Assembly (NCBI RefSeq): GCF_023897065.1 | Contig: NZ_JAMHIV010000005.1 | Span: 62,001 to 126,000, forward strand | Direction: 5' to 3' | DNA from: Crossiella sp. SN42 | GTDB taxonomy: Bacteria > Actinomycetota > Actinomycetes > Mycobacteriales > Pseudonocardiaceae | DNA length: 64,000 bases | In this document: positions 1 to 64,000 of the stretch, one piece after another | Layout: the number at the start of each line of letters is the position of its first letter | Position numbering within the stretch: the stretch's first letter is position 1 | Made by a program: the position numbers and the translations under genes | The notes under the pieces: model-generated | What the model saw: only the letters and a program-made list of their open reading frames with translations | Told to the model about the DNA's origin: nothing | Database searches by the model: none

Positions 1-837
1 GCCCGGCTGGCCACCTGGGCCGGGCAACCTCGGCAGGCGGCCGAGGAGCTGGAATCGCTGCTGGCGCGCGGGGTCTACCCGCAGTTCGCCGGGCTGAGCG
101 TGGCCTGGCTGGCCGCCGCGCTGGTCGACCTCGGCGAGCTGGGCCGGGCCCGCGACCACTTCCGCGAGCACGACCTGGACGGCGCGCTGGACACCACGCC
201 CGACCGGGCCGAACTGCTCGCCGCCAGGGGTGCGCTGCACCGGGCGGAGGGCCAGTTCCTGTTGGGCTATCAGGACTTCCTGGCCTGTGGCCGGGAGCTG
301 GACGGCTGGGCGGTGGCCAATCCTGCGGTGCTGCCCTGGCGGTCCCAGGCCGCGCTGTGCGCGCACGCGCTGCAACGCGGCCCGCTGGCTGCCTCGCTGG
401 CCAGGGCCGAGCTGGTGGCGGCCCGCCGCTGGGGCGCGCCGCGGCCGATCGGGCGGGCGCTGCACGCGGCGGGCTGGGACTCCGCCGCGCAGCTCACCGA
501 GGCCGCGGCCCTGGTGCACGGCGCGGAGCTCGTGCAGGTGCGGCACGACCTGGGGCTGCTGCTGGCCGCGCGTGGGCAGCAGCTGGCCGCCGAGGAGGCC
601 TTCGCCGCCGCGCGGGAGGCCGCGGCGATGATCGGCAACACCCGCTGGGCCGCGCGCGCCGCGCCGCCGCCGTTGACCAGTCAGGAGGGCCGGATCGCCG
701 CGCTGGTGCGGGCCGGGCTGAGCAACAAGGAGATCGCGGCCCGGCTCGGCGTGGTGGTGCGCACCGTGGAGCTGCACCTGTCCCAGGTCTACCGCAAGCT
801 CGGGGTGTCCGGGCGGTCCGGGTTGATCCGCGGCTAA
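1..837 (+). CDS. LuxR-family transcriptional regulator, C-terminal part (partial at left edge)
   Basis: The reading frame is open from base 1, so the N-terminus lies outside the window. The visible 278 residues are alanine/leucine-rich helical repeats, as in the TPR-like region of large ATP-binding LuxR (LAL/MalT-type) regulators. They end in a LuxR/GerE helix-turn-helix over roughly the last 55 residues, with LTSQEGRIAALV, GLSNKEIAARLGV and RTVELHLSQVYRKLGV. This part binds DNA; any STAND ATPase would be upstream and cannot be checked here. The TAA stop overlaps the TAG stop of the convergent antiporter gene. The target genes are unknown. Confidence 0.85.
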   Translation, partial: ARLATWAGQPRQAAEELESLLARGVYPQFAGLSVAWLAAALVDLGELGRARDHFREHDLDGALDTTPDRAELLAARGALHRAEGQFLLGYQDFLACGRELDGWAVANPAVLPWRSQAALCAHALQRGPLAASLARAELVAARRWGAPRPIGRALHAAGWDSAAQLTEAAALVHGAELVQVRHDLGLLLAARGQQLAAEEAFAAAREAAAMIGNTRWAARAAPPPLTSQEGRIAALVRAGLSNKEIAARLGVVVRTVELHLSQVYRKLGVSGRSGLIRG

Positions 838-2411
838 CGTGCCGCCTGCGCCGCGGCCTCTTCCAGGTCAAGGCGTTCCAGCTCGCCGCGCACGATGTCA
901 TCGGGCAGTTCCCCCGCCTTGCGCGCCCGCACCAGCGCGGTCCGCTGCGCGGCCAGCAGCTGCTGCCGCACAGTGAGCAGCAGGCCGCGTTCGGCCGGGG
1001 ACATCCGGGTCTCGTCGGACTCCTTGCTGGCCGCCAGCGCGGTGGTGAACCGCTCCCGCAACCGCGCGAACGCCTCCGGGTCGGCGCCCTCCGGCGGGGT
1101 GCTCAGGGCCTGTTTGGCCGCGGCCCTGGTGACCTCCCTGGCCTTGGCCGCGCCCAGTTCCGCGCGCCGCTGTTCCTCCGGGGCTTCCAGGCGCAGCCAG
1201 CGGATCAGCGGCGGCAGCGTGGGGCCCTGGATCAGCAGCGTGCCGACCGCGACCACGAACGCCAGCGCCTGGATCAGATCCCGGCCGGGCACGGTGGCCG
1301 GCACCCCCGCCGCGGCGGCCATGGTGACCACGCCACGCATACCGGTCCAGGAGATCACCGCCATGTACTGCCACGGCAACCGTTCCCGGACCAGGCGGCG
1401 TCGCCCGCGCGGCAGGCCTACGGTCAGTCGCCCGCGGAGCAGGCCACGGCCGTAGGTGAGGAAGACCCAGGCCGGGCGCACCAGCAGCACCGTGCCGAGC
1501 ACCGCCGTCGCGCCGAGGACGAAGGCGGGCCAGGAGATCCCGGTCGCGGCGAGCCCGGCGAAGACGAACTTGCACTGCAAACCCATGTAGGCGAAGACGA
1601 AGGCCTCCAGCAGCACGTCCAGGCTGTGCCAGACCTGCCTGCCCTGCAACCGGGTGGCGAAGGAGGCGCGGGCGTCGTTGTGCCCCAAGGTGATCCCGGC
1701 CGCGACCACCGCCAGCACCCCAGACGCGTGCACCTCCTCGGCCAGCAGGTAGGCGGCGAAGGGCACGATCAGCCCGAGCGCGGTCTCCAGCCCGCTGTCC
1801 CGCAGCCGGGACCGGATCCCGTGCACCACCAAGGCCAGGGCCAGTCCAATGAGGACACCGGCCAGCACGCCGTAGCCGAAGAGCAGGAACGGGTTGCCGA
1901 ACAGGGTGTCCTTGCCGGTGGCCGCGGCCACCGCGAGGGTGAACAGGGTCAGCGCGGCCGCGTCGTTGACCAGGCTCTCCCCGGTCAGGATGGCCATCAA
2001 CCGCTTGGGCAGCCCCAGTTTCCGGCCCACCGCCAGCGCGGCCACCGCATCCGGCGGGGCCACCACCGCGCCCAGCAGCAGGGCGGGCACCAGCGCCAGG
2101 CCGGGCACCGCCCAGGCCGCGACCAGTCCGGTGACCGCGGCGGAGACCAGCACCATGCCCACGCCGAGGAACAGGATCGCGCGCAGGTTGCGGGCCAGGC
2201 TGACGAAGGAGAAGTCCAGCGCCGCGGAGTACAGCAGCGGCGGCAGCACCACGGTCAGGATCAGCTCCGGCGCCAGCTCGAACCGCGGCAGGCCGGGGAT
2301 GAAGGAGACCGCGGCCGCGATCACCACCACGACCAGCGCGGGTTGCAGGCCCTTGCGACTGGCCAGCGCGGTGATCCCGATCGCGCCCACGACCACCAGC
2401 AGCAGCTGCAC
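834..2411 (-). CDS. Na+/H+ antiporter, CPA1 family
   Basis: A 525-residue polytopic membrane protein with about 12 hydrophobic segments in the first 400 residues and a charged cytoplasmic tail. CPA1 hallmarks include GESLVNDAAALTLF and VVAPPDAVAALAVGRKLGLP, the region carrying the transport aspartates. It should exchange Na+ (or K+) for protons across the plasma membrane for pH and salt homeostasis. The frame stays open far upstream, but GTG at 2411 is chosen because GGAGG lies 6 nt before it and the first membrane helix starts at once (VQLLLVVVGAIGI). Longer versions would run through the divergent kinase gene. Convergent with the LuxR gene, stops overlapping. Confidence 0.88.
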   Translation of the reverse strand: MQLLLVVVGAIGITALASRKGLQPALVVVVIAAAVSFIPGLPRFELAPELILTVVLPPLLYSAALDFSFVSLARNLRAILFLGVGMVLVSAAVTGLVAAWAVPGLALVPALLLGAVVAPPDAVAALAVGRKLGLPKRLMAILTGESLVNDAAALTLFTLAVAAATGKDTLFGNPFLLFGYGVLAGVLIGLALALVVHGIRSRLRDSGLETALGLIVPFAAYLLAEEVHASGVLAVVAAGITLGHNDARASFATRLQGRQVWHSLDVLLEAFVFAYMGLQCKFVFAGLAATGISWPAFVLGATAVLGTVLLVRPAWVFLTYGRGLLRGRLTVGLPRGRRRLVRERLPWQYMAVISWTGMRGVVTMAAAAGVPATVPGRDLIQALAFVVAVGTLLIQGPTLPPLIRWLRLEAPEEQRRAELGAAKAREVTRAAAKQALSTPPEGADPEAFARLRERFTTALAASKESDETRMSPAERGLLLTVRQQLLAAQRTALVRARKAGELPDDIVRGELERLDLEEAAAQAAR

Positions 2412-2471
2412 CGCCCACCTCCACCGCCTCGGTGAGCCGCACGGTAACCGAGCAGGCCGGACCCCGCTGGC

Positions 2472-2477
2472 TACGCT
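2472..2477 (+). promoter_or_regulatory. -10 hexamer of a likely leaderless transcript (kinase-like gene)
   Basis: TACGCT lies exactly 6 nt before the GTG start at 2484 and there is no Shine-Dalgarno sequence between them. This TANNNT, 6-8 nt, start-codon layout recurs in the window and fits a leaderless mRNA starting at or next to the GTG. No clear -35 is visible. Confidence 0.45.
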
Positions 2478-2483
2478 GGGCCG

Positions 2484-3044
2484 GTGATCACCCGATCGGA
2501 ACTGCTGGACCGGCTGGCCGGGCTGGTCGCCGGGCGGCGCCGGGTCGCGCTCACCGGACCGGACGCCGCGGGCAAGACCACCCTGGCCGCCGAACTGGCC
2601 GACCGGATCCCGTTGCGCCGGTTGAGCATCGACGACTTCCACCGGCCGGAGCGGGTGCGGCACCGGCGCGGTCCGCTCTCCCCTGAGGGCTATCTGGCGG
2701 ACTGCTTCGACTTCCCCGCGCTGCGCCGCCGGGTGCTGGAACCCTTGCCGCCCGGCGAAACCCTGCTGACCGAGGGGGTGTTCCTGCTGGTCGAGGACCT
2801 GCGCGACTGCTGGGACCTGACCATCTACCTGGAGGTGTCCCCGGCGGAGACCCTGCGCAGGGCGCTGGCCCGCGACGTGGCGCTGTTCGGCTCGCCCGAG
2901 CAGGTCCTCCAGCGCTACACCCACCGCTACCTGCCGGGCCAGCAGCTCTACCGCGAGGCCGCCCGGCCGGTGGAGACCGCCGATGTGCTGCTCGGCTACG
3001 ACGACCCGGCCGCCCCGGTGGTCCGCCGCTGGCCAGTGCCATAG
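2484..3044 (+). CDS. Uridine kinase-like P-loop NTPase
   Basis: 186 residues. A Walker A motif, GPDAAGKT, is at residues 25-32, followed by the nucleoside-kinase-like LSIDDFHRP and a strand ending in LLTEGVF (Walker B position). The organisation matches uridine kinase / phosphoribulokinase-family proteins that are common and often uncharacterised in actinobacteria. A nucleoside or small-molecule kinase role is inferred from the family; the substrate is not visible. It is divergent from the antiporter, with 72 bp between the start codons. There is no ribosome binding site, and a -10-like TACGCT 6 nt upstream suggests leaderless translation. Confidence 0.8.
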   Translation: MITRSELLDRLAGLVAGRRRVALTGPDAAGKTTLAAELADRIPLRRLSIDDFHRPERVRHRRGPLSPEGYLADCFDFPALRRRVLEPLPPGETLLTEGVFLLVEDLRDCWDLTIYLEVSPAETLRRALARDVALFGSPEQVLQRYTHRYLPGQQLYREAARPVETADVLLGYDDPAAPVVRRWPVP

Positions 3045-3148
3045 ACCGGGGCAATAGATAGGTACCCCTACGGATCCCCGCCCTGATTGTCCGGCTCACA
3101 CCGCTGGCTGATCGTGACTTCCGCAACACCCCCTGCGAAGGAGTCACG

Positions 3149-4951
<1,803 letters not shown>

Positions 4952-4956
4952 CCGGA

Positions 4957-4999
4957 TCCGGCGAGGGCTCCGCGCCGCCACACAGGAGCCCTCGCCGGA
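4957..4999. terminator. Bidirectional hairpin terminator
   Basis: A perfect 15-bp inverted repeat (4957-4971 with 4985-4999, arm TCCGGCGAGGGCTCC) with a 13-nt loop, placed between the convergent protease and MBL-hydrolase genes. There is no long T-tract, which is usual in high-GC actinobacteria. Confidence 0.75.
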
Positions 5000-5003
5000 C
5001 TTG

Positions 5004-5633
5004 TCAGTGCCCTCGGGTGATCCACTCCTGCAGGTTCGGCGCCTCGGCCCTGATCGTGGTGCTGCCGCCGTGGCCGGTGTGCACGGTGGTGTTCAGCGGC
5101 AGGGTCAGCAACCGGTCCCTGATCGAGGCGATGATGGTGTCGAAGCTGCTGAAGGAACGCCCGGTGGCGCCGGGACCGCCCTGGAACAGGGTGTCGCCGG
5201 TGAACACCACGTCCAGCTCGGGCACGTGGAAGCAGCAGGCGCCCGGCGCGTGGCCGGGGGTGTGCAGCACGTGCACCGCGGTGCCGGCCACCTCGATCAC
5301 CTGGCCGTCCCGCAGCAGGTCGTCCGGTTCCCGGTCCGGGTGGGTCAGCTTCCACACCGGCAGGTCGTCGGGGTGCAGCAGGATCGGCGCGCCGGTGGCC
5401 TCGGCCAGCTCGGGGGCGAACCGGATGTGGTCGTCGTGGGCGTGCGTGGCCAGGATCGCGGCCACCCGCCGGTCACCGATGACCCGCCGGATCGCGGCCA
5501 CGTCGTGCGGGGCGTCGAAGACCACGCACTCCGCCTCATCGCCGAGCACCCAGACGTTGTTGTCCACCTCGAAGGTCTGCCCGTCCAGGCTGAACGTGCC
5601 GGAGGTGACCGCGTGGTCGATCCGGACGCCCAT
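5004..5633 (-). CDS. MBL-fold metallo-hydrolase paired with mycothiol dehydrogenase
   Basis: 209 residues with the metallo-beta-lactamase-fold zinc motif THAHDDHI, later histidine/aspartate ligands in HTPGHAPG and FTGDTLF, and HTGHG near the C-terminus. It resembles glyoxalase II-like hydrolases. Its ATG overlaps the stop of the upstream mycothiol dehydrogenase gene (ATGA), so the two are translationally coupled. From this pairing it probably hydrolyses the S-formylmycothiol made by the dehydrogenase, releasing formate and mycothiol. That role is an inference; the MBL fold itself is clear. Confidence 0.88.
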   Translation of the reverse strand: MGVRIDHAVTSGTFSLDGQTFEVDNNVWVLGDEAECVVFDAPHDVAAIRRVIGDRRVAAILATHAHDDHIRFAPELAEATGAPILLHPDDLPVWKLTHPDREPDDLLRDGQVIEVAGTAVHVLHTPGHAPGACCFHVPELDVVFTGDTLFQGGPGATGRSFSSFDTIIASIRDRLLTLPLNTTVHTGHGGSTTIRAEAPNLQEWITRGH

Positions 5634-6718
5634 CAGAAGACCACCACCGAGCGCAGCACGCCGCCGGTGTGCATCTTCTCGAACGCGCCCTCCACCCCGT
5701 CCAGCGGGATCTCCTCGGAGACGAAGGCGTCCAGGTCCAGGCGGCCCTGCCGGTACAGCTCGACCAGCATCGGGAAGTCCCGGCTGGGCAGGCAGTCGCC
5801 GTACCAGGAGGACTTGAGCGCGCCGCCGCGGGAGAAGAAGTCGATCAGCGGCATCTCGATGGTCATCTCCGGGGTGGGCACGCCGACCAGCACCACGGTG
5901 CCCGCCAGGTCGCGGGCGTAGAAGGCCTGCTTCCAGGTCTCCGGGCGACCGACCGCGTCGATCACCACGTCCGCGCCGTTGCCGCCGGTGAGGTCCTGGA
6001 TCGCCTTGACCGGGTCGGTCTCCCGCGCGTTGACCACGTGGGTGGCGCCGAAGCCCTTGGCCACCTCCAGCTTCCCCGGGTCCACGTCCACCGCGATGAT
6101 GGTGTGCGCGCCGGCCAGCGCCGATCCGGCGATCGCGCCGTCGCCGACCCCGCCGCAGCCGATCACCGCCACCGAGTCGCCGCGACCGACCCCGCCGGTG
6201 TTGATCGCCGCGCCGATGCCGGCCATCACCCCGCAGCCGAGCAGCCCGACCGCGGCCGCGCGCGCCTCCGGGTCGACCTTGGTGCACTGGCCCGCGGCGA
6301 CCAGGGTCTTGTCCGCGAACGCGCCGATGCCCAGCGCCGGGGTCAGCGGGGTGCCGTCGGTCAGCGTCATCGGCTGGGCCGCGTTGTGCGTGTTGAAGCA
6401 GTACCAGGGCCTGCCCCGGCGACAGGCGCGGCACTGGCCGCAGACCGCGCGCCAGTTCAGCACCACGAAGTCACCGGGCTCGACCTCGGTGACGCCCTCG
6501 CCGACCGCCTCCACCACGCCCGCGGCCTCGTGGCCGAGCAGGAACGGGAACTCGTCGTTGATGCCGCCCTGGCGGTAGTGCAGGTCGGTGTGGCAGACCC
6601 CGCAGGCCTGCACCTTGACCACCGCCTCGCCGGGCCCGGGGTCCGGTACCACGATCGTCACCAGCTCGACGGGCGCGTTCTTGCTCCTGGCGATGACGCC
6701 ACGGACCTCTTGAGCCAC
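5633..6718 (-). CDS. mscR: S-(hydroxymethyl)mycothiol dehydrogenase
   Basis: 361-residue zinc-dependent medium-chain dehydrogenase. Catalytic zinc ligands are Cys42 (GVCHTD) with His63 and Glu64 (GHEAAG). The structural-zinc cysteines are 93, 96, 99 and 107. The Rossmann motif is [14 protein letters not shown]. The sequence pattern ([24 protein letters not shown]) is that of NAD/mycothiol-dependent formaldehyde dehydrogenase, which oxidises the spontaneous formaldehyde-mycothiol adduct; it may also act as S-nitrosomycothiol reductase. GTG at 6718 is chosen for the GAGGAG 6 nt before it. First gene of a two-gene operon with the MBL hydrolase. Confidence 0.92.
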
Positions 6719-6927
6719 GGTGCTCTCCTCTCGCTGTCCCCGGCCACGGTTGCAGACATGCGCATCATTCGCCACGCCTGGGACGGTGTCGTCAACCGAG
6801 TGGATCAATGCCCGACCGGAGGAAAGCGCAACGTGCAGGCAAACGATTTCGCCAAGATTCTTTCTTAATTTGCGGCAGGGTCAATAAGGTGTCCGCGGGG
6901 ACAGCGCGCAGCAAGGGGTCAGACAAG

Positions 6928-7917
6928 TTGGCGACGATCAGTGATGTAGCCGCACGGGCAGGGGTGTCCACCGCGACGGTCTCGCGGGCGTTGAACGGCA
7001 AGTCCACCGTGGACCCGGAGCTGGTGAGCCGGGTGCGGGCGGCGGCGAAGGAGCTCGGGTACCGGCCGAACGGGCTGGCCCGCAACCTGCGCCGGCAGGA
7101 GACCGCGGTGCTCGCCTTGATCATCTCAGACGTGGAGAACCCGTTCTTCACCGCCATCGCCCGCGGGGTCGAGGACACCGCGCAGGCCGGTGGTTACCAG
7201 GTGGTCCTGTGCAACTCCGATGAGAACGCGGACAAGGAGCGGCGCTACGTCGAGGTGGCGCTGAGCGAGCGGGCCGCGGGCGTGATCGTCTCGCCCTCGG
7301 GCCTGCCCGGCGGCCTGGACCCGCTCTTCGACAGCGGCACGCCGGTGGTCGCGGTGGACCGCAGGGTGCCGGACCGGCCCTGCGACATGGTGCTGGTGCA
7401 CAGCAGGCAGGGCGCCAGGCAGGCCACCGAGCACCTCCTCGAGCAGGGGTACCGGCGGGTGGCCTGCCTGACCGGCCCGGCCGGGGTGCCCACCGCCGAC
7501 GACCGCGCCGCGGGCTACCGGGACGCACTCGCCGCGACCGGGCGGCCCGAACTGCTGTGGCGGGCCGAGTACCGGGCCGCGGGCGCGCAGGTCGCCGCGA
7601 CCGAACTGCTCGGCGGGCCGGACCGGCCGGACGCGCTGCTGGTGGGCAACAGCGCGATGGCGGTCGGCGTGCTGGCCGCGATGCGCGAGCTGGGACTGCG
7701 GGCCGGGTCGGACCTGGGGCTGGTCTCCTTCGACGACGCGCCGTGGACCACGCTGCTGGAACCGCAGCTGAGCGTGGTCACCCAGCCCGCCTACCAGATC
7801 GGCGTGCAGGCCACCCAGCTGCTGCTGGCCCGGATCGCCAACCCGGCCCGGCTACCGAGCACGGTGACCCTGGACGCCGAGGTCATCGTGCGCGGCAGTT
7901 CGCTCCGGTCACCATGA
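6928..7917 (+). CDS. LacI-family transcriptional regulator
   Basis: About 329 residues. The N-terminal LacI helix-turn-helix (ATISDVAARAGVSTATVSRALNG) is followed by a periplasmic-binding-protein-like sensor domain (LALIISDVENPFF, CLTGPAGVPTADDR, GLVSFDDAPW). It probably represses sugar-use genes in response to a ligand that cannot be told from sequence. The TTG at 6928 places the start at the usual family N-terminus, with AAGGGG upstream. An in-frame GTG at 6889 would add 13 residues and is also possible. Its 3' end overlaps the convergent glycosidase gene by 9 bp, which may be its target. Confidence 0.88.
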   Translation: MATISDVAARAGVSTATVSRALNGKSTVDPELVSRVRAAAKELGYRPNGLARNLRRQETAVLALIISDVENPFFTAIARGVEDTAQAGGYQVVLCNSDENADKERRYVEVALSERAAGVIVSPSGLPGGLDPLFDSGTPVVAVDRRVPDRPCDMVLVHSRQGARQATEHLLEQGYRRVACLTGPAGVPTADDRAAGYRDALAATGRPELLWRAEYRAAGAQVAATELLGGPDRPDALLVGNSAMAVGVLAAMRELGLRAGSDLGLVSFDDAPWTTLLEPQLSVVTQPAYQIGVQATQLLLARIANPARLPSTVTLDAEVIVRGSSLRSP

Positions 7918-9732
7918 CGCGGGGCAGTACTCGGCTGACACGTTGGTCCGCACGCAGCCGGAACGGAAGTCCGCCCGCACCCGCAGCAACCCGTTGTCGA
8001 ACTCGGTCTCCTGCACCAGCGGATCGCCGTTCACCCACCTGAACCCGGTCATCGCCGCCGCGCCGGCGAGCTTGTGCAGCGGCGCGAACGCCCGGTGCAG
8101 CTCGGCGATCCGCTCGCCGTGCCGGTCCAGCTCGCCCTTGTCCAGCACCAGGTTCGGCGGGGTGTTGTACAGCAGCGCGAGCAGGATGCGGTCCTTGGCC
8201 AGTGCGGGCAGCTTGGACAGCGGCAGCTCCCAGCGGTCGGTGGCGATCAGCGAGTCGTGCAGCACGGTCTGGTACAGCGGGACCCGCACCGCCGGGTCGA
8301 ACATGAACCGGGTCAGCTCGGCGGAGAGCTCCACCGGCTTGAAGAAGAACGCCGGGGCTTGCTCCGGATACCAAGCGCCCCAACGCTTCTGCTCGGCCCA
8401 GAGCGCGTCGGTGACCGGGGTGAGCGAGCCGTGGTTGAAGGCCAGCACCCGGTTCGCCCAGCCCGCCGCGGTCTCCGAACCGAGCACCAGACCGCGTTCG
8501 CCGGAGAGGTAGGCCATCCGCGCCAGGCGGTTGCGGCGGTCCTGTTCCTGGGTCATCGGATGGGCCGGTGCGTGGTCGTCGAAGAGCTGGCCCGCGGCGT
8601 CCACGTCCAGGAAGTAGGTCTCGGCGCCGTTGGCGGTCCACTTGCGGACCCGGTCCCGGTAGACCTCGCTGCTCAGCGCGGCGGTGCTGAGGTAGCAGCC
8701 GCGGCCGCCGAAGCCGGTCCGCAAGCTGCCGTCGGCCTTGCGCACGCAGCCCTCCGGCCACAGGTTGCCCGGCCAGACCGAGCCCGGGTTGTCCGCGGTG
8801 GCCGGGTCCTGGGCGTTGTCCCAGGAGTCGTAGGGTCCGGCCAGGAAACCCGCCTTCTTGGCCGCGGCGATCGCCTCCTTGCTCATCGGCTCGCCGTCGT
8901 AGCCCAGCCAGAGGCGGTCCAGGCCAAGCTCCTTCAGCCTGCGCACGCCCTCGACCTCCCTGGCCTGGCCCCAGCCGTAGGCGTGCAGCGCGCCGAGCAG
9001 CTTGCCGGCCGCCGGGTTGGCCCCGATCTTCTCCTTGAGGCTGCCCAACCCGCCCTTGGCCGCCAGGAACCGGCGGTAGTCCGCGGCGGCGGCCACCGGT
9101 GATCCTTCGGTGAGTCCGATGTCGACGGTGAGCTCCGGAGTCCGTTCGTCGAAACGGTGTTCGGCGGTCGCGTGCAACCGATTGTCCACAGTGGACACAT
9201 CGAGTTCGGTGCCGATGTCGGTGGACACCAGGTAGCTCACCCCGCGCCCGGCCAGCTGCTGGCCCCAGAACGGCAGTGTCATCCCGTCGGTCAGCGCCAC
9301 CTTGCCCAGCCGGCCGGCCCACCAGGTGTCCCGCACCGGCACGGACAGGCCCTCGCCACGGGGCAGCACCAGTCGGCTGGTGGCCGGGTCGGCACCGGTG
9401 ACCGGCCAGCGCAGGCGGCCCGATCCACCGTGGACGGTCACCCGCAACCGGCCGTCCCGCACCCCGGTCCATACCCGGTAGCCCCGCTCGGGGTACTGCC
9501 AGCTCACGCCGTCGCCGTTGCGCCGCAAGCCCTCCACCCGGCCCAACCCGTCAGCGCCCCGTGACACCAGGGCCGCGCCGGTGATCTCCATTGTGGACGG
9601 ATCGACCCGCACAGCCCCGCCTGCCAGCGAGAACCGCAGCAGGTTCGCCGGTTCCGCATGGGCTGGGAGGGCCGCGAGCAACAGGGCGAGGGTGAGTCCG
9701 CCGGACACCATTCGTTCACGTGATCTTCGCAC
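7909..9732 (-). CDS. Secreted glycoside hydrolase related to GH101/GH129
   Basis: 607 residues with a basic N-terminus and a signal peptide ending about PAHAEP. A beta-rich N-terminal part is followed by a barrel-like region with motifs such as LWLGYDGEPMSKEA, ETYFLDVDA, LGSETAAGWAN and FNHGSLTPV. These recall the endo-alpha-N-acetylgalactosaminidase (GH101) and GH129 group, whose catalytic acids are Asp and Glu. Assignment to one family is tentative. GTG at 9732 keeps the basic n-region; ATG at 9711 is an alternative. It is convergent with the LacI gene and divergent from the two-component system. Confidence 0.7.
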   Translation of the reverse strand: MRRSRERMVSGGLTLALLLAALPAHAEPANLLRFSLAGGAVRVDPSTMEITGAALVSRGADGLGRVEGLRRNGDGVSWQYPERGYRVWTGVRDGRLRVTVHGGSGRLRWPVTGADPATSRLVLPRGEGLSVPVRDTWWAGRLGKVALTDGMTLPFWGQQLAGRGVSYLVSTDIGTELDVSTVDNRLHATAEHRFDERTPELTVDIGLTEGSPVAAAADYRRFLAAKGGLGSLKEKIGANPAAGKLLGALHAYGWGQAREVEGVRRLKELGLDRLWLGYDGEPMSKEAIAAAKKAGFLAGPYDSWDNAQDPATADNPGSVWPGNLWPEGCVRKADGSLRTGFGGRGCYLSTAALSSEVYRDRVRKWTANGAETYFLDVDAAGQLFDDHAPAHPMTQEQDRRNRLARMAYLSGERGLVLGSETAAGWANRVLAFNHGSLTPVTDALWAEQKRWGAWYPEQAPAFFFKPVELSAELTRFMFDPAVRVPLYQTVLHDSLIATDRWELPLSKLPALAKDRILLALLYNTPPNLVLDKGELDRHGERIAELHRAFAPLHKLAGAAAMTGFRWVNGDPLVQETEFDNGLLRVRADFRSGCVRTNVSAEYCPASW

Positions 9733-9795
9733 TCGGTCACCATGTCGGGTGCAGATGAGAGTCGGGTGAGAATCCCTTGGCTACCATCGGGAGCG

Positions 9796-10464
9796 ATGCG
9801 GGTACTGGTGGCGGAGGACGACGAGGCGGTGCGCACGGCGGTCGAGCTGGCGCTGACCTCCGAGGGCCACGAGGTGCGCTCGGTGACCGACGGCGGGCTG
9901 GCCCTGGCCGAGATCGCGGACTGGCGACCGGACGCTGTGGTGCTGGACCTGCTGATGCCCTTCACCGACGGCCTCACCGTCTGCCGCCGGTTGCGGGCGG
10001 GCGGTGACCGGACCCCGATCCTGGTGCTGACCGCGCGGGACGCGGCCGGTGACCGGGTCGCCGGGCTGGACGCGGGGGCCGATGACTACCTGGTCAAGCC
10101 CTTCGACCTGGCCGAGCTGCTGGCCAGGGTCCGCGCGCTGCTGCGGCGGGCCTACCCGGAGGACCCGGCGGTCCTGCGGCACGGGGACCTCACCGTGGAC
10201 ACCGAGGCCAGGCTGGTGCGACGCGGGGACCGGCGGATCGAGCTGAGCCGCACCGAGTTCGCCCTGCTGGAGGTGCTGGCGCGCAACGCGGGCCGGGCGC
10301 TGCCCCGGGAGTCGATCATCGACCGGGTGTGGGGGCCCGGACTGTCCACAGCGAACTCGCTGGCGGTGTACATCCGGTACCTGCGCGGCAAGCTGGAGAC
10401 CCCCGGCGAGCCCCCGTTGCTGCACACCGTGCGGGGTATTGGTTATCGACTGGGTGATCCATGA
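9796..10464 (+). CDS. OmpR/MprA-type response regulator
   Basis: 222 residues. The receiver domain has the acidic pocket EDD near residue 8, phospho-acceptor Asp51 (VVLDLLMPFTDG) and Lys101 (DDYLVKPFD). The C-terminal winged-helix domain (about 130-222) carries LSRTEFALLEVLARN and VRGIGYRLG. The closest well-known relatives are MprA-like envelope-stress regulators (family inference). ATG at 9796 has GGGAG just upstream and a -10-like TACCAT 8 nt before it. Its stop overlaps the start of the sensor kinase gene (ATGA), forming a coupled two-gene operon. Confidence 0.92.
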   Translation: MRVLVAEDDEAVRTAVELALTSEGHEVRSVTDGGLALAEIADWRPDAVVLDLLMPFTDGLTVCRRLRAGGDRTPILVLTARDAAGDRVAGLDAGADDYLVKPFDLAELLARVRALLRRAYPEDPAVLRHGDLTVDTEARLVRRGDRRIELSRTEFALLEVLARNAGRALPRESIIDRVWGPGLSTANSLAVYIRYLRGKLETPGEPPLLHTVRGIGYRLGDP

Positions 10465-11771
10465 GGCGCCGATGGCCGTTGCGCGTCAGAATCGCAGTCA
10501 CCGGCGCGGTGGCGGTCGCGCTGACGTCCACGGCAATGGCGGTGGCCGCCTACCTGCTGATCGCGGGTGAACTGCACCGATCGACCGACCTGGGTTTACA
10601 GCGGGAGGTGACTCGGCTGAAACGCGCGGCTCCCGACGCCTGGATCCCCGCCGGCCCCTGCGAGTTCATCACCGCGCCCGCGTGCGCGCAGAAGGTGACC
10701 GCGGACGGGCGCATCACCGACGACGCCGGACTGCCGGTCACCGAGGAGACCCGCGCGGTCGCCGCGGGCCATCGGACCGCCTTCTTCAGCGCCGCGACCA
10801 TCGGCGGCCACCCGGTGCGGATGCTCACCTCCCCGCTGGCCGAGGGAGTGGCGGTGCAGGTCGCGGTCCGCTCCGACCGCACCGACGACAGCCTCACCCG
10901 GATCGGCTGGGCGCTCATCGGTGCCGGGCTGGTCGGCGTCGCGGTGGCCGCCGCGGCCGGATACCTGGTGGCGCGCACCGGTTTGCGGCCGGTGGCCACG
11001 CTGACCGAGGCGGCCGAGCGGGTGGCGGCGAGCCGGGATCCGCAGGCGCGCATCGAGGTTGACGGCGCGGACGAGCTGGCCAGGCTCTCCGCCGGGTTCA
11101 ACACCATGCTCGCCGAACTGGACGCAGCCCTTGCCGCGCAACGACAACTGGTCGCCGACGCCTCGCACGAGCTGCGCACCCCGCTGACCGGGCTGCGCGC
11201 CAACGTCGACCTGCTGCGCCGCGCCGACCAGCTCACCCAGAGCCAGCGCGGTGACGTGCTCGCCGCGCTGCACACCCAGGCCACCAAGCTGACCACCCTG
11301 GTCACCGACCTGATCGACCTGGCCCGCGGCGAGGAAGCCGGTGACCCCACCGAGGAGCTGCGGCTGGACCTGCTGGTCGAGCACGTCACCGCCGAGGTGG
11401 GCACGCACTGGCCGCGCACCGCGTTCATGCTGGACCTGGACCCGACCGTGATCACCGGCCAGCCCGGCCGCCTGGCGCGGGCGGTGCGCAACCTGCTGGA
11501 CAACGCGGCCAAGTTCAGCCCGCCCGGCGGGGTGGTGCGGATCTCCTTGCGGGACAAGGAGTTGTGCGTGCGGGACCACGGTCCGGGGATTCCGGTCGAG
11601 GACCTGGACCGGGTGTTCGAGCGGTTCTACCGCTCCCCCGCCGCCCGGTCGCTGCCGGGTTCGGGGCTGGGGCTGGCCATCGTCGGCCAAGTGGCGCGGG
11701 CGCACGGCGCGCACGTCAGCGCGGAACGTCCCCAGGACGGCGGAACGTTGCTGCGCCTGCGTTTCCGCTGA
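10461..11771 (+). CDS. Sensor histidine kinase, MprB-like
   Basis: 436 residues with two transmembrane segments (about 10-32 and 150-172) bounding an extracellular sensor domain that contains two cysteines (GPCEFITAPACAQ). A HAMP linker follows, then the H-box ASHELRTPLTGL (phospho-acceptor His at about 236) and the ATP-binding motifs NLLDNAAKFSP, VRDHGPGIP and GSGLGLAIV. It autophosphorylates and passes phosphate to the upstream regulator. The last 56 bp overlap, on the opposite strand, the 3' end of the AraC-family gene. Confidence 0.92.
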   Translation: MRRRWPLRVRIAVTGAVAVALTSTAMAVAAYLLIAGELHRSTDLGLQREVTRLKRAAPDAWIPAGPCEFITAPACAQKVTADGRITDDAGLPVTEETRAVAAGHRTAFFSAATIGGHPVRMLTSPLAEGVAVQVAVRSDRTDDSLTRIGWALIGAGLVGVAVAAAAGYLVARTGLRPVATLTEAAERVAASRDPQARIEVDGADELARLSAGFNTMLAELDAALAAQRQLVADASHELRTPLTGLRANVDLLRRADQLTQSQRGDVLAALHTQATKLTTLVTDLIDLARGEEAGDPTEELRLDLLVEHVTAEVGTHWPRTAFMLDLDPTVITGQPGRLARAVRNLLDNAAKFSPPGGVVRISLRDKELCVRDHGPGIPVEDLDRVFERFYRSPAARSLPGSGLGLAIVGQVARAHGAHVSAERPQDGGTLLRLRFR

Positions 11772-12774
11772 CCTGCGCGCGGATCCGGCTGGGGGTGGTG
11801 CCGAACCAGCGCCGGACCGACCGGCTCATCGCCGACTGCTCGGAGAAGCCGAGCGCAGCGGCGGTGTGGCTCAACGGGATCCGGGTCTCGCGCAGCAACC
11901 GCCAGGTCGCCGCCCGGTAGACCTCAGTGCGGATCTCCTCGAAGGCGGCGCCCTCCGCGGTGAGCCGCCGTTGCAGGGTGCGCGGGTGCAGGCCGAGCAG
12001 CGCGGCGATCTCCGCCTTGGTGCCCCGGTTGACGCCCACGGTGCTCTTGAGCACGTCGCGCACCCGCGCGGAAACCCCGTGCCCGGCCGGAGGCTGGCGC
12101 GCGGCGAGGTAGGCGGCGGCCCGCTCGCGCAACCGCGGCTGACTGCCGCGCATGCTCGCGGTCAGGACCTCGCGGCCGAAGTGCAGGCCGGCGTAGGGCT
12201 GGGCGAAGAAGACGTTGGCGCCGAAGCAGTCCCGGTACTCCTCGGGGCGGCCGGTCGGGGTGTGCGGGATCGAGACACCCCTCGGCCGCAGCTCGGCCGG
12301 CACCAGCGCCCGCGCCATCCGGAAGGCCGCGGCCAGGAAACCGTCCAGCAACTGCCGCTGCGGGACCCCGGTGGCCAGGCTGACGTCGAAGCGCAGGGTG
12401 AGGCAGCCGGGCAGCTGGCGGCTGGGATCCTCCAGGGCGAGCTCGTAGGCCGGGCTGTGCACGAACAGGTACCGGGAGACCGTGCGCAGCGCCTCGGCCA
12501 CGGTCGCGGTGTCCTGGATGACCACGGCCAGCAGGCCCAGCACCTCGGGGTCCTGGCGGCTGCCCAGCCGCAGGCCGAAGGTGGGACAGGCGTGCCGCTG
12601 GGCGGCCTGCTCCAGCAGCAGGGCGACGGCGGGCAGGGAGACCATGGCCTCCGGGTCGCGCAGGGACTCCGGGTCCAGCCCGCTCTGCCTGACCAGCGGT
12701 TCCGGGTCGCCGCCGAGGTCGCGGACCAGCCCGTGGAAGCCCTGGAGGGCCCCTGCGCGCACCGACTCGTCCAC
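11716..12774 (-). CDS. AraC-family regulator (arabinose-binding-like N-domain)
   Basis: 352 residues. The N-terminal two thirds resemble the effector domain of OruR/ArgR-like AraC regulators (LVRDLGGDPEPLVRQSGLDPESL, HSPAYELALEDPS). The C-terminal HTH_18 domain has IAALLGLHPRTLQRRLTAEG and AAALGFSEQSAMSRSVRRWFG. It is divergent from an alpha/beta hydrolase gene that may be its target. The C-terminal tail of about 19 residues overlaps the histidine kinase gene by 56 bp. The GTG start has no ribosome binding site but has a promoter placed for leaderless transcription. Confidence 0.88.
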   Translation of the reverse strand: MDESVRAGALQGFHGLVRDLGGDPEPLVRQSGLDPESLRDPEAMVSLPAVALLLEQAAQRHACPTFGLRLGSRQDPEVLGLLAVVIQDTATVAEALRTVSRYLFVHSPAYELALEDPSRQLPGCLTLRFDVSLATGVPQRQLLDGFLAAAFRMARALVPAELRPRGVSIPHTPTGRPEEYRDCFGANVFFAQPYAGLHFGREVLTASMRGSQPRLRERAAAYLAARQPPAGHGVSARVRDVLKSTVGVNRGTKAEIAALLGLHPRTLQRRLTAEGAAFEEIRTEVYRAATWRLLRETRIPLSHTAAALGFSEQSAMSRSVRRWFGTTPSRIRAQVSGNAGAATFRRPGDVPR

Positions 12775-12781
12775 GATGGCC

Positions 12782-12809
12782 AGTGTCGCCGGGTGTCTCG
12801 ATATGTCAA
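12782..12809 (-). promoter_or_regulatory. Promoter of the AraC-family gene
   Basis: On the minus strand, TTGACA (12804-12809), a 16-nt spacer and GACACT (12782-12787), ending 7 nt before the GTG start. The -35 is a consensus match; the -10 is weaker. Confidence 0.45.
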
Positions 12810-12842
12810 GAAGGGGGCGCGGCGGCAGGGAAGGGTGCGCAC

Positions 12843-13631
12843 ATGGCGAAGCAGGACCTCATCCTCATCCACGGCACCTGGGGCAACGGCGAGAACTGGG
12901 GCGAGTTCGGCACCGAACTTCAGGCCAGGGGCTTCCGCGTGCACCGGCCCACCGCGCGCCACCACGGCAACCCCAGGCAGGTCGACGTGTGGGCGAACGC
13001 GCAGCGGATGACCAAGCTCGGGCTGCTCGACTTCGTCGCCGACTACGCCGAGCTGGTCGGGCGGATGGCGACGCCGCCGATCATCGTCGGGCACTCCCTC
13101 GGCGCGCTGCTGGCCCAGCTGCTCGCGGCCAGGGTGCCGCACCGCGGCCAGATCCTGCTCGGCACCGCGCCCGCGTGGGGGATGCACACCTTCGACCTCG
13201 CGCCGATGGCGCTGTGGGGCCGGTACCTGCCGCGGTGGCTGGCCGGTCAGCCGATGTACCCGGTGTCGAAGAAGGTCTGGGACAGCCACATCTGCAACGC
13301 CACCCCCAGGGAGATCTCCGACCCGTTCTACGACAGCCTGTGCGCGGAGTCCGGCACCGTCTACCGGCAGATGGTCCTGTGGTTCCTGGACCACAAGCGC
13401 CGGGCGAAGGTGGACTACCGGGCCAGCGACGCCCCGGTGCTGGTCATCGCCGGTGAGCTCGACAAGTGCACGGTGCCCAGGATCGGCCGGGTGACCGCGC
13501 GCAAGTACGGCGCGCGCGGCAGCTTCGTGCAGATCCCCGGCGCGGACCACATGATGAACGCGGGCACCCACCTGCCGGGCACGCTCAAGGCCATCGACGA
13601 CTGGCTGGACCGCCACCAGCTACGCCCTTAG
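12843..13631 (+). CDS. Alpha/beta hydrolase
   Basis: 262 residues, cytoplasmic, no signal peptide. Oxyanion strand LILIHGTWG and nucleophile elbow GHSLG with Ser85; the acid is in AGELDKC and the histidine in PGADHMMN. The catalytic triad of the alpha/beta hydrolase fold is therefore complete. The substrate cannot be told; esterase or lipase-like activity is the family default. ATG at 12843 is preceded by GGGAAGGG. Divergent from the AraC regulator, 68 bp between the starts. Confidence 0.85.
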   Translation: MAKQDLILIHGTWGNGENWGEFGTELQARGFRVHRPTARHHGNPRQVDVWANAQRMTKLGLLDFVADYAELVGRMATPPIIVGHSLGALLAQLLAARVPHRGQILLGTAPAWGMHTFDLAPMALWGRYLPRWLAGQPMYPVSKKVWDSHICNATPREISDPFYDSLCAESGTVYRQMVLWFLDHKRRAKVDYRASDAPVLVIAGELDKCTVPRIGRVTARKYGARGSFVQIPGADHMMNAGTHLPGTLKAIDDWLDRHQLRP

Positions 13632-13681
13632 CTCCTTGTGGACTATTGCCACACAAGCGGACCTCTGAGAAAGATGTCCAC

Positions 13682-15613
13682 ATGTCCGCTGTACGGCGTC
13701 ATCTCGCGCTGGGGGCCGCGTTCGCGGTGCTCGGCGCACTGCTCAGCCCGGTGTCCGCGACCGCCGCTCCGGCGGACCGGCAGGACGCGTTCACGGCCGC
13801 CGCCACCGAGTTCGGCGTGCCACCGACGGTGCTGCTCGGCGTCGGCTACCTGCTCTCGCGCTGGGACGCCAACGCGGGCGAACCCAGCCGCGGCGCGGGC
13901 TTCGGCCCCCTGCACCTCACTGACGCCCGTGGCCTCGGCGTCGCCCCGGACACCCACCACGGGGACGGCGCCGAGGACCCGCGCGGGGACACCGCCCGCC
14001 CGCTCCAACTGCCCGAGCCCGCACCGGCAGGCGTCTCCCCCGCCGGGTTGCAGACCATCGACCTGGCCGCCCGGCTGACCGGGACCGCGCCCTCGGCGCT
14101 GCGCTCGGACCCGGTGGCCAACATCCGCGGCGGCGCGGCCGTGCTCGCCCAGTACCAGCGCGAACTGGGCGGCGGCAGCGCGCCAGGGGACTGGTACGGC
14201 GCGGTGGCGCGCTACAGCGGTGCGACTGACACCGCGACCGCGCGCCGGTTCGCCGACGAGGTCTTCGAGCTGCTGCGCACCGGGACCGAGCGGGTCACCG
14301 ACGACGGCCACCGGGTGCGCCTGGCCGCCGATCCCGGCATCAGCCCGCGAGTGTCCCAAGTGGACGGTCTGGGGCTGCGCGCGCCGAAGCCGGAGGCCAC
14401 CGAGTGCCCGAAGAACCTGGGCTGTGAATGGGTTCCCGCGCCGTACGAGCACTACGACCCGAGCAAGCCGGGCAGCTACGGCAACCACGACCAGGCCGAC
14501 CGCCCGCGCGACCTGAAGATCAAGTACATCATCGTGCACGACACCGAGGGCTACTACGACACCACGCTGAAGCTGGTGCAGAACCCGAAGTACGTGAGCT
14601 GGCAGTACACCCTGCGCTCGGCCGACGGCCATGTGGCCCAACACGTCCGGGCCGAGGACGTGGCCTGGCAGGCCGGGAACTGGTACGTCAACACCCACTC
14701 CATCGGCCTGGAGCACGAGGGCTTCGCGGCCAAGGGCACCTGGTACACCGAGGCGATGTACCGCTCCTCGGCCCGGCTGGTCCGCTACCTGGCCAAGAAG
14801 TACGACATCCCGCTGGACCGGGCGCACATCCTGGGCCACGACAACGTGCCCGGCACCACCCCGGCCACCGTGCGCGGCATGCACTGGGACCCGGGCCCCT
14901 ACTGGGACTGGGCGCACTACTTCGACCTGCTCGGCGCGCCCTTCCACGCCAGCACCGGACCGTGGGCCGGGATCGTGACCATCAAACCGGACTACGCCAG
15001 CAACCACCCGGTGATGTACGGCTGCGACAGCGCCAAACCCGCCGACCCCTGCCCGGTGCGCGGCACCACCTCGGTGTTCCTGCACACCGAACCGAGCGCG
15101 GACGCCCCGCTGGTCAAGGATCCCGGGCTGCGGCCGGACGGCAGCAACAGCACCCGGCACGTCAGCGACCACGGCGGCCGGGTGGACACCGGCCAGCGGT
15201 TCGCGGTGGCCGAGCGCCGCGGCGAGTGGACCGCGATCTGGTACCTGGGCCAGAAGGCCTGGTTCCACAACCCGCGCGCGAAACCGGCCGCGGTCAACAG
15301 CACCGGGTACGTGGTCACCCCGCGCCCCGGCCTGACCGAGGTGCCGGTGTTCGGCCGGGCCTACCCCGAGGAAGCCGCCTACGAGGGCACCGGGGTGCCG
15401 TACCAGCCGATCGCGCCGTTGCAGTACACGATGCGCGCGGGTGAGAAGTACGTGCTCGCCGAGCACGAGGTGCCCACCGACTACTACTTCGCGCAGAACT
15501 GGGAAGGACCGCGGACGGTGGTGCGCGGCAAGGATCGGTACTACCAGGTGTTCTTCGGCCACCGCGCGTTCTTCGTCAAGGCGGCGGACGTCCGGGTCAG
15601 CCCCAGCTGGTAG
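13682..15613 (+). CDS. Secreted N-acetylmuramoyl-L-alanine amidase (Amidase_2)
   Basis: 643 residues with a signal peptide (cleavage near ATAAPADR). An N-terminal all-helical region (about 30-210) looks like a lysozyme/transglycosylase-type module without an obvious active site. The Amidase_2 domain (about 280-440) has the zinc ligands His in YIIVHDTEG (about 286) and His in HILGHDNVPGT, with an aspartate in HWDPGPYW. The C-terminal part holds two SH3-like segments. Expected to cleave the lactyl-peptide bond of peptidoglycan outside the cell. The ATG is preceded by a weak GAGAAAG. Confidence 0.88.
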   Translation: MSAVRRHLALGAAFAVLGALLSPVSATAAPADRQDAFTAAATEFGVPPTVLLGVGYLLSRWDANAGEPSRGAGFGPLHLTDARGLGVAPDTHHGDGAEDPRGDTARPLQLPEPAPAGVSPAGLQTIDLAARLTGTAPSALRSDPVANIRGGAAVLAQYQRELGGGSAPGDWYGAVARYSGATDTATARRFADEVFELLRTGTERVTDDGHRVRLAADPGISPRVSQVDGLGLRAPKPEATECPKNLGCEWVPAPYEHYDPSKPGSYGNHDQADRPRDLKIKYIIVHDTEGYYDTTLKLVQNPKYVSWQYTLRSADGHVAQHVRAEDVAWQAGNWYVNTHSIGLEHEGFAAKGTWYTEAMYRSSARLVRYLAKKYDIPLDRAHILGHDNVPGTTPATVRGMHWDPGPYWDWAHYFDLLGAPFHASTGPWAGIVTIKPDYASNHPVMYGCDSAKPADPCPVRGTTSVFLHTEPSADAPLVKDPGLRPDGSNSTRHVSDHGGRVDTGQRFAVAERRGEWTAIWYLGQKAWFHNPRAKPAAVNSTGYVVTPRPGLTEVPVFGRAYPEEAAYEGTGVPYQPIAPLQYTMRAGEKYVLAEHEVPTDYYFAQNWEGPRTVVRGKDRYYQVFFGHRAFFVKAADVRVSPSW

Positions 15614-15618
15614 CGCCA

Positions 15619-15657
15619 GCGCCCGGCGGAGGCGGCCCTCACCGGTCCGCCGGGCGC
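15619..15657. terminator. Bidirectional hairpin terminator
   Basis: A 12-bp perfect stem, GCGCCCGGCGGA (15619-15630) pairing with 15646-15657, between the amidase stop and the stop of the convergent DUF4097 gene. Confidence 0.7.
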
Positions 15658-15658
15658 G

Positions 15659-16390
15659 CTAGGCGTAGCGCACGGTCACATCACCGGAGTCGGTGTGCGC
15701 GCTGATCGAGCGCGGGCTGCCCGCCTCTTCGGTGACCGAGACGGTCCGCTTGCCCGACTCGACCTTGGCGTCCACCTTGTACCCGGCCGGTTCATTCGGC
15801 ACGCCGATCTCGATCGTGCCGCTGCCCGCGTTCGCGGTGACACTGCCTGGCGCGGCGGTGAAGTCGGCCCTGATGTCGCCGGAGTCGGTGCGCAGCTCGG
15901 CCTTGGGTGAGCGCGCGCCGGTGGCGGTGACCGTGCCGGAGTCGGCCCGCACGAACAGCGCGGCGACCGGGTTGTCCGCGCGCACGTCGCCGGAGTCGGT
16001 CTCCAGGTTCAGCTCGCCGGTGACATCGCGCACCGTGATCGAGCCGGAGTCGGTGCGCAGCTTCGCCGAGACCGCGGCGGGCACGGTGAGCACGTAGCTG
16101 ATCGAGCAGTTGTTCGAGCAGGTCGGCGGGTGCACGCGCAGGGTGTCGCCGTCCCACTCCTCGCGGTACGCGGGCTTGCTGGTGCCCCACTCCAGCTTCC
16201 TGGTGATGCCGACCTTGTTGTCCGCGCCCGCGCGGATCTCGACGTCACCGCTGTCCAGGGTCACCTCGACCCGGCTGACCTTCCGGTCGTGGTCCTGCTG
16301 CTGGGTCTCCCGGTTGGCCGCGAACGCGAAACACCCGCTGAGCGCCGCCAGACCCGCCAGCAGCACTGCCCCCACCTTCAGCGTCCTCAT
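15659..16390 (-). CDS. DUF4097-family lipoprotein, beta-helix repeats
   Basis: 243 residues. The N-terminus has a hydrophobic helix and lipobox LSGC (Cys about 20), so it is a predicted lipoprotein. The rest is a repeated short beta unit with TDSGD/ADSGT motifs (for example LDSGDVEIRAG, LRTDSGSITVRD, LETDSGDVRAD), which define the DUF4097 adhesin-like fold. The function of this family is unknown. The ATG has no ribosome binding site but TACGGT lies 6 nt upstream. Convergent with the amidase. Confidence 0.85.
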   Translation of the reverse strand: MRTLKVGAVLLAGLAALSGCFAFAANRETQQQDHDRKVSRVEVTLDSGDVEIRAGADNKVGITRKLEWGTSKPAYREEWDGDTLRVHPPTCSNNCSISYVLTVPAAVSAKLRTDSGSITVRDVTGELNLETDSGDVRADNPVAALFVRADSGTVTATGARSPKAELRTDSGDIRADFTAAPGSVTANAGSGTIEIGVPNEPAGYKVDAKVESGKRTVSVTEEAGSPRSISAHTDSGDVTVRYA

Positions 16391-16396
16391 GCGCAG

Positions 16397-16402
16397 ACCG
16401 TA
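16397..16402 (-). promoter_or_regulatory. -10 hexamer, likely leaderless (DUF4097 gene)
   Basis: TACGGT on the minus strand ends 6 nt before the ATG at 16390. No Shine-Dalgarno sequence intervenes. Confidence 0.45.
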
Positions 16403-16481
16403 ACGAGCCCGCGGCCGCGCGCACGAGCGGGCTGTCCCCTCCGGCGGGGGTGGTGCCAGCCCTACCCCCGCCGGAAGTGGA

Positions 16482-17864
16482 TCACGGTGCCGAAGGTCCG
16501 ACGTCGGACTTCTGCAACGGCTTGCGGGCCACCGAACCGCCGAACTCGTCCGCGCCCACGTCCAGCTTGCCGCTGCGCGCGTGCGGGTCGAAGTCGGTGG
16601 TGACGTAGGAGTAGCTGCCCACGCCCGCGTCGATGGCCGGGCTGCCCGAGCTCAACCGCTTGAGCCCGTTGGCATCCGTGGTCAGCTTCGGGTCCACGTT
16701 GCGGTAGCCACCGGCGGGCATGCCTGCACTGGCGCCGTGGGCGATGTTGCCCTCGTACTTCACCGTGGCGCCACTGCGCATCGCCACCAGCGAGCCGGAG
16801 CTGCCGACGATGATGTTGTTGGCCAGCACGCAGTCCTTGGGCAGGAAGGTGCCGCCGTCGCTGTCCACCACGGAACTGGTGCCCAGCAAGGTGTTGTAGG
16901 CCACCGTCACCCGGTCCGGCCGGTCGTGCCCGGTGCTGGCCGGCCCGCTGTCGGCCTCCGAGCCCTTGCCGAAGACCAGCGCCCGGCCGCCACTGGCCGC
17001 CACGTAGTTGTTGATGATCTTGTGATCGTTGCCGTGGAAGCGGATGCCGGTGGCGCCGAGCAGCAGGTTGCCCTCCACCGTGTTGCGGTGCCCGTGCCGC
17101 AGCACGATGTAGCCCTTGCTGTCCCGGATCGTGTTGTGCCGCACGGTGGTCTCGGAGGCCTTGACCGAGATGGCCTCCGGGTCGCCGTTGGCCTTCTCGA
17201 ACAGGTTGTGCTCGATCACGCCGCCGGAGTTGTAGCTCTGCTTGTGGCTGAAGCCGAAGCGGATCGCCTCACCGCCGTTGGCCCCGGTGAAGCCGTGGTT
17301 GTAGAAGTAGTTGTGGTGGATCTTGGTGCGCTTGGCGATGTCGTCGCCGGGCCCGGAGACCTGCAGGAAGACCCCTGCGGTGGTGCGGTTCTGGAAGGTG
17401 TTGCGGTCCACCTCCACGTCGTTTCCGCTGACGGTGACCCAGTTCCCGTCCGAGCTGAACTGGATCGTGTTGCGGCTCAACCGGATGTGGTGCGAGCCGG
17501 TGGGCACCGACAGCGAACCGCCGTGCCGCAGCGAGAACCCGTTGAGGGTCACGTAGCTGACGTTGCCGTCGAAGGCGAAGCCGGTGGAGCCGGTGATGAC
17601 CGCCTTCCCGACGTTCGCGGCGGTGACCTCGATCGGCGCGGCGGAGGTGCCCGAGCGGCGGACGGTGATCGGGCCGGTGGCGTTGTAGGTGCCGTCGGCC
17701 AGCTCGATCCGGTCGCCGGGCTTGGCTGAGTTCAGGGCGTTCTGCAGGGCGGAAAGGCTGTTCACCCGGATCGGCGCGGCGGAGTCTGCGGTGGCAGCTG
17801 AGGGCAGGGTAAAGACCAGTGCCATCGCCAGCACGGGCAACAGCACAGCGGTGTTTCTTCTCAT
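16482..17864 (-). CDS. Secreted polysaccharide lyase family 6 (alginate lyase / chondroitinase B-like)
   Basis: 460 residues with a signal peptide (to about residue 26) and a right-handed parallel beta-helix of N-x-I/F repeats. The PL6 catalytic base and acid are visible as Lys235 (AISVKAS) and Arg256 (VLRHGH). Their 21-residue spacing matches Lys250/Arg271 of chondroitinase B. Expected to depolymerise an acidic polysaccharide such as alginate by beta-elimination outside the cell. The substrate is inferred from the family. ATG at 17864 has GGAGAG 7 nt upstream, and a good promoter lies 39 bp further up. Confidence 0.88.
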   Translation of the reverse strand: MRRNTAVLLPVLAMALVFTLPSAATADSAAPIRVNSLSALQNALNSAKPGDRIELADGTYNATGPITVRRSGTSAAPIEVTAANVGKAVITGSTGFAFDGNVSYVTLNGFSLRHGGSLSVPTGSHHIRLSRNTIQFSSDGNWVTVSGNDVEVDRNTFQNRTTAGVFLQVSGPGDDIAKRTKIHHNYFYNHGFTGANGGEAIRFGFSHKQSYNSGGVIEHNLFEKANGDPEAISVKASETTVRHNTIRDSKGYIVLRHGHRNTVEGNLLLGATGIRFHGNDHKIINNYVAASGGRALVFGKGSEADSGPASTGHDRPDRVTVAYNTLLGTSSVVDSDGGTFLPKDCVLANNIIVGSSGSLVAMRSGATVKYEGNIAHGASAGMPAGGYRNVDPKLTTDANGLKRLSSGSPAIDAGVGSYSYVTTDFDPHARSGKLDVGADEFGGSVARKPLQKSDVGPSAP

Positions 17865-17902
17865 GTGCCAGCTCTCCAGTGAGTCGGCGCGGCGGTGAGC
17901 AC

Positions 17903-17932
17903 AAGCTAGGGACCCGTCCGACGTATAGTCAA
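17903..17932 (-). promoter_or_regulatory. Promoter of the PL6 lyase gene
   Basis: On the minus strand, TTGACT (17927-17932), an 18-nt spacer and TAGCTT (17903-17908). Transcription would start about 32 nt before the ATG, leaving room for the GGAGAG ribosome binding site. Confidence 0.55.
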
Positions 17933-18029
17933 GAACCTTGCCGAATCCCACAGTGCACGGATGTGAAAGAGCAGGTCCTGTCCCTGGAACGGGGTGGACC
18001 ACGTCGCGGGCCGGCCCTTGGATGAGCGG

Positions 18030-18467
18030 GTGAGCCCAGCGAGTAAGACTCCCTACAACATCATGCTCCCCAAGGAGTCCCACCCGAGCCCGGGAGAGCG
18101 TGCGACGCACGTCGGGCCGGGCTGGAGTTCGGCGGCCTTCTTCGAGCCGTGGCACCTCGGCCGGCCCTCGCCGAAGTACCGGTGGGCGATGTTCGACACC
18201 GCCGGCCAGGCGGCAGCCGACCTGGCGCTCTGTCTGGACGGCGGCTTCGGCGAGCACGGCCCCCAGGCCGCCGGTGTGGTGCGCGGCGCCCGGGCGTCCG
18301 GCGAACTGGTGCTGAGCGTCTCCGTGAACTGGGTGTGCGTGGTCTATCCGGTGCCGGCCGGCAGGCACCTCAGCAATGCCGCGGACGCCTTCTTCGCCGG
18401 GTGGCGCAGCGCGATGTTCGACCGGCGCTTCGAGCTCATCAACGCCAATCGTCCGATGATTTGCTGA
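18030..18467 (+). CDS. Hypothetical protein
   Basis: 145 residues from GTG at 18030; GTG at 17994 and ATG at 18063 are alternatives and none has a strong ribosome binding site. No family is recognised. The protein is not clearly secreted. It has a central GLY/ALA-rich region (RWAMFDTAGQAAADLALCLDG) and a C-terminal part with AADAFFAGWRSAMFDRRFELI. It is divergent from the PL6 lyase gene and nearly abuts the convergent quinone oxidoreductase gene. GC-rich third positions support coding. Confidence 0.5.
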   Translation: MSPASKTPYNIMLPKESHPSPGERATHVGPGWSSAAFFEPWHLGRPSPKYRWAMFDTAGQAAADLALCLDGGFGEHGPQAAGVVRGARASGELVLSVSVNWVCVVYPVPAGRHLSNAADAFFAGWRSAMFDRRFELINANRPMIC

Positions 18468-18476
18468 CGCCGGGCG

Positions 18477-19463
18477 TCAGTCCATGGTCACCACGACCCG
18501 GCCGACGGTGTCGCCCTCGGCCAGCTTCTGCACGCCCGCCGCCGCCTCCGCCAGCGGCAGCCGCTCGCTGACCAGCGGGTCGACCAGGCCCTCATCGGCC
18601 AACGCGGACAGCTCCAGGTGCGCCTGCCGGACCAGCGCCGGGTCCTTGTGCGTGTACAGGCCCCAGTGCAGGCCCAGCAGCGAGTAGTTCTTGACCAGGG
18701 CGTGGTTCATCGCGGCGCTGGGGATCTCGCCGCTGGCGAAGCCGACGATGACGATCCGGCCCTCGAAGGCGATCACCTTGGTGGCGGCGCGGAAGGAGTC
18801 GCCGCCCACCGGGTCGTAGACCACGTCCACGCCGCGGCCGCCGGTGAACTCCTTCACCGTGGCGATCACGTCCTCCTGCTTGCGGTCGATCACCAGGTCC
18901 GCGCCCAGCTCCTTGGCCACCTCGGCCTTGCGCGCCCCGCCGACCACGCCGATCACGGTGGCGCCAGCGGCCTTGCCGAGCTGGATGGCCGCGCTGCCAA
19001 CGCCACCGGCCGCGGCGTGCACCAGCAGGGTCTCGCCCTCGGCCAGCCCGGCCCGGCGGTGCAGGCCGAACCAGCCGGTCTGGTAGGCGATGTGGAACCC
19101 GGCGGCCTGGGCGTCGTCCAGCGCCTCGGGGGCGGGCAGCAGCTCGGCGGCATTGACCGCCACGTACTCGGCCAGCCCGCCGTGCGGCGGCGCGGGCGTG
19201 GCGATGACCCGGTCGCCGACCGCGAACCCACTGGCGCCCTCACCGAGCGCGACCACCTCACCGCAAAGCTCGACCCCCGGAGTGAACGGCAGCGGCGGGC
19301 GGACCTGGTACTGACCCCGGCACAGCAGCGCGTCCGGGAAGTTCAACGCGGTCGCGCGGACCTTCACCAGCACCTGTCCCGGCCCGGCGACCGGCTCCGG
19401 GACCTCGTCCAGCCGGAGCACGTCCCGCGGCTCGCCCAGCTCGTGCACACGCCATGCCCGCAC
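18477..19463 (-). CDS. NADPH:quinone oxidoreductase-type zinc-free MDR
   Basis: 328 residues. GroES-like N-domain (ALNFPDALLCRGQYQV, PGVELCGEVVALGEG) and Rossmann domain with VHAAAGGVGSAAIQLGKAAGA. The zinc-binding cysteines of alcohol dehydrogenases are missing, as expected for the QOR branch. It likely reduces quinones or enones with NADPH. GTG at 19463 is chosen for GGAGG 6 nt upstream; the open frame upstream is longer but carries no better start. Convergent with the hypothetical gene. Confidence 0.85.
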   Translation of the reverse strand: MRAWRVHELGEPRDVLRLDEVPEPVAGPGQVLVKVRATALNFPDALLCRGQYQVRPPLPFTPGVELCGEVVALGEGASGFAVGDRVIATPAPPHGGLAEYVAVNAAELLPAPEALDDAQAAGFHIAYQTGWFGLHRRAGLAEGETLLVHAAAGGVGSAAIQLGKAAGATVIGVVGGARKAEVAKELGADLVIDRKQEDVIATVKEFTGGRGVDVVYDPVGGDSFRAATKVIAFEGRIVIVGFASGEIPSAAMNHALVKNYSLLGLHWGLYTHKDPALVRQAHLELSALADEGLVDPLVSERLPLAEAAAGVQKLAEGDTVGRVVVTMD

Positions 19464-19584
19464 TCCGCACCTCCACGCACCGTGATCAGTCCACCCCCAT
19501 CGTGTCATGCCTCACCGACACGCGACACACGGCCATATTGGGTGCGCTTGCGCGGACTACCCCTACATGTAGTATCCGTTGCGC

Positions 19585-19800
19585 TGATGGTTCGCCGGGC
19601 ACGCAAACGCCAGGCGAGGCAACAGGGAACCCGGTGCGACTCCGGGACTGCCCCGCAGCGGTGAGTGGGAACGACCGCCGTCACCGGCCGAGCACCAGGG
19701 CCGGTACAGCACTGGACGCCACGGTCCGGGAAGCGACGGCCAGTAGGTGCGCCAGCGCTTGGCGTGTGCCCGCGAGTCCGAAGACCTGCCGTCAGCGGGC
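19585..19800 (+). ncRNA. Cobalamin (B12) riboswitch upstream of nrdAB
   Basis: The conserved core is clear. The B12 box GAGTCCGAAGACCTGCC is at 19774-19790. Upstream lie AACAGGGAACCCGGTGCGA, CTGCCCCGCAGCGGTGAG and GGAAGCGACGGCCAGTAGG, in the class order. Binding of adenosylcobalamin should shut off the downstream class Ia ribonucleotide reductase, so that the cell uses a B12-dependent class II enzyme (not in this window). This is established for the Streptomyces nrdABS operon. The 5' limit is approximate. Confidence 0.92.
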
Positions 19801-19816
19801 GCACCGCCGGTGCGCC
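19798..19816 (+). terminator. Hairpin just after the B12 aptamer (candidate expression platform)
   Basis: A perfect 8-bp stem GGCGCACC/GGTGCGCC with a 3-nt loop immediately follows the B12 aptamer, about 280 nt before nrdA. It lacks a T-tract, so it may be a Rho-independent-like or pausing element. The rest of the leader to 20094 holds no gene that I can support. Confidence 0.45.
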
Positions 19817-20094
19817 TGGTTCGCGGTCTCGTGGGAAGGCCGAGCGGACGACTGGGCGGCGCATGCGCGCGCCCCGGTCGGCCCTCGCCTGCCTCTGACT
19901 CCGCGGCCCACTGACGCCGACGCTCGCGAGGAGAGACGACCTGTATGACCGCATCGCCTGCGAGCTGTAGCGAGCCTCAGAGCTAGCCAGTTTCACCCCG
20001 CTCTTCCCCAGCGACGGCAACCGAACCCGGCTCCGGGTCCTCGGCCGCCCGGCGCTGCCCTCAACCGTCCAGCACACCTTTTGGAGCAGCTTTC

Positions 20095-22920
20095 GTGTCA
20101 GTGCATTCGCCAGAGATCGCAGCCGGCGCGGTCACGGTGATCCGCCGCAACGGCGCGGTGTCCCCGTTCGAGGCGGCCAAGATCACGGCCGCGATGACCA
20201 AGGCCTTCCTCGCCGTGGAAGGCACCGACGCGGGTTCCTCGCCCCGCGTGCGCGAACAGATCGCCGAGCTGACCGCCTCGGTGACGCAGGGCCTGCTGCG
20301 GCACGCCGGCCCGGACCGGCCGCTGCACATCGAGCAGATCCAGGACCAGGTCGAGCTGACCCTGATGCGGGCCGGGCACCAGAAGGTCGCCCGCGCCTAC
20401 GTGCTCTACCGCGAGGAGCACAACAAGGCCCGCGAGCAGGCCACGCCCAAGCCCGCGCCGAAGTTCTCCGTGCGCCAGGCCGACGGCACGCTGATCCCGC
20501 TGGACACCGACCGGCTGGCGCTGGTCATCTCCGAGTCCTGCGCGGACCTGACGGCGGTGGACAGCGAGGCGGTGCTGGCCGAGACGCTGCGCAACCTCTA
20601 CAACGGCATCAGCCCCGCCGAGCTGAGCATCGCGCCGGTGATGGCCGCGCGCACCATGGTCGAGACCGACCCGAACTACTCCTACGTCAGCGCCCGGCTG
20701 CTGATGGACAAGCTGCGCGGCGAGGCGCTGACCTTCCTGGCCGGTGAGCACCGGGTGGCCAGCCACGCGCAGATGACCAGGGAGTACCCCACCTACTTCG
20801 CCGAGTTCATCCGGCGCGGGGTGGAGCTGGACCAGCTGGACACCGAGCTGGCCAAGTTCGACCTGGAGCGCCTCGGCGCCGCACTGGTGGCCGACCGGGA
20901 CCTGAAGTTCCAGTTCCTGGGCATGCAGACGCTCTACGACCGCTACCTGCTGCACAGCGACGAGCACCGCTACGAGCTGCCGCAGGCCTTCTTCATGCGG
21001 GTCGCGATGGGCCTGGCGCTGCGCGAGGACGACCGCGAGGCGCGGGCGATCGAGTTCTACGACCTGATCTCCAGCTTCGACTTCATGTGCTCCACGCCGA
21101 CGCTGTTCAACGCGGGCACCACCCGCTCGCAGCTGTCCTCCTGCTTCCTCACCACGGTGGGCGATGACCTGGAGGGCATCTTCCACGGCATCAGCAACAA
21201 CGCGCTGCTGTCGAAGTACGCCGGCGGGCTGGGCAACGACTGGACGCCGGTGCGCGGCATCGGCGCGCACATCAAGGGCACCAACGGCAAGTCCCAGGGC
21301 GTGGTGCCGTTCCTGAAGATCGCCAACGACACCGCGGTGGCGGTGAACCAGGGCGGCAAGCGCAAGGGCGCGGTCTGCGCGTACCTGGAAACCTGGCACA
21401 TCGACGTCGAGGAGTTCCTCGACCTGCGCAAGAACACCGGCGACGACCGGCGGCGCACGCACGACATGAACACCGCGAACTGGGTGCCGGATGAGTTCCT
21501 GCGCCGGGTCCGCGCGGACGGGCAGTGGACGCTGTTCTCCCCGGACGAGGTGCCGGACCTGCACGACTCCTACGGCCTGGAGTTCTCCCGCAAGTACGCC
21601 GAGTACGAGGCGGCCGCCGACCGCGGCGAGATCCGGGTCTTCCGCCGGGTGCAGGCCAAGGACCTGTGGCGGCGCATGCTGACCATGCTGTTCGAGACCG
21701 GGCACCCGTGGATCACCTTCAAGGACCCGTGCAACCTGCGCTCCCCGCAGCAGCACTCCGGCGTGGTGCACTCCTCGAACCTGTGCACCGAGATCACCCT
21801 CAACACCACGATCGACGAGGTCGCGGTGTGCAACCTGGGTTCGGTCAACCTGGCCCAGCACGTGACCGCCGAGGGCATCGACCACGCCCGGCTGGAGAAG
21901 ACCGTGCGCACCGCGGTCCGCATGCTGGACAACGTGATCGACGTGAACTTCTACACCATCCCGGAAGCGCGCCGGTCGAACCTGCGGCACCGTCCGGTGG
22001 GGCTTGGCCTGATGGGCTACCAGGACGCGCTCTACGCGCTGCGGCTGCCGATGGCATCCCCCGGCGCGGTGGAGTTCGCCGACCGCAGCATGGAGGAGAT
22101 CTCCTACTACGCCATCTCCGCCTCCGCTGAGCTGGCCGCCGAGCGCGGCGCCTACGAGTCCTTCCCGGGTTCCTTGTGGAGCAAGGGGATCCTGCCGATC
22201 GACTCGGTGCAGATCCTGGCCGACAACCGGGAGGGCGACCTCGCGGTGGACCGTTCGTCCACTTTGGACTGGGACACGCTGCGGGCGCGCGTGGTCGAGG
22301 TCGGCATGCGCAACTCCAACGTGATGGCCATCGCGCCGACCGCGACGATCGCCAACATCACCGGGGTCAACCAGTCGATCGAACCGCTGTACCGCAACCT
22401 GTACGTGAAGTCGAACATGTCCGGCGACTTCACCGTGGTCAACCCGCAGCTGGTGCGCGAGCTGAAGGAGCGCGGGCTGTGGGACGAGGTGATGATCGGC
22501 GACCTGAAGTACTTCGACGGCAGCCTCGGCGCCATCGAGCGCATCCCGGCTGAGCTGAAGTCCTTGTACGCCACCGCGTTCGAGCTGGACAGCGAGTGGC
22601 TGATCGAGGCGGCGGCCCGGCGGCAGAAGTGGATCGACCAGGCCCAGTCGCTCAACCTGTACATGGCCAAGCCCAGCGGCAAGAAGCTGGACTCGCTGTA
22701 CCAGCTGGCCTGGCTGCGCGGCCTGAAGACCACGTACTACCTGCGCGCCCAGAGCGCCACGCACGTGGAGAAGTCCACCCTGCGCGGCACCGACGGCAAG
22801 CTCAACGCGGTCTCCCCCGTGCTCAGCACCCCCGCGCCCGCGCCCTCCCCGGCCGCCACCGAGGCCGCCGAGGCGCTGGCCTGCTCCATCACCGACCCCG
22901 ACTGCGAGGCCTGCCAGTGA
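20095..22920 (+). CDS. nrdA: Class Ia ribonucleoside-diphosphate reductase, alpha subunit
   Basis: 941 residues. An N-terminal ATP-cone (about 12-105, [18 protein letters not shown]) senses dATP/ATP. The R1 barrel has the active-site triad Asn562, Cys564 and Glu566 (SNLCTEI). The C-terminal tail ends in DCEACQ, the redox cysteine pair re-reduced by thioredoxin-like proteins. It makes dNDPs for DNA synthesis using the tyrosyl/metal radical of NrdB. The GTG at 20095 has GGAG 9 nt upstream. The stop overlaps the nrdB start (GTGA). Control by the B12 riboswitch is strongly indicated. Confidence 0.96.
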
Positions 22921-23993
22921 CCGCCCTTGAGCCCACCGTCGACGCCACCGGCCTCGGCGAGATCGACCGCTCCGGCGGCCGGGTCAGCGTCGACGACAAG
23001 GCGATGATCAACTGCCGGGCCGACGTCAACCAGCTGCTGCCGCTGAAGTACCACTGGGCCTGGGACAAGTACCTGGCCGGCTGCAACAACCACTGGATGC
23101 CCACCGAGGTGTCCATGCAGGCCGACATCGCGCTGTGGAAGTCCCCGAACGGCCTGACCGAGGACGAGCGCCGGGCGATCAAGCGCAACCTGGGCTTCTT
23201 CGCCACCTCGGAGTCGTTGGTGGCCAACAACATCGTGCTCGCGGTGTACCGGCACCTGACCAACCCGGAGTGCCGCCAGTACCTGCTGCGCCAGGCCTTC
23301 GAGGAGGCCGTGCACACGCACACCTTCCAGTACATCTGCGAGTCGCTCGGCCTGGACGAGGGCGAGCTGTTCAACATGTACCGCGAGGTGCCCTCCATCA
23401 CGGACAAGGCGGCCTGGGCGCTGCGGTACACGCAGAACCTGGAGGACCCGGACTTCAGCACCGGCACCCCGGAGAAGGACCAGGCGTTCCTGCGCGACCT
23501 GGTCGCCTTCTACGTGGTGTTCGAGGGCATGTGGTTCTACACCGGCTTCGCCCAGATCCTCTCCCTGGGCCGGCGGAACAAGATGGTCGGCATCGCCGAG
23601 CAGTACCAGTACATCCTGCGCGATGAGTCCATCCACCTGAACTTCGGCATCGACGCGATCAACCAGATCAAGATCGAGAACCCGCACCTGTGGACCGCGG
23701 AGTTCCAGGAGGAGATCCGCACCATGCTCCGCGAGGCCTGTGAGCTGGAGGTGGCCTACGGCCGCGACACCATGCCCAACGGCCTGCTCGGGCTCAACGC
23801 GGAGCTGTGCGAGCAGTACATGCACTTCATCACCAACCGCCGCTGCGCCCAGATCGGCCTGGCGCCGGTGTTCGCGGAGGCGGAGAACCCGTTCCCGTGG
23901 ATGTCGGAGATGATGGACCTGAAGAAGGAGAAGAACTTCTTCGAGACCAGGGTCATCGAGTACCAGAGCGGTGGCGCGCTGGACTGGGACTGA
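22917..23993 (+). CDS. nrdB: Ribonucleoside-diphosphate reductase, beta subunit
   Basis: 358-residue ferritin-like radical-generating subunit. Metal-ligand motifs are visible in [26 protein letters not shown] and [10 protein letters not shown]. It overlaps nrdA by 4 bp and is followed by a strong terminator, so the operon appears to be nrdAB only. In Streptomyces a third gene, nrdS, follows; here the next gene is unrelated. Confidence 0.95.
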
Positions 23994-24005
23994 GCTCCGG
24001 CTGAG

Positions 24006-24048
24006 CAGCTGATGGCGTCGTCCCGCGGGGCGGCGCCATCGCTGTTTT
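24006..24048 (+). terminator. Rho-independent terminator after nrdB
   Basis: A long stem (GATGGCGTCGTCCC at 24011-24024 pairing with 24027-24040, with two G-U pairs, extended by CAGC/GCTG) followed by TTTT at 24044-24047. Confidence 0.75.
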
Positions 24049-24094
24049 CCCCGGTTCACCGGCCAGCCATCGCGACCGCGAGGCCCGCCGGGGA

Positions 24095-24100
24095 TAGCGT
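24095..24100 (+). promoter_or_regulatory. -10 hexamer, likely leaderless (first nuclease-like paralogue)
   Basis: TAGCGT lies exactly 6 nt before the ATG at 24107. The paralogue at 25780 has TAGCCT at the same spacing, so the arrangement is conserved along with the gene. Confidence 0.5.
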
Positions 24101-24106
24101 GTGATC

Positions 24107-25090
24107 ATGACCTGGGCAAGCCTCCGCCACATCACCTGGTCCCTGGCGCCGGACCTGCTCGGCGACCACCAGCTGGCCTTCTCCCGGGGCTCCGGCCGCT
24201 CCCGCCTGGAGGTCTCGCTGGCCCACCTGGTGCGGGTCAACGCGCTGGCCACGCTGAGCCCGACCCGGTTCGACAACCAGTTCGCCGAGACCCGGATCAT
24301 GCTGTCCTTCCTGCGCACTCCCGCCTCCGGGCAGCTGAGCCTGCGCGAGGAGTCGGTGCGCGGCAGCTCGCACCACATCCGGCAGTTCGTGGTGGAGTGC
24401 CTCGGCCTGGGCCTGCACTCCACCGCCGTCGGCGAGCCCCGCGTGCTGCCGATCGGACCGGACCGGGCCTACCGCAACCGCGGCGTGCGCCCTGACCTGC
24501 TCTTCGGCTGGCCGGGCCGCAGGCTCGCCGGGGAGGCCAAGGGCCGGGCCCGCAACCCGCCCTCCCGGGTGCTGGCCGAGCCCCGGCTGCGGCTGGAGAC
24601 CATGCTGGAGTGGTCGGCCCGGCACGACGACCACCCGTTCGTCATGACCTGGGCCTACGCCAGCGACCTGGGCATCACCGTGGACCTGTACCGCCCGGCC
24701 GACGGCTCCGCCTGGTTCGACGGCAACTCCGGCAAGGTCCGCACCGAGCTCTACCAGGGCCCCGCGGTGGACGACTCCGCCGTCGGCCCACTCGCCGAGG
24801 AGGCCGCGACCCGGGTCGTCGAGGTCGAGCGCTACCTGCACGAGACCGCCCCGCCCACCGAGCACACCCTGCTCGGCCACCGGCTGCGCGGCGCCCAGGC
24901 GCCCCTCGACCTGTTCGGCCTGGACAGCAGGCGGTACGCGCTGGCCGTGCTCGGCGAGGACCTGGACGAGGACGAGCACGCCGCACTGGGCTCCTCGCCC
25001 GCCGTGTCGGTCTCCGGGCGCATCGTGGTGGTGCTGGCCACCGACGGCGGGGACCCGTGGACGGCGATAAAAGAAGAAGGTCTGGCCTGA
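24107..25090 (+). CDS. Uncharacterised protein with PD-(D/E)XK nuclease-like core (paralogue 1)
   Basis: 327 residues, cytoplasmic; I do not recognise a named family. The centre reads RPDLLFGWPGRRLAGEAKGR: Asp130, then Glu143-Ala-Lys145, the spacing of a PD-(D/E)XK nuclease active site. Glu97 in the preceding helix (FVVECLG) fits the usual helix-1 acid. A nuclease-like fold is inference. It is about 40% identical by eye to the protein at 25780, best over residues 88-180 (SSHHIRQFVVE, LPIGPDRAYRNRG, HPFVMTWAYAS). It follows the nrdB terminator and has its own leaderless-type promoter. Its stop abuts the next gene, with which it may form an operon. A GTG 6 nt upstream (24101) is an alternative start. 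Confidence 0.75.
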   Translation: MTWASLRHITWSLAPDLLGDHQLAFSRGSGRSRLEVSLAHLVRVNALATLSPTRFDNQFAETRIMLSFLRTPASGQLSLREESVRGSSHHIRQFVVECLGLGLHSTAVGEPRVLPIGPDRAYRNRGVRPDLLFGWPGRRLAGEAKGRARNPPSRVLAEPRLRLETMLEWSARHDDHPFVMTWAYASDLGITVDLYRPADGSAWFDGNSGKVRTELYQGPAVDDSAVGPLAEEAATRVVEVERYLHETAPPTEHTLLGHRLRGAQAPLDLFGLDSRRYALAVLGEDLDEDEHAALGSSPAVSVSGRIVVVLATDGGDPWTAIKEEGLA

Positions 25091-25657
25091 ATGTCGAAAA
25101 CGACCGATCCCGTTCGACGCACGGGTATGACCGACTCAACGCACGAGCCCATCGCGACCCGCAACCTCGACCAGTACGGCTCCGCGGAACTGCCGTGGAG
25201 CCGGCCCCGCGACATTCTCGCCGCGGACACCCCCAAAGCCGACCTCACCTTCTTCGTGGCCACCGTGCGCCCCGATGGAAGACCGCATTCAGCAGGCGTC
25301 GGAGCCGTCTGGGTAGATGACGCGTTGTATTTCGTCAGCGGCCCCGGCACCCGCAAGTCCCGCAACCTGGCGGTGAATCCGGCGTGCACCGTCTCGGTCC
25401 GGCTGCGCGGCGTTGACCTGGTGCTGGAGGGTTCGGCGCACCGGGTCACCGAGGCCGCTGACCTGGAGAAGCTGGCTGAGGTCTACCGGAGCGGCGGGTG
25501 GCCGGCGACGGTGACGGATGAGGGGTTCACCGCTCCGTTCACGGCACCGAGCGCGGGGCCGCCGCCGTGGCATGTGTACCGGCTCACGCTGCACACCGCG
25601 ATCGGCGTGGCCACCGCGGAACCGCACGGCGCCACCCGCTGGGACTTCGCGCACTAG
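25091..25657 (+). CDS. Pyridoxamine 5'-phosphate oxidase-like (FMN/F420-binding) protein
   Basis: 188 residues of the split-barrel flavin-binding fold: FFVATVRPDGRPHSAGVGAVWVDDALYFVSG, then GTRKSRNLAVNPACTVSVRL, the pattern of PPOX-type and F420-dependent reductases. The substrate is unknown. The ATG follows directly on the stop of paralogue 1 with AAGAAGAAGG about 10 nt upstream, so it is probably cotranscribed. A second in-frame ATG (25127) would remove 12 residues with no typical fold content. Confidence 0.82.
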   Translation: MSKTTDPVRRTGMTDSTHEPIATRNLDQYGSAELPWSRPRDILAADTPKADLTFFVATVRPDGRPHSAGVGAVWVDDALYFVSGPGTRKSRNLAVNPACTVSVRLRGVDLVLEGSAHRVTEAADLEKLAEVYRSGGWPATVTDEGFTAPFTAPSAGPPPWHVYRLTLHTAIGVATAEPHGATRWDFAH

Positions 25658-25731
25658 ATGGCCTGCCCCGCCAGGTGAGAACGTGGCACCGCGGGCACGA
25701 CCTCCCAGCTCCACCGTTGACCTGATCGTGT

Positions 25732-25762
25732 GGGGTCGCCCGGCACTGCCCGAGGCGACCCC
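25732..25762 (+). terminator. Hairpin terminator after the PPOX gene
   Basis: A perfect 9-bp stem GGGGTCGCC/GGCGACCCC with a 13-nt loop, ending 5 nt before the -10 of the next gene. It separates the transcription units. Confidence 0.55.
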
Positions 25763-25767
25763 GCGGC

Positions 25768-25773
25768 TAGCCT
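25768..25773 (+). promoter_or_regulatory. -10 hexamer, likely leaderless (second nuclease-like paralogue)
   Basis: TAGCCT exactly 6 nt before the GTG at 25780; no Shine-Dalgarno sequence. Same layout as paralogue 1. Confidence 0.5.
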
Positions 25774-25779
25774 GGCTTG

Positions 25780-26910
25780 GTGACCTGGGTGATGTTGCGC
25801 GACTTCAGCTGGACCGTCGATCCCAGTCAGACAGGTATCGCCCGTCTCAGCGCGGAGCTGACACCGCGCACCCGGCGGCTCGACATCAACCTCGCCCGGC
25901 TGGTCGAGATCAACACACTGGCCACTCCCTGTCCGGCACGGTTCGAAAGTCACTTCCCCGAAGCCCGCATCCTGCTGTCCTACCTGGACACTCCTGAGAA
26001 CGGGCCGCTAAGGCTCAAGCCCGATGTGGTGCGGACCAGCTCGCACCACCTTCGGCACTTCGTCGTGGAGTCGCTGGGCATGGCCATGCTCACCGCTGCG
26101 GTAGAGGCGAGCTCCCGCTGGCACCGCAGCGGATCACTGCACCATCTCGACGCGTTGCCGATAGGCCCGGACAAGTCCTACCGGAAGCGAGGCATCAAGC
26201 CAGACTTGTTGTTCGGCTGGCCGAAGAAGCAGCTCGCAGGTGAGGCCCGCGGGCGATACCGCAAGGCACCGTCAAAGGCATTGGCGGAGAACCTAAGGCG
26301 TCTCAACGAGCTGCTGACGTGGTCCGAATACCATCGGGACCACCCATTCGTCATGTCATGGGCCTACGCGAGCGAGCACGGGGTGACGGTGGACCTGTTC
26401 GCGCCTCGCCGCAAGCCGAGCCGACCTGCCAGCCCGCCTGGCAAAACTTCGCGGGAGGCGCGTGGCAGCTCAGTGGAACGTGCCGCGAGATCGTTCACCT
26501 ACCAGCGCCTAGAGGTTCCAGCCTGGCTGACAGAACGCGACAACCGCGCCACCCTGGATGACTGGACCTCCGTCCACCAACTCGCCGAACGTGCCCAAGC
26601 CCATCGCCACACCGTCCAAGAAACACTGTTCGCCAGCGCGCCGCCGGTAGAAGACCACCTCGTGTCGGGGCGGCGACTCCACGGGGCCTGGGCTCCGCTC
26701 AACCTGTTCGGCCAAGATGACCGGCGACTCTCCTTCGGAGTCCTCGACGAGGCGCTATCGCCAGAAGAGCAAGGCGTGACGTTGCGTCGCCTCCGTCGGC
26801 GAGCAGCGGAGTATCCGGGCACCAGCGTTCATATCGCAGGCCGTCTGGTCATCCTGGTTTCAAGCAACACGCGTGGCGGGCCGTGGGATCTACTCGCTGA
26901 CCGTGGGTAG
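25780..26910 (+). CDS. Uncharacterised PD-(D/E)XK-like protein, catalytic Lys replaced by Arg (paralogue 2)
   Basis: 376 residues, homologous along its length to the protein at 24107. The core reads KPDLLFGWPKKQLAGEARGR: Asp142 and Glu155 are kept, but the Lys of ExK is Arg157. It has about 40 extra residues around position 215-255 (Arg/Ser-rich, RRKPSRPASPPGKTSREARG). Third codon positions are visibly less GC-rich than in the neighbours, which suggests more recent acquisition or relaxed constraint. No named family is recognised; a changed or lost nuclease activity is inference. It may act as a partner of paralogue 1. Confidence 0.7.
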   Translation: MTWVMLRDFSWTVDPSQTGIARLSAELTPRTRRLDINLARLVEINTLATPCPARFESHFPEARILLSYLDTPENGPLRLKPDVVRTSSHHLRHFVVESLGMAMLTAAVEASSRWHRSGSLHHLDALPIGPDKSYRKRGIKPDLLFGWPKKQLAGEARGRYRKAPSKALAENLRRLNELLTWSEYHRDHPFVMSWAYASEHGVTVDLFAPRRKPSRPASPPGKTSREARGSSVERAARSFTYQRLEVPAWLTERDNRATLDDWTSVHQLAERAQAHRHTVQETLFASAPPVEDHLVSGRRLHGAWAPLNLFGQDDRRLSFGVLDEALSPEEQGVTLRRLRRRAAEYPGTSVHIAGRLVILVSSNTRGGPWDLLADRG

Positions 26911-26929
26911 TTCCTCCCCATTCGCGCGT

Positions 26930-26979
26930 ATACCGCACCATTGACCGAGTGCGGTTGCCGGTATCCCGGGGTTCAATGG
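26930..26979 (+). promoter_or_regulatory. Leader region with alternative base-pairing upstream of the c-di-GMP gene
   Basis: Three short inverted repeats compete: 26930-26935 with 26959-26964, 26932-26938 with 26949-26955 (ACCGCAC/GTGCGGT), and 26938-26944 with 26973-26979 (CCATTGA/TCAATGG). They share bases, so not all can form at once. It does not match the known c-di-GMP riboswitch consensus. It could equally be a terminator region of the preceding gene. Confidence 0.35.
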
Positions 26980-27043
26980 TTCTGCATACCCCGTGGGTGG
27001 GGCATGATGCGGCCGCGGGTGTGTTTCGAGCAAGGGGTCGTGC

Positions 27044-29161
27044 ATGGACGTAAGCAGCCGTCCGGCCGGTGATCGCCGGTGGCTGGCCTACCTGCTCATC
27101 GGGCTCGCCTTCGTCGGGATCTACTTCCTGATCCCGACCGATGACGGCGGCCGGATCGCCAGGTTCGTCGTGTACTGCCTGATCACCTCCTCGGCGGCGG
27201 TGGCCGCGCTGTACGGGGTGCGGCGGAACCGGCCGCGGCCGTTGCGGCCCTGGCTGCTGATCGCGCTCGGGCAGGTCGTGTACGCGGTGGCCGACATCTG
27301 CTTCTACGTGGCGCACTACGTGCTGCGCGATCCGACCTACCCGAACGTGGCCGACATCTTCTACCTGGGTCACTACCCGCTGGTCGTGGCCGGTCTGCTG
27401 CTGCTGATCCGGATGCGCAGCCCCGGCCGCGACCTGCCGGGGCTGCTGGACGCGGCGGTGCTGTCGGTGAGCGCGGGCATGATGTCCTGGCTCTACCTGA
27501 TCGGGCCCCGGGCGCGGCTGGACTCGCCGTTGCTGGTCAAGGCGGCCTCGCTGGCCTATCCGATGATGGACCTGGCGATGCTGGCGGTGGCCATCCGGCT
27601 GATCATGGGTGGCGGGCGGCGGCCGATGGCGTTCACGCTGCTGAGCACCAACCTGCTGGCGCTGTTCGCGGCCGACTCGCTCTACGTGCTGCAACAGCTC
27701 GACGGCAGCTACACCGCGGGCAACTACCTGGACGCGATCTGGCTGACCTCCAACCTGGCCCTCGGCGCGGCCGCGCTGCACCCGACCATGCGGCAGGTCG
27801 GCGAGCGCGCGGAGCGCAACACCGACACCGGGCCGAGCCTGGCCAGGATGTCGGTGCTGTCCGCGGCCGCGCTGCTGGCGCCGGTGCTGCTGCTGGTCCA
27901 GACCGCCAACGGGGACCTCAGCGGGGTGCCGGTGATCGCGGTGGCCTGTGCGCTGCTGTTCGGGCTGACCATCGCCAGGCTGGCCGGGCTGGTCTCGGCG
28001 CAGCGGCGGCTGGCCATCACCGATGTGCTCACCGGGCTGCACACCCGGCGGTTCTTCGAGGCGCACCTGCCGATCGAGATCGCGCGGGCGAAACGGGCCG
28101 ACGGGCACCTGGCGGTGTTCATCGTGGACGTGGACCACTTCAAGTCGATCAACGACCGGTACGGCCACCCGGCAGGCGACCACGTGCTGGTGGAGATCGC
28201 CAACCGGTTGGGCGCCTGCGCCCGCGCCGGGGACGTGGTGGCCCGCTACGGCGGCGAGGAGTTCGCGCTGCTGTTCCCGGACGCCAGTCCCACCGAGCTG
28301 CCCGGGATCGCCGAACGCCTGCGGCACTGCGTGGCCAGCAGCCCCATCACCGTTTCCGCCGACACGTGGATCGCGGTCACCGTCTCGGTCGGCACCGCCT
28401 GCTACCCGCTGCACGGCGAGCAGCCCAGCGAGCTGGTCGCGGTGGCCGACCGGGCGCTGTACGCGGCCAAGTCGCAGGGCCGGGACCGGATCGTGGTGGG
28501 CCGCGCGCCGGAGTCGCCGGCGGGCCAGGTCGCCGACCACGCGGCCATGGTGGACTACCTGCGGCAGGTCGCCGACGAGGTGGACGGCAAGCTGGCCGGG
28601 CAGGAGCACAGCCGGGCGATCAGCCGGTGGGCGCGCGAGGTCGCCGAGGCGATGAAGCTGGGTGCGGAGACCGCGCACCAGGCCGGGCTGGGCGGGCGGC
28701 TGCACGACATCGGCAAGATCGTCGTGCCGCCGGAGGTGCTGACCAAGCCGGGCAGGCTGGACGAGCAGGAGTGGGCGCTGATGCGCCAGCACCCCGACCA
28801 CGGCTACCGGCTGGCCGCGATGGTGCCGGACTTCGAGGCGATCGCCGAGATCATCCGCCAGCACCACGAGCGCTTCGACGGCAGCGGCTACCCGCTGGGG
28901 CTGGCCGGCACGGACATCCGGATCGAGGCGCGGATCATCGCGGTCTGCGACGCGTGGGCGGCGATGCGCTCGGACCGGCCGTACCAGCGGGCGCTCAGCG
29001 AACGGCAGGCGCTGCACGAGCTGCGGGAGGGCAGCGGCGGCCAGTTCGACCCGGACGTGGTGGCCGCGTTCCTGAAGCTCCAGCGGCGCGGGGCGGTGGG
29101 CACGCTGCGCCCGATCCGCCCCGCCGCCGAGGAGAGCCAGGACCGCAGCTACCGGACCTGA
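27044..29161 (+). CDS. Membrane-bound GGDEF and HD-GYP c-di-GMP turnover protein
   Basis: 705 residues. Around nine hydrophobic segments occupy the first 320 residues (membrane sensor). A GGDEF domain follows with intact GGEEF (about 404) and the RxxD inhibitory site (RAGD) five residues upstream. A C-terminal HD-GYP domain has LHDIGK (about 553) and HHERFDGSGYPLG (about 607), so cyclase and phosphodiesterase motifs both look intact. It probably makes and/or degrades c-di-GMP, which controls development in actinomycetes. ATG at 27044 has AAGGGG 7 nt upstream. Its 3' end overlaps the convergent tenA-like gene by 13 bp. Confidence 0.92.
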   Translation: MDVSSRPAGDRRWLAYLLIGLAFVGIYFLIPTDDGGRIARFVVYCLITSSAAVAALYGVRRNRPRPLRPWLLIALGQVVYAVADICFYVAHYVLRDPTYPNVADIFYLGHYPLVVAGLLLLIRMRSPGRDLPGLLDAAVLSVSAGMMSWLYLIGPRARLDSPLLVKAASLAYPMMDLAMLAVAIRLIMGGGRRPMAFTLLSTNLLALFAADSLYVLQQLDGSYTAGNYLDAIWLTSNLALGAAALHPTMRQVGERAERNTDTGPSLARMSVLSAAALLAPVLLLVQTANGDLSGVPVIAVACALLFGLTIARLAGLVSAQRRLAITDVLTGLHTRRFFEAHLPIEIARAKRADGHLAVFIVDVDHFKSINDRYGHPAGDHVLVEIANRLGACARAGDVVARYGGEEFALLFPDASPTELPGIAERLRHCVASSPITVSADTWIAVTVSVGTACYPLHGEQPSELVAVADRALYAAKSQGRDRIVVGRAPESPAGQVADHAAMVDYLRQVADEVDGKLAGQEHSRAISRWAREVAEAMKLGAETAHQAGLGGRLHDIGKIVVPPEVLTKPGRLDEQEWALMRQHPDHGYRLAAMVPDFEAIAEIIRQHHERFDGSGYPLGLAGTDIRIEARIIAVCDAWAAMRSDRPYQRALSERQALHELREGSGGQFDPDVVAAFLKLQRRGAVGTLRPIRPAAEESQDRSYRT

Positions 29162-29808
29162 TCGTCCAGGGTGTTCCAGAACGAGAGCTCGTAGGCCTGC
29201 AACAACCGCCCGTACCCGTGCGCGGCCGCGGTCGACTCCCCCGCGTCCAGGCCCGCCTGCACCGCCTCCATGGCCAGCTCCAGCAGCTGCGGCGCGGGCG
29301 CGGCGAAGAAGTCGAAGAACCCGCGCCCGGTCTCGTCGAACCCGTAGTGCTCGGCCAGCGCCGCGGACACCGTGCCGCAGTACTCGCCCCAGGCCCCGAA
29401 GTTGACGTTGAGCGCCAGGATCACCGCGGTGATGTCCCCGTTCAGCGCCAGCCAAGCCTGGTACGCCGGATAGGCCTGGCAACCGGGCAACGGCTGGTAC
29501 GCCTTGAGCGCGGCCTCGTCCAGCCCTGCCGCGGCGGCGAACTGCACCACCCGCTCCAGCGCGATCCCCTCCCCCGCGGCCAGGGTGGAGAAGTACTGCT
29601 TGGCCGCGGGCGCCTCGGCCCGCGCCGCCAGGTGCAGCAGGCTCCGCCAGTCACTGCTGATCACCCGGTACTGCTCCCCGGCCAGCGCCGCCAGCACCGA
29701 CCGAGGGGCCTGGCCCGCCGCGATCCGCGGCACCAGGCGGTTCTCCCCCTCGGCGTGCCCGAGCACGTCGCGTAGACCGGCCAACGTTTCCTGCGCGGTA
29801 GCACTCAC
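29149..29808 (-). CDS. TenA/Thi-4-family protein
   Basis: 219 residues, all-helical. It has the TenA-like N-terminal LAGEQYRVISSDWRSLLHLA and the conserved C-terminal FDFFAAPAP and LQAYELSFWNTL. The family includes aminopyrimidine hydrolases that salvage thiamine. The catalytic cysteine of classical TenA is not evident, so it may belong to the TenA-like branch of unknown activity. GTG start without a ribosome binding site but with TAGGCT 7 nt upstream. Divergent from the sigma factor gene, with 50 bp between the start codons. Confidence 0.82.
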   Translation of the reverse strand: MSATAQETLAGLRDVLGHAEGENRLVPRIAAGQAPRSVLAALAGEQYRVISSDWRSLLHLAARAEAPAAKQYFSTLAAGEGIALERVVQFAAAAGLDEAALKAYQPLPGCQAYPAYQAWLALNGDITAVILALNVNFGAWGEYCGTVSAALAEHYGFDETGRGFFDFFAAPAPQLLELAMEAVQAGLDAGESTAAAHGYGRLLQAYELSFWNTLDDQVR

Positions 29809-29815
29809 GCGGGGC

Positions 29816-29821
29816 AGCCTA
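29816..29821 (-). promoter_or_regulatory. -10 hexamer, likely leaderless (tenA-like gene)
   Basis: TAGGCT on the minus strand ends 7 nt before the GTG at 29808. The facing -10 of the sigma factor gene begins only 25 bp away (29846), so the two promoters are back to back. Confidence 0.5.
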
Positions 29822-29845
29822 GCCCGCTTTGTCCGGGCCAGGCGG

Positions 29846-29851
29846 TAGCTT
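29846..29851 (+). promoter_or_regulatory. -10 hexamer, likely leaderless (sigma factor gene)
   Basis: TAGCTT lies 7 nt before the ATG at 29859 with no Shine-Dalgarno sequence. No convincing -35 is seen, as for a promoter that needs an alternative sigma factor or activator. Confidence 0.5.
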
Positions 29852-29858
29852 CACGCGC

Positions 29859-30869
29859 ATGCCGGAACACATGGCTGGTGAACCCGGGCTGCTGGCCCTG
29901 GCGCAACAGGACGACCAGGCTGCTTTCGGACAGCTGGTCACCCCGTACCGCGACCAGCTCTTCGCCTACTGCTACCGCATGCTCGGCTCCACCCACGACG
30001 CCGAGGACGCGGTCCAGGACGCGCTGGTCAAGGCGTGGAAGGGCATCGCGGGCTTCGAGGGCAGGGCCTCGGTGAAGAGCTGGCTGTACCGGATCGCGAC
30101 CAACGTGTGCCTGGACGAGATCCGCAGGCGCCCGCGCCGCATCCTCACCGACGACTACGCGCCACCGTCCTCCCCCGACGTGGAGCTCACCGGCCGGGTG
30201 GACGAACCCATCTGGCTGCAACCCTGCCCCGACGACCGCCTCGCCCTGGACCCGGCCGCCGGCTACGAGCTGCGGGAAAGCGTCGAACTGGCGTTCTTGG
30301 TTGCCCTGCAACACCTTCCGGCCACCCAGCGCGCGGTGCTCGTGCTGCGCGAGGTGCTGGGCTTCAGCGCCGCCGAGGTGGCCGCCACCCTGGACACCTC
30401 GGTGCCCTCGGTGAACAGCGCCCTGCAACGCGCCCGCGCCACCATCCGCACCCAGCCCCGCTCCCAGCGTGCGGAGCTGGCCGAGCTGGGCGATGACGGG
30501 CAGCGGGAACTGCTGGCGGCCTTCATCGAGGCGCTGCAACGCTCCGATGTGGACGCCATGGTGACGCTGCTGGCCGAGGACGTCCGGTTCACCATGCCGC
30601 CGATGCCGTTCTGGTTCCACGGGCGGGCGGACGTGGTCGCGTTCCTGACCGGGGTGGTGCTCAAGGAGTCCTGGCAGCGGATGCCGGTGCGGGCCAACGG
30701 ACAGCTGGCGTTCGGGGCGTATATGGACCGCGGCGAGGGGCACCGGCTGGTGGCGGTGGACGTGCTCACCGTGCGGGACGGGCGGATCGCGGCGATCAGC
30801 GCGTTCCTGGACGGCGCCGCGCTCGGGGTTTTCAGGCTGCCGGAGCGGTGGCCGGGAGTGGGTTCGTAA
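29859..30869 (+). CDS. ECF sigma factor with SnoaL-like C-terminal domain (SigG/ECF56-like)
   Basis: 336 residues. Sigma-70 region 2 (GQLVTPYRDQLFAYCYRMLGSTHDAEDAVQD) and region 4 (LPATQRAVLVLREVLGFSAAE, TSVPSVNSALQRARATI) are present. From about residue 210 there is a SnoaL-2-like domain (LAAFIEALQRSDVDAMVTLLAEDVRFTMPP), which in this ECF group replaces an anti-sigma factor as the control element. The TAA stop is part of the -10-like TAAACT before the next reading frame. Target promoters are unknown. Confidence 0.9.
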   Translation: MPEHMAGEPGLLALAQQDDQAAFGQLVTPYRDQLFAYCYRMLGSTHDAEDAVQDALVKAWKGIAGFEGRASVKSWLYRIATNVCLDEIRRRPRRILTDDYAPPSSPDVELTGRVDEPIWLQPCPDDRLALDPAAGYELRESVELAFLVALQHLPATQRAVLVLREVLGFSAAEVAATLDTSVPSVNSALQRARATIRTQPRSQRAELAELGDDGQRELLAAFIEALQRSDVDAMVTLLAEDVRFTMPPMPFWFHGRADVVAFLTGVVLKESWQRMPVRANGQLAFGAYMDRGEGHRLVAVDVLTVRDGRIAAISAFLDGAALGVFRLPERWPGVGS

Positions 30870-30872
30870 ACT
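30867..30872 (+). promoter_or_regulatory. -10 hexamer overlapping the sigma factor stop, before GTG 30879
   Basis: TAAACT ends 6 nt before GTG 30879, the same spacing as at other likely leaderless genes here. It supports GTG 30879 as the real start of the repeat-containing frame described in the next entries. Confidence 0.4.
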
Positions 30873-30878
30873 GGCGCG

Positions 30879-31063
30879 GTGACGGACGGCGGGCGGACAC
30901 GAAGCGGTGAAGTGACTGCCGCGGCGCGGAACGTCCACCGGTACGGCGGTAAGATCAACGAGCCGGGAGCCGGGAGCCGGGAGCCGGGAGCCGGGAGCCG
31001 GGAGCCGGAAGCCGGAAGCCGGAAGCCGGAAGCCGGAAGCCGGAAGCCGGAAGCCGTTGGGAC
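30879..31063 (+). other. 5' reading-frame segment that feeds the repeat tract, currently out of frame with the body
   Basis: From GTG 30879 (after TAAACT at 6 nt) the frame reads VTDGGRTRSGEVTAAARNV, passes through the repeats, then leaves the frame of the downstream gene and stops at 31172. Frame +2, which carries the body of the gene, stays open from 30953 (TAA at 30950-30952) but has no ATG, GTG or TTG before 31124. One extra repeat unit, or two fewer, would join the two frames. Confidence 0.5.
30961..31056 (+). repeat. 7-bp tandem repeat tract inside the 5' end of a gene
   Basis: Six copies of AGCCGGG (30961-31002), seven of AGCCGGA (31003-31051) and a partial AGCCG. As 7 is not a multiple of 3, each added or lost unit changes the reading frame. 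The tract encodes a heptapeptide repeat (AGSREPG / AGSRKPE) in any frame and lies between a plausible GTG start (30879) and the body of the GT-B-like gene. Confidence 0.9.
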
Positions 31064-31123
31064 ACCGTCCGTCCCGAACGTGAGGTCCTCGTCGCGGCCC
31101 GCAACCCCGCCGTACTCAACCGC

Positions 31124-32605
31124 ATGTGGGACGTCCTCCCCCTGCTGCTCGCTGACCCGCGCGTGGCGGTGACCTTCGCCGTCGACCACGGTTCCGCCTT
31201 CTCCCACCGCATCCGCGCGCACCTCACCGAGCGGGACGCCCGGCTCCTGGACTGGGACACCGCCCTCACCCGCCGGTTCGACCTCGCCCTGGCCGCCAGC
31301 GACAACGGCGAGCTGCACCGCATTCGCGCGCCGCTTGTGCTGCTCCCGCACGGCGTCGGCTACCACCGCCGCTCCCCCAGCGAACCTGCCGCGATCTCCG
31401 GACTGCGGCGCTCGGCCCTGGTGCACCGCGACCGGCTCATCCCCGACACCCTGGTGGTCGCGCACCAGGACCAGCTCGCGGTGATCGCCTCGGTCGAACC
31501 CCGCCTGCTGCCCCGCACCCTGGTCGCCGGCGATCCCTGCCTGGACCGCATCCGGGTCAGCGCACCCCGGCGGCGCCAGTACCTGGCCGCCCTCGCCGCC
31601 GAGGGCCGCGAGCTCGTCCTGCTCTGTTCCACCTGGGGCGAGCACTCGCTGTTCGGCCGCCACCGCGACCTGCCCGCACAGCTCACCGCCGCGTTGTGCG
31701 CGGACCGCTACCGGTGCGCGCTGGTGTTGCACCCCAATGTCTGGGCCCGCCACGGCGCGTTGCAGGTGTGGTCCTGGCTGCGCCGCGCCACGGACGCCGG
31801 ACTCGTGGTGGTCCCGCCCGAGCAGGGCTGGCAGGCCGCGATCGTGGCCGCCAGCCTGGTGATCTCCGACCACGGCTCGCTCACCAGCTACGCCGCCGGA
31901 GCGGGCAAACCGTTGCTACTGGCGGCTGACGGCGGTCCGGAGGTCATCGCCGGTTCACCGATGGACGACCTCCGGCAGCGCACGCCCCGGCTGCACGTCG
32001 ACCAGCCACTGGAGTTACAGGTCGAACGGGCGCTCGCCCGCGGCGCCGAGCGGGACATCGCCTCCTCGATCTTCGGCGCACCCGGCCAAGCGGCGGCGCT
32101 GTTGCGCACCCGGATGTACGCGCTGCTGGAACTCCCGGAACCGCCGTGGCAGGCGCTTGCCCAACCTCTACCGGCCCCGGTGGTGACGGTGACCGAGCCC
32201 GACGCGCTCCGGGTTCACGCCAATGGAGTGCGCCTGTGCCGCTACCCGGTGGTGCCCGGCCTGCCGGATGCCCCGGGGCACCTCGCGGTCAGCGAGCACG
32301 CGGCCGACCCGGAACTGCTCGAACGGGCCCCGGTCATCTGGAGCGCGGACCGGCACCGCGGCATGGCGGAGGCCACCAGCTGGGGTCAGGAAACGCTGCG
32401 GCGCTGGCCCGGTGCCCGGATCGCGGTGACCGAGGTCGAACCCGGTGCGATCGTGGCCTGCCTGCGGGACGGCCGGGTCCTGGCCCGGCACGCCACCGTG
32501 CCGCGTTCGGTGGCGGGCTCGGCGTTGTACCGGTGGCTGCTGAGCGGCGAACCGGCCGGGAAGCTGACCATCCAGGCCGGGGCGAGCTCCGGCCTGCTGC
32601 GCTGA
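31124..32605 (+). CDS. GT-B-like protein of the actinobacterial CDP-glycerophosphotransferase/IF-2-misannotated family
   Basis: 493 residues from ATG 31124, which has no ribosome binding site. The same frame upstream already reads WDTVRPEREVLVAARN, typical of the N-terminus of this Streptomyces-type family, so the true start is probably upstream of the repeat tract. Motifs include VLLPHGVGYHRRSP, LLCSTWGEHSLFGR and SDHGSLTSYAAGAGKPLLL, which suggests a GT-B/epimerase-like fold. The function is unknown. It abuts the convergent NLR-like gene at TGATCA. Expression may be switched by repeat number. Confidence 0.72.
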   Translation: MWDVLPLLLADPRVAVTFAVDHGSAFSHRIRAHLTERDARLLDWDTALTRRFDLALAASDNGELHRIRAPLVLLPHGVGYHRRSPSEPAAISGLRRSALVHRDRLIPDTLVVAHQDQLAVIASVEPRLLPRTLVAGDPCLDRIRVSAPRRRQYLAALAAEGRELVLLCSTWGEHSLFGRHRDLPAQLTAALCADRYRCALVLHPNVWARHGALQVWSWLRRATDAGLVVVPPEQGWQAAIVAASLVISDHGSLTSYAAGAGKPLLLAADGGPEVIAGSPMDDLRQRTPRLHVDQPLELQVERALARGAERDIASSIFGAPGQAAALLRTRMYALLELPEPPWQALAQPLPAPVVTVTEPDALRVHANGVRLCRYPVVPGLPDAPGHLAVSEHAADPELLERAPVIWSADRHRGMAEATSWGQETLRRWPGARIAVTEVEPGAIVACLRDGRVLARHATVPRSVAGSALYRWLLSGEPAGKLTIQAGASSGLLR

Positions 32606-34729
32606 TCACCCGGTCGGCGGCAGTCCGGCGAGCAGCCAGGCGGTGCGGGTGGCGTGCACCGAGTCCGGCACCCCCATCCGCTGGAACAGCGCGGCGGCCC
32701 GTCGCCGGAAGCCGAGGCCGGACTCGCGCTCGCCCCGCCGTTCGGCGAGTTCGGCAAGTCCCAGCAGCGCATCCGCGGCCGGCGCGGTGGCCTCGCGCTG
32801 CTCGGCGATCTCCAGCGCTTCGGCGAAGGCGCGTTCGGCGTCCTGGTCCGCACCGGCGGCGGCGAGCACGCCCGCGGTGCTGAGCACGATCTTCGGCAGG
32901 ATCGACTCGGCGTCGGTCCCTGCCACCAGCGACCGGGCGCGGGCGAACGCGGCCAGCGCTTCCTCGTGCTCGCCGAGCAGGCCCAGCGCACGGCCGACCA
33001 TCATGCTCATCATCGCGGTGCCGCGGACCCGCCGCAGTCGCTCGTTGATCTCCAGCGCGAGCCGGAACCGCACCAGCGCCTCGACCGGTTTTCCCTCACG
33101 CAGCAACACGTTTCCGGTGAAGTCCTCAGTGGAGGCCAGCAGCCGTTCCCCGCAGCTCCCGGCCAGCTCGCGTGCCCGGTCGAGCTGTTCATGGGCCTCA
33201 GCGAAACGGCCCAGCTCCTGATAAGCCTTGGCCAGCAGGCAGCGGCAACGCACCTCGTGCGCGGTGAGCCCGGCCGCCACGGCGGACTCGACCGCCCGCT
33301 TGCCCGCGCGCACCCAGGCCGCCAACGGTTTGGTGGCGTCGAAGAGGGCGAACAGCGCCTCGAACAGTTGGCACACCTCAAGATGCCAGCCCTGCTCAGC
33401 GGCGGCGTCCATCACTTCCAGCAGGTTGGGCTGCTCGCGCCGCAGCCAGGCCATGGCGGCCTGCGCCGGAACCTCCACCGGCTCGGCGCCGAGAATCGTC
33501 GCGGGGTCGGTCACCCGCAGCGACTGCACGCCCTTGATCGCCACATCCGCGGCCACGGCGGTGCGCAGCCAGCAGTCGACCGCGCGGCGCAGCGCGGCAA
33601 CGCGTTCGCCTTCGTCCGTCTCCGCGGCGGCCTTGCGCAGGGCGTGCACACGCACCAGGCGGTGCAGCCGGTACACCCCGCCGGACTCCTGCTGCACCAT
33701 TCCGTTCTGGCACAACGTGTCCAGCTCGCGGCGGACCTCCCGCACCGGCAGCTCCGCCATCGCGGCCAGCACATCGGCCCCGAAGTGCGCACCCACCAGC
33801 ACGCCCAGCAACCGGTAGAGCTGGCGCAACCGTGCGGGCAGGTCGGCGTAGGCCAGGTCGAACATGGCGAAGACCTTCGCGCGGGCGGACCGCTCGGCCG
33901 AGGCCTCGCCTGGGTCGCGGTCGGTCTCGCGCAGGTCGTCGACCAGTTGCCGGACATCCAGGTGTGGCCGCGTTTTCAACCAGGCCGCGGCCACGCCCAG
34001 TGCCAGCGGCAGCCCGCCGCAGACCTCCACCAGATCGACCACATCGGCGCGTTGCCCGGCCACCCGCTCGGCCCCGCACACGTTGGCGACCAGGCTGACG
34101 CCGTGTTCGGTGCTCAGCGGGTGCACCGGCAGGTCCACCGCGCCGTCCAGGTGCAGCTCCTCCAGCGGCTCCGGCCGCCCGGCCGCCACCAGCACCAGAC
34201 TGGCCGGCGAGAGCGGCAGCAGCGCGCTGACCTGCGCCGCCTCCCGCACCTCGTCGAACACCACGATCATGCGCGACCCGGCGGTCAGCGAGCGGTACAG
34301 ATCCACCCTGGCCTGGAACCCCGAGGGGATCAGGGCCTCGGGCACGCTCAACGCGGCCAGGAAGCGGGCCACCGCCTCGGCGGGCGAGTTGCCCTCCTGG
34401 CCGTACTGGACGTGCAGCACGCCATCCGGGAACCGCTCGCGCAGCTGCCAAGCGGCCTGGCGCAGCAACGCGGACTTGCCCACCCCGGGCATGCCGCGCA
34501 ACGCCGCCACCGGCGGCCGGGTCCGGTCGCCGACCGGCATGTCAGCCAGCGCGTACAACCGCGCCAGCTCCACCTCGCGGTTGGTGAACGGCTCCGGGGG
34601 TGACGGCGCGAGCGCGGGCACGGCCTGCGGGCGTTCGCGCGCGGCGAGGATGACCTGGCCGATGTCCCTGGCCTGCACGACGTTGCCCGCCGAGCCGCTC
34701 AGCTCGTTCCGCACCCCGTCCCCGCGCAC
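32606..34729 (-). CDS. NLR-like NB-ARC/TPR protein with RHIM-like N-terminal motif
   Basis: 707 residues. Residues 8-27 (NELSGSAGNVVQARDI and on) resemble the RHIM-like amyloid signalling motif (BASS3 class) found at the N-terminus of actinobacterial NLR-like proteins. Then an NB-ARC ATPase with P-loop GMPGVGKSALLRQ, IVVFDEVREAAQV and CGGLPLALGVAAAWL, a winged-helix, and about 250 residues of TPR-like helices. Such proteins may signal or control antibiotic production, as in AfsR, or defence. No DNA-binding domain is seen. GTG at 34729 follows GGGGGTGG. Confidence 0.85.
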   Translation of the reverse strand: MRGDGVRNELSGSAGNVVQARDIGQVILAARERPQAVPALAPSPPEPFTNREVELARLYALADMPVGDRTRPPVAALRGMPGVGKSALLRQAAWQLRERFPDGVLHVQYGQEGNSPAEAVARFLAALSVPEALIPSGFQARVDLYRSLTAGSRMIVVFDEVREAAQVSALLPLSPASLVLVAAGRPEPLEELHLDGAVDLPVHPLSTEHGVSLVANVCGAERVAGQRADVVDLVEVCGGLPLALGVAAAWLKTRPHLDVRQLVDDLRETDRDPGEASAERSARAKVFAMFDLAYADLPARLRQLYRLLGVLVGAHFGADVLAAMAELPVREVRRELDTLCQNGMVQQESGGVYRLHRLVRVHALRKAAAETDEGERVAALRRAVDCWLRTAVAADVAIKGVQSLRVTDPATILGAEPVEVPAQAAMAWLRREQPNLLEVMDAAAEQGWHLEVCQLFEALFALFDATKPLAAWVRAGKRAVESAVAAGLTAHEVRCRCLLAKAYQELGRFAEAHEQLDRARELAGSCGERLLASTEDFTGNVLLREGKPVEALVRFRLALEINERLRRVRGTAMMSMMVGRALGLLGEHEEALAAFARARSLVAGTDAESILPKIVLSTAGVLAAAGADQDAERAFAEALEIAEQREATAPAADALLGLAELAERRGERESGLGFRRRAAALFQRMGVPDSVHATRTAWLLAGLPPTG

Positions 34730-34804
34730 GGTCCACCCCCGTCAGTCGCCTCACGTAGCGTGACGATCACGGTACTGGACCCGGCGGGTGCCGCGCTGTC
34801 TGAC

Positions 34805-35953
34805 CTACAAGCCCAGCTGCCGGGCGATCAGCATGCGCTGGACCTCGCTGGTGCCCTCGCCGATCTCCAGGATCTTCGCGTCCCGGTAGAACCGGCCCAC
34901 CGGGTACTCGTTCATGAATCCGTAGCCGCCGAAGACCTGGGTGGCGTCGCGGGCGTTGTCCATGGCCGCGTTGCTGGCCACCAGCTTGGCGATGGCGGCT
35001 TCCTTCTTGAAGGGCTCGCCGCGCAGCATCTTGGCCGCGGCGTGGTGGTAGGCCAGTCGCGAGGTGTGCGCGCGGGCCTCCATGTCGGCGATCTTGAACT
35101 GGATGGCCTGGTACTCGCCGATCTTCTGGCCGAAGGCCTCGCGCTCGCCGGCGTAGCGCACCGACTCGTCCACGCAGCCCTGGGCCAGGCCCACCGACAG
35201 CGCGGCGATGGCGATCCGGCCCTCGTCCAGGGTCTGCAGGAACTGGGCGTAGCCGCGGCCGCGCTCGCCGAGCAGGTTCTTGGCAGGCACTCGAACGTCC
35301 TCAAAGGACAGTTCGTGGGTGTCGCTGGCGTTCCAGCCGACCTTGGAGTACTTCTTGGCCACGGTGAAGCCGGGGGTGCCGGAGGGCACGATGATGGTGG
35401 AGATCTCCTTGCGGCCATCGGGTTTCTTGCCGGTGACCGCGGCGACGGTGACGAAGCCGGTGAGGTCGGTGCCGGAGTTGGTGATGAAGGCCTTGCTGCC
35501 GTTGATCACCCACTCGTCGCCGTCCAGCTTGGCGGTGGTGCGCATGCCGGAGGCGTCCGAGCCGCTGCCGGGCTCGGTGAGGCCGAAGGCGCCCAGCTGT
35601 TCGGCGGTGCACAGCCTGGGCAGCCACTCCGCCTTCTGCTCCGGGGTGCCGAAGCGGTGGATCGGCATGGCGCCAAGGGAGACCCCGGCCTCCAGGGTGA
35701 TCGCCACCGAGGAGTCCACCCTGGCCAGTTCCTCCAGGGCCAGGCAGAGCGCGAAGTAGTCGCCGCCCATGCCGCCGTCGGCCTCCGGGAAGGGCAGGCC
35801 GAACAGGCCCATCTGGCCCATCTTGCGCACGATCTCGTACGGGAACTCGCAGTTCTCGTAGAACTCCCCGATGACCGGGGCGACCTCGTCCCTGGCGAAC
35901 TCGGCGACCGTCTTGCGGAGGGCCTCGTACTCCTCGCTCAGCTGCTCCAACAT
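34805..35953 (-). CDS. Acyl-CoA dehydrogenase (isovaleryl-CoA/short-branched type)
   Basis: 382 residues, FAD-dependent, with the conserved LTEPGSGSDASGMRTTA and the C-terminal GTSEVQRMLIAR. Likely the branched-chain enzyme of leucine/isoleucine breakdown, because it follows carboxylase genes as in the mycobacterial fadE19-accA1-accD1 cluster. ATG at 35953 has AGGAGG 6 nt upstream; the longer frame from 35983 overlaps the upstream gene. Last gene of the operon. Confidence 0.9.
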   Translation of the reverse strand: MLEQLSEEYEALRKTVAEFARDEVAPVIGEFYENCEFPYEIVRKMGQMGLFGLPFPEADGGMGGDYFALCLALEELARVDSSVAITLEAGVSLGAMPIHRFGTPEQKAEWLPRLCTAEQLGAFGLTEPGSGSDASGMRTTAKLDGDEWVINGSKAFITNSGTDLTGFVTVAAVTGKKPDGRKEISTIIVPSGTPGFTVAKKYSKVGWNASDTHELSFEDVRVPAKNLLGERGRGYAQFLQTLDEGRIAIAALSVGLAQGCVDESVRYAGEREAFGQKIGEYQAIQFKIADMEARAHTSRLAYHHAAAKMLRGEPFKKEAAIAKLVASNAAMDNARDATQVFGGYGFMNEYPVGRFYRDAKILEIGEGTSEVQRMLIARQLGL

Positions 35954-35954
35954 C

Positions 35955-37949
35955 TCATCCCTCCTGGGGAGTAACGACGGCAAGGGCCTGGTCCAGACCG
36001 ACCTGTTGGCCGGGCCGCACCCGTAGTTCGCTGACGAGGCCGTCCACCGGGGCGGTGATGGTGTGCTCCATCTTCATGGCCTCGACGATGATCAGGGGCT
36101 GGCCCGCGGTGACGGCCTCGCCCTGGGAGACCTTGACCACCAGCACGGTGCCGGGCATCGGGCTGGTGACCGGTCCACCACGCCCGCCGGGGGCCTCGTG
36201 CCGGGCGGCGGCCAACTTCTCGGTCTCGGTGAGCTGGTAGGTGTTGCCATCCGCGGCCAGCCAGCTGGACTGTCCACTGCGGACGGTGGTGAACCTGGTG
36301 GTGCGGCCCCGGTAGGACAGGGTGAGCCGGACCGCGCCGTCGGCGTCGACCGTGGCCGAGGCGCTGGCGGGCTCGGGATCTCCTTCGCCGACCACGACTT
36401 CGGCGTTGTGCGCGCGGCCGCGGACCTTGACCTCGACCGGTTCCTGCCCCGCGGTCTCGATCTGCCAGCTGGCCCAGGCCGGCTCGCCGATCCGCCAGCC
36501 GCCGGGCACGTCCCACGGGTCGGCGGGACCGCTGGGTTCCAGTGCCAGCAACCGTTCCAGCGCCGCGGCCGCGTAGACCTCCTGCGGCACCTCGGATTCG
36601 GTGAGCTTGTCCAGCTTGCGCTCCACCAGCCCGGTGTCCAGCCGTCCGGCGGCCACGTCCTCATCGGCCAGCAGGGCGAGCAGGAACGGGATGTTGGTGG
36701 TGACGCCGAGCAGCACCGAGTTGGCCAGCGCGTCGCGCAGCCGCCGGATGGCCTCGGCCCGGTCCCGGCCGTGCGCGATGTACTTGGCCAGCATCGGGTC
36801 GTAGTCGCTGCCGACCGCGCTGCCGGGCAGCAGCGCCGAGTCCACCCGCACCCGGTCGCCGGGTTCGCGCAGCACCAGCACGGTGCCGCCGGTGGGCAGG
36901 AAGCCGCGGGCCGGGTCCTCGGCGTAGATCCGCGCCTCCACCGCGTGCCCGGTCAGCTCAACGTCCTTTTGGGACAGTGCGAGCTTCTCCCCCGCCGCCA
37001 CCCGCAGCTGCCACTCCACCAGGTCCAGGCCGGTGACCAGCTCGGTGACCGGGTGCTCGACCTGGAGCCGGGTGTTCATCTCCATGAAGAAGAACTCGTC
37101 GGGGGCGTCCGCGGAGACGATGAACTCCACGGTGCCCGCGCCGGTGTAGCCCACCGAGCGCGCGGCCTCGGCCGCCGCCGCGCCCATCCGCTGCCGGGTT
37201 TCCTCATCCAGCAGCGGCGAGGGCGCCTCTTCCACGATCTTCTGGTGCCGCCGTTGCAGGCTGCACTCGCGTTCGCCCAGGTGCAGCACGGTGCCGTGGT
37301 TGTCGGCCAGCACCTGGATCTCGATGTGCCGGGGCCGCTGCACGAACCGCTCCAGCAGCAGTGTGTCGTCGCCGAAGGAGCCGCGCGCCTCCCGGCGGGC
37401 GCTGGCAATCGCCTCGGCCAGCCCCGCGGTCTCAGTGACCAGCCGCATGCCCTTGCCGCCGCCACCGGCGGAAGGCTTGAGCAGCACCGGGAAACCGACC
37501 TCGGCCGCGGCCTCGATCAGGTCGGCGTCGGTCAGGCCGGGCTCGCTGCGGCCGGGCACCACGGGCACCCCGGCGGCCGAGACGGTCTGCTTGGCCCGGA
37601 TCTTGTCACCCATGGCCTCGATCGCGGCCGGCGGCGGGCCGATGAAGACCAGCCCGGCCTCGGCGCAGGCGGTGGCGAAGGCGGTGTTCTCGGCCAGGAA
37701 GCCGTAGCCGGGGTGCACGGCCTGCGCGCCGGTTTCCCTGGCCGCGTTGATGATCCGCTCGATGGACAGGTAGCTCTCCCGCGCGGCGGCCGGGCCGATG
37801 CGCACCGCGACGTCGGCTTCCCGCACGTGCCGGGCACCAGCGTCGGCGTCGCTGTACACCGCGACCGAGCGGATGCCCATGCGCCGCAACGTGTCGATCA
37901 CCCGGACCGCGATCTCGCCGCGGTTGGCGACCAGGACGGTGTCGAACAT
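35955..37949 (-). CDS. accA1: Acyl-CoA carboxylase alpha subunit (biotin carboxylase plus BCCP)
   Basis: 664 residues. Biotin carboxylase ATP-grasp domains ([36 protein letters not shown]) occupy the first 450. The C-terminal biotinyl domain has EAMKM with the biotinylated Lys at about 626. With the beta subunit it probably carboxylates 3-methylcrotonyl-CoA (or propionyl-CoA), a step of leucine breakdown. It nearly abuts the acyl-CoA dehydrogenase gene and is preceded by the beta subunit gene. Confidence 0.92.
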
Positions 37950-37960
37950 GGTCAACTGCC

Positions 37961-39568
37961 TCACATTCGGAAAACGCCGTAGCCCGTGGGCTCGATCGGC
38001 GCGTTGGCGGCGGCGGAGAGGGCGAGTCCGAGCACGGTGCGGGTGTCGGCGGGGTCGATCACGCCGTCGTCCCACAGCCGGGCGGTGGAGTAGTACGGGT
38101 GGCCCTGGTCCTCGTACTGGGCCCGGATCGGGTCCTTGAACGCCTGCTCGTCCTCGGCGGACCAGTCCTGACCCTTGGCCTCGAACTGGTCCCGGCGCAC
38201 GGCGGCCAGCACCGAGGCGGCCTGTTCGCCGCCCATCACCGAGATCCGCGCGTTCGGCCACATCCAGAGGAACCGCGGCGAGTAGGCCCGGCCGCACATC
38301 GAGTAGTTGCCCGCGCCGAAGGAGCCACCGATGATCATGGTGAACTTGGGCACCCGCGCGCAGGCCACCGCGGTGACCATCTTCGCGCCGTGTTTGGCGA
38401 TGCCGCCCGCCTCGTACTCGCGGCCGACCATGAACCCGGAGATGTTCTGCAGGAACACCAGCGGGGTCTGTCGCTGGTCGCAGAGCTGGATGAAGTGCGC
38501 GCCCTTGATCGCGGACTCGCCGAAGAGGATGCCGTTGTTGGCCACGATCCCGACCGGGTGGCCGTGGATGCGGGCGAACCCGGTGACCAGGGTCTGCCCG
38601 TACTCGCGCTTGAACTCGTGGAACTTGCTGCCGTCCACGATCCGCGCGATCACCTCGCGCACGTCGTAGGGGGTGCGGCTGTCCACCGGCACCACGCCGT
38701 AGAGCTCGGCGGGGTCAGCGAGGGGCTCCTCGCTCGGCTCGATCCGCCACGGCTGGGGCTGGCGCGGGCCGAGGGTGTCCACAATGGACCGGACGATCTG
38801 CAGCGCGTGCGCGTCGTCCTCGGCCAGGTGGTCGGTGACGCCGGAGGTGCGCGAATGCAGCTCGCCGCCGCCCAGTTCCTCGGCGGTGACCACCTCGCCG
38901 GTGGCCGCCTTCACCAGCGGCGGGCCACCGAGGAAGATCGTGCCCTGGTTGCGCACGATCACCGCTTCATCGCTCATCGCCGGGACGTAGGCCCCGCCGG
39001 CGGTGCAGGAGCCGAGCACCGCGGCGATCTGCGGGATGCCCCGGCCGGACATGGTGGCCTGGTTGTAGAAGATCCGGCCGAAGTGCTCGCGGTCGGGGAA
39101 CACCTCGTCCTGGCGGGGCAGGAACGCGCCGCCGGAGTCGACCAGGTACACGCAGGGCAGGTTGTTGTGCAGCGCCACTTCCTGGGCGCGCAGGTGCTTC
39201 TTGACCGTCATCGGGTAGTAGGTGCCGCCCTTGACGGTGGCGTCGTTGGCCACGATCACGCACTCGCGCCCGGAGATCCGGCCGACACCGGTGATGATGC
39301 CCGCGGCCGGGGCCTCGCCGTCGTACATGCCGTGCGCGGCCAGCGGGGACAGCTCCAGGAACGGCGAGCCGGGGTCGACCAGCGAGTCGACGCGGTCGCG
39401 CGGCAGCAGCTTGCCGCGTTCGACGTGCCGCTGCCGGGCGCGCTCCGGGCCGCCCTTGCGCGCCTGGGCCAGCTGGTCGCGCAGGTCGGCGGACAGCGCG
39501 GTGTGCTCCTCGACGGCGCGCTTGAAACTCTCCGCGGTCGGATCTGCGGCGCTGCGCAGGACGTCCAT
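37961..39568 (-). CDS. accD1: Acyl-CoA carboxyltransferase beta subunit (methylcrotonyl-CoA type)
   Basis: 535 residues of the crotonase-like carboxyltransferase family. The segments [37 protein letters not shown] and [15 protein letters not shown] are typical of methylcrotonyl-CoA carboxylase beta chains, more than propionyl-CoA ones. First gene of the operon; 12 bp separate it from the alpha subunit gene. The ATG has GAGGAG about 10 nt upstream. The promoter region holds two palindromes that are probably bound by the divergent TetR protein. Confidence 0.92.
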
Positions 39569-39591
39569 GTGCCGGACTCTCCTCGTTGAAA

Positions 39592-39607
39592 GTTAACGGC
39601 CGTTAAC
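39592..39607. promoter_or_regulatory. TetR operator 1 (perfect 16-bp palindrome)
   Basis: GTTAACGGCCGTTAAC is a perfect palindrome between accD1 and the TetR gene. A second near-copy lies 31 bp away (centre to centre). Confidence 0.65.
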
Positions 39608-39622
39608 ACGGTCTCCCACGAT

Positions 39623-39638
39623 GTTAACGCTCGCTAAC
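39623..39638. promoter_or_regulatory. TetR operator 2 (imperfect copy)
   Basis: GTTAACGCTCGCTAAC; one half-site matches operator 1 and the other differs at one base. Three helical turns from operator 1, so dimers could bind the same face. It ends just before the -10 of the TetR gene, so autoregulation is likely. Confidence 0.6.
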
Positions 39639-39647
39639 CTTCGGCGC

Positions 39648-39653
39648 TAGTAT
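39648..39653 (+). promoter_or_regulatory. -10 hexamer, likely leaderless (TetR gene)
   Basis: TAGTAT lies 7 nt before the ATG at 39661; no Shine-Dalgarno sequence. It is adjacent to operator 2. Confidence 0.5.
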
Positions 39654-39660
39654 CACCCCT

Positions 39661-40263
39661 ATGACGTCGAGCGCAGCCACCCGGCAGAGTGGGCCGACCC
39701 GTCGCGAACAACTGCTGGCCGCGGCGGCCGAGCTCTTCGCCCGGCACGGCTTCCACGGCGTCGGCATCGACGACATCGGCTCCGCGGTGGGCATCAGCGG
39801 CCCCGGCGTCTACCGGCATTTCCGCAGCAAGGACGCCATGCTCGGGGAGATGCTGGTGGACATCAGCCAGAAGCTCCTGGATGGCGGCGGGGCCAGGGTG
39901 GCCGCCGCGCCGGACCCGGAGTCCGCGCTCAACGCCCTGATCGGCTGGCAGCTGGACTTCGCGCTGGACAACCGCGCGCTGATCACCGTGCACGAGCGCA
40001 ACCTGGGCAACCTGGCCGAGGCCGACCGCCGCCAGGTCCGCGCCCTGCAACGCCGCTACGTCGAGGTCTGGGTGCGGGTGATCGTGCAGGCGGTGCCCGG
40101 CCTGGACGACGAACCGGCCGCCCGCGCCGCCGCGCACGCGGTCTTCGGCTTGCTCAACTCCACCCCGCACAGCGCACACCTGGACCGCGCCGCGATGGCC
40201 GGCCTGCTGCACCGAATGGCGCTGGCCGCGCTCACCACCCCGGGCACGTTGTCCGGGAAGTGA
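39661..40263 (+). CDS. TetR-family regulator, probably of branched-chain acyl-CoA catabolism
   Basis: 200 residues. N-terminal HTH (LLAAAAELFARHGFHGVGIDDIGSAVGISGPGVYRHFRSKDAMLG) and a ligand-binding C-domain. It is divergent from accD1 with two operators between; such pairs (for example BkaR in mycobacteria) repress branched-chain amino-acid catabolic genes and release on a CoA ester. The role is inferred from position. Confidence 0.88.
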   Translation: MTSSAATRQSGPTRREQLLAAAAELFARHGFHGVGIDDIGSAVGISGPGVYRHFRSKDAMLGEMLVDISQKLLDGGGARVAAAPDPESALNALIGWQLDFALDNRALITVHERNLGNLAEADRRQVRALQRRYVEVWVRVIVQAVPGLDDEPAARAAAHAVFGLLNSTPHSAHLDRAAMAGLLHRMALAALTTPGTLSGK

Positions 40264-40306
40264 GCGGGATCGCTTTTCCCACTGTAACGCGAGCTGTCCG
40301 AAATAA

Positions 40307-40321
40307 GAACAAACGTTGTTC
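40307..40321. promoter_or_regulatory. Inverted repeat upstream of the transglutaminase gene
   Basis: GAACAA-ACG-TTGTTC, a 6-bp inverted repeat with a 3-nt centre in the 139-bp gap. It may be an operator. A nearby hairpin ACCGCA-TGAG-TGCGGT (40341-40356) may be a weak terminator for the TetR gene. Confidence 0.35.
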
Positions 40322-40365
40322 CCTGCTCCATTCGGGAAAAACCGCATGAGTGCGGTCACAACTGT

Positions 40366-40395
40366 TTGACCGCAATCGTTGCGAATTCCTAGCTT
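40366..40395 (+). promoter_or_regulatory. Promoter of the transglutaminase gene
   Basis: TTGACC (40366-40371), an 18-nt spacer and TAGCTT (40390-40395). The -10 ends 7 nt before GTG 40403, which gives a leaderless transcript. One of the clearest promoters in the window. Confidence 0.6.
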
Positions 40396-40402
40396 TCGAG
40401 CC

Positions 40403-41200
40403 GTGAGAAATTCCGTGCTGGTCCGCACCCTGACCGCCGCCGCGCTCGGTCTGGGTCTGCTCATCCCGGGTACGGCCGCCGCCACCGCGGCGCCCGCCCC
40501 CACCGCCGCGGTCTCGATCGTCGGCCTGCCGATCGCCCCGCCACTCAAACCCGGCGTCGAGTCCAAGACCTGGAAGGTCGCCGACTACATCAAGGCGTGG
40601 GAGACCTTCCACGGCCGCCCGATGACCGCCGACGAGCGCGCCAACCTGGCCCGCGGCTGCATCGGCGTCACCGTGGTCAACCTGGAGCGCGCCGACGTCG
40701 GCAACCCGCCGCTCGGCCTGTCCTTCGGCACCTTCGGCAAGGCCCGCGAGGTGCAGGCCGCGCTCAACGAGATCATCAAGTCCCGGCCCAGCGCCGCCCA
40801 GTACGCCGCCGCCGTGCGCGCCCACCCGCTGCTGAGCAAGCTGGAGAACGTGCAGCGCGCCCTCCCCCGCGACCTGGACACCGGCGAGCTGACCGCGGCC
40901 ATCTTCTCCAAGCGGTTCTACTCGAAGCAGCACCCGGACTGGACCGATGAGTTCGCCGCGAAGATGTACCGGCCGAATGCGCGCGGCCAGGTGGACATGA
41001 ACTCCTACCGTTATGCCGCCCGCCCCGGTTATGTCAACTTCGACTACGGCTGGTACGACGAGAACACCAAGAACTGGTGGCACGCGAACCACGCCGAACC
41101 GGGCATGAAGGTATTCCAGAGCACTTTCGACTACTATTCGCGGGACCTGTTGGACTTCGACCGCCAGGTGTTCACCGTGGCATTCGCGAAGAAGGTCTGA
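40403..41200 (+). CDS. Compact secreted microbial transglutaminase (protein-glutamine gamma-glutamyltransferase)
   Basis: 265 residues. Signal peptide (RNSVLVRTLTAAALGLGLL, to about 30) and a short pro-region. It aligns with Streptomyces mobaraensis transglutaminase at the triad: Cys86 (RGCIGVTVVN; Cys64 there), Asp214 (VNFDYGW; Asp255) and His227 (WWHANH; His274), ending DFDRQVFTVAF. Mature size about 235, against 331 in the Streptomyces enzyme, so a compact form. It would cross-link Gln and Lys side chains of proteins outside the cell. GTG 40403 is chosen for the promoter spacing. Overlaps the next gene. Confidence 0.85.
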   Translation: MRNSVLVRTLTAAALGLGLLIPGTAAATAAPAPTAAVSIVGLPIAPPLKPGVESKTWKVADYIKAWETFHGRPMTADERANLARGCIGVTVVNLERADVGNPPLGLSFGTFGKAREVQAALNEIIKSRPSAAQYAAAVRAHPLLSKLENVQRALPRDLDTGELTAAIFSKRFYSKQHPDWTDEFAAKMYRPNARGQVDMNSYRYAARPGYVNFDYGWYDENTKNWWHANHAEPGMKVFQSTFDYYSRDLLDFDRQVFTVAFAKKV

Positions 41201-41460
41201 TGAACCTCGCCGACCAGGCTGGGAAAACCGTCCGCCTCCGCGGCACCGCGGGCAACGCGCACGCGGGCGCGGTTCTCCTCCGCGACGGAGAACCGCCGGT
41301 GTACGTGGCCGGGCTGTCCAATTGGGGCGCCGCCGCCGGGCTGACCGTGGAGGTGACCGGGGTGGTGACCATCGTGCCCGGCCCCGGCAACACGGACCGG
41401 CACGGGCTGATCGGCGACGTGGTCCAGCTCCGCGAGGCGGACTGGCACCCGGTCCGCTGA
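41200..41460 (+). CDS. Small OB-fold-like protein coupled to the transglutaminase gene
   Basis: 86 residues, no signal peptide. The sequence GKTVRLRGTAGNAHAGAVLLR, then VYVAGLSNWG and LTVEVTGVVTI, reads as five beta strands, like a small OB fold. ATG overlaps the transglutaminase stop by 1 base (TGATG), so translation is coupled. No family is recognised. Being cytoplasmic and coupled, it might hold the transglutaminase inactive before export, but this is a guess. Confidence 0.65.
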   Translation: MNLADQAGKTVRLRGTAGNAHAGAVLLRDGEPPVYVAGLSNWGAAAGLTVEVTGVVTIVPGPGNTDRHGLIGDVVQLREADWHPVR

Positions 41461-41465
41461 CCGGG

Positions 41466-41506
41466 GGTGGGGCGGGCGGCGCGCATCGGGCGCTGCCCGC
41501 CCCACC
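41466..41506. terminator. Bidirectional hairpin terminator
   Basis: A 17-bp stem (41466-41482 with 41490-41506) with one mismatch, between the small OB-like gene and the convergent GH16 gene. Confidence 0.75.
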
Positions 41507-41516
41507 ATGGCGCGGG

Positions 41517-43385
41517 TCAACGTCGTTGTTCCACCCGCACCCAGTCCACCTCGGTCTTGATCTCGCTGGTGCGCACCCGGTCCACACTGGACTGCGGCAG
41601 CCCCCAGTACGGCTGGGTCACCTTGTTGTGCCCGGCGGGATAGGCCCCGCCGAGCGCGAAGTTCAGGATCACGTACTGGTTCTTGTCGAAGACCCACTGC
41701 CCGCGCAGCGACTCCACGTGGTCCCTGGTGATCCGGTGGTACTCCCGGCCGTCCAGGGAGAACGCGATGTGCTGCGGGGTCCACTCGGCCGAGTAGACGT
41801 GCCACTGGTCCGCGCTGCCACCAGCCGGGAAGTACTCGGTCTTGCCGATGTTGCCGTCGGCGGAGTAGCCGGGGCCGTGCATCGCCGCGCTGACCCAGTT
41901 GCCGTAGCCGATGTTCTCCAGGATGTCGGTCTCCCCGCTGGCGGGCCAGCCCACGTTGGGATCGTCCACATCGCTGCCCAGCAACCAGAACGCCGGCCAG
42001 TAGCCGTCACCCACCGGCATCTTCACCCTGGCGCTGATCCGGCCGTAGGTGAAGTCGTGCTTGGTATTGGTGTCGATCCGGCCGGAGGTGAAGTCGAACT
42101 TGCCGCCGTCGGGCGTGGTGAACCCCGGCTGCCAGCGCGCGGTCAGCTCCAGGGAACCGTTGCGCACACTGATGTTCTCCGGCGAGTCGACGTAGGCCTG
42201 GGCCTCGCCGTTGACCGGGTTGAAGGTCGCCCCGGTGCGCTGCACCCGCCACCGGTTCCGGTCCAGCGCCGCGCCGGTGAAGTCGTCGAAGAACGTGGTC
42301 TGGTACGTGCCACCGGGGCTGGGCGGCGCGTCCGGGTAGCGGGCCGCGGCACTGCCGCCGGTGCCCCAGACCTGGAACTCGTAGAGCGAGTAGCCGAACT
42401 GCGCGGTGTGCGGCGCGGGGTTGTAGAAGGACCGCCGCTCGATGCCGCGCATCCGGATGTAGCGGGCGTCGGCGCCCAGGTTCACCCGGTCGATCCGGCC
42501 GACCGCCTCACCGGGCGGCTTCACATCGGCCCGCCGCGCGGCCACCTCACTGGCCGAGGGCCGGTAGACCTGCCGCCAGTTCCGGTTGTCCGCGGAGACT
42601 TCGAGGGCGTAGTCCACCGCGTAGGCGGCCTGCCAGTACAGCTCGACCCGGTTGATCCGCGCGGTCGCGCCCAGGTCCACGCCGAGCCAGCGGTTGGCGT
42701 TCCAGTCGCTGGACCAGCGGGTGGCGTCATCCCGCAGGTTCTCCGGGTAGCCGCCGTCCACCGCGAAGGCGGGCGAGTTCCCGGCGTGCTGGTAGTAGTC
42801 GCCGAAGACCAGGTGGTGCAGCGCCAGGTTCCGCTCGGTGGCGCTTGCCGGTGCGGGCACGCCGCCCTTGACCACCACCGAGAACAGCGAGTAGCCGTAC
42901 GGGGTCGCGCGTTCGATGCCGCGCAGCCGCAGGTGCCGGCCGACCACCTCGCGCGGGTAGGTGTGCACGTTCGTGGTGCCGCCGGTGCCCGCGTTCTCGG
43001 TGTAGAAGGGCCGCCAGTCACTGCCGTTGCCGGAGACCTCCAGCGCGTAGCGGCGGCCGAAGGCGGCCTCCCACACCAGTTGCACCTGGCTGATGCGGAT
43101 GCTGGTGCCCAGGTCGATGCGCAGCCAGGCGTCGTCGGCGGGGTTGCTGGCCCAGCGGGTGCCGGGGTTGTTGTCGATGGCCTTGCCCGGCGCGAAGTCC
43201 GGGTTCTCCGAACCGGAAGCGGTGGCCGCGGCGGGGTTGACCGCCAGTGCCGCCGCGGCCCAGTCCTGGTCCCAGCCGGGTTCGGGCGCGGCCTGCGCCG
43301 CGGGGATGAGGGCGGTGCCGAACAGGGCGGCGACCAGTGGGGCGATGAGCAGTCGTCGCGCCAGGGAACGGTGTTGTGCGCGCAT
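41517..43385 (-). CDS. Secreted GH16-family glycoside hydrolase with two F5/8 type C (CBM32-like) domains
   Basis: 622 residues. Signal peptide to about 32. Two discoidin-like carbohydrate-binding domains (about 45-175 and 185-345; DDAWLRIDLG and NRWLGVDLG). The C-terminal GH16 domain (about 360-620) has Glu485, Asp487 and Glu490 (GETDILENIG), the catalytic signature E-x-D-x-x-E. Likely cleaves beta-1,3-glucan or a related polysaccharide. ATG at 43385 has GAGGTGG upstream. A palindromic operator lies 45 bp upstream. Confidence 0.92.
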   Translation of the reverse strand: MRAQHRSLARRLLIAPLVAALFGTALIPAAQAAPEPGWDQDWAAAALAVNPAAATASGSENPDFAPGKAIDNNPGTRWASNPADDAWLRIDLGTSIRISQVQLVWEAAFGRRYALEVSGNGSDWRPFYTENAGTGGTTNVHTYPREVVGRHLRLRGIERATPYGYSLFSVVVKGGVPAPASATERNLALHHLVFGDYYQHAGNSPAFAVDGGYPENLRDDATRWSSDWNANRWLGVDLGATARINRVELYWQAAYAVDYALEVSADNRNWRQVYRPSASEVAARRADVKPPGEAVGRIDRVNLGADARYIRMRGIERRSFYNPAPHTAQFGYSLYEFQVWGTGGSAAARYPDAPPSPGGTYQTTFFDDFTGAALDRNRWRVQRTGATFNPVNGEAQAYVDSPENISVRNGSLELTARWQPGFTTPDGGKFDFTSGRIDTNTKHDFTYGRISARVKMPVGDGYWPAFWLLGSDVDDPNVGWPASGETDILENIGYGNWVSAAMHGPGYSADGNIGKTEYFPAGGSADQWHVYSAEWTPQHIAFSLDGREYHRITRDHVESLRGQWVFDKNQYVILNFALGGAYPAGHNKVTQPYWGLPQSSVDRVRTSEIKTEVDWVRVEQRR

Positions 43386-43429
43386 GGCGCCACCTCGCAA
43401 CTTCAGGGAGGGCTGTCAGCTGGCGGCGT

Positions 43430-43441
43430 GAGAGCGCTCTC
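43430..43441. promoter_or_regulatory. LacI-type palindromic operator upstream of GH16
   Basis: GAGAGCGCTCTC, a perfect 12-bp palindrome with the central CGCTC-type core of LacI-family operators (as in CebR boxes). A second copy, AGAGAGCGCTCTCT, is at 43962. Confidence 0.6.
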
Positions 43442-43959
43442 TCCGATGTCAGACTAGAACGATTTACCTGGCTGTCAATCGCCCGTCCCGACCCAGCGCG
43501 CGATACACGCTTGTGCCCTGGCCGCGCTGGCACCGCTGACCTCGTGCACGACTCACCGCCGCCCGCCCTGGCCGCGCCGCCAGCGGTCGCACCGCTCCGG
43601 GGCACCAAGCGGCCCGCACTCCCGGCAACTGGAAACCCTGCTGCGCGAGTTCCTGTGCCGAGGCCCCGGCCATCCGGATCACCGGCACCGCGGAGGCCGC
43701 AGGCCAGGAACCACACCGCGGAAGCTCAGCTCCAGGCCGCCGACGGTCGCGCGGGCTCGGTGCGCGTCGAGGTCGATGACCCGGCCATCACCAGCGGCCA
43801 GTCCGCCTGCCAGCCGAGGGCCGCGGTGCCGGACCAAGGAGGTCGACGACAACACGGACTTCACCCTGATCGAGTTTTTCCGCCCGCACTCGACCCGGCC
43901 GATCCTGGTCAGGGCAACGGGTCCGGCCTCGACGCCGAGGGCTGAACTCGGCCCGCTGA
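43442..43959. other. 518-bp region without a convincing gene
   Basis: No reading frame here has a credible start, ribosome binding site or family match. A plus-strand stretch around 43850-43935 (EVDDNTDFTLIEFFRP, PILVRATG) looks like a coding remnant. The region is bounded on both sides by the same LacI-type palindrome, so it may be what is left of a deleted regulator or hydrolase gene. Confidence 0.5.
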
Positions 43960-44874
43960 CTAGAGAGCGCTCTCTGCCAACCGGTGCCGACGCAGCGCCG
44001 CCAGCGCGACCTGCACCGCAGGCCGCCCCCGGCTGCCCTCGCGCAGCAGCACCACGATGTCCCGCCCCGCGTCCTCCGCGTCGATGCCCACCGTCACCAT
44101 CCCCGGCCCCCGGGCCAGGTCCGCGATCGCGGGCACGCAGGCCACCCCGTGCCCCGCCGTCACGAACGCCGCCAGCACCGCCACATCGCTGGTCCGGTGC
44201 AGGATGTCCGGGGTGAACCCGGCGCGGTGGCACAGCGCGGGCACCAACCTGCCGAAGTAGCTGCCCGCCTCCCCCGCGATCCAGCGTTCCCCGGCCAGCT
44301 CGGCGATCCGCACCACGCCGGAGCGCCTGGCCAGGCGGTGACCGGCGGGCAGGGCCAGCCGGACCGGGTCGCGGAACAGGACTTCGGTGTGGGTGCCGGG
44401 TTTCATGGTCAGCGGGGCGCTGTCGTAGGAGGAGACCACGGCCAGGTCGAGCCGGCCGGCGGGCACCGCGTCCTGGGCCTCCTCGGTGGTGACGTGCGCG
44501 GCTTCCACGCGCAGGCGCGGGTGCTCGGCGGCCAGGTCGGTGAGCACGCCGGGCAGCACGCCGGCGGCGATGGTCTGCACCGCGCCGATCCGGATCACGC
44601 CCGACGGGTCGCCCCTGACCCGCTCGGCGACCGTGCCCGCCTCCTCCAGCTCGTGCAGCACCCGCTCGGCGTGCCCGGCCAGCAGCAGACCGGCCTCGGT
44701 GAAACGCAGCGTGCGGCCCACCTTCTCGGTCAGCGCGACCCCGGCGGCCCGTTGCAGCGCGGCGAGCTGGTGGCTGGCCGCGGACCGGCTCAGGTGCAGC
44801 GCCTGCGCGGCCGCGGTCAGGGTGCCCCGGCGGCGCAGCTCGTGCAGCAGGCGCAGGGCGGGCAGGGACAGCAC
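43960..44874 (-). CDS. LysR-family transcriptional regulator
   Basis: 304 residues. N-terminal winged HTH (LRLLHELRRRGTLTAAAQAL, SRSAASHQLAALQRAAGVAL) and a periplasmic-binding-protein-like co-inducer domain. Divergent from the interrupted PLP-enzyme gene with 75 bp between, so it probably controls it. GTG 44874 has TATGGT 6 nt upstream and no ribosome binding site. The last codons overlap the second LacI-type palindrome. Confidence 0.9.
   Translation of the reverse strand: MLSLPALRLLHELRRRGTLTAAAQALHLSRSAASHQLAALQRAAGVALTEKVGRTLRFTEAGLLLAGHAERVLHELEEAGTVAERVRGDPSGVIRIGAVQTIAAGVLPGVLTDLAAEHPRLRVEAAHVTTEEAQDAVPAGRLDLAVVSSYDSAPLTMKPGTHTEVLFRDPVRLALPAGHRLARRSGVVRIAELAGERWIAGEAGSYFGRLVPALCHRAGFTPDILHRTSDVAVLAAFVTAGHGVACVPAIADLARGPGMVTVGIDAEDAGRDIVVLLREGSRGRPAVQVALAALRRHRLAESAL
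43962..43975. promoter_or_regulatory. Second LacI-type palindrome, within the 3' end of the LysR gene
   Basis: AGAGAGCGCTCTCT, a perfect 14-bp palindrome matching the GH16 operator core. Placed inside coding sequence, so it may be a leftover of a rearrangement. Confidence 0.5.
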
Positions 44875-44880
44875 CGGTGC

Positions 44881-44886
44881 ACCATA
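44881..44886 (-). promoter_or_regulatory. -10 hexamer, likely leaderless (LysR gene)
   Basis: TATGGT on the minus strand ends 6 nt before GTG 44874. Confidence 0.45.
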
Positions 44887-44917
44887 TCGAACACTATCCG
44901 GTCAATTGTTGAGCTTG

Positions 44918-44934
44918 TGTGCCACCGTGGCACA
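44918..44934. promoter_or_regulatory. LysR-type T-N11-A operator
   Basis: TGTGCCACCGTGGCACA, a perfect 8-bp inverted repeat with a single-base centre in the LysR/PLP-enzyme intergenic region. It holds the T-N11-A layout of LysR sites. Confidence 0.55.
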
Positions 44935-45601
44935 GGGTCTGCTGGACCCGTGACCCTCCCGTACGCCCCCGGCGCCATCCTCCACGACACCCGAGCCCAC
45001 CTGCGCAAACTCGACGAGGCCCGCCGCCACATCCGGCACCGCGTCGCCGAGGCGCTGCCCCTGCACAACGTCAGCGGCCTGGACCGCCGCATCAACCTGC
45101 CCGAGCTGGACACCTGGGTCCTGGACGACGAGTGGGCGGGCGCGCTCTACGCCGAACCCCTGCACGAGCTGGGCCTGGAACACCTGGGCGGCGAGTCCGG
45201 CCGGGACGACATCCTGGTCACCAACCGCCTCACCGCGGCCCTGTACGCGGCCATGCAGGTCACCGTCCGCCCCGGCTCCACCGTGCTCGGCGTCTCCCCC
45301 AGCCACAGCCATCCCGCGGTGGCCCGCGCGGTCCGCGACGCGGGCGGCCACCTGGTCGACACCACCGTGGCCGCGCTGGCGGAAACCCTTGCCGCGCAAC
45401 GGGATGTCTCGGTGGTCGCGCTCACCCGCCTCGCCGTCACCTACGACGCGCTGACCACCGAGGACCTGCACCAGGTGGTCGAGCTGGTGCACGCGCACGG
45501 CGCGCTGGTCGTGGTGGATGACGCGGGCGGCGCGCGGGTCGGCCCGGCCGTCCTCGGCCAGCCCCGCACCCTGGAACTCGGCGCGGACCTAGGGCGTGTC
45601 C

Positions 45602-46000
45602 TCAAAGCCAGAGTGTGAGGGTGGCCAGGTCGATCATGGCCTGGAACGAGGTGGCGGTCTTGTCATAGCGGGTGGCGATGGCACGAAAGCCTTTGAGCCG
45701 GTTGAAGCAGCGTTCGACGACGTTGCGGCGGCGGTAGGCGGTGCGGTCGAAGGACGGCGGGCGTCCGCCGGTGTGTCCGCGCCGTTGGCGGTTGGCCTGC
45801 TGGTCCCGGCGTTCCGGGATGCTGGCGGGAATGTTGCGTCGACGGAGGTGGGCGCGGATCGTGCGAGTGGAATAGCCCTTGTCGGCCAGCACCCGGCTCG
45901 GCCGTGTGGCTGGTCGGCCTGGTCCTGGCCTGCGGAAGCGGACTCCGGCCATGACCTGCTCGAAGATAGTGCAGTCGTTGACGTGGCCGCCGGTGAGCAC
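45602..46000 (-). CDS. IS5-family transposase, second frame
   Basis: 132 residues from GTG 46000; the frame is open up to about 46120 (AIGRSRGGPTTKIHLACDGHG). It carries the remaining DDE catalytic core (LADKGYSTRTIRAHL, RRNVVERCFNRLKGFRAIATR). The full protein is probably made by programmed frameshifting from the first frame. Confidence 0.85.
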   Translation of the reverse strand: MLTGGHVNDCTIFEQVMAGVRFRRPGPGRPATRPSRVLADKGYSTRTIRAHLRRRNIPASIPERRDQQANRQRRGHTGGRPPSFDRTAYRRRNVVERCFNRLKGFRAIATRYDKTATSFQAMIDLATLTLWL

Positions 46001-46082
46001 GATCGAGAGTGGTCGTCCGTGACCGTCGCAGGCCAGGTGGATCTTGGTGGTGGGTCCGCCGCGGGAACGCCCGATGGCATGA

Positions 46083-46490
46083 TCAGCTGGCTCGGTGTGC
46101 CCGCCGCAGAATCCGCCCGCCCCCTGTGTGTGACGCCGTCGCCGGCATGCGGCGGGCTCCGGCGGAGTGCTGGTGGGCGCGCACGATGCTGGAGTCGACC
46201 GAGACCTCCCGGTCCAGTTCGTCGATCGCCTCGGCGATCACCCGCACTTGGGTGACCAGGGTGGTCAGGGTGCCGTTGCGTGACCAGCGCCAGAACCGGT
46301 TGTAGATCGTCTTCCACGGCCCGTAGCGCTCGGGCAGGTCACGCCAGGAGATACCGGTCTTGGCCTTGAACAGCATCCCGTTGATGACCCGGCGGTCATC
46401 GACCCGAGGTCGTCCTCTGCTGCCCGAGGCGGGCAGCAGAGGCTCGATCGCGTGCCACTGCTCATCGGTCAGCTCATGCCTGCGCACCAC
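46083..46490 (-). CDS. IS5-family transposase, first frame
   Basis: 135 residues: DUF4096-like N-terminus (ELTDEQWHAIEPLLPAS, SWRDLPERYGPWKTIYNRFWRW) and the first catalytic aspartate region (VSVDSSIVRAHQHSAG). It runs into a G-run near 46115 where a +1 shift would enter the second frame. Confidence 0.85.
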   Translation of the reverse strand: MVRRHELTDEQWHAIEPLLPASGSRGRPRVDDRRVINGMLFKAKTGISWRDLPERYGPWKTIYNRFWRWSRNGTLTTLVTQVRVIAEAIDELDREVSVDSSIVRAHQHSAGARRMPATASHTGGGRILRRAHRAS

Positions 46491-47095
46491 AGCCGAAGAT
46501 CAAACCAGATCACCCGCACCCACTTTGAGGACAGGCCCTAGGGCCGGCCTGCTGGGTGGTCGCGCCGACCTGGTCGCCCTGGCCCGTGCCCGCGCGTTCG
46601 AGCTCGGCAGCGAGTGCCGACCCGCCCTCTACCCCGCCGTGGCGCAGACCCTCCAGGACTACCGGCCGGAACGGGTCCGCGAGCTGGTCGCGCAGACCCA
46701 CCTGGTCGGTGCCGCCCTGCGCGCCCGCCTCGGCGACTGGGTCGAGCAGACCCCGTTCATCACCCGCCTGCCCGGCGCCGGGGTGCTCGCCGAACTGGGC
46801 CGCCGAAAGCCGGTCGGCCCGCTGGCCCCGATCGAGGCCACCGCGGCACTGGCCATGACCCTGCTCCGCGACCACGGCCTGCTCACCGTGCACTTCGCCG
46901 GGCTGCCGCCGGGCACCGACGCGCTCCTGATCAAGTTCCTGCCGCCGGAGACCATCGCCGCGATCGGCGGCCCGGAGGCCTTCGCCACCGCCGTCGACGA
47001 CGCCATGGACCAGGCCGCCGCCGCGGTCACCGACTCAGCCAGTACCCGCGCCCTGCTGCACGGTCCGTGAACCGGCCGCTGTCGGTGCCCGGTCG

Positions 47096-47101
47096 TACTG
47101 T
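47096..47101 (+). promoter_or_regulatory. -10 hexamer, likely leaderless (DUF2277 gene)
   Basis: TACTGT lies 7 nt before ATG 47109 with no ribosome binding site. Confidence 0.45.
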
Positions 47102-47108
47102 GGTTCGC

Positions 47109-47384
47109 ATGTGCCGCAACATCACCACGCTCCGGGGCCTGGAACCCTCCGCGACCCCGGAGGAGATCGAGGCCGCCGCCCGCCAGTACATCCGCAAGAT
47201 CAGTGGCGTGCAGTCGCTCTCCGATGCCACCCGCGAGGCCTTCGAGCGCGCGGTCGCCGAGGTCGCGGAGACCACCACCCGGCTGCTGGCCGAGCTGCCG
47301 GACCGCAAGGTGCCGCCGCCCACCGTGCCGCCGCTGCGTCGGCCGGAGGTCCAGGCCCGTTTGGCCGCGAAAGCCAAGGGCTAG
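47109..47384 (+). CDS. DUF2277 family protein
   Basis: 91 residues, starting MCRNITTLRGLEPSATPEEI and with RQYIRKISGVQ. The family is small, cytosolic and common in actinobacteria; its function is unknown. It follows the PLP-enzyme remnant by 38 bp and is probably an independent leaderless transcript. Confidence 0.85.
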   Translation: MCRNITTLRGLEPSATPEEIEAAARQYIRKISGVQSLSDATREAFERAVAEVAETTTRLLAELPDRKVPPPTVPPLRRPEVQARLAAKAKG

Positions 47385-47573
47385 GGCGTCCCGAGCACGA
47401 AGATGCTGGCAGCGCGAACGGCTCGCCGGGGTCGACGGGGACGGCGAGGCCGCGCAACGGGGCGCCAGCTGTCGACGTCCTGCTGGCCGGCACCGCGGGG
47501 GTCGCGGCCCCCGCGCACCGTCGTCTTCGACGGCCTCGCGCAACGTGACCGCGGCCCGGGGCGTCTCCTGATC

Positions 47574-48443
47574 ATGGCAACTCTCACCAGCCTCGCCCTC
47601 GCCGCGACCACCGCCCTGGCCACCGCGGCACCGGTGGCCCCGGCCGCCGACACCGTCCTGATCACCCAGGTCAGCCGGCCGGACCGGGCGGCCGCGCTCG
47701 CGCACTGGACGCCGGAGCGGATGCGCGAGGTCGGCCGGGACTCAGGGGACCGGGCCGAGCGGGTGGCCACGCCGCACACCGGGGCGGCCAGGGGCGTGGG
47801 CAGGTTGTTCACCACCCAGCAGCCGGGGCCGGAGACCTGGTGCACGGCCACCGCGGTAGCCAAGGACGTGGTGGTGACCGCGGCGCACTGCGTGTGGCCG
47901 GGCTACACCCGTTGGGAGGAGCCGATCGCGGTGCGCAACCTGGTGTTCGCGCCGGGCTACGACCAGGGTCAGACGCCGCTGGGGGTGTACCCGGCGCGGG
48001 CCTTCCTGTTGCAGAGCTCCTACACCAAGCAGTCCTCGCCGGATGTGGCCATGGTGGTGCTGGATCCGGTGGACGGTCAGCACGTCGGCGACCGGGCGGG
48101 CACCCAGCGGCTGAGCTTCGACCCGCCTGCCTCGCTGGAGACCACCATCCTGGGCTACCCGGGATCAAAGGCGGGCCTGGGCCAGAAGCTGTTCCGCTGC
48201 GAGCTCCCGGCCAAGCGCGGCTCGCAGTGGGAGACGCTCTGCGACATGGCCGGTGGCTCCAGCGGCGGCCCGTGGTTCACCGGCTTCAACCCGGCCACCG
48301 GCGAGGGCACCGTCTACTCGGTGACCAGCAAGGGCACCGTCGACCTGGACGAGACCACCGGCGAGGTCTACACCAAGGACCTGGTGGGCACGCTGCTCGC
48401 ACCGGCCGACCGCGAGCTGCTGACCCGCGCCGGGCAGCTCTGA
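47574..48443 (+). CDS. Secreted trypsin-like serine protease
   Basis: 289 residues, signal peptide (LTSLALAATTALATAAP). Chymotrypsin-fold triad His105 (VTAAHC), Asp157 (SSPDVAMVVLD) and Ser230 (GGSSGGPW). Cysteines at 90 and 106 can form the His-loop disulfide. It resembles V8-like/glutamyl-endopeptidase relatives of actinomycetes. The longer frame from 47403 lacks a ribosome binding site. ATG 47574 gives a proper signal peptide. Confidence 0.88.
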   Translation: MATLTSLALAATTALATAAPVAPAADTVLITQVSRPDRAAALAHWTPERMREVGRDSGDRAERVATPHTGAARGVGRLFTTQQPGPETWCTATAVAKDVVVTAAHCVWPGYTRWEEPIAVRNLVFAPGYDQGQTPLGVYPARAFLLQSSYTKQSSPDVAMVVLDPVDGQHVGDRAGTQRLSFDPPASLETTILGYPGSKAGLGQKLFRCELPAKRGSQWETLCDMAGGSSGGPWFTGFNPATGEGTVYSVTSKGTVDLDETTGEVYTKDLVGTLLAPADRELLTRAGQL

Positions 48444-48473
48444 GCTGTCCGACCGCGAACCGCGCTGTCCGAC
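48444..48473 (+). promoter_or_regulatory. Direct repeats upstream of a secreted-protein gene
   Basis: GCTGTCCGAC occurs at 48444-48453 and 48464-48473, 20 bp apart (two helical turns). This is a typical layout for a response-regulator dimer. They lie 75 bp before the start of the next gene. Confidence 0.4.
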
Positions 48474-48547
48474 TGAGAACGGTGGTCAGGGCCGGGGCGG
48501 GGCGCGCAGAATGGGTGGCTCACTGGGGAACCTGAGGGGGTTCAGCA

Positions 48548-49528
48548 ATGCGTGCCACCACTTCGCTCCGCCTTGCCCTGCTCGCCGCCGTACTCGCCAC
48601 CGGACTCCTCGCCCCGGCTGCCACCGCCGCGCCCGCCTGCACCTGGCGGGCGAGCGCGGTGCCGACTCCGGCCGGGCTCGACCCGGCCGACTTCGCGGTC
48701 ACCGGCTCCGACGGCAGCGGCAACTACTCCGGGCACTACAAGGCGGGCTCGGCCGAGGCCGTGTTCTACCGCTGGGTCAACGGAAACCCGGTCGCGCAGC
48801 CACCGGCGGCGACCGCGCTGCGACTGGTCGTGGACGAGAACGCCGCGGGCACCGTGCTGTTGCAGGGCGAGACCGGGGTGCTGTTCACCCAGACCAAGGC
48901 CGGGACCTACCACAGCTTGGCCGTGCCAGCCGGGTTCACCTCGGTGACCGCGCTGGCGATCAACAACCGCGGCGAGGTGCTCGCCTCGGCCACCCGCACC
49001 GCGGACAACCGCTCCGTCGGCCTGCTCTGGCGCTCGACCGGCACCGTGGTCGTGGACGCGCCCGGCACCTCGGGCGTGCGCGCGGTCGACCTGGACGACC
49101 AGGGCGCGGTGCTGCTCAACACCACCAACACCGCGGAGCTGGCCGCGCTGGTCTGGCGGGACGGCGACATCAGCCGGAACGGCTTGCGCACCAGGCTTTC
49201 CCCGCGTGCCATCAGCGGCGGGATGGCCGTGGGCGTGGACCTCAGCAGCCTCGAACCCGCCGGGTGGCAGTGGGACAGCGAGCACGGCAACGTGACCTAT
49301 TTGCCGCGCTCCACCTGGGCCGAGTCGATCAACCACACGCAGCTGGTCGGCGGGCAGGCCGACCGGCCCGACGGCCCTCCCGCGGTGTGGCGCGCCGAGT
49401 CCTTCGTGACGCTGCTGCCGCTGCTGCCGGGCATGACCACGGCCAGGGTGAACCACGTCGGCGACGACGGCGTGGTGTTCGGCCGGGGCGGCGGGCCGCT
49501 GCGCTCGGTGCGCTGGCGCTGCGGCTAG
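48548..49528 (+). CDS. Secreted hypothetical protein
   Basis: 326 residues with a signal peptide (LRLALLAAVLATGLLAPAATAAP) and repeated segments like ALAINNRGEVLASATR and AVDLDDQGAVLLNTT, similar to HAF/beta-propeller-type repeats of unknown function. No enzymatic motif. ATG has GAGGGGG upstream. The stop codon TAG is part of the CTAG end of the palindromic element that follows. Confidence 0.75.
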   Translation: MRATTSLRLALLAAVLATGLLAPAATAAPACTWRASAVPTPAGLDPADFAVTGSDGSGNYSGHYKAGSAEAVFYRWVNGNPVAQPPAATALRLVVDENAAGTVLLQGETGVLFTQTKAGTYHSLAVPAGFTSVTALAINNRGEVLASATRTADNRSVGLLWRSTGTVVVDAPGTSGVRAVDLDDQGAVLLNTTNTAELAALVWRDGDISRNGLRTRLSPRAISGGMAVGVDLSSLEPAGWQWDSEHGNVTYLPRSTWAESINHTQLVGGQADRPDGPPAVWRAESFVTLLPLLPGMTTARVNHVGDDGVVFGRGGGPLRSVRWRCG

Positions 49529-49690
49529 GTCGTGTCCGCACAGTCCCGTCTGTGAGAGTCGTGATCGGTTCGGTCGCTGGCGGTGCGGCCGGGACGGCCT
49601 CATACCGGGCGTATTCGGGCGTTCCGGCCGCGCCGCCAGCGGCCGAACCGGCGCGGCTATCGCGGGCGGGACTGTGAAGACACGCCCTAG
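49525..49690. mobile_element. 166-bp nested-hairpin MITE-like element, copy A
   Basis: CTAG at both ends (49525-49528, 49687-49690). Outer stem: positions 1-24 pair with 143-166; inner stem 42-72 with 96-126; apical hairpin around ATACCGGGCGTAT. Left-arm T bases face right-arm G bases, so the mismatches are G-U in RNA. The ends match those of the IS at 45592. Ungapped alignment with copy B. Confidence 0.8.
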
Positions 49691-50514
49691 AGGCCCTGAC
49701 CGAGGAGTTGTCCCGCGCGCTCGACGCAGCGCAGCCGAGCGGGCGAGAAGTCGTACGGCATCTTGGTGATCGCTTCGAAGGCGCTCATCCGCGCGTCCTG
49801 CTCCTCGTCCAGGTCGCCGTGGAGCTCGAAGAGCTTCTCCTCGGCCGTGTCCAGCCCGGCGGCCTCGATGGCCTGCCCCAGGGCCTTGAGGTGGCGGTAG
49901 CGCTGGGTGGCGAGTTCTTCGACGCGCGGGTCGTCGGGATCGACGCCGTCATCGAGGGCGGCCTCGGCCGCGTCCAGGCGGTCTTCCTCGGCTCGCAGGC
50001 CGGGGTGGGTGGCCAGCACGATGAACGCGCTGGCCTGGATGGCGGCGGCCAGCGGGCCGAAGATCCGTTCCGTGACCAGCAGGGCGTCCAGGTCGGCGGG
50101 GCGCAGCGCGCCAGGGGGCAGGTGGCTGAGCCGGTCGGTCACCAGGTCCGAGAGCAGTCCCAGTGGGCTGCCCACGGCCCGCAGGCGCTGGACGGCCAGG
50201 CGCTGACGTCTGATGCCGTCCTCCTGGGCGGCCAGGGTTTCCTCCAGGCGGCCCAGGTTTTCGCCGATGTCCCGGGTCTCGTCGAACGCGGCCCGCATGT
50301 CGTCGAGCTTGATGCCGGCCTCGGCCATCTTGCGGATCCACAGCAGGCGGATCATGTCCTCGTAGCCGTAGCGGCGGCGGCCGTCCGCGCCGCGCTCAGG
50401 CTCCGGAAGCAGACCGATCTGGTGGTAGTGGCGGATGGCGCGCGGGGTCGTGCCGGCGAAGGCGGCGGCATCACCGATCTTGACCTGACGGGGCGTGGTG
50501 ACGGAGGGGTACAT
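49687..50514 (-). CDS. MerR-family transcriptional regulator
   Basis: 275 residues. N-terminal MerR HTH (VKIGDAAAFAGTTPRAIRHYHQIGLLPEP) and coiled-coil (RLEETLAAQEDGIRRQRLAV), followed by a long helical C-domain as in TipAS-like or multidrug-binding members. No metal-binding cysteines, so an organic ligand is likely. ATG 50514 gives the usual N-terminus. The stop is provided by the CTAG end of element copy A. Confidence 0.85.
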   Translation of the reverse strand: MYPSVTTPRQVKIGDAAAFAGTTPRAIRHYHQIGLLPEPERGADGRRRYGYEDMIRLLWIRKMAEAGIKLDDMRAAFDETRDIGENLGRLEETLAAQEDGIRRQRLAVQRLRAVGSPLGLLSDLVTDRLSHLPPGALRPADLDALLVTERIFGPLAAAIQASAFIVLATHPGLRAEEDRLDAAEAALDDGVDPDDPRVEELATQRYRHLKALGQAIEAAGLDTAEEKLFELHGDLDEEQDARMSAFEAITKMPYDFSPARLRCVERAGQLLGQGL

Positions 50515-50693
50515 CGCACACGGGACCTTTCGTGCTGTGGTGCCGCAAGGACAGCACATGCCGCCACGGCAGGTGCAAGCAAAGTTCTCTAGACCGCGCG
50601 ACCGCCGGAACGGGTGAGCCACCGTTGCTCGCGCTGCCCGCCCCACCTGGCGCTCCTAGCGTCGAAGGCAGTCGGGGAAAGCGAGGGAACCCA

Positions 50694-51170
50694 ATGTTCT
50701 CGCAGGTCAAGAAGCTCACGCTGGTCGTCGCGGTGCTCATGGGCGGGCTCACCGGCACCGCCGCCGCGGCGCCCCCGCCGGCGGAGGTCGATCCGGTCAC
50801 CGCGGTGTTGCGGCTGGCCGATGCCGCCGCGCACCTGTGCGAGGAGGAGAAGCCGGAACTGGTCACCAAACTGGGCGAAGCGGCGGACAAGGCGCTCACC
50901 GAGCTCCAGGAGATCGAGGGCGCGCCGGAGGAGCTGGCCGTGGCCCAGCTCGGGCTGGCCGCGGTCCTCAGCGCGGACATCTGCGAGGACATCACCGCCG
51001 AGGGCGCGACCGGGCTGATCGGCACGAAGGACTTCCGGGAGCTGGTGCTGAAGTTCTGCGAGTTCGCGCCGAAGTTGCTGACCTTCCACAAGGAACACGA
51101 GAAGGAGGTCGACGAGGTGCTCACCAAGCTCATGGACGAGGTGGCCAAGATCGTCGGTGGCACCCGCTAG
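50694..51170 (+). CDS. Small secreted helical protein
   Basis: 158 residues with a signal peptide (VKKLTLVVAVLMGGLTGTAAA). The mature part is acidic and helical with three cysteines (HLCEEEKPE, ADICEDITAEG, LKFCEFAPK). No family recognised. ATG at 50694 has GAGGG 8 nt upstream, and a TAGCGT -10-like box is at about 50657. Confidence 0.7.
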   Translation: MFSQVKKLTLVVAVLMGGLTGTAAAAPPPAEVDPVTAVLRLADAAAHLCEEEKPELVTKLGEAADKALTELQEIEGAPEELAVAQLGLAAVLSADICEDITAEGATGLIGTKDFRELVLKFCEFAPKLLTFHKEHEKEVDEVLTKLMDEVAKIVGGTR

Positions 51171-51179
51171 CCGTCCACG

Positions 51180-51220
51180 TGACAGCGGCCGGTTCCCCCA
51201 GGGAGAACCGGCCGCTGTCA
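51180..51220. terminator. Bidirectional hairpin terminator
   Basis: A perfect 16-bp stem (51180-51195 with 51205-51220) with a 9-nt loop, between the small secreted protein gene and the convergent RND transporter gene. Confidence 0.8.
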
Positions 51221-51229
51221 TGTTCGCGT

Positions 51230-54200
51230 TCAGCTCATGTGCGCGAACTTCTCGTCCGTGGCCCGCCGGTCCTGCCTGCGCTGCTTGACGTTCTCCACCA
51301 TGGTGTAGAGCGTCGGCACCAGCAGCAGGGTCAGCACCGTGGAGGAGACCAGGCCGCCGATCACCACGATGGCCAGCGGCTGGGAGATGAACCCGCCGCC
51401 GCCGGTGAGGCCCAGCGCCATCGGGATCAGCGCGAAGATCGTGGCGGCCGCGGTCATCACGATGGGGCGCAGGCGGTGCCGCCCGCCCTCGATGACCGCT
51501 TCTTGCACGCTCAGGCCGTCCCTGCGGTACTGGTTCATCAGGTCGATCAGCACGATCGCGTTGGTCACCACGATGCCGACCAGCATCAGCATGCCGATCA
51601 GCGCCGGCACGCCGAGGGCCTTGCCGGTGATGAGCAGCAAGCCGATCGCGCCGGTGGCCGCGAACGGGATGGAGACCAGCAGGATCAGCGGCTGGACCAG
51701 GCTCTGGAAGGTGGCCACCATGATCACGAACACGATGGCGATCGCGACCAGCAGGGCCAGCCCCAGGTCCGAGAACGCCTTCTGCTGCTCCGCGCTGACG
51801 CCGCCGATGGTGTAGCTCGCGCCGCCCGGCAGCTTGAGCGCGTCCAGCTTCTGGCGCAGCTGGGTGGTCACCTCGCCCAGGTTCTGGCCGACCGGGGTGG
51901 CCTTCACCGTGGCGCTGCGGGAACCGTTGATGCGCTTGATCTGCACCGGGGCGTCCACCTGCTTGACCTCGGCCACCGAGTCCAGCCGGACCGGGCCTGC
52001 CGCGGTGAGCAGCTGGTAGGCCTTGATCTGGTTCAGGTTCTCCGGTGCGGCGCCGCCGGTGAGCTGCACGTCCTGGCGCTTGCCGTCCACCGAGATCTGG
52101 CCGACCGTGGCGCCCCGGAAGGCCTGCCCGAGCAGCTGGCCCACCGACTGGTCGCTGAGCCCGGCCTTGCCCGCGGCCTCCCGGTCCAGGGTGACCTGCA
52201 CCCGAGGGGCGCTGTCGCCGAGGTCGCTGGCCACGTCGGTGACCCCGCTGATGCTCCGCACGGTGTCGGTGACCTGGTCGGCCGCGGTGCGCAGCGCGCC
52301 GGGGTCGGAGGCCTGCACGTTGACCTCGAGGCTGGTCGAGCCGAGGCCGCCGCCACCACCGCCCGCGCCGACGGTGATGTCACCGGCGCCGCTGAGCTCG
52401 TTGGTGCGCTCGCGCAGCTTCTGCTCCACCGCGGGAGTGTCCACATCGTCCTTGAGCGTCACCGAGTAGGTCGCGGAGTTGCTGCCCCCGCCGCCGCCGA
52501 AGGCCGCGAACCCGCCAGCTGAGCCGACGTTGACCTGGTAGGTCTTGACCTCGGGGGTGTCCTTGAGCACCTCCTCGACCTTCTTGGCCGCGGCGTCGGT
52601 GGCCTGCAGGCTGCTGCCGATGGGCAGTTTCTGTTGCAGGGCGATGGTGTTCTGGCCGGAGGAGTCCAGGAAGTTGGTCTGCAGCTGCGGGACCAGGGCC
52701 AGGGTGCCGCCGAAGACCAGCACCGCGGCGATCACGGTGAGCCAGCGGCGTTTGGTGACCCAGCGCAGGATCGGCACGTACATCCGCTGCATGAAGCCGC
52801 GGCGTTCCTTCTCCACCTGCGCCCGCAGCACCTCGCGGGCCTCTTCCTCGTCCTCGGGCAGCACGCTGGGCTTGAGGAACCAGTAGGCCAGCACCGGGAT
52901 GATGGTCAGCGCGACCAGCAGCGAGGCCAGCAGGGCCACCGTGACGGTGAGCGCGAACGGGGCGAACAGCTCGCCGACCATGCCGCTGGTGAAGGCGATC
53001 GGCAGGAACACCGCGACCGTGGTCAGCGTGGAGGAGGTGACCGCGCCTGCCACCTCGCGCACGCCGTCGAGCACCGCCTCGCGTTTCTCCTCGCCGTAGC
53101 CCAGATGTCGTTTGATGTTCTCCAGCACCACGATCGAGTCGTCCACCACCCGGCCGACCGCGATGGTGAGCGCGCCCAGGGTGAGCATGTTCAGCGACAG
53201 GTCGCCGGTCCACAGCACGATCAGCGCGATCACCAGGGACAGCGGGATGGAGACCGCGGTGACCACGGTGGAGCGGATGGACAACAGGAAGATCAGGATG
53301 ATGATGACCGCGAAGCCGAGGCCGAGCGCGCCTTCGGTGGTCAGGCCCTCCACCGACTTCTCCACGAACGGCGCCTGGTCGAAGACCACGTCCAGCTTGG
53401 CGTTGCCGCCCACCGACTCGGCCAGGCTGCCCAGCTTGTCCCGCACCGCGTGCGAGACGTCCACGGCGTTGCCGTCCGGGGACAGGGTGACCGAGATGCC
53501 CAGGCTTTCCTTGCCGTTGGTGCGGGTCAGCGAGCTGGCCGGGGCCTGGGTCTCCTTCACCGCGGCCACCTCGCCGAGCTTGACCGGCTTCGGCGCGCGG
53601 TTGGCCGCGCCACCACCGCCCGCGCCACCCGCACCGCCCGCGCTCGGGGTGAGGTAGAGGTTCTGCAGGTCCTTGAGCGAGCCGAGCTGCTGTCCGACCT
53701 GGACCGACAGCGACTTCTCGCCCTCAGTGATCGACCCGGCCGGGATGGAGATCCCGTTGGCGCGCAAGGCTTCCGCCACCGAGGTGGGGGCGAGTCCGGC
53801 GGCCAGCAGCTTGGCGGTGTCCGGGGTGATGGTGACGATCTGCTTGGGCGCGCCGGTGATCGTGGCCTCGCGCACCCCCGGCAGTCGCTGCAACTCAGGC
53901 ACCACGCTGCGGTCCAGCTTCTGCGCCAGGTCCCGCAGCTCGCCGTCGGCCGAGGCGGCCAGCACCACCGCGGGCAGGCTGTCGGTGGAGCCGACGATCA
54001 CCTCCGGCTCGACGTCCTGCGGCAGCTGCTTGCCGATCCGGTTCAGCGCCTGCTGGATGTCGTTGACCGCGTCGCTGACCACGGTGCCGTACTGGAACTG
54101 CACCTGCACCGTCGAGGAGCCCTCGCGCGAGGTGGAGGTGACCTTGTCCACCCCGTTGATCGCGCGCACCGCGTTCTCGACCGGGATGCTCACCTGGTCC

Positions 54201-54382
54201 TCGACCAGCTCCGGCGAGGAACCGGGGTAGCTGGCCACCACGGTCGCCGCCGGGAACTCCAGCGAGGGCAGCAGCTCCTGTTTCAGAGACGGGATGGCGA
54301 ACGCACCGAATGCCGCCGCGACTATCGCGATCAGCGCGATCAGCGCCCGGTTGGCGAGGCTCAGCCTGGCCAGCGAAGTCAT
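51230..54382 (-). CDS. RND efflux transporter, HAE1/SwrC-like
   Basis: 1050 residues with 12 predicted membrane helices and two large periplasmic-type loops. N-terminal LSLANRALIALIAIVAAAFG and ELLPSLEFPAATVVASYPG; helix IV holds the proton-relay type sequence VGRVVDDSIVVLENIKRH. It resembles Gram-positive SwrC and AcrB-type pumps for lipophilic compounds. ATG 54382 has AGGAGA upstream. Divergent from the MarR gene, which is probably its repressor. Confidence 0.92.
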   Translation of the reverse strand: MTSLARLSLANRALIALIAIVAAAFGAFAIPSLKQELLPSLEFPAATVVASYPGSSPELVEDQVSIPVENAVRAINGVDKVTSTSREGSSTVQVQFQYGTVVSDAVNDIQQALNRIGKQLPQDVEPEVIVGSTDSLPAVVLAASADGELRDLAQKLDRSVVPELQRLPGVREATITGAPKQIVTITPDTAKLLAAGLAPTSVAEALRANGISIPAGSITEGEKSLSVQVGQQLGSLKDLQNLYLTPSAGGAGGAGGGGAANRAPKPVKLGEVAAVKETQAPASSLTRTNGKESLGISVTLSPDGNAVDVSHAVRDKLGSLAESVGGNAKLDVVFDQAPFVEKSVEGLTTEGALGLGFAVIIILIFLLSIRSTVVTAVSIPLSLVIALIVLWTGDLSLNMLTLGALTIAVGRVVDDSIVVLENIKRHLGYGEEKREAVLDGVREVAGAVTSSTLTTVAVFLPIAFTSGMVGELFAPFALTVTVALLASLLVALTIIPVLAYWFLKPSVLPEDEEEAREVLRAQVEKERRGFMQRMYVPILRWVTKRRWLTVIAAVLVFGGTLALVPQLQTNFLDSSGQNTIALQQKLPIGSSLQATDAAAKKVEEVLKDTPEVKTYQVNVGSAGGFAAFGGGGGSNSATYSVTLKDDVDTPAVEQKLRERTNELSGAGDITVGAGGGGGGLGSTSLEVNVQASDPGALRTAADQVTDTVRSISGVTDVASDLGDSAPRVQVTLDREAAGKAGLSDQSVGQLLGQAFRGATVGQISVDGKRQDVQLTGGAAPENLNQIKAYQLLTAAGPVRLDSVAEVKQVDAPVQIKRINGSRSATVKATPVGQNLGEVTTQLRQKLDALKLPGGASYTIGGVSAEQQKAFSDLGLALLVAIAIVFVIMVATFQSLVQPLILLVSIPFAATGAIGLLLITGKALGVPALIGMLMLVGIVVTNAIVLIDLMNQYRRDGLSVQEAVIEGGRHRLRPIVMTAAATIFALIPMALGLTGGGGFISQPLAIVVIGGLVSSTVLTLLLVPTLYTMVENVKQRRQDRRATDEKFAHMS

Positions 54383-54459
54383 GCTCGTCTCCTGAGTTGG
54401 GTATTCAGCCTGGTGCTAATAGTCTGCCTCACCCGAAGGGTCTATGTGGTGTGGGGCTG

Positions 54460-54625
54460 CTAGGTCATGTTCGGCGGATCTCGTGCGTGAGCGCCGGAGT
54501 CCAGGTCGTTCCTGGTGGTGGCGCCGAGACAACCTCGTACTGGGCGTACTTGGTCGTCTCGGCGCCGCCGCCAGGGACGGCCTGGGCCCGGCGGTCGCGT
54601 GCGAGATCCGCCGAACATGACCTAA
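54460..54625. mobile_element. 166-bp nested-hairpin MITE-like element, copy B
   Basis: Same length and layout as copy A; ends CTAG (54460) and CTAA (54622). The outer 23-bp stem is perfect. Inner stem with left T facing right G at four positions. Apical hairpin around GTACTGGGCGTAC. It lies in the divergent promoter region of the RND pump and the MarR gene. Confidence 0.8.
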
Positions 54626-54675
54626 GGTCCGGTACCCGCATTAAGAACGTTGCATGCCGAGGCCGAGGAGCAGAG

Positions 54676-55143
54676 TTGCCGGAGGAGTTGCCTGCGGAGC
54701 GGTCGCAGCTGATCGACTCCCTGATGGCCGCCCAGCGGCAGTTGCGCGCGCTGGCGGCCTCCGACCACGGCAACCCACTGTTCTCGATCAACCTGACCAT
54801 GCAGCAGCTGCGGCTGTTACTGGTGGTGTCCATCCAGGGCCCCCGTTCCAGCCAGGAACTGACCCATGAGCTGAAGGTCAGCCCCGCCACCGTGACCGGG
54901 CTGGTGGACCGTCTGGTGGCACACGGCTACGTCCAACGTCGTGAGGATCCCAACGACCGGCGTATCCGGCGCATCGAACCCACGAAAGAGGGACACGAGC
55001 TGATCGCGCGGTTGGATGATGCGGGTTCCACGCACTTCCGCGGCTTACTGGACCGGCTCGACGCCGAGGACCTGATGGCCCTGGACCGGGTCATCCGCCG
55101 CCTGGTGGAGCTGGCCCGCGAGGAGAAGGGGACCACACCGTGA
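54676..55143 (+). CDS. MarR-family transcriptional regulator
   Basis: 155 residues with the MarR winged helix (LKVSPATVTGLVDRLVAHGYVQRREDPNDRRIRRI). Probably represses the divergent RND pump gene and itself, released by a drug or lipid. TTG 54676 has GAGGAG 5 nt upstream; no ATG or GTG is better placed. Coupled to GPP34 (GTGA overlap). Confidence 0.87.
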   Translation: MPEELPAERSQLIDSLMAAQRQLRALAASDHGNPLFSINLTMQQLRLLLVVSIQGPRSSQELTHELKVSPATVTGLVDRLVAHGYVQRREDPNDRRIRRIEPTKEGHELIARLDDAGSTHFRGLLDRLDAEDLMALDRVIRRLVELAREEKGTTP

Positions 55144-55772
55144 ACCTGCCCGAACAGCTCTACCTGCTGGCCTGCGACCCGGAGCGACGCCGGGTGCCCG
55201 AACGGGACAAGCTCGGCCGGGTGCTGCGCGCCGCCGCCCTGACCGACCTGGTGCTGCGCGGCAGGCTCACCGACGCCGACGACCGCCCGGCCACCGGCTC
55301 GGTGAAGCCGACCGGCGACCAACTGCTGGACGAGGTGCTCGCCGAGATCAGCCGGGACAAGCCGCGCAAGTGGCGGGCCTGGGTGTCCCGCAACCACCGC
55401 CCGATGCTCAAGCAGGTGCAGGCGGGCCTGGCCCGCACCGGCGTGATCTCGGTCCGGCAGCGGCGGGCGCTGGGCCTGTTCCCGGTCGACGAGGTGACGG
55501 TGCACGACGCGGTGGCGCGGGAGCGGCTGCGCGAGCGGGTGCGCGGCGTGGTCATCGAGCAGCGCGCGGGGGCGGCGGAGGAGACGGCGCTGGCCGCGCT
55601 GGCGGCGACCGGGGAGCTGCGGATGGTGCTCACCGCGCGCGAGCGGCGGCAGCACAAGGCGCACATCAAGGAGCTGCTGGCGGCCATCGGCCCGGCGGGA
55701 CCGGCGCTGCGCAAGGTGATCGACGGCCTGAAAGCCGCGCACTCCGCCGCGGTCCACGGCGGGGGCGGCTGA
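55140..55772 (+). CDS. GPP34 (GOLPH3)-family protein
   Basis: 210 residues matching the GPP34 family (LPEQLYLLACDPERRRVPERDK, AALTDLVLRGRLTD). In eukaryotes the family binds phosphoinositides at the Golgi; in bacteria its role is unknown. The GTG overlaps the MarR stop, so the two are cotranscribed. Confidence 0.85.
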   Translation: MNLPEQLYLLACDPERRRVPERDKLGRVLRAAALTDLVLRGRLTDADDRPATGSVKPTGDQLLDEVLAEISRDKPRKWRAWVSRNHRPMLKQVQAGLARTGVISVRQRRALGLFPVDEVTVHDAVARERLRERVRGVVIEQRAGAAEETALAALAATGELRMVLTARERRQHKAHIKELLAAIGPAGPALRKVIDGLKAAHSAAVHGGGG

Positions 55773-55795
55773 CCCCGGCCAAGACCTGGTACAAG

Positions 55796-55842
55796 AACGG
55801 CCGGCACGCGATCAGGGTCTCCCCTGGCGCGTGCCGGCCGTT
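55796..55842. terminator. Bidirectional terminator with T-tract
   Basis: A perfect 15-bp stem (55796-55810 with 55828-55842), arm AACGGCCGGCACGCG, followed by TT on the plus side. It serves the GPP34 gene and the convergent tex gene. Confidence 0.8.
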
Positions 55843-55855
55843 TTGGTTCGCTGGG

Positions 55856-58270
55856 TCAGCGGCCGAGCTTCTTGTCCAGTCCTGCCCGGCGCAGCGCGTC
55901 GGCCATGGCCCCGCCCATGCTGCCGCCGCCCGAGCCGCCGCCGTCACGACGCTGGCCGCCACCGGAACCGCCGCGCTGGCCACCGCCACCGCCACCGCCG
56001 CGCTGACCGCCACCGCCGCCGCGGTTGCCGCCGCCCTGCGGACGACCGCCGCCGCCCCGGGACTCGCGCGGGTTGCCGCCGCTCTTCTCCGGCTCGTCCT
56101 CCAGCCGCAGCGTCAGCGAGATGCGCTTGCGGGCCGGGTCGACCTCCAGGACCTTCACCCGGACGATATCGCCGGACTTGACCACGTCGCGGGGGTCCTT
56201 GACGAAGGTGCGGGACATGGCCGAGACGTGCACCAGGCCGTCCTGGTGCACGCCGATGTCGACGAAGGCGCCGAAGGCCGCGACGTTGGTGACCTGGCCT
56301 TCCAGGATCATGCCGGGCTGGAGGTCGGCGATCTTCTCCACGCCTTCCTTGAAGACCGCGGTCTGGAAGGCGGGGCGGGGGTCGCGGCCGGGCTTGTCCA
56401 GCTCCTTGAGGATGTCGGTGACGGTGGGCAGGCCGACCGTGTCGTCGACGAAGTCCTGGGGCCGCAAGGAGGTCAGCACCCTGGTGTTGCCGATGAGCTC
56501 CTTGAGCTCCAGCTTGGCCGCGCCCGCGATGCGGCGCACCACCGGGTAGGACTCCGGGTGCACGCTGGAGGAGTCCAGCGGGTCGTCGCCGTCGGGGATG
56601 CGCAGGAAGCCCGCGCACTGCTCGAAGGCCTTGGGGCCCAGGCGGGCCACCTTCTTCAGCTCGCTGCGGGAGCGGAACGGGCCGTTGTCGTCGCGGTGCA
56701 GCACGATGTTCTCGGCCAGGCCCTCGCCGATGCCGGAGACCCTGGTCAGCAGCGGGGCGGAGGCGGTGTTGACGTCGACGCCGACGGCGTTCACACAGTC
56801 CTCGACCACCGCGTCCAGCGAGCGGGACAGCTTCACCTCGGACAGGTCGTGCTGGTACTGGCCGACGCCGATGGACTTCGGGTCGATCTTGACCAGCTCG
56901 GCCAGCGGGTCCTGCAGGCGGCGGGCGATGGAGACCGCGCCGCGGATGGAGACGTCCAGCTCGGGCAGCTCGGCGGAGGCGTAGGCCGAGGCGGAGTAGA
57001 CCGAGGCGCCCGCTTCCGAGACCGTGGTCTTGGTCAGCTTGAGCTGCGGGAACTGCTTGATCAGGTCGCCTGCCAGCTTGTCGGTCTCGCGGGAGGCGGT
57101 GCCGTTGCCGATGGCGATCAGCTCGACCTTGTGCTTGTCCGCCAGCCTGGCCAGCACCGCCAGCGACTCGTCCCAGCGCTGCTGCGGCACGTGCGGGTAG
57201 ATGGTGGCGTGCTCGACCACCTTGCCGGTGGCGTCGACCACCGCGACCTTCACCCCGGTGCGGAAACCGGGGTCCAGGCCCATGGTGGCGCGGGTGCCCG
57301 CCGGTGCGGCCAGCAGCAGGTCGCGCAGGTTGGCCGCGAACACCCGCACGGCCTCGTCCTCGGCGGCCTGGCGCAGCCGCATCCGCAGGTCGATGCCCAG
57401 GTGCACCAGGATCTTGGTGCGCCAGGCCCAGCGCACGGTGTCGGTGAGCCACTTGTCCGCGGCCCTGCCCTTGTCCTCCACGCCGAACTTGGCCGCGATG
57501 GCGATCTCGAACCGGCTCGGCCCGGCCGGGGCGTCCTCGGCCAGCTCCTCCGGTTGCAGGGTGAGGTCGAGGACCTCCTCCTTCTCGCCGCGGAACATGG
57601 CCAGGATGCGGTGCGAGGGCAGCTTGGTGAACGGCTCGGCGAAGTCGAAGTAGTCGGCGAACTTGGCGCCGTCGGTCTCCTTGCCCTCGCGGACCTTGGC
57701 CACCAGCCTGCCGCGGGACCACATGTCCTCACGCAGCGAGCCGATCAGGTCGGCGTCCTCGCCGAAGCGCTCGACCAGGATGGCGCGCGCGCCGTCCAGC
57801 GCGGCCTGCACGTCCGCCACGCCCTTGTCCGCGTCGACGAACACCGCGGCGGCGGCCTTCGGGTCGGTCTCGGGGTTGTCCAGCAGGCCGTCGGCCAGCG
57901 GCTCCAGCCCGGCCTCGCGGGCGATCATCGCCTTGGTGCGGCGCTTGGGTTTGAAGGGGAGGTAGATGTCCTCCAGCCGGGCCTTGGAGTCCGCGGCGAG
58001 GATCTGGGCTTCCAGCGCTTCGTCCAGCTTGCCCTGGCTGCGCACCGAGTCGAGCACGGCGGCGCGCCGTTCCTCCAGCTCGCGCAGGTAGCGCAACCGC
58101 TCCTCGAGCGTGCGCAGCTGCGCGTCGTCGAGCATGCCGGTCGCTTCCTTGCGGTACCGGGCGATGAACGGCACGGTGGATCCGCCGTCGAGCAGCTCGA
58201 CCGCCGATCGCACCTGCCCTTCCCGCACACCGATTTCCTCGGCGATCCGCTGATGAATCGAGGTGGTCAC
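55856..58270 (-). CDS. tex: Tex-family RNA-binding transcription accessory protein
   Basis: 804 residues. N-terminal Tex domain ([22 protein letters not shown]), YqgF-like domain ([17 protein letters not shown]), helix-hairpin-helix ([18 protein letters not shown]) and a C-terminal S1 domain ([22 protein letters not shown]). It ends in a long Gly/Arg-rich tail of about 70 residues, common in actinobacterial copies and probably RNA-binding. GTG 58270 gives the family N-terminus ([14 protein letters not shown]). It is involved in transcription and RNA handling. Confidence 0.93.
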
Positions 58271-58337
58271 GGGTAACAGCCTGCCTGACGACGGATTCGG
58301 GCGGCGCAACTACCCCCCGTGACGTGCCCGGCCGGGC

Positions 58338-59165
58338 TCACTCCAGCACGCCGCCGTGCCGCCAGTAGCCGGAGAAGTAGATCCGCCGCTTGTCCACGCC
58401 GCGGTCCCGGACCAGGTGCCTGCGCAGCTGTTTGACCAGCTCGCTCTCCCCCGCGATCCAGGCGTAGGGCAGTCCGTCCGGCAGCTCGGCGGCGCGCACC
58501 GCGGCCAGCAGCGCCTCCCCCACCGCCGCGCCCGGTTGCCGCGGCAACCAGCTGATGGTGACCTCACCCAGGGTGTCCAGCGGGCGCGCGTCGCCGGGGT
58601 CGGGCACCTCGGCGAAGACCACCGCGCGCTCGCCCGGCCCCAGAGCCTCCACAATGGACATCATCGCGGGCAGCGCGGTCTCGTCCCCGGCCAGCAGCCG
58701 GAAGTCGGTGTCGGCAGGCGGGTGGAACTCGTTGCCCAGCACCGGGAAGTGCCGCGCGTCCGGTCCGCAGATGGCCGCCCGGTCGCCCTCGGCGGCGCGC
58801 AGCGCCCAGGCCGAGGCGGGGCCGGTCTCGCCGTGCAGCACGAACTCGATGTCGACCTCGGCGCGCTCGGGATCGTGCCGCCGGATGGTGTAGGAGCGCA
58901 TCGGCGGGCGGATGTCCGGGTCGATGTCCAGGTATTCCTGGTACCAGTCGCCGCCGCGGGCGGGCAGCCGGAAGTCGGCGCGCTCGGGGCGGGGGAAGAA
59001 GACCTTGCAGCGCTGGTCGTTGCCGCCACTGGCGAAACCCGCCAGGTCCGGCCCGCAGAAGGTGATCAACCGGACGCTGGGCGAGAGCTGGACCACGCGC
59101 CGCACCGTGACGTGGAAGATGGTGTACGGACGGATCGTCGACCGGTCCAGCGCCTCAGTGCTCAC
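58338..59165 (-). CDS. Siderophore-interacting FAD-binding reductase (SIP family)
   Basis: 275 residues. FAD-binding barrel (RPPMRSYTIRRHDPE) and a SIP C-domain (LLAGDETALPAMMSIVEAL, WIAGESELVKQLRRHLV). Reduces ferric siderophores to release iron in the cytoplasm. GTG 59165 follows a GTGGGGG. An IdeR/DmdR-type iron box lies just upstream, which supports iron-repressed expression. Confidence 0.9.
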   Translation of the reverse strand: MSTEALDRSTIRPYTIFHVTVRRVVQLSPSVRLITFCGPDLAGFASGGNDQRCKVFFPRPERADFRLPARGGDWYQEYLDIDPDIRPPMRSYTIRRHDPERAEVDIEFVLHGETGPASAWALRAAEGDRAAICGPDARHFPVLGNEFHPPADTDFRLLAGDETALPAMMSIVEALGPGERAVVFAEVPDPGDARPLDTLGEVTISWLPRQPGAAVGEALLAAVRAAELPDGLPYAWIAGESELVKQLRRHLVRDRGVDKRRIYFSGYWRHGGVLE

Positions 59166-59180
59166 AGAACCCCCACCTAG

Positions 59181-59199
59181 GATGCTTAGCCTAACCTTA
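59181..59199. promoter_or_regulatory. IdeR/DmdR (DtxR-family) iron box
   Basis: GATGCTTAGCCTAACCTTA; on the minus strand it matches 14 of 19 positions of the IdeR consensus, with an unbroken AGGTTAGGCTAA core. It sits 16 bp before the SIP start, overlapping the likely promoter. Fe2+-bound repressor would block transcription. Confidence 0.75.
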
Positions 59200-59251
59200 C
59201 CAAGATCACCTGACTGGGGACAGTTCCGGCGGATCGGTAGAATTCGCTGAC

Positions 59252-59938
59252 ATGCAGTGGCGACGTGGCGGGTGGGAACGAGAAGCCCCGCCCACCCAGG
59301 TGAGGCCCGTGCTCACCGACCCGACCAAGCGATCGGCCACCCGGAAGATGGCGGCCCCCAAGATCGCCACCCCGCTGGCCTACGACCTGGACTTCGGCGC
59401 GGCCAGCGCCCGCTGGCTGCTGCTGGCCGGCGCGGTGTTCGGACTGGCCACGGTGGCCTGCGCGGCGGTGATCGCCAACGGTGACGCCAAGACCTTCACC
59501 TGGGTCTGGCAGCTGCTCTTCGCCGCGCTGTTCATCTGGAGCGTGTTCAGCATCCGCGGCACCCTGCGCGGCCGGGGCGTGATCGCCACCGGGGACGCGC
59601 TGTCCTGGCGCAGCGACGGCGCGGTGCACCGCATCCCGTGGTCGGAGATCGGCGCCATCGGCGTGGGCACCGCGCCCTGGTTCAACCACGCCAGCCTGGT
59701 GCACCCCGAACAGCGCCAGGCCCTGGAGGTCTTCCCCGCCGACCCCGCCTTCCCGGCCCGCTACCCGGCGCTGGATGAGTGGCGGGTGGACGAGGAACCG
59801 CCCATGCCCGGCCTGCCGCACACCCGGTACCGGTTCCCGTTCCCGCCGTTCACCCGGCTGCCGAAGCGGATCGAGCAAGCGGTGCAGGAGATCCAGCCCA
59901 AGCGGTGGCATGGGCGCTACGCCCGGCCGCATGGCTGA
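59252..59938 (+). CDS. Membrane protein with two helices and a PH-like domain
   Basis: 228 residues. Two adjacent membrane helices (about 55-75 and 85-100), followed by a beta-rich region (GVIATGDALSWRSDGAVHRIPWSEIGAIG) like bacterial PH domains. Function unknown. ATG 59252 has TAGAAT 8 nt upstream (59238-59243), so a leaderless transcript is possible. Divergent from the SIP gene. Confidence 0.72.
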   Translation: MQWRRGGWEREAPPTQVRPVLTDPTKRSATRKMAAPKIATPLAYDLDFGAASARWLLLAGAVFGLATVACAAVIANGDAKTFTWVWQLLFAALFIWSVFSIRGTLRGRGVIATGDALSWRSDGAVHRIPWSEIGAIGVGTAPWFNHASLVHPEQRQALEVFPADPAFPARYPALDEWRVDEEPPMPGLPHTRYRFPFPPFTRLPKRIEQAVQEIQPKRWHGRYARPHG

Positions 59939-59956
59939 GCACAATCCAGTGAACAT

Positions 59957-59989
59957 CGCCCGCGCAGCCCGCCCAGGGTCGCGCGGGCG
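59957..59989 (+). terminator. Hairpin terminator
   Basis: A perfect 9-bp stem CGCCCGCGC/GCGCGGGCG with a 15-nt loop, after the PH-like protein gene. Confidence 0.55.
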
Positions 59990-60048
59990 TCCTACTGTCG
60001 GGGGTAGCTGATCTTCGTTTCCCACCTCACGCAAGGCGGTGACGAACG

Positions 60049-60960
60049 TTGTACCTGGACAGTCGGGCCCTGGACGCGGCCGGGGTCGAGAACAAGGTTC
60101 TACGCGAGTCCTACGAGTTCTGCCGCCGGTTGCTGATCACCATGGAGGGCCGGTCGTTCTGGGCGGCCAACCTGCTCTTCCCGCCGCTCAAGCGACCGCA
60201 CATGTGCGCCATCTACGGCCTGGCCCGCTACGCCGACCAGATCGTGGACAGCGGTGATCCGCGGCACCGGGCCGAGGAGTTCGAGACCTGGAGCTCCCGG
60301 CTGCTGAGCGACCTGCGCTCCGGGGTGGGCGGCGACCCGATCGGCCGAGCCCTCGGTCACACCATGCACACCTGGGGCATAGCGCTGGCTGATGTGGAGA
60401 ACTTCCTCAGCGGCATGCGGATGGACCTGACCATCTCCGAGTACCAGGACTTCGCCGACCTGGACCGCTACCTGGAGGCGGTGGACGGGTCCATGGCGCG
60501 GATGATCCTGCCGATCCTGGAGCCGCTGGACCCGGCCGCCACCGAGCACACCATCGCGACCAGCAAGGCCATGCAGCTGACCAACTTCCTGCGCGACATC
60601 AGCAAGGACTACCGCAGGCTGGGCCGCTGCTACCTGCCGCTGGCGGACCTGGAGCGCTTCGGCGTGCCGCGCGCGGACCTGGGCGCGCGCACCACCAGCC
60701 CGGCACTGCGCGAGCTGGTCCGCTTCGAGATCGCCCGCACCCGGGAGCTGTGGGCGCTGGGCGCGGCGGGGGTGAACTACCTGCACCCCAGCAGCCGCCA
60801 GGCCTCCCGGCTGGCCACCGCGCTGTACTCCGGGATCCTGGACGAGATCGAGCGCCGCGACTACGAGGTGCTCGACACCAGGGCGAAGGTGAGCACCCGG
60901 CGCAAGGCCGCGCTGGTGCTGCGGGAGTACCTGCCCGCGCCGCGCGCACAGGCGGCCTGA
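60049..60960 (+). CDS. Phytoene/squalene synthase family protein
   Basis: 303 residues of the trans-isoprenyl synthase class. First aspartate-rich motif in YGLARYADQIVD; second region NFLRDISKDYRRLGRCYLP. Condenses two prenyl diphosphates head to head (phytoene, squalene or presqualene). An in-frame stop at 60040-60042 leaves TTG 60049 as the only start, with AAGGCGG upstream. No desaturase gene lies nearby. Confidence 0.9.
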   Translation: MYLDSRALDAAGVENKVLRESYEFCRRLLITMEGRSFWAANLLFPPLKRPHMCAIYGLARYADQIVDSGDPRHRAEEFETWSSRLLSDLRSGVGGDPIGRALGHTMHTWGIALADVENFLSGMRMDLTISEYQDFADLDRYLEAVDGSMARMILPILEPLDPAATEHTIATSKAMQLTNFLRDISKDYRRLGRCYLPLADLERFGVPRADLGARTTSPALRELVRFEIARTRELWALGAAGVNYLHPSSRQASRLATALYSGILDEIERRDYEVLDTRAKVSTRRKAALVLREYLPAPRAQAA

Positions 60961-61029
60961 TCACACGTTGTGTTGAACCGCCCCGGCGCCGGGTTGCCGG
61001 TCCGGGGCGGTCCCCCAAGGGTCGAAGGC

Positions 61030-61617
61030 ATGGGTCATGCTTCTTTTTCCCGTCTGTCCATCCCCCTCATCACCGGCTCGCTGCTGCTGCTGGGCACACC
61101 GGCCCTGGCGCACCCGGCCGACGCCGACATCACCTGTACCGCGGCGGCCGTGGCCGGCACGTCCGCCGGCGTCACCATGGCCGAGGCAGCCGAGTTCGAG
61201 ATCACCGTCAAGGACACCACCGCGAGCTGCACGGACAAGCGCAAGGACGTCAAGGCCGGGGAGCGGATCACCGGCGCGGTGATCACCGTGCCGGAACCCG
61301 GCAAGGGCAAGGGCACCTGCGGCGAGCTGAAGGCGGAGATCGCCGCGCAGCTGGCCTGGGTGCGCGCCGACGGCGGCGAGACCGAGGCCAGCAAGGTGAA
61401 GGTCGAGCTGGCGGTCAAGGGCACCGAGCTGACCGCGAAGGCCGAGCTCACCGGCGGCGCGCTGGACGGGTACACCGTCAGCGGCGACCTGGCCAACCGC
61501 ACCGAGCTCCAGTCGCACCTCGCGGAGGCCTGCAAGAGCGAGAAGGGCGCCACCTCGGCCGTCTTCGCGCTGACCTTCGGTTTCAGCCACAAGCCGTGGC
61601 GCGGCTCAGGCCAGTGA
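61030..61617 (+). CDS. Secreted hypothetical protein
   Basis: 195 residues with a signal peptide (RLSIPLITGSLLLLGTPALA). The mature part is beta-rich with cysteines in DITCTAAAVAG, TASCTDKRKD, GTCGELKAEI and AEACKSEKG. No family recognised. ATG 61030 has AAGGG upstream. It overlaps the convergent P450 gene by 12 bp. Confidence 0.68.
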   Translation: MGHASFSRLSIPLITGSLLLLGTPALAHPADADITCTAAAVAGTSAGVTMAEAAEFEITVKDTTASCTDKRKDVKAGERITGAVITVPEPGKGKGTCGELKAEIAAQLAWVRADGGETEASKVKVELAVKGTELTAKAELTGGALDGYTVSGDLANRTELQSHLAEACKSEKGATSAVFALTFGFSHKPWRGSGQ

Positions 61618-62835
61618 CCGCACCCGCAGCCACAGGCCACCCTTGGGGCGCATCGCGGTCAGCGTGACGGGCCGGACCGGCTCGGTCGGCGGGTCCAGCT
61701 CGGCCCGCTGGAGCAGCCGGTCCAGCAGCACGGTCAGCTCCATGGTGGCGAAGCTCGCGCCGATGCACCGGTGCGCGCCACCGCTGAAGGGCAGGAACTC
61801 GTGCGGCCCCGGCTTGCGGTAGCCGGGGCGCGCCGGGTCCCAGCGCTCCGGGTCGAAGCGCAGCGGGTCGGGGAACAGCTCCGGCAGCCGGTGGGTGACG
61901 TAGGGGCTGATGATGACGAGGCCGTCGGCGCGGATCCGGTGCCCGGCGTAGTCGAACCCGCGCACCGGTTTGCGGGCGCTGATCACCGCGGGCGGGTACA
62001 GCCGCAGGGCCTCGTTGACCGCCCACTCCCGGTACTGCGCGGACTCCTTCGCCCGCGCCAGCGCCGCCGGGTCCCGGACCAGTTCGTAGATCACCCAGGA
62101 CATGGCCGCGCTGGTGGTGTCGTACCCGGCGGCGATCAGGCTGATCACCTGGTCCACCACCTCGGTCTCGGACAGGCCCGCGCCGTCCTCGTCGCGGGCC
62201 GCGACCAGCAGGGCCAGCACGTCGCCGGCCTCGGGATCCCGGTCCCGGCGGGCGATCTCCGCGCGCACCCGGTCGGCCACCTCGGCCCTGGCCCTGGCCG
62301 CGCGGCGGCGGGCCAGCGGGGACAGCTGCTGCACCAGCGGCGGGCGTTCCACCAGGTCCAGGCCGATCTGCAGCAGCCTGCCCAGCTCGGGTTCGTCGGC
62401 GGCCAGGCGCGGGCCGAACAGGGCCTGGATGGTGCTGCGGCGGACCACCGCGCGGAAGGCCTGGTAGACGTCGACCACCTGGCCGGGCCGCCAGGTGTCC
62501 AGCTCGGCGTCGGCGTTGGCCCGCATCAGCTCGGCGTGCGCCCGGATGTGGCGGTGGTGGAAGGCGGGCTGGACCAGCCGCCGCCTGCGCCGGTGCGGTT
62601 CGCCGTCGCTGACGATCAACGCGGTCTCCCCGCCGACCGGCAGCAGGACCTGGAAGGCCTCGCGCCAGCGGAACAGCCCGGAGTTGGCGAAGACGAACTG
62701 GTTCGCCGCCGGCCCCAGCAGATAGGTGAAGCGCAGCGGCGGGAAACCGGTCTGGATCACCGGCCCGTGCTCCCGGTCCAGGCGCATCAGCTCGCGGTAG
62801 GGGTCGCGCAGCATGGCCAGCACGTGGCGGGACAT
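61606..62835 (-). CDS. Cytochrome P450
   Basis: 409 residues. I-helix AAGYDTTSAAMSW, K-helix ExxR (NEALRLYPP), and heme-binding FSGGAHRCIGASF with the ligand Cys357. All features of an active P450 are present. The substrate is unknown; the sequence is close to the CYP4/CYP102-like fatty-acid/terpene group of actinomycetes. Coupled by ATGA to the dehydrogenase gene, so the products may act in sequence. Confidence 0.92.
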   Translation of the reverse strand: MSRHVLAMLRDPYRELMRLDREHGPVIQTGFPPLRFTYLLGPAANQFVFANSGLFRWREAFQVLLPVGGETALIVSDGEPHRRRRRLVQPAFHHRHIRAHAELMRANADAELDTWRPGQVVDVYQAFRAVVRRSTIQALFGPRLAADEPELGRLLQIGLDLVERPPLVQQLSPLARRRAARARAEVADRVRAEIARRDRDPEAGDVLALLVAARDEDGAGLSETEVVDQVISLIAAGYDTTSAAMSWVIYELVRDPAALARAKESAQYREWAVNEALRLYPPAVISARKPVRGFDYAGHRIRADGLVIISPYVTHRLPELFPDPLRFDPERWDPARPGYRKPGPHEFLPFSGGAHRCIGASFATMELTVLLDRLLQRAELDPPTEPVRPVTLTAMRPKGGLWLRVRSLA

Positions 62836-63971
62836 CAGAAGGTCACCACCTGACGGACCGCCTCGCCACTGGCCAGCCGGTCGAAGCCGGTGTTGATCTC
62901 ATCCAGGGTGAGGCGGTGGCTGAGCAGGCGGTGCACCGGCAGGCGGCCCGCGGCGTGCAGCTCGACGAAGCGCGGGATGTCCCGGCCGGGCACGCTGGAG
63001 CCGAGGTAGCTGCCGCGCAGGGTGCGTTCCTCGGCGACCAGGCTGAGCGCGGGCAGGGTGAGCTTGTGGTCGGGGTGCGGCAGGCCGACGGTGACCGTGG
63101 TGCCGCCGGGGCGGGTGGCCGCGTAGGCCTGTTCCAGCACCCGCACGCTGCCGGTGGTGTCGATGACCTTGTCCGCGCCGCCCTTGGTCAGCTCGCGCAC
63201 CGCAGCCACCGCGTCCGGGCCGCCGGCGACCGAGTCGGTGGCGCCCAGCTCGGTGGCCAGCTTCCGCTTGTCCTCCACCAGGTCCACCGCGACCAGCTGC
63301 CCGGCCCCGGCGACCAGCGCGCCGAGCACCGCGGCCAGCCCGACCCCGCCGAGCCCGAAGACCGCCACCCGCTCCCCCGGCTCGATCCGGGCGGAGTTCA
63401 GCGCCGCGCCCGCGCCGGTCAGCACCGCGCAGCCGAACAGCGCCGCGGTCTCCCACGGCAGCTCCCTGGGCACCGGCACCGCCGAGCGGGCCGAGACCAC
63501 CGCGTACTCGGCGAAGGCGGACACGCCGAGGTGGTGGAAGGGCCGCTCCCCCGCCGCGTCCCGCCACCGCCTGGCTCCGCTGAGCAGGTGGCCGGCCCGG
63601 TTGGCGGCCGCGCCCGGCTCGCACAGGGCCGGGCGGCCGCCGAAGCAGCGCGGGCAGTGGCCGCAGGCGGGCACGAAGGAGAGCACGACGTGGTCGCCGG
63701 GGGTGAAGCCGCTGGTCCCTGGGCCGAGTTCGACGACCTCGCCGGCGGCCTCGTGGCCGAGGACCATCGGGACCGGGCGGGGGCGGGAGCCGTTGATCAC
63801 GGAGAGGTCGGAGTGGCAGAGCCCGGCGGCGCGGACCCGGATCAACAGCTCACCGGGGCCGGGGCCGTCCAGGGCCAGCTCGACGACGTCCAGGGGCCGG
63901 GACCCGGCATAGGGTCCCTCGGCCCCGATCTCACGCAGCACCGCCGCCCGGACCCGCTCCACGCCACTCAT
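62835..63971 (-). CDS. Zinc-dependent alcohol dehydrogenase
   Basis: 378 residues. Catalytic zinc ligands Cys52 (GLCHSD), His73 and Glu74 (GHEAAG); structural zinc cysteines 103, 106, 109 and 117; Rossmann motif VFGLGGVGLAAVLGALVAG. Probably oxidises an alcohol made by the coupled P450 or a related product. ATG 63971 has AGGAGG upstream. First gene of a two-gene operon. Confidence 0.92.
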   Translation of the reverse strand: MSGVERVRAAVLREIGAEGPYAGSRPLDVVELALDGPGPGELLIRVRAAGLCHSDLSVINGSRPRPVPMVLGHEAAGEVVELGPGTSGFTPGDHVVLSFVPACGHCPRCFGGRPALCEPGAAANRAGHLLSGARRWRDAAGERPFHHLGVSAFAEYAVVSARSAVPVPRELPWETAALFGCAVLTGAGAALNSARIEPGERVAVFGLGGVGLAAVLGALVAGAGQLVAVDLVEDKRKLATELGATDSVAGGPDAVAAVRELTKGGADKVIDTTGSVRVLEQAYAATRPGGTTVTVGLPHPDHKLTLPALSLVAEERTLRGSYLGSSVPGRDIPRFVELHAAGRLPVHRLLSHRLTLDEINTGFDRLASGEAVRQVVTF

Positions 63972-64000
63972 CCGACCTCCTGGGTGATCGTTCTCTACCA

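Follow-up and report, generated by a model that had tools for sequence, protein, structure and literature searches.

A TA-inserted miniature mobile element of Crossiella with IS5-like ends and an inner hairpin that keeps its pairing on one strand

The window, a stretch of 64,000 nucleotides from Crossiella sp. SN42, holds two copies (A and B) of a hairpin-forming element and one IS5-family insertion sequence (Table 1). A first-pass annotation had described the two copies as 166-bp units that align without gaps, and recomputation returned the same coordinates, length and, inside the element, gapless alignment. The element proper is the 160 bp between two TA dinucleotides, at 49528-49687 (A) and 54463-54622 (B). 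The proposed hairpin folding is borne out by energies far below those of dinucleotide shuffles: -145.1 kcal/mol for copy A (z -14.9) and -159.9 kcal/mol for copy B (z -22.0), with 0/200 shuffles as good in either case. Positions 25-41 and 127-142, which had been read as an internal loop, are for the most part paired; G.U pairs occur there, as do a few mismatches. Each copy was said to keep its own pairing, and this is near-perfect rather than perfect, as there is an A.C cell in each: the sole one among the 756 outer-arm cells of a 36-copy alignment belongs to copy A, and copy B carries one of the 4 in the inner stem. The rule that U always lies on the left arm nearly holds. T-left/G-right pairs number 8 in copy A and 7 in copy B, with one G-left/T-right exception in each, and exceptions run across the family (204 vs 78 in the inner stem of the 36 copies). 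A third apex-like match, at 21593-21610, is coding DNA by its reading, gave no covariance model (CM) hit and was rejected as an element.

Table 1. Coordinates of the two hairpin elements and of the insertion sequence in the window
Feature	Position	Strand	Remarks
IS5-family IS, 951 bp with TA ends	45590..46540	-	Ends TAGGGCGTGTCCTCAAAG / TAGGGCCTGTCCTCAAAG resemble A-type element ends
Transposase reading frame, 135 aa	46083..46490	-	Inside the IS; Pfam DUF4096 (PF13340), E 7.1e-30
Copy A with flanking TA pair	49526..49689	+	A-type subfamily; CM 116.9 bits on +, 63.9 on -
Copy A left outer arm (terminal inverted repeat)	49528..49548	+	IS5 'CTCAAAG' type, 17/20 to IS end
Copy A inner hairpin (core)	49549..49666	+	G.U-rich on + strand; CM match 49547-49668
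Copy A conserved apex CCTCATACCGGGCGTATT	49598..49615	+	
Copy A right outer arm	49667..49687	+	Partner of 49528-49548
Copy B with flanking TA target duplication	54461..54624	+	B-type subfamily; CM 111.8 bits on +, 68.0 on -
Copy B left outer arm (terminal inverted repeat)	54463..54483	+	Best IS end 14/20, 'CTGGTGGATC' type; under the 15/20 line
Copy B inner hairpin (core)	54484..54601	+	CM match 54482-54603
Copy B conserved apex CCTCGTACTGGGCGTACT	54533..54550	+	
Copy B right outer arm	54602..54622	+	Partner of 54463-54483

A selected RNA or a cruciform had been suggested for these units. The one-strand G.U signature of the inner stem, described below, agrees with the first part of this suggestion; what was missed is the insertion of a mobile element. 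Both copies arose by insertion of members of one mobile family, a MITE with exchangeable ends. Searches of four further genomes of the genus (G001-G004) found copy B in none; in G001, G003 and G004 the empty site has an exact 2-bp TA overlap, and in G002, where copy B is absent as well, the left flank has a 9-nt gap. Copy A is absent in G004, where the site is 10 nt longer and hence offers no clean empty site. Among the 37 own-genome copies, 18 have TA at both ends; the insertion target is TA, frequently in a CTAG on a stop codon TAG. As expected of a MITE, the element is short (160 bp), transposase-less and dispersed in many copies (37), and copy B provides the target-site duplication and the empty sites. 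Could it still be a non-mobile, stand-alone family of cis-regulatory or small RNA genes? Strong covariation and a conserved apex would suit such genes. TA duplication, empty sites and IS5-like ends would not, nor would scattered sites in every gene context with only 8 orthologously placed pairs among 140 elements (counted among the matches listed, not in each genome's full set), and the chance of this reading is negligible.

Over their outermost ~20 bp, the arms look like the terminal repeats found on insertion sequences of the IS5 family (DUF4096). Of 110 distinct arms, a set in which related arms are not independent, 74 match an IS end at 15/20 positions or better, compared with 0.3% of shuffles; the remaining 36, copy B's included, reach no IS end at 15/20. 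Shared terminal repeats, which an IS5-family MITE should have, are thus found for the family and for copy A, with copy B below the line (Table 1). The arm set excludes duplicates and arms whose two ends agree at fewer than 18 of 22 positions. The IS end library was built from 16 of 30 IS loci, the other 14 being L401 (a repeat of L396) and 13 in which no clear end pair was found. L384 and L385, both outside the library, do show a recognizable end. Ends of the L110 type (TAGTGTCGCGCACCGGAA) occur in 2/4 genomes, on the elements themselves only, and no IS partner was found for them there. Judged by its ends, the insertion sequence in the window is a candidate transposase source. The outer ~20 bp would be terminal inverted repeats, presumably recognized as double-stranded DNA by IS5/DUF4096 transposases, and the resemblance of the ends suggests mobilization by IS5 transposases acting in trans.

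In the own genome, 37 near-full-length copies were aligned, and these group into subfamilies with common arms. They are the 39 oriented copies minus L009, which a contig end cuts, and L023, a half element; a duplicate (L032) and fragments (L037, L038/L039, L061 and L064-L072) lie outside the set. The 36-copy alignment (A2) omits the divergent L041, and the covariance model alignment (A3) comprises 32 of the 37 copies. Matches were found in 45 of 150 genomes of Pseudonocardiaceae, and copies are present in named Lentzea, Pseudonocardia, Kutzneria, Streptomyces and Kitasatospora. Within one genus, a match turned up in 6 of 10 genomes. A covariance-model search across the phylum found the element in at least 4 of 396 genomes, own genome counted; this is a lower bound, the model being tuned to the own genus and 9 candidates per genome being scored among the matches listed. 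A plasmid search gave no match with copy A as query and 29 records with a Streptomyces copy, and a phage search with the latter gave none. The plasmid gene table has no RNA genes, so the 29 records are silent on annotation.

How do further copies bear on the pairing? Arm changes that abolish it would have spoken against a selected structure, as the first-pass annotation had proposed, and the family does not bear this out: in the 36 copies, 98.3% of 2700 cells are paired. Double-change cells number 398, vs 116 in shuffled and 34-60 in slid controls. In the outer arms, with 756 cells, there are 204 double-change cells (summed), 8 G.U, 1 A.C and 2 other. In the 1872 cells of the inner stem, read on one strand, there are 282 G.U vs 4 A.C. 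G.U content (8/756 outer, 282/1872 inner) thus separates two layers. As the arms resemble IS5-family terminal repeats, much of the outer-arm covariation is probably transposon-end in origin and does not belong to an RNA. This is a caution for bacterial genomics, where covariation in intergenic repeats may have its origin in transposon ends and not just in RNA.

Recent changes also keep the pairing. Of 81 single changes on terminal branches, 65 preserve it; in this analysis 19 of the 139 elements had fewer than two neighbours at 85%. G>A changes affect 17/290 sites at G.U and 2/1573 at G-C (p 1.6e-12), and T>C changes 16/290 at T.G and 0/410 at T-A. A mutational C>T bias in place of selection was considered and rejected, because G>A strikes G.U and scarcely G-C pairs; the share of transversions, 14/81 among the terminal single changes vs 128/256 in the flanks, also counts against it. 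In orthologous copies, 19 of 22 changes keep pairing and 3 break it, with 3 compensatory (28% kept expected, p 2e-8); 8 loci enter this comparison, and pair-preserving changes could also be brought in by gene conversion from one copy to another. Subfamilies with common arms do exist, and the covariation might then be the mere shared ancestry of a few subfamilies that arose as palindromes. The slid and shuffled controls and the predominance of changes that preserve one-strand pairing, in orthologues and on terminal branches, make this scarcely credible. A somewhat better, and still improbable, alternative is a DNA palindrome without selected function, perfected by arm-to-arm conversion alone (template switching at quasi-palindromes). 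The outer arms do co-change, C-G to G-C swaps included, and intermediates are nearly absent. Conversion would, however, remove G.U and A.C alike, yet the inner stem has many of the former and hardly any of the latter, and G>A falls on G.U and scarcely on G-C pairs. For the inner stem, arm-to-arm conversion is disfavoured.

Covariation beyond shared ancestry and G.U tolerance on one strand, the combination looked for in a structured non-coding RNA, are therefore both present. Since G.U is tolerated, A.C is scarce and recent changes keep pairing, a strand-specific fold is under selection, most likely as RNA. Predicted RNA folds are more stable on the + strand than on the - strand in 139/139 elements, a result partly by construction because orientation was set via similarity or the model. 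A cruciform alone lacks a one-strand G.U signature. The fold would be one of RNA or of single-stranded DNA, and RNA is probably the right choice of the two. G.T is a mild mismatch in DNA also, and a DNA hairpin of one strand, exposed in a replication or mobility step and a target of selection or repair, would explain a signal that is blind to neighbouring gene direction and copies A and B that show no promoter-like site. However, the near Watson-Crick behaviour of G.U in the inner stem fits RNA better, and DDE-type IS5 elements, the probable partners, act on double-stranded ends. As for a replication strand bias, the copies listed for the complete genome G004 look, by eye, mixed in orientation in both halves. 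This single-stranded DNA reading is unlikely, though well above negligible.

Fold retention is unrelated to how neighbouring genes are oriented: 21 changes kept and 2 broke the pairing in divergent context, and 9 kept and 3 broke it in antisense tandem. Retention irrespective of neighbouring transcription is contrary to what a read-through RNA predicts. Nor do insertions favour the sense direction (18 sense vs 33 antisense in tandem, two-sided p 0.049), and the orientation and pairing data lend no support to a co-directional read-through model, with selection on the fold as part of the upstream gene's mRNA. A simple scan in and beside copies A and B found no sigma-70-type promoter, and a scan of both copies for a classical terminator (hairpin and T run) found none. 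The first-pass annotation recognized no described family, with which Rfam 15 and a literature search are consistent. Between 49000 and 55000 nothing in Rfam 15 reached its gathering score; the 7 matches below it (six to microRNA models, one to an IRES model; best MIR8670, 51.3 vs 150 bits) were judged to be chance or generic long-hairpin matches.

The best explanation, to which we give a probability of about 0.75, is that the copies are a non-autonomous IS5-family MITE built in two layers, with a hairpin core kept paired on one strand. The inner ~118 nt would be a common cargo, one long hairpin whose apex is conserved and in which G.U is accepted beside Watson-Crick pairs on one strand. What might the core do? 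A role in cis, with a transcript hairpin that stops or protects passing transcripts or is cut in them, is a doubtful proposal; it would make insertions at gene ends nearly harmless. Somewhat better placed, if short of an even chance, is the idea of an IS5 satellite, whose lineage would swap its DNA ends according to the resident transposase, while the core would be a one-strand RNA or single-stranded DNA needed everywhere by the element or its host. If so, a transposon would be carrying a structured RNA with an undescribed job, independent of neighbouring transcription, and there might also be an undescribed single-stranded step in the life of DDE-type MITEs.

MITEs are usually pictured as short transposon ends with passive filler between them. 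Here the filler is well preserved as a one-strand fold in which G.U counts as a pair, apparently after insertion too, and a one-strand, RNA-like middle is unexpected in an IS5-ended mobile element. Spread over Pseudonocardiaceae and Streptomycetaceae, two families with many antibiotic producers, the copies constitute natural replicates for end exchange, loss and pair-preserving change. The role of a transposon-borne hairpin at gene ends thereby becomes testable.

Several known systems invite comparison. ERIC/RU-1 elements are MITE-like and have folding transcripts. We know of no G.U-versus-A.C test comparable to the present one for them or for NEMIS/Correia; both are like the hairpin element in being MITE-like with folding and differ in their hosts. 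Transcripts of the MITE-like NEMIS/Correia fold, and passages in PMC2229807 have NEMIS hairpins proposed as RNase III substrates. The same source gives RUP with IS630-Spn1 as a bacterial MITE thought to be moved by a resident IS, and says that most bacterial MITEs are A+T-rich (PMC2229807). With IS-mobilized MITEs such as RUP, the hairpin element has in common a length under 200 bp, the lack of a protein, TA ends and insertion, and terminal repeats shared with an IS (PMC2229807); it differs in being GC-rich and a single hairpin throughout, in having several IS5 end types around one related inner hairpin, and in its selected strand-specific pairing. The Yersinia palindromic sequence YPAL/RU-2, of ~168 bp, is similar in length, intergenic position, palindromic form, a composition that is not A+T-rich and recent mobility seen through empty sites, and is described as lacking TA ends and as duplicating 3-26 bp of its target (PMC2229807). 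The hairpin element, with TA ends, a 2-bp TA duplication and a likely partner IS type, falls outside YPAL. REP/REPIN sequences are dispersed extragenic palindromes with a trans-acting REP-associated transposase (PMC3116915, PMC3733652, PMC2817692), REP palindromes measuring 20-40 bp (PMC3733652); at ~160 bp, and with its TA duplication and IS5-like ends, the hairpin element is not of REP size. With IS5-family DUF4096 (PF13340) insertion sequences it shares terminal repeats and TA flanks, and it differs from them in having a hairpin interior in place of a transposase.

The first-pass annotation described two hairpins, and re-examination of the sequence confirms both at their positions, 49525-49690 (copy A) and 54460-54625 (copy B); their folding is much stronger than that of shuffled sequences. 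Each has outer arms of about 20 bp, which form terminal inverted repeats, and an inner stem with a conserved apex. The Crossiella sp. SN42 genome (9.72 Mb, 82 contigs) was searched with each copy; with 40 candidates scored per search, there were at least 63 (query A) and 17 (query B) match rows, some of them one place counted again on the opposite strand. Thirty-nine copies were oriented via core similarity to A or B, and 37 near-full-length copies were aligned; at least 13 more loci are cut by a contig end, halved, partial or apex-less (L009, L023, L038, L061, L064-L072). Several contigs terminate within copies (L009, L061, L064-L067, L069-L072), so the element breaks up the assembly and the number of copies counted is a minimum. 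For the core, a covariance model (R1) was built from 32 copies over 122 positions; its E-values are approximate. Within the window it matches copies A and B and, apart from two places at E 0.06, nothing else.

Features of the window around the two hairpins
Feature	Position	Strand	Remarks
IS5-family insertion sequence	45590-46540	-	951 bp; ends TAGGGCGTGTCCTCAAAG / TAGGGCCTGTCCTCAAAG
DUF4096 transposase in that insertion sequence	46083-46490	-	one frame; E 7.1e-30
Gene beside copy A	48659-49528	+	convergent partner
Copy A, element proper	49528-49687		160 bp between TA
MerR-like regulator beside copy A	49687-50514	-	convergent partner
RND-type transporter beside copy B	51230-54382	-	divergent partner
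Copy B, element proper	54463-54622		160 bp between TA
MarR-like regulator beside copy B	54676-55143	+	divergent partner

The inner stem is retained as a fold of one strand. In 36 aligned copies pairing is kept in 98.3% of 2700 cells (one base pair in one copy), and double changes are found in 48 of the 75 pairs; double-change cells number 398, against 116 +/- 10 in shuffled and 34-60 in slid controls. Without a strand-specific constraint, G.U and A.C would be expected at roughly equal frequency. The inner-stem cells of these copies, oriented through sequence similarity, comprise 1559 Watson-Crick, 282 G.U, 4 A.C and 27 other combinations (n=1872), with at least one G.U in 31 pair columns and A.C in 5. 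Outer-arm cells (n=756) are almost purely Watson-Crick: 745, with 8 G.U, 1 A.C and 2 other.

On the terminal branches of the 120 of 139 elements that have two close neighbours, pairing survives 65 single changes and is lost in 16, survives 29 double changes and is lost in 1, and 35 changes fall at unpaired positions; alignments and neighbour choice came from custom scripts. Could mutational bias be the sole explanation? This was rejected, as 17 of 290 G.U sites show G>A, against 2 of 1573 G-C sites, and 16 of 290 T.G sites show T>C, against none of 410 T-A sites. In RNA folding the + strand beats the - strand in 139/139 elements (means -150.8 vs -120.5 kcal/mol), a result that, like part of the terminal-branch count, is not fully independent of the one-strand reading because R1, which knows the G.U positions, set the orientation outside the Crossiella sp. 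SN42 genome. Eight orthologous pairs, a small set, show 19 single changes that keep pairing and 3 that break it, where the flank transition:transversion ratio (128:128) predicts 28% kept (excess p 2e-8); they also differ by 3 compensatory pairs, 1 gap and 8 unpaired positions. Divergence between orthologues is 37/1357 in the element and 256/6261 in the flanks.

Is the folded strand RNA, or single-stranded DNA? G.U behaves almost as a full pair, which makes RNA the more economical reading of these sequences and single-stranded DNA the less probable alternative. By simple codon-usage gene calls on 117 elements, a few of them orthologous duplicates, the flanking genes converge at 42 elements and diverge at 22; among tandem genes the element runs in sense in 18 cases and antisense in 33 (sense vs antisense p 0.049), and 2 elements have no left gene call. 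Pair retention shows no link with context among convergent (15 kept, 4 broken), sense (12/2), divergent (21/2) and antisense (9/3) elements; those with one side uncalled have 8/5. This argues against selection via simple read-through, and the strand thus seems important for the element itself or for some factor acting at every site. Copies A and B were scanned for promoter-like and classical terminator-like sites, and neither kind was seen. The most conventional guess is a cis-acting transcript hairpin, which would halt transcripts, shield them or be cut in them; such a role would fit with insertion at gene ends.

How did these hairpins spread? Their outer arms resemble IS5 ends. Four clear end types were seen in 30 insertion sequence loci (CTCAAAG, CTGTAAGTC, TTTCnnAAGTC and CTGGTGGATC), 16 of which served as the end library. 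At least 15 of 20 positions match an end in 74 of 110 distinct arms, which include relatives and hence are not independent, vs 0.3% of shuffled arms; the mean best match is 15.2 vs 10.2. The best match is 17/20 for copy A and 14/20 for copy B, and 36 of the 110 arms, the TAGTG group included, have no partner in the 16-locus library. Relatives of the transposase encoded in the window occur at E <=1e-15 in 78 of 150 family genomes. The window insertion sequence appears to be missing from a genome of the same species (G004), as the alignment begins only at its right edge and no transposase match was found there at E 1e-15.

Copy B is missing in all four other genomes of the genus searched (G001-G004). 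At its site the flank alignments share exactly 2 bp, TA, in G001, G003 and G004; G002 has a 9-nt gap in the left flank close by. Copy A is missing in G004, where the site (L134) is not a clean empty one: it is longer by 10 nt next to CTAG, and these bases resemble an element end, perhaps the stub of an earlier element. TA is retained at both ends in 18 of the 37 aligned copies, and many elements are inserted at a CTAG that includes a TAG stop codon. Only 8 orthologous pairs among 140 elements listed from several genomes suggest fast turnover, a statement that is not a rate measurement.

All five genomes of the genus that were searched have matches, and R1 matches (E <=1e-5) occur in 45 of 150 family genomes, spanning 15 of 46 genera; presence is patchy, with 6 of 10 genomes positive within one genus. 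Phylum-wide, at least 4 of 396 genomes are positive (Crossiella sp. SN42 and three from one genus), a lower bound since R1 is tuned to its own genus. Scanning named genomes for the apex pattern yielded at least 116 stretches. Among the matches listed there are 80 loci, 46 of them confirmed by R1 (E 1e-5 or better), in Lentzea, Kutzneria, Pseudonocardia, Kibdelosporangium, Streptomyces and Kitasatospora; the remainder score weakly or not at all, e.g. L196 in Halobaculum, so chance matches to the apex on its own occur as well. Of 31 chosen R1-scored apex loci, most fold into long near-perfect hairpins whose stem sequences differ widely; L164 and L176 are among the few poorer or interrupted ones.

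Viewed as a mobile element, the repeat is consistent with an IS5-family MITE. The nearest described kinds are RUP, NEMIS and YPAL/RU-2 (PMC2229807). Rfam 15 gave no family at or above threshold, and searches of the open-access literature showed no paper on this hairpin family. As far as the literature was searched, three features are new: several IS5 end types enclosing a single hairpin lineage, its distribution across genera of actinomycetes, and strand-specific selection on the fold.

Two half elements (L023, L064) stop at the apex, as though the hairpin tip were the cut point. One insertion site holds an apex-less element in Crossiella sp. SN42 (L038) and a full R1 match in a related species (L280, G001); here the tip was probably lost in place. 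In loci L166 and L176 (Streptomyces) and L210 (Kitasatospora) a second palindrome, GC-rich and with G and C runs, is present, apparently inserted within the hairpin stem. An apex-like 18-mer with one mismatch at 21593-21610 (minus strand), apparently within coding DNA, was rejected as a third element, as no hairpin element surrounds it. A further hairpin with 23-bp arms at 51177-51223 lies amid convergent gene ends (51170 + / 51230 -) and is terminator-like in position and shape.
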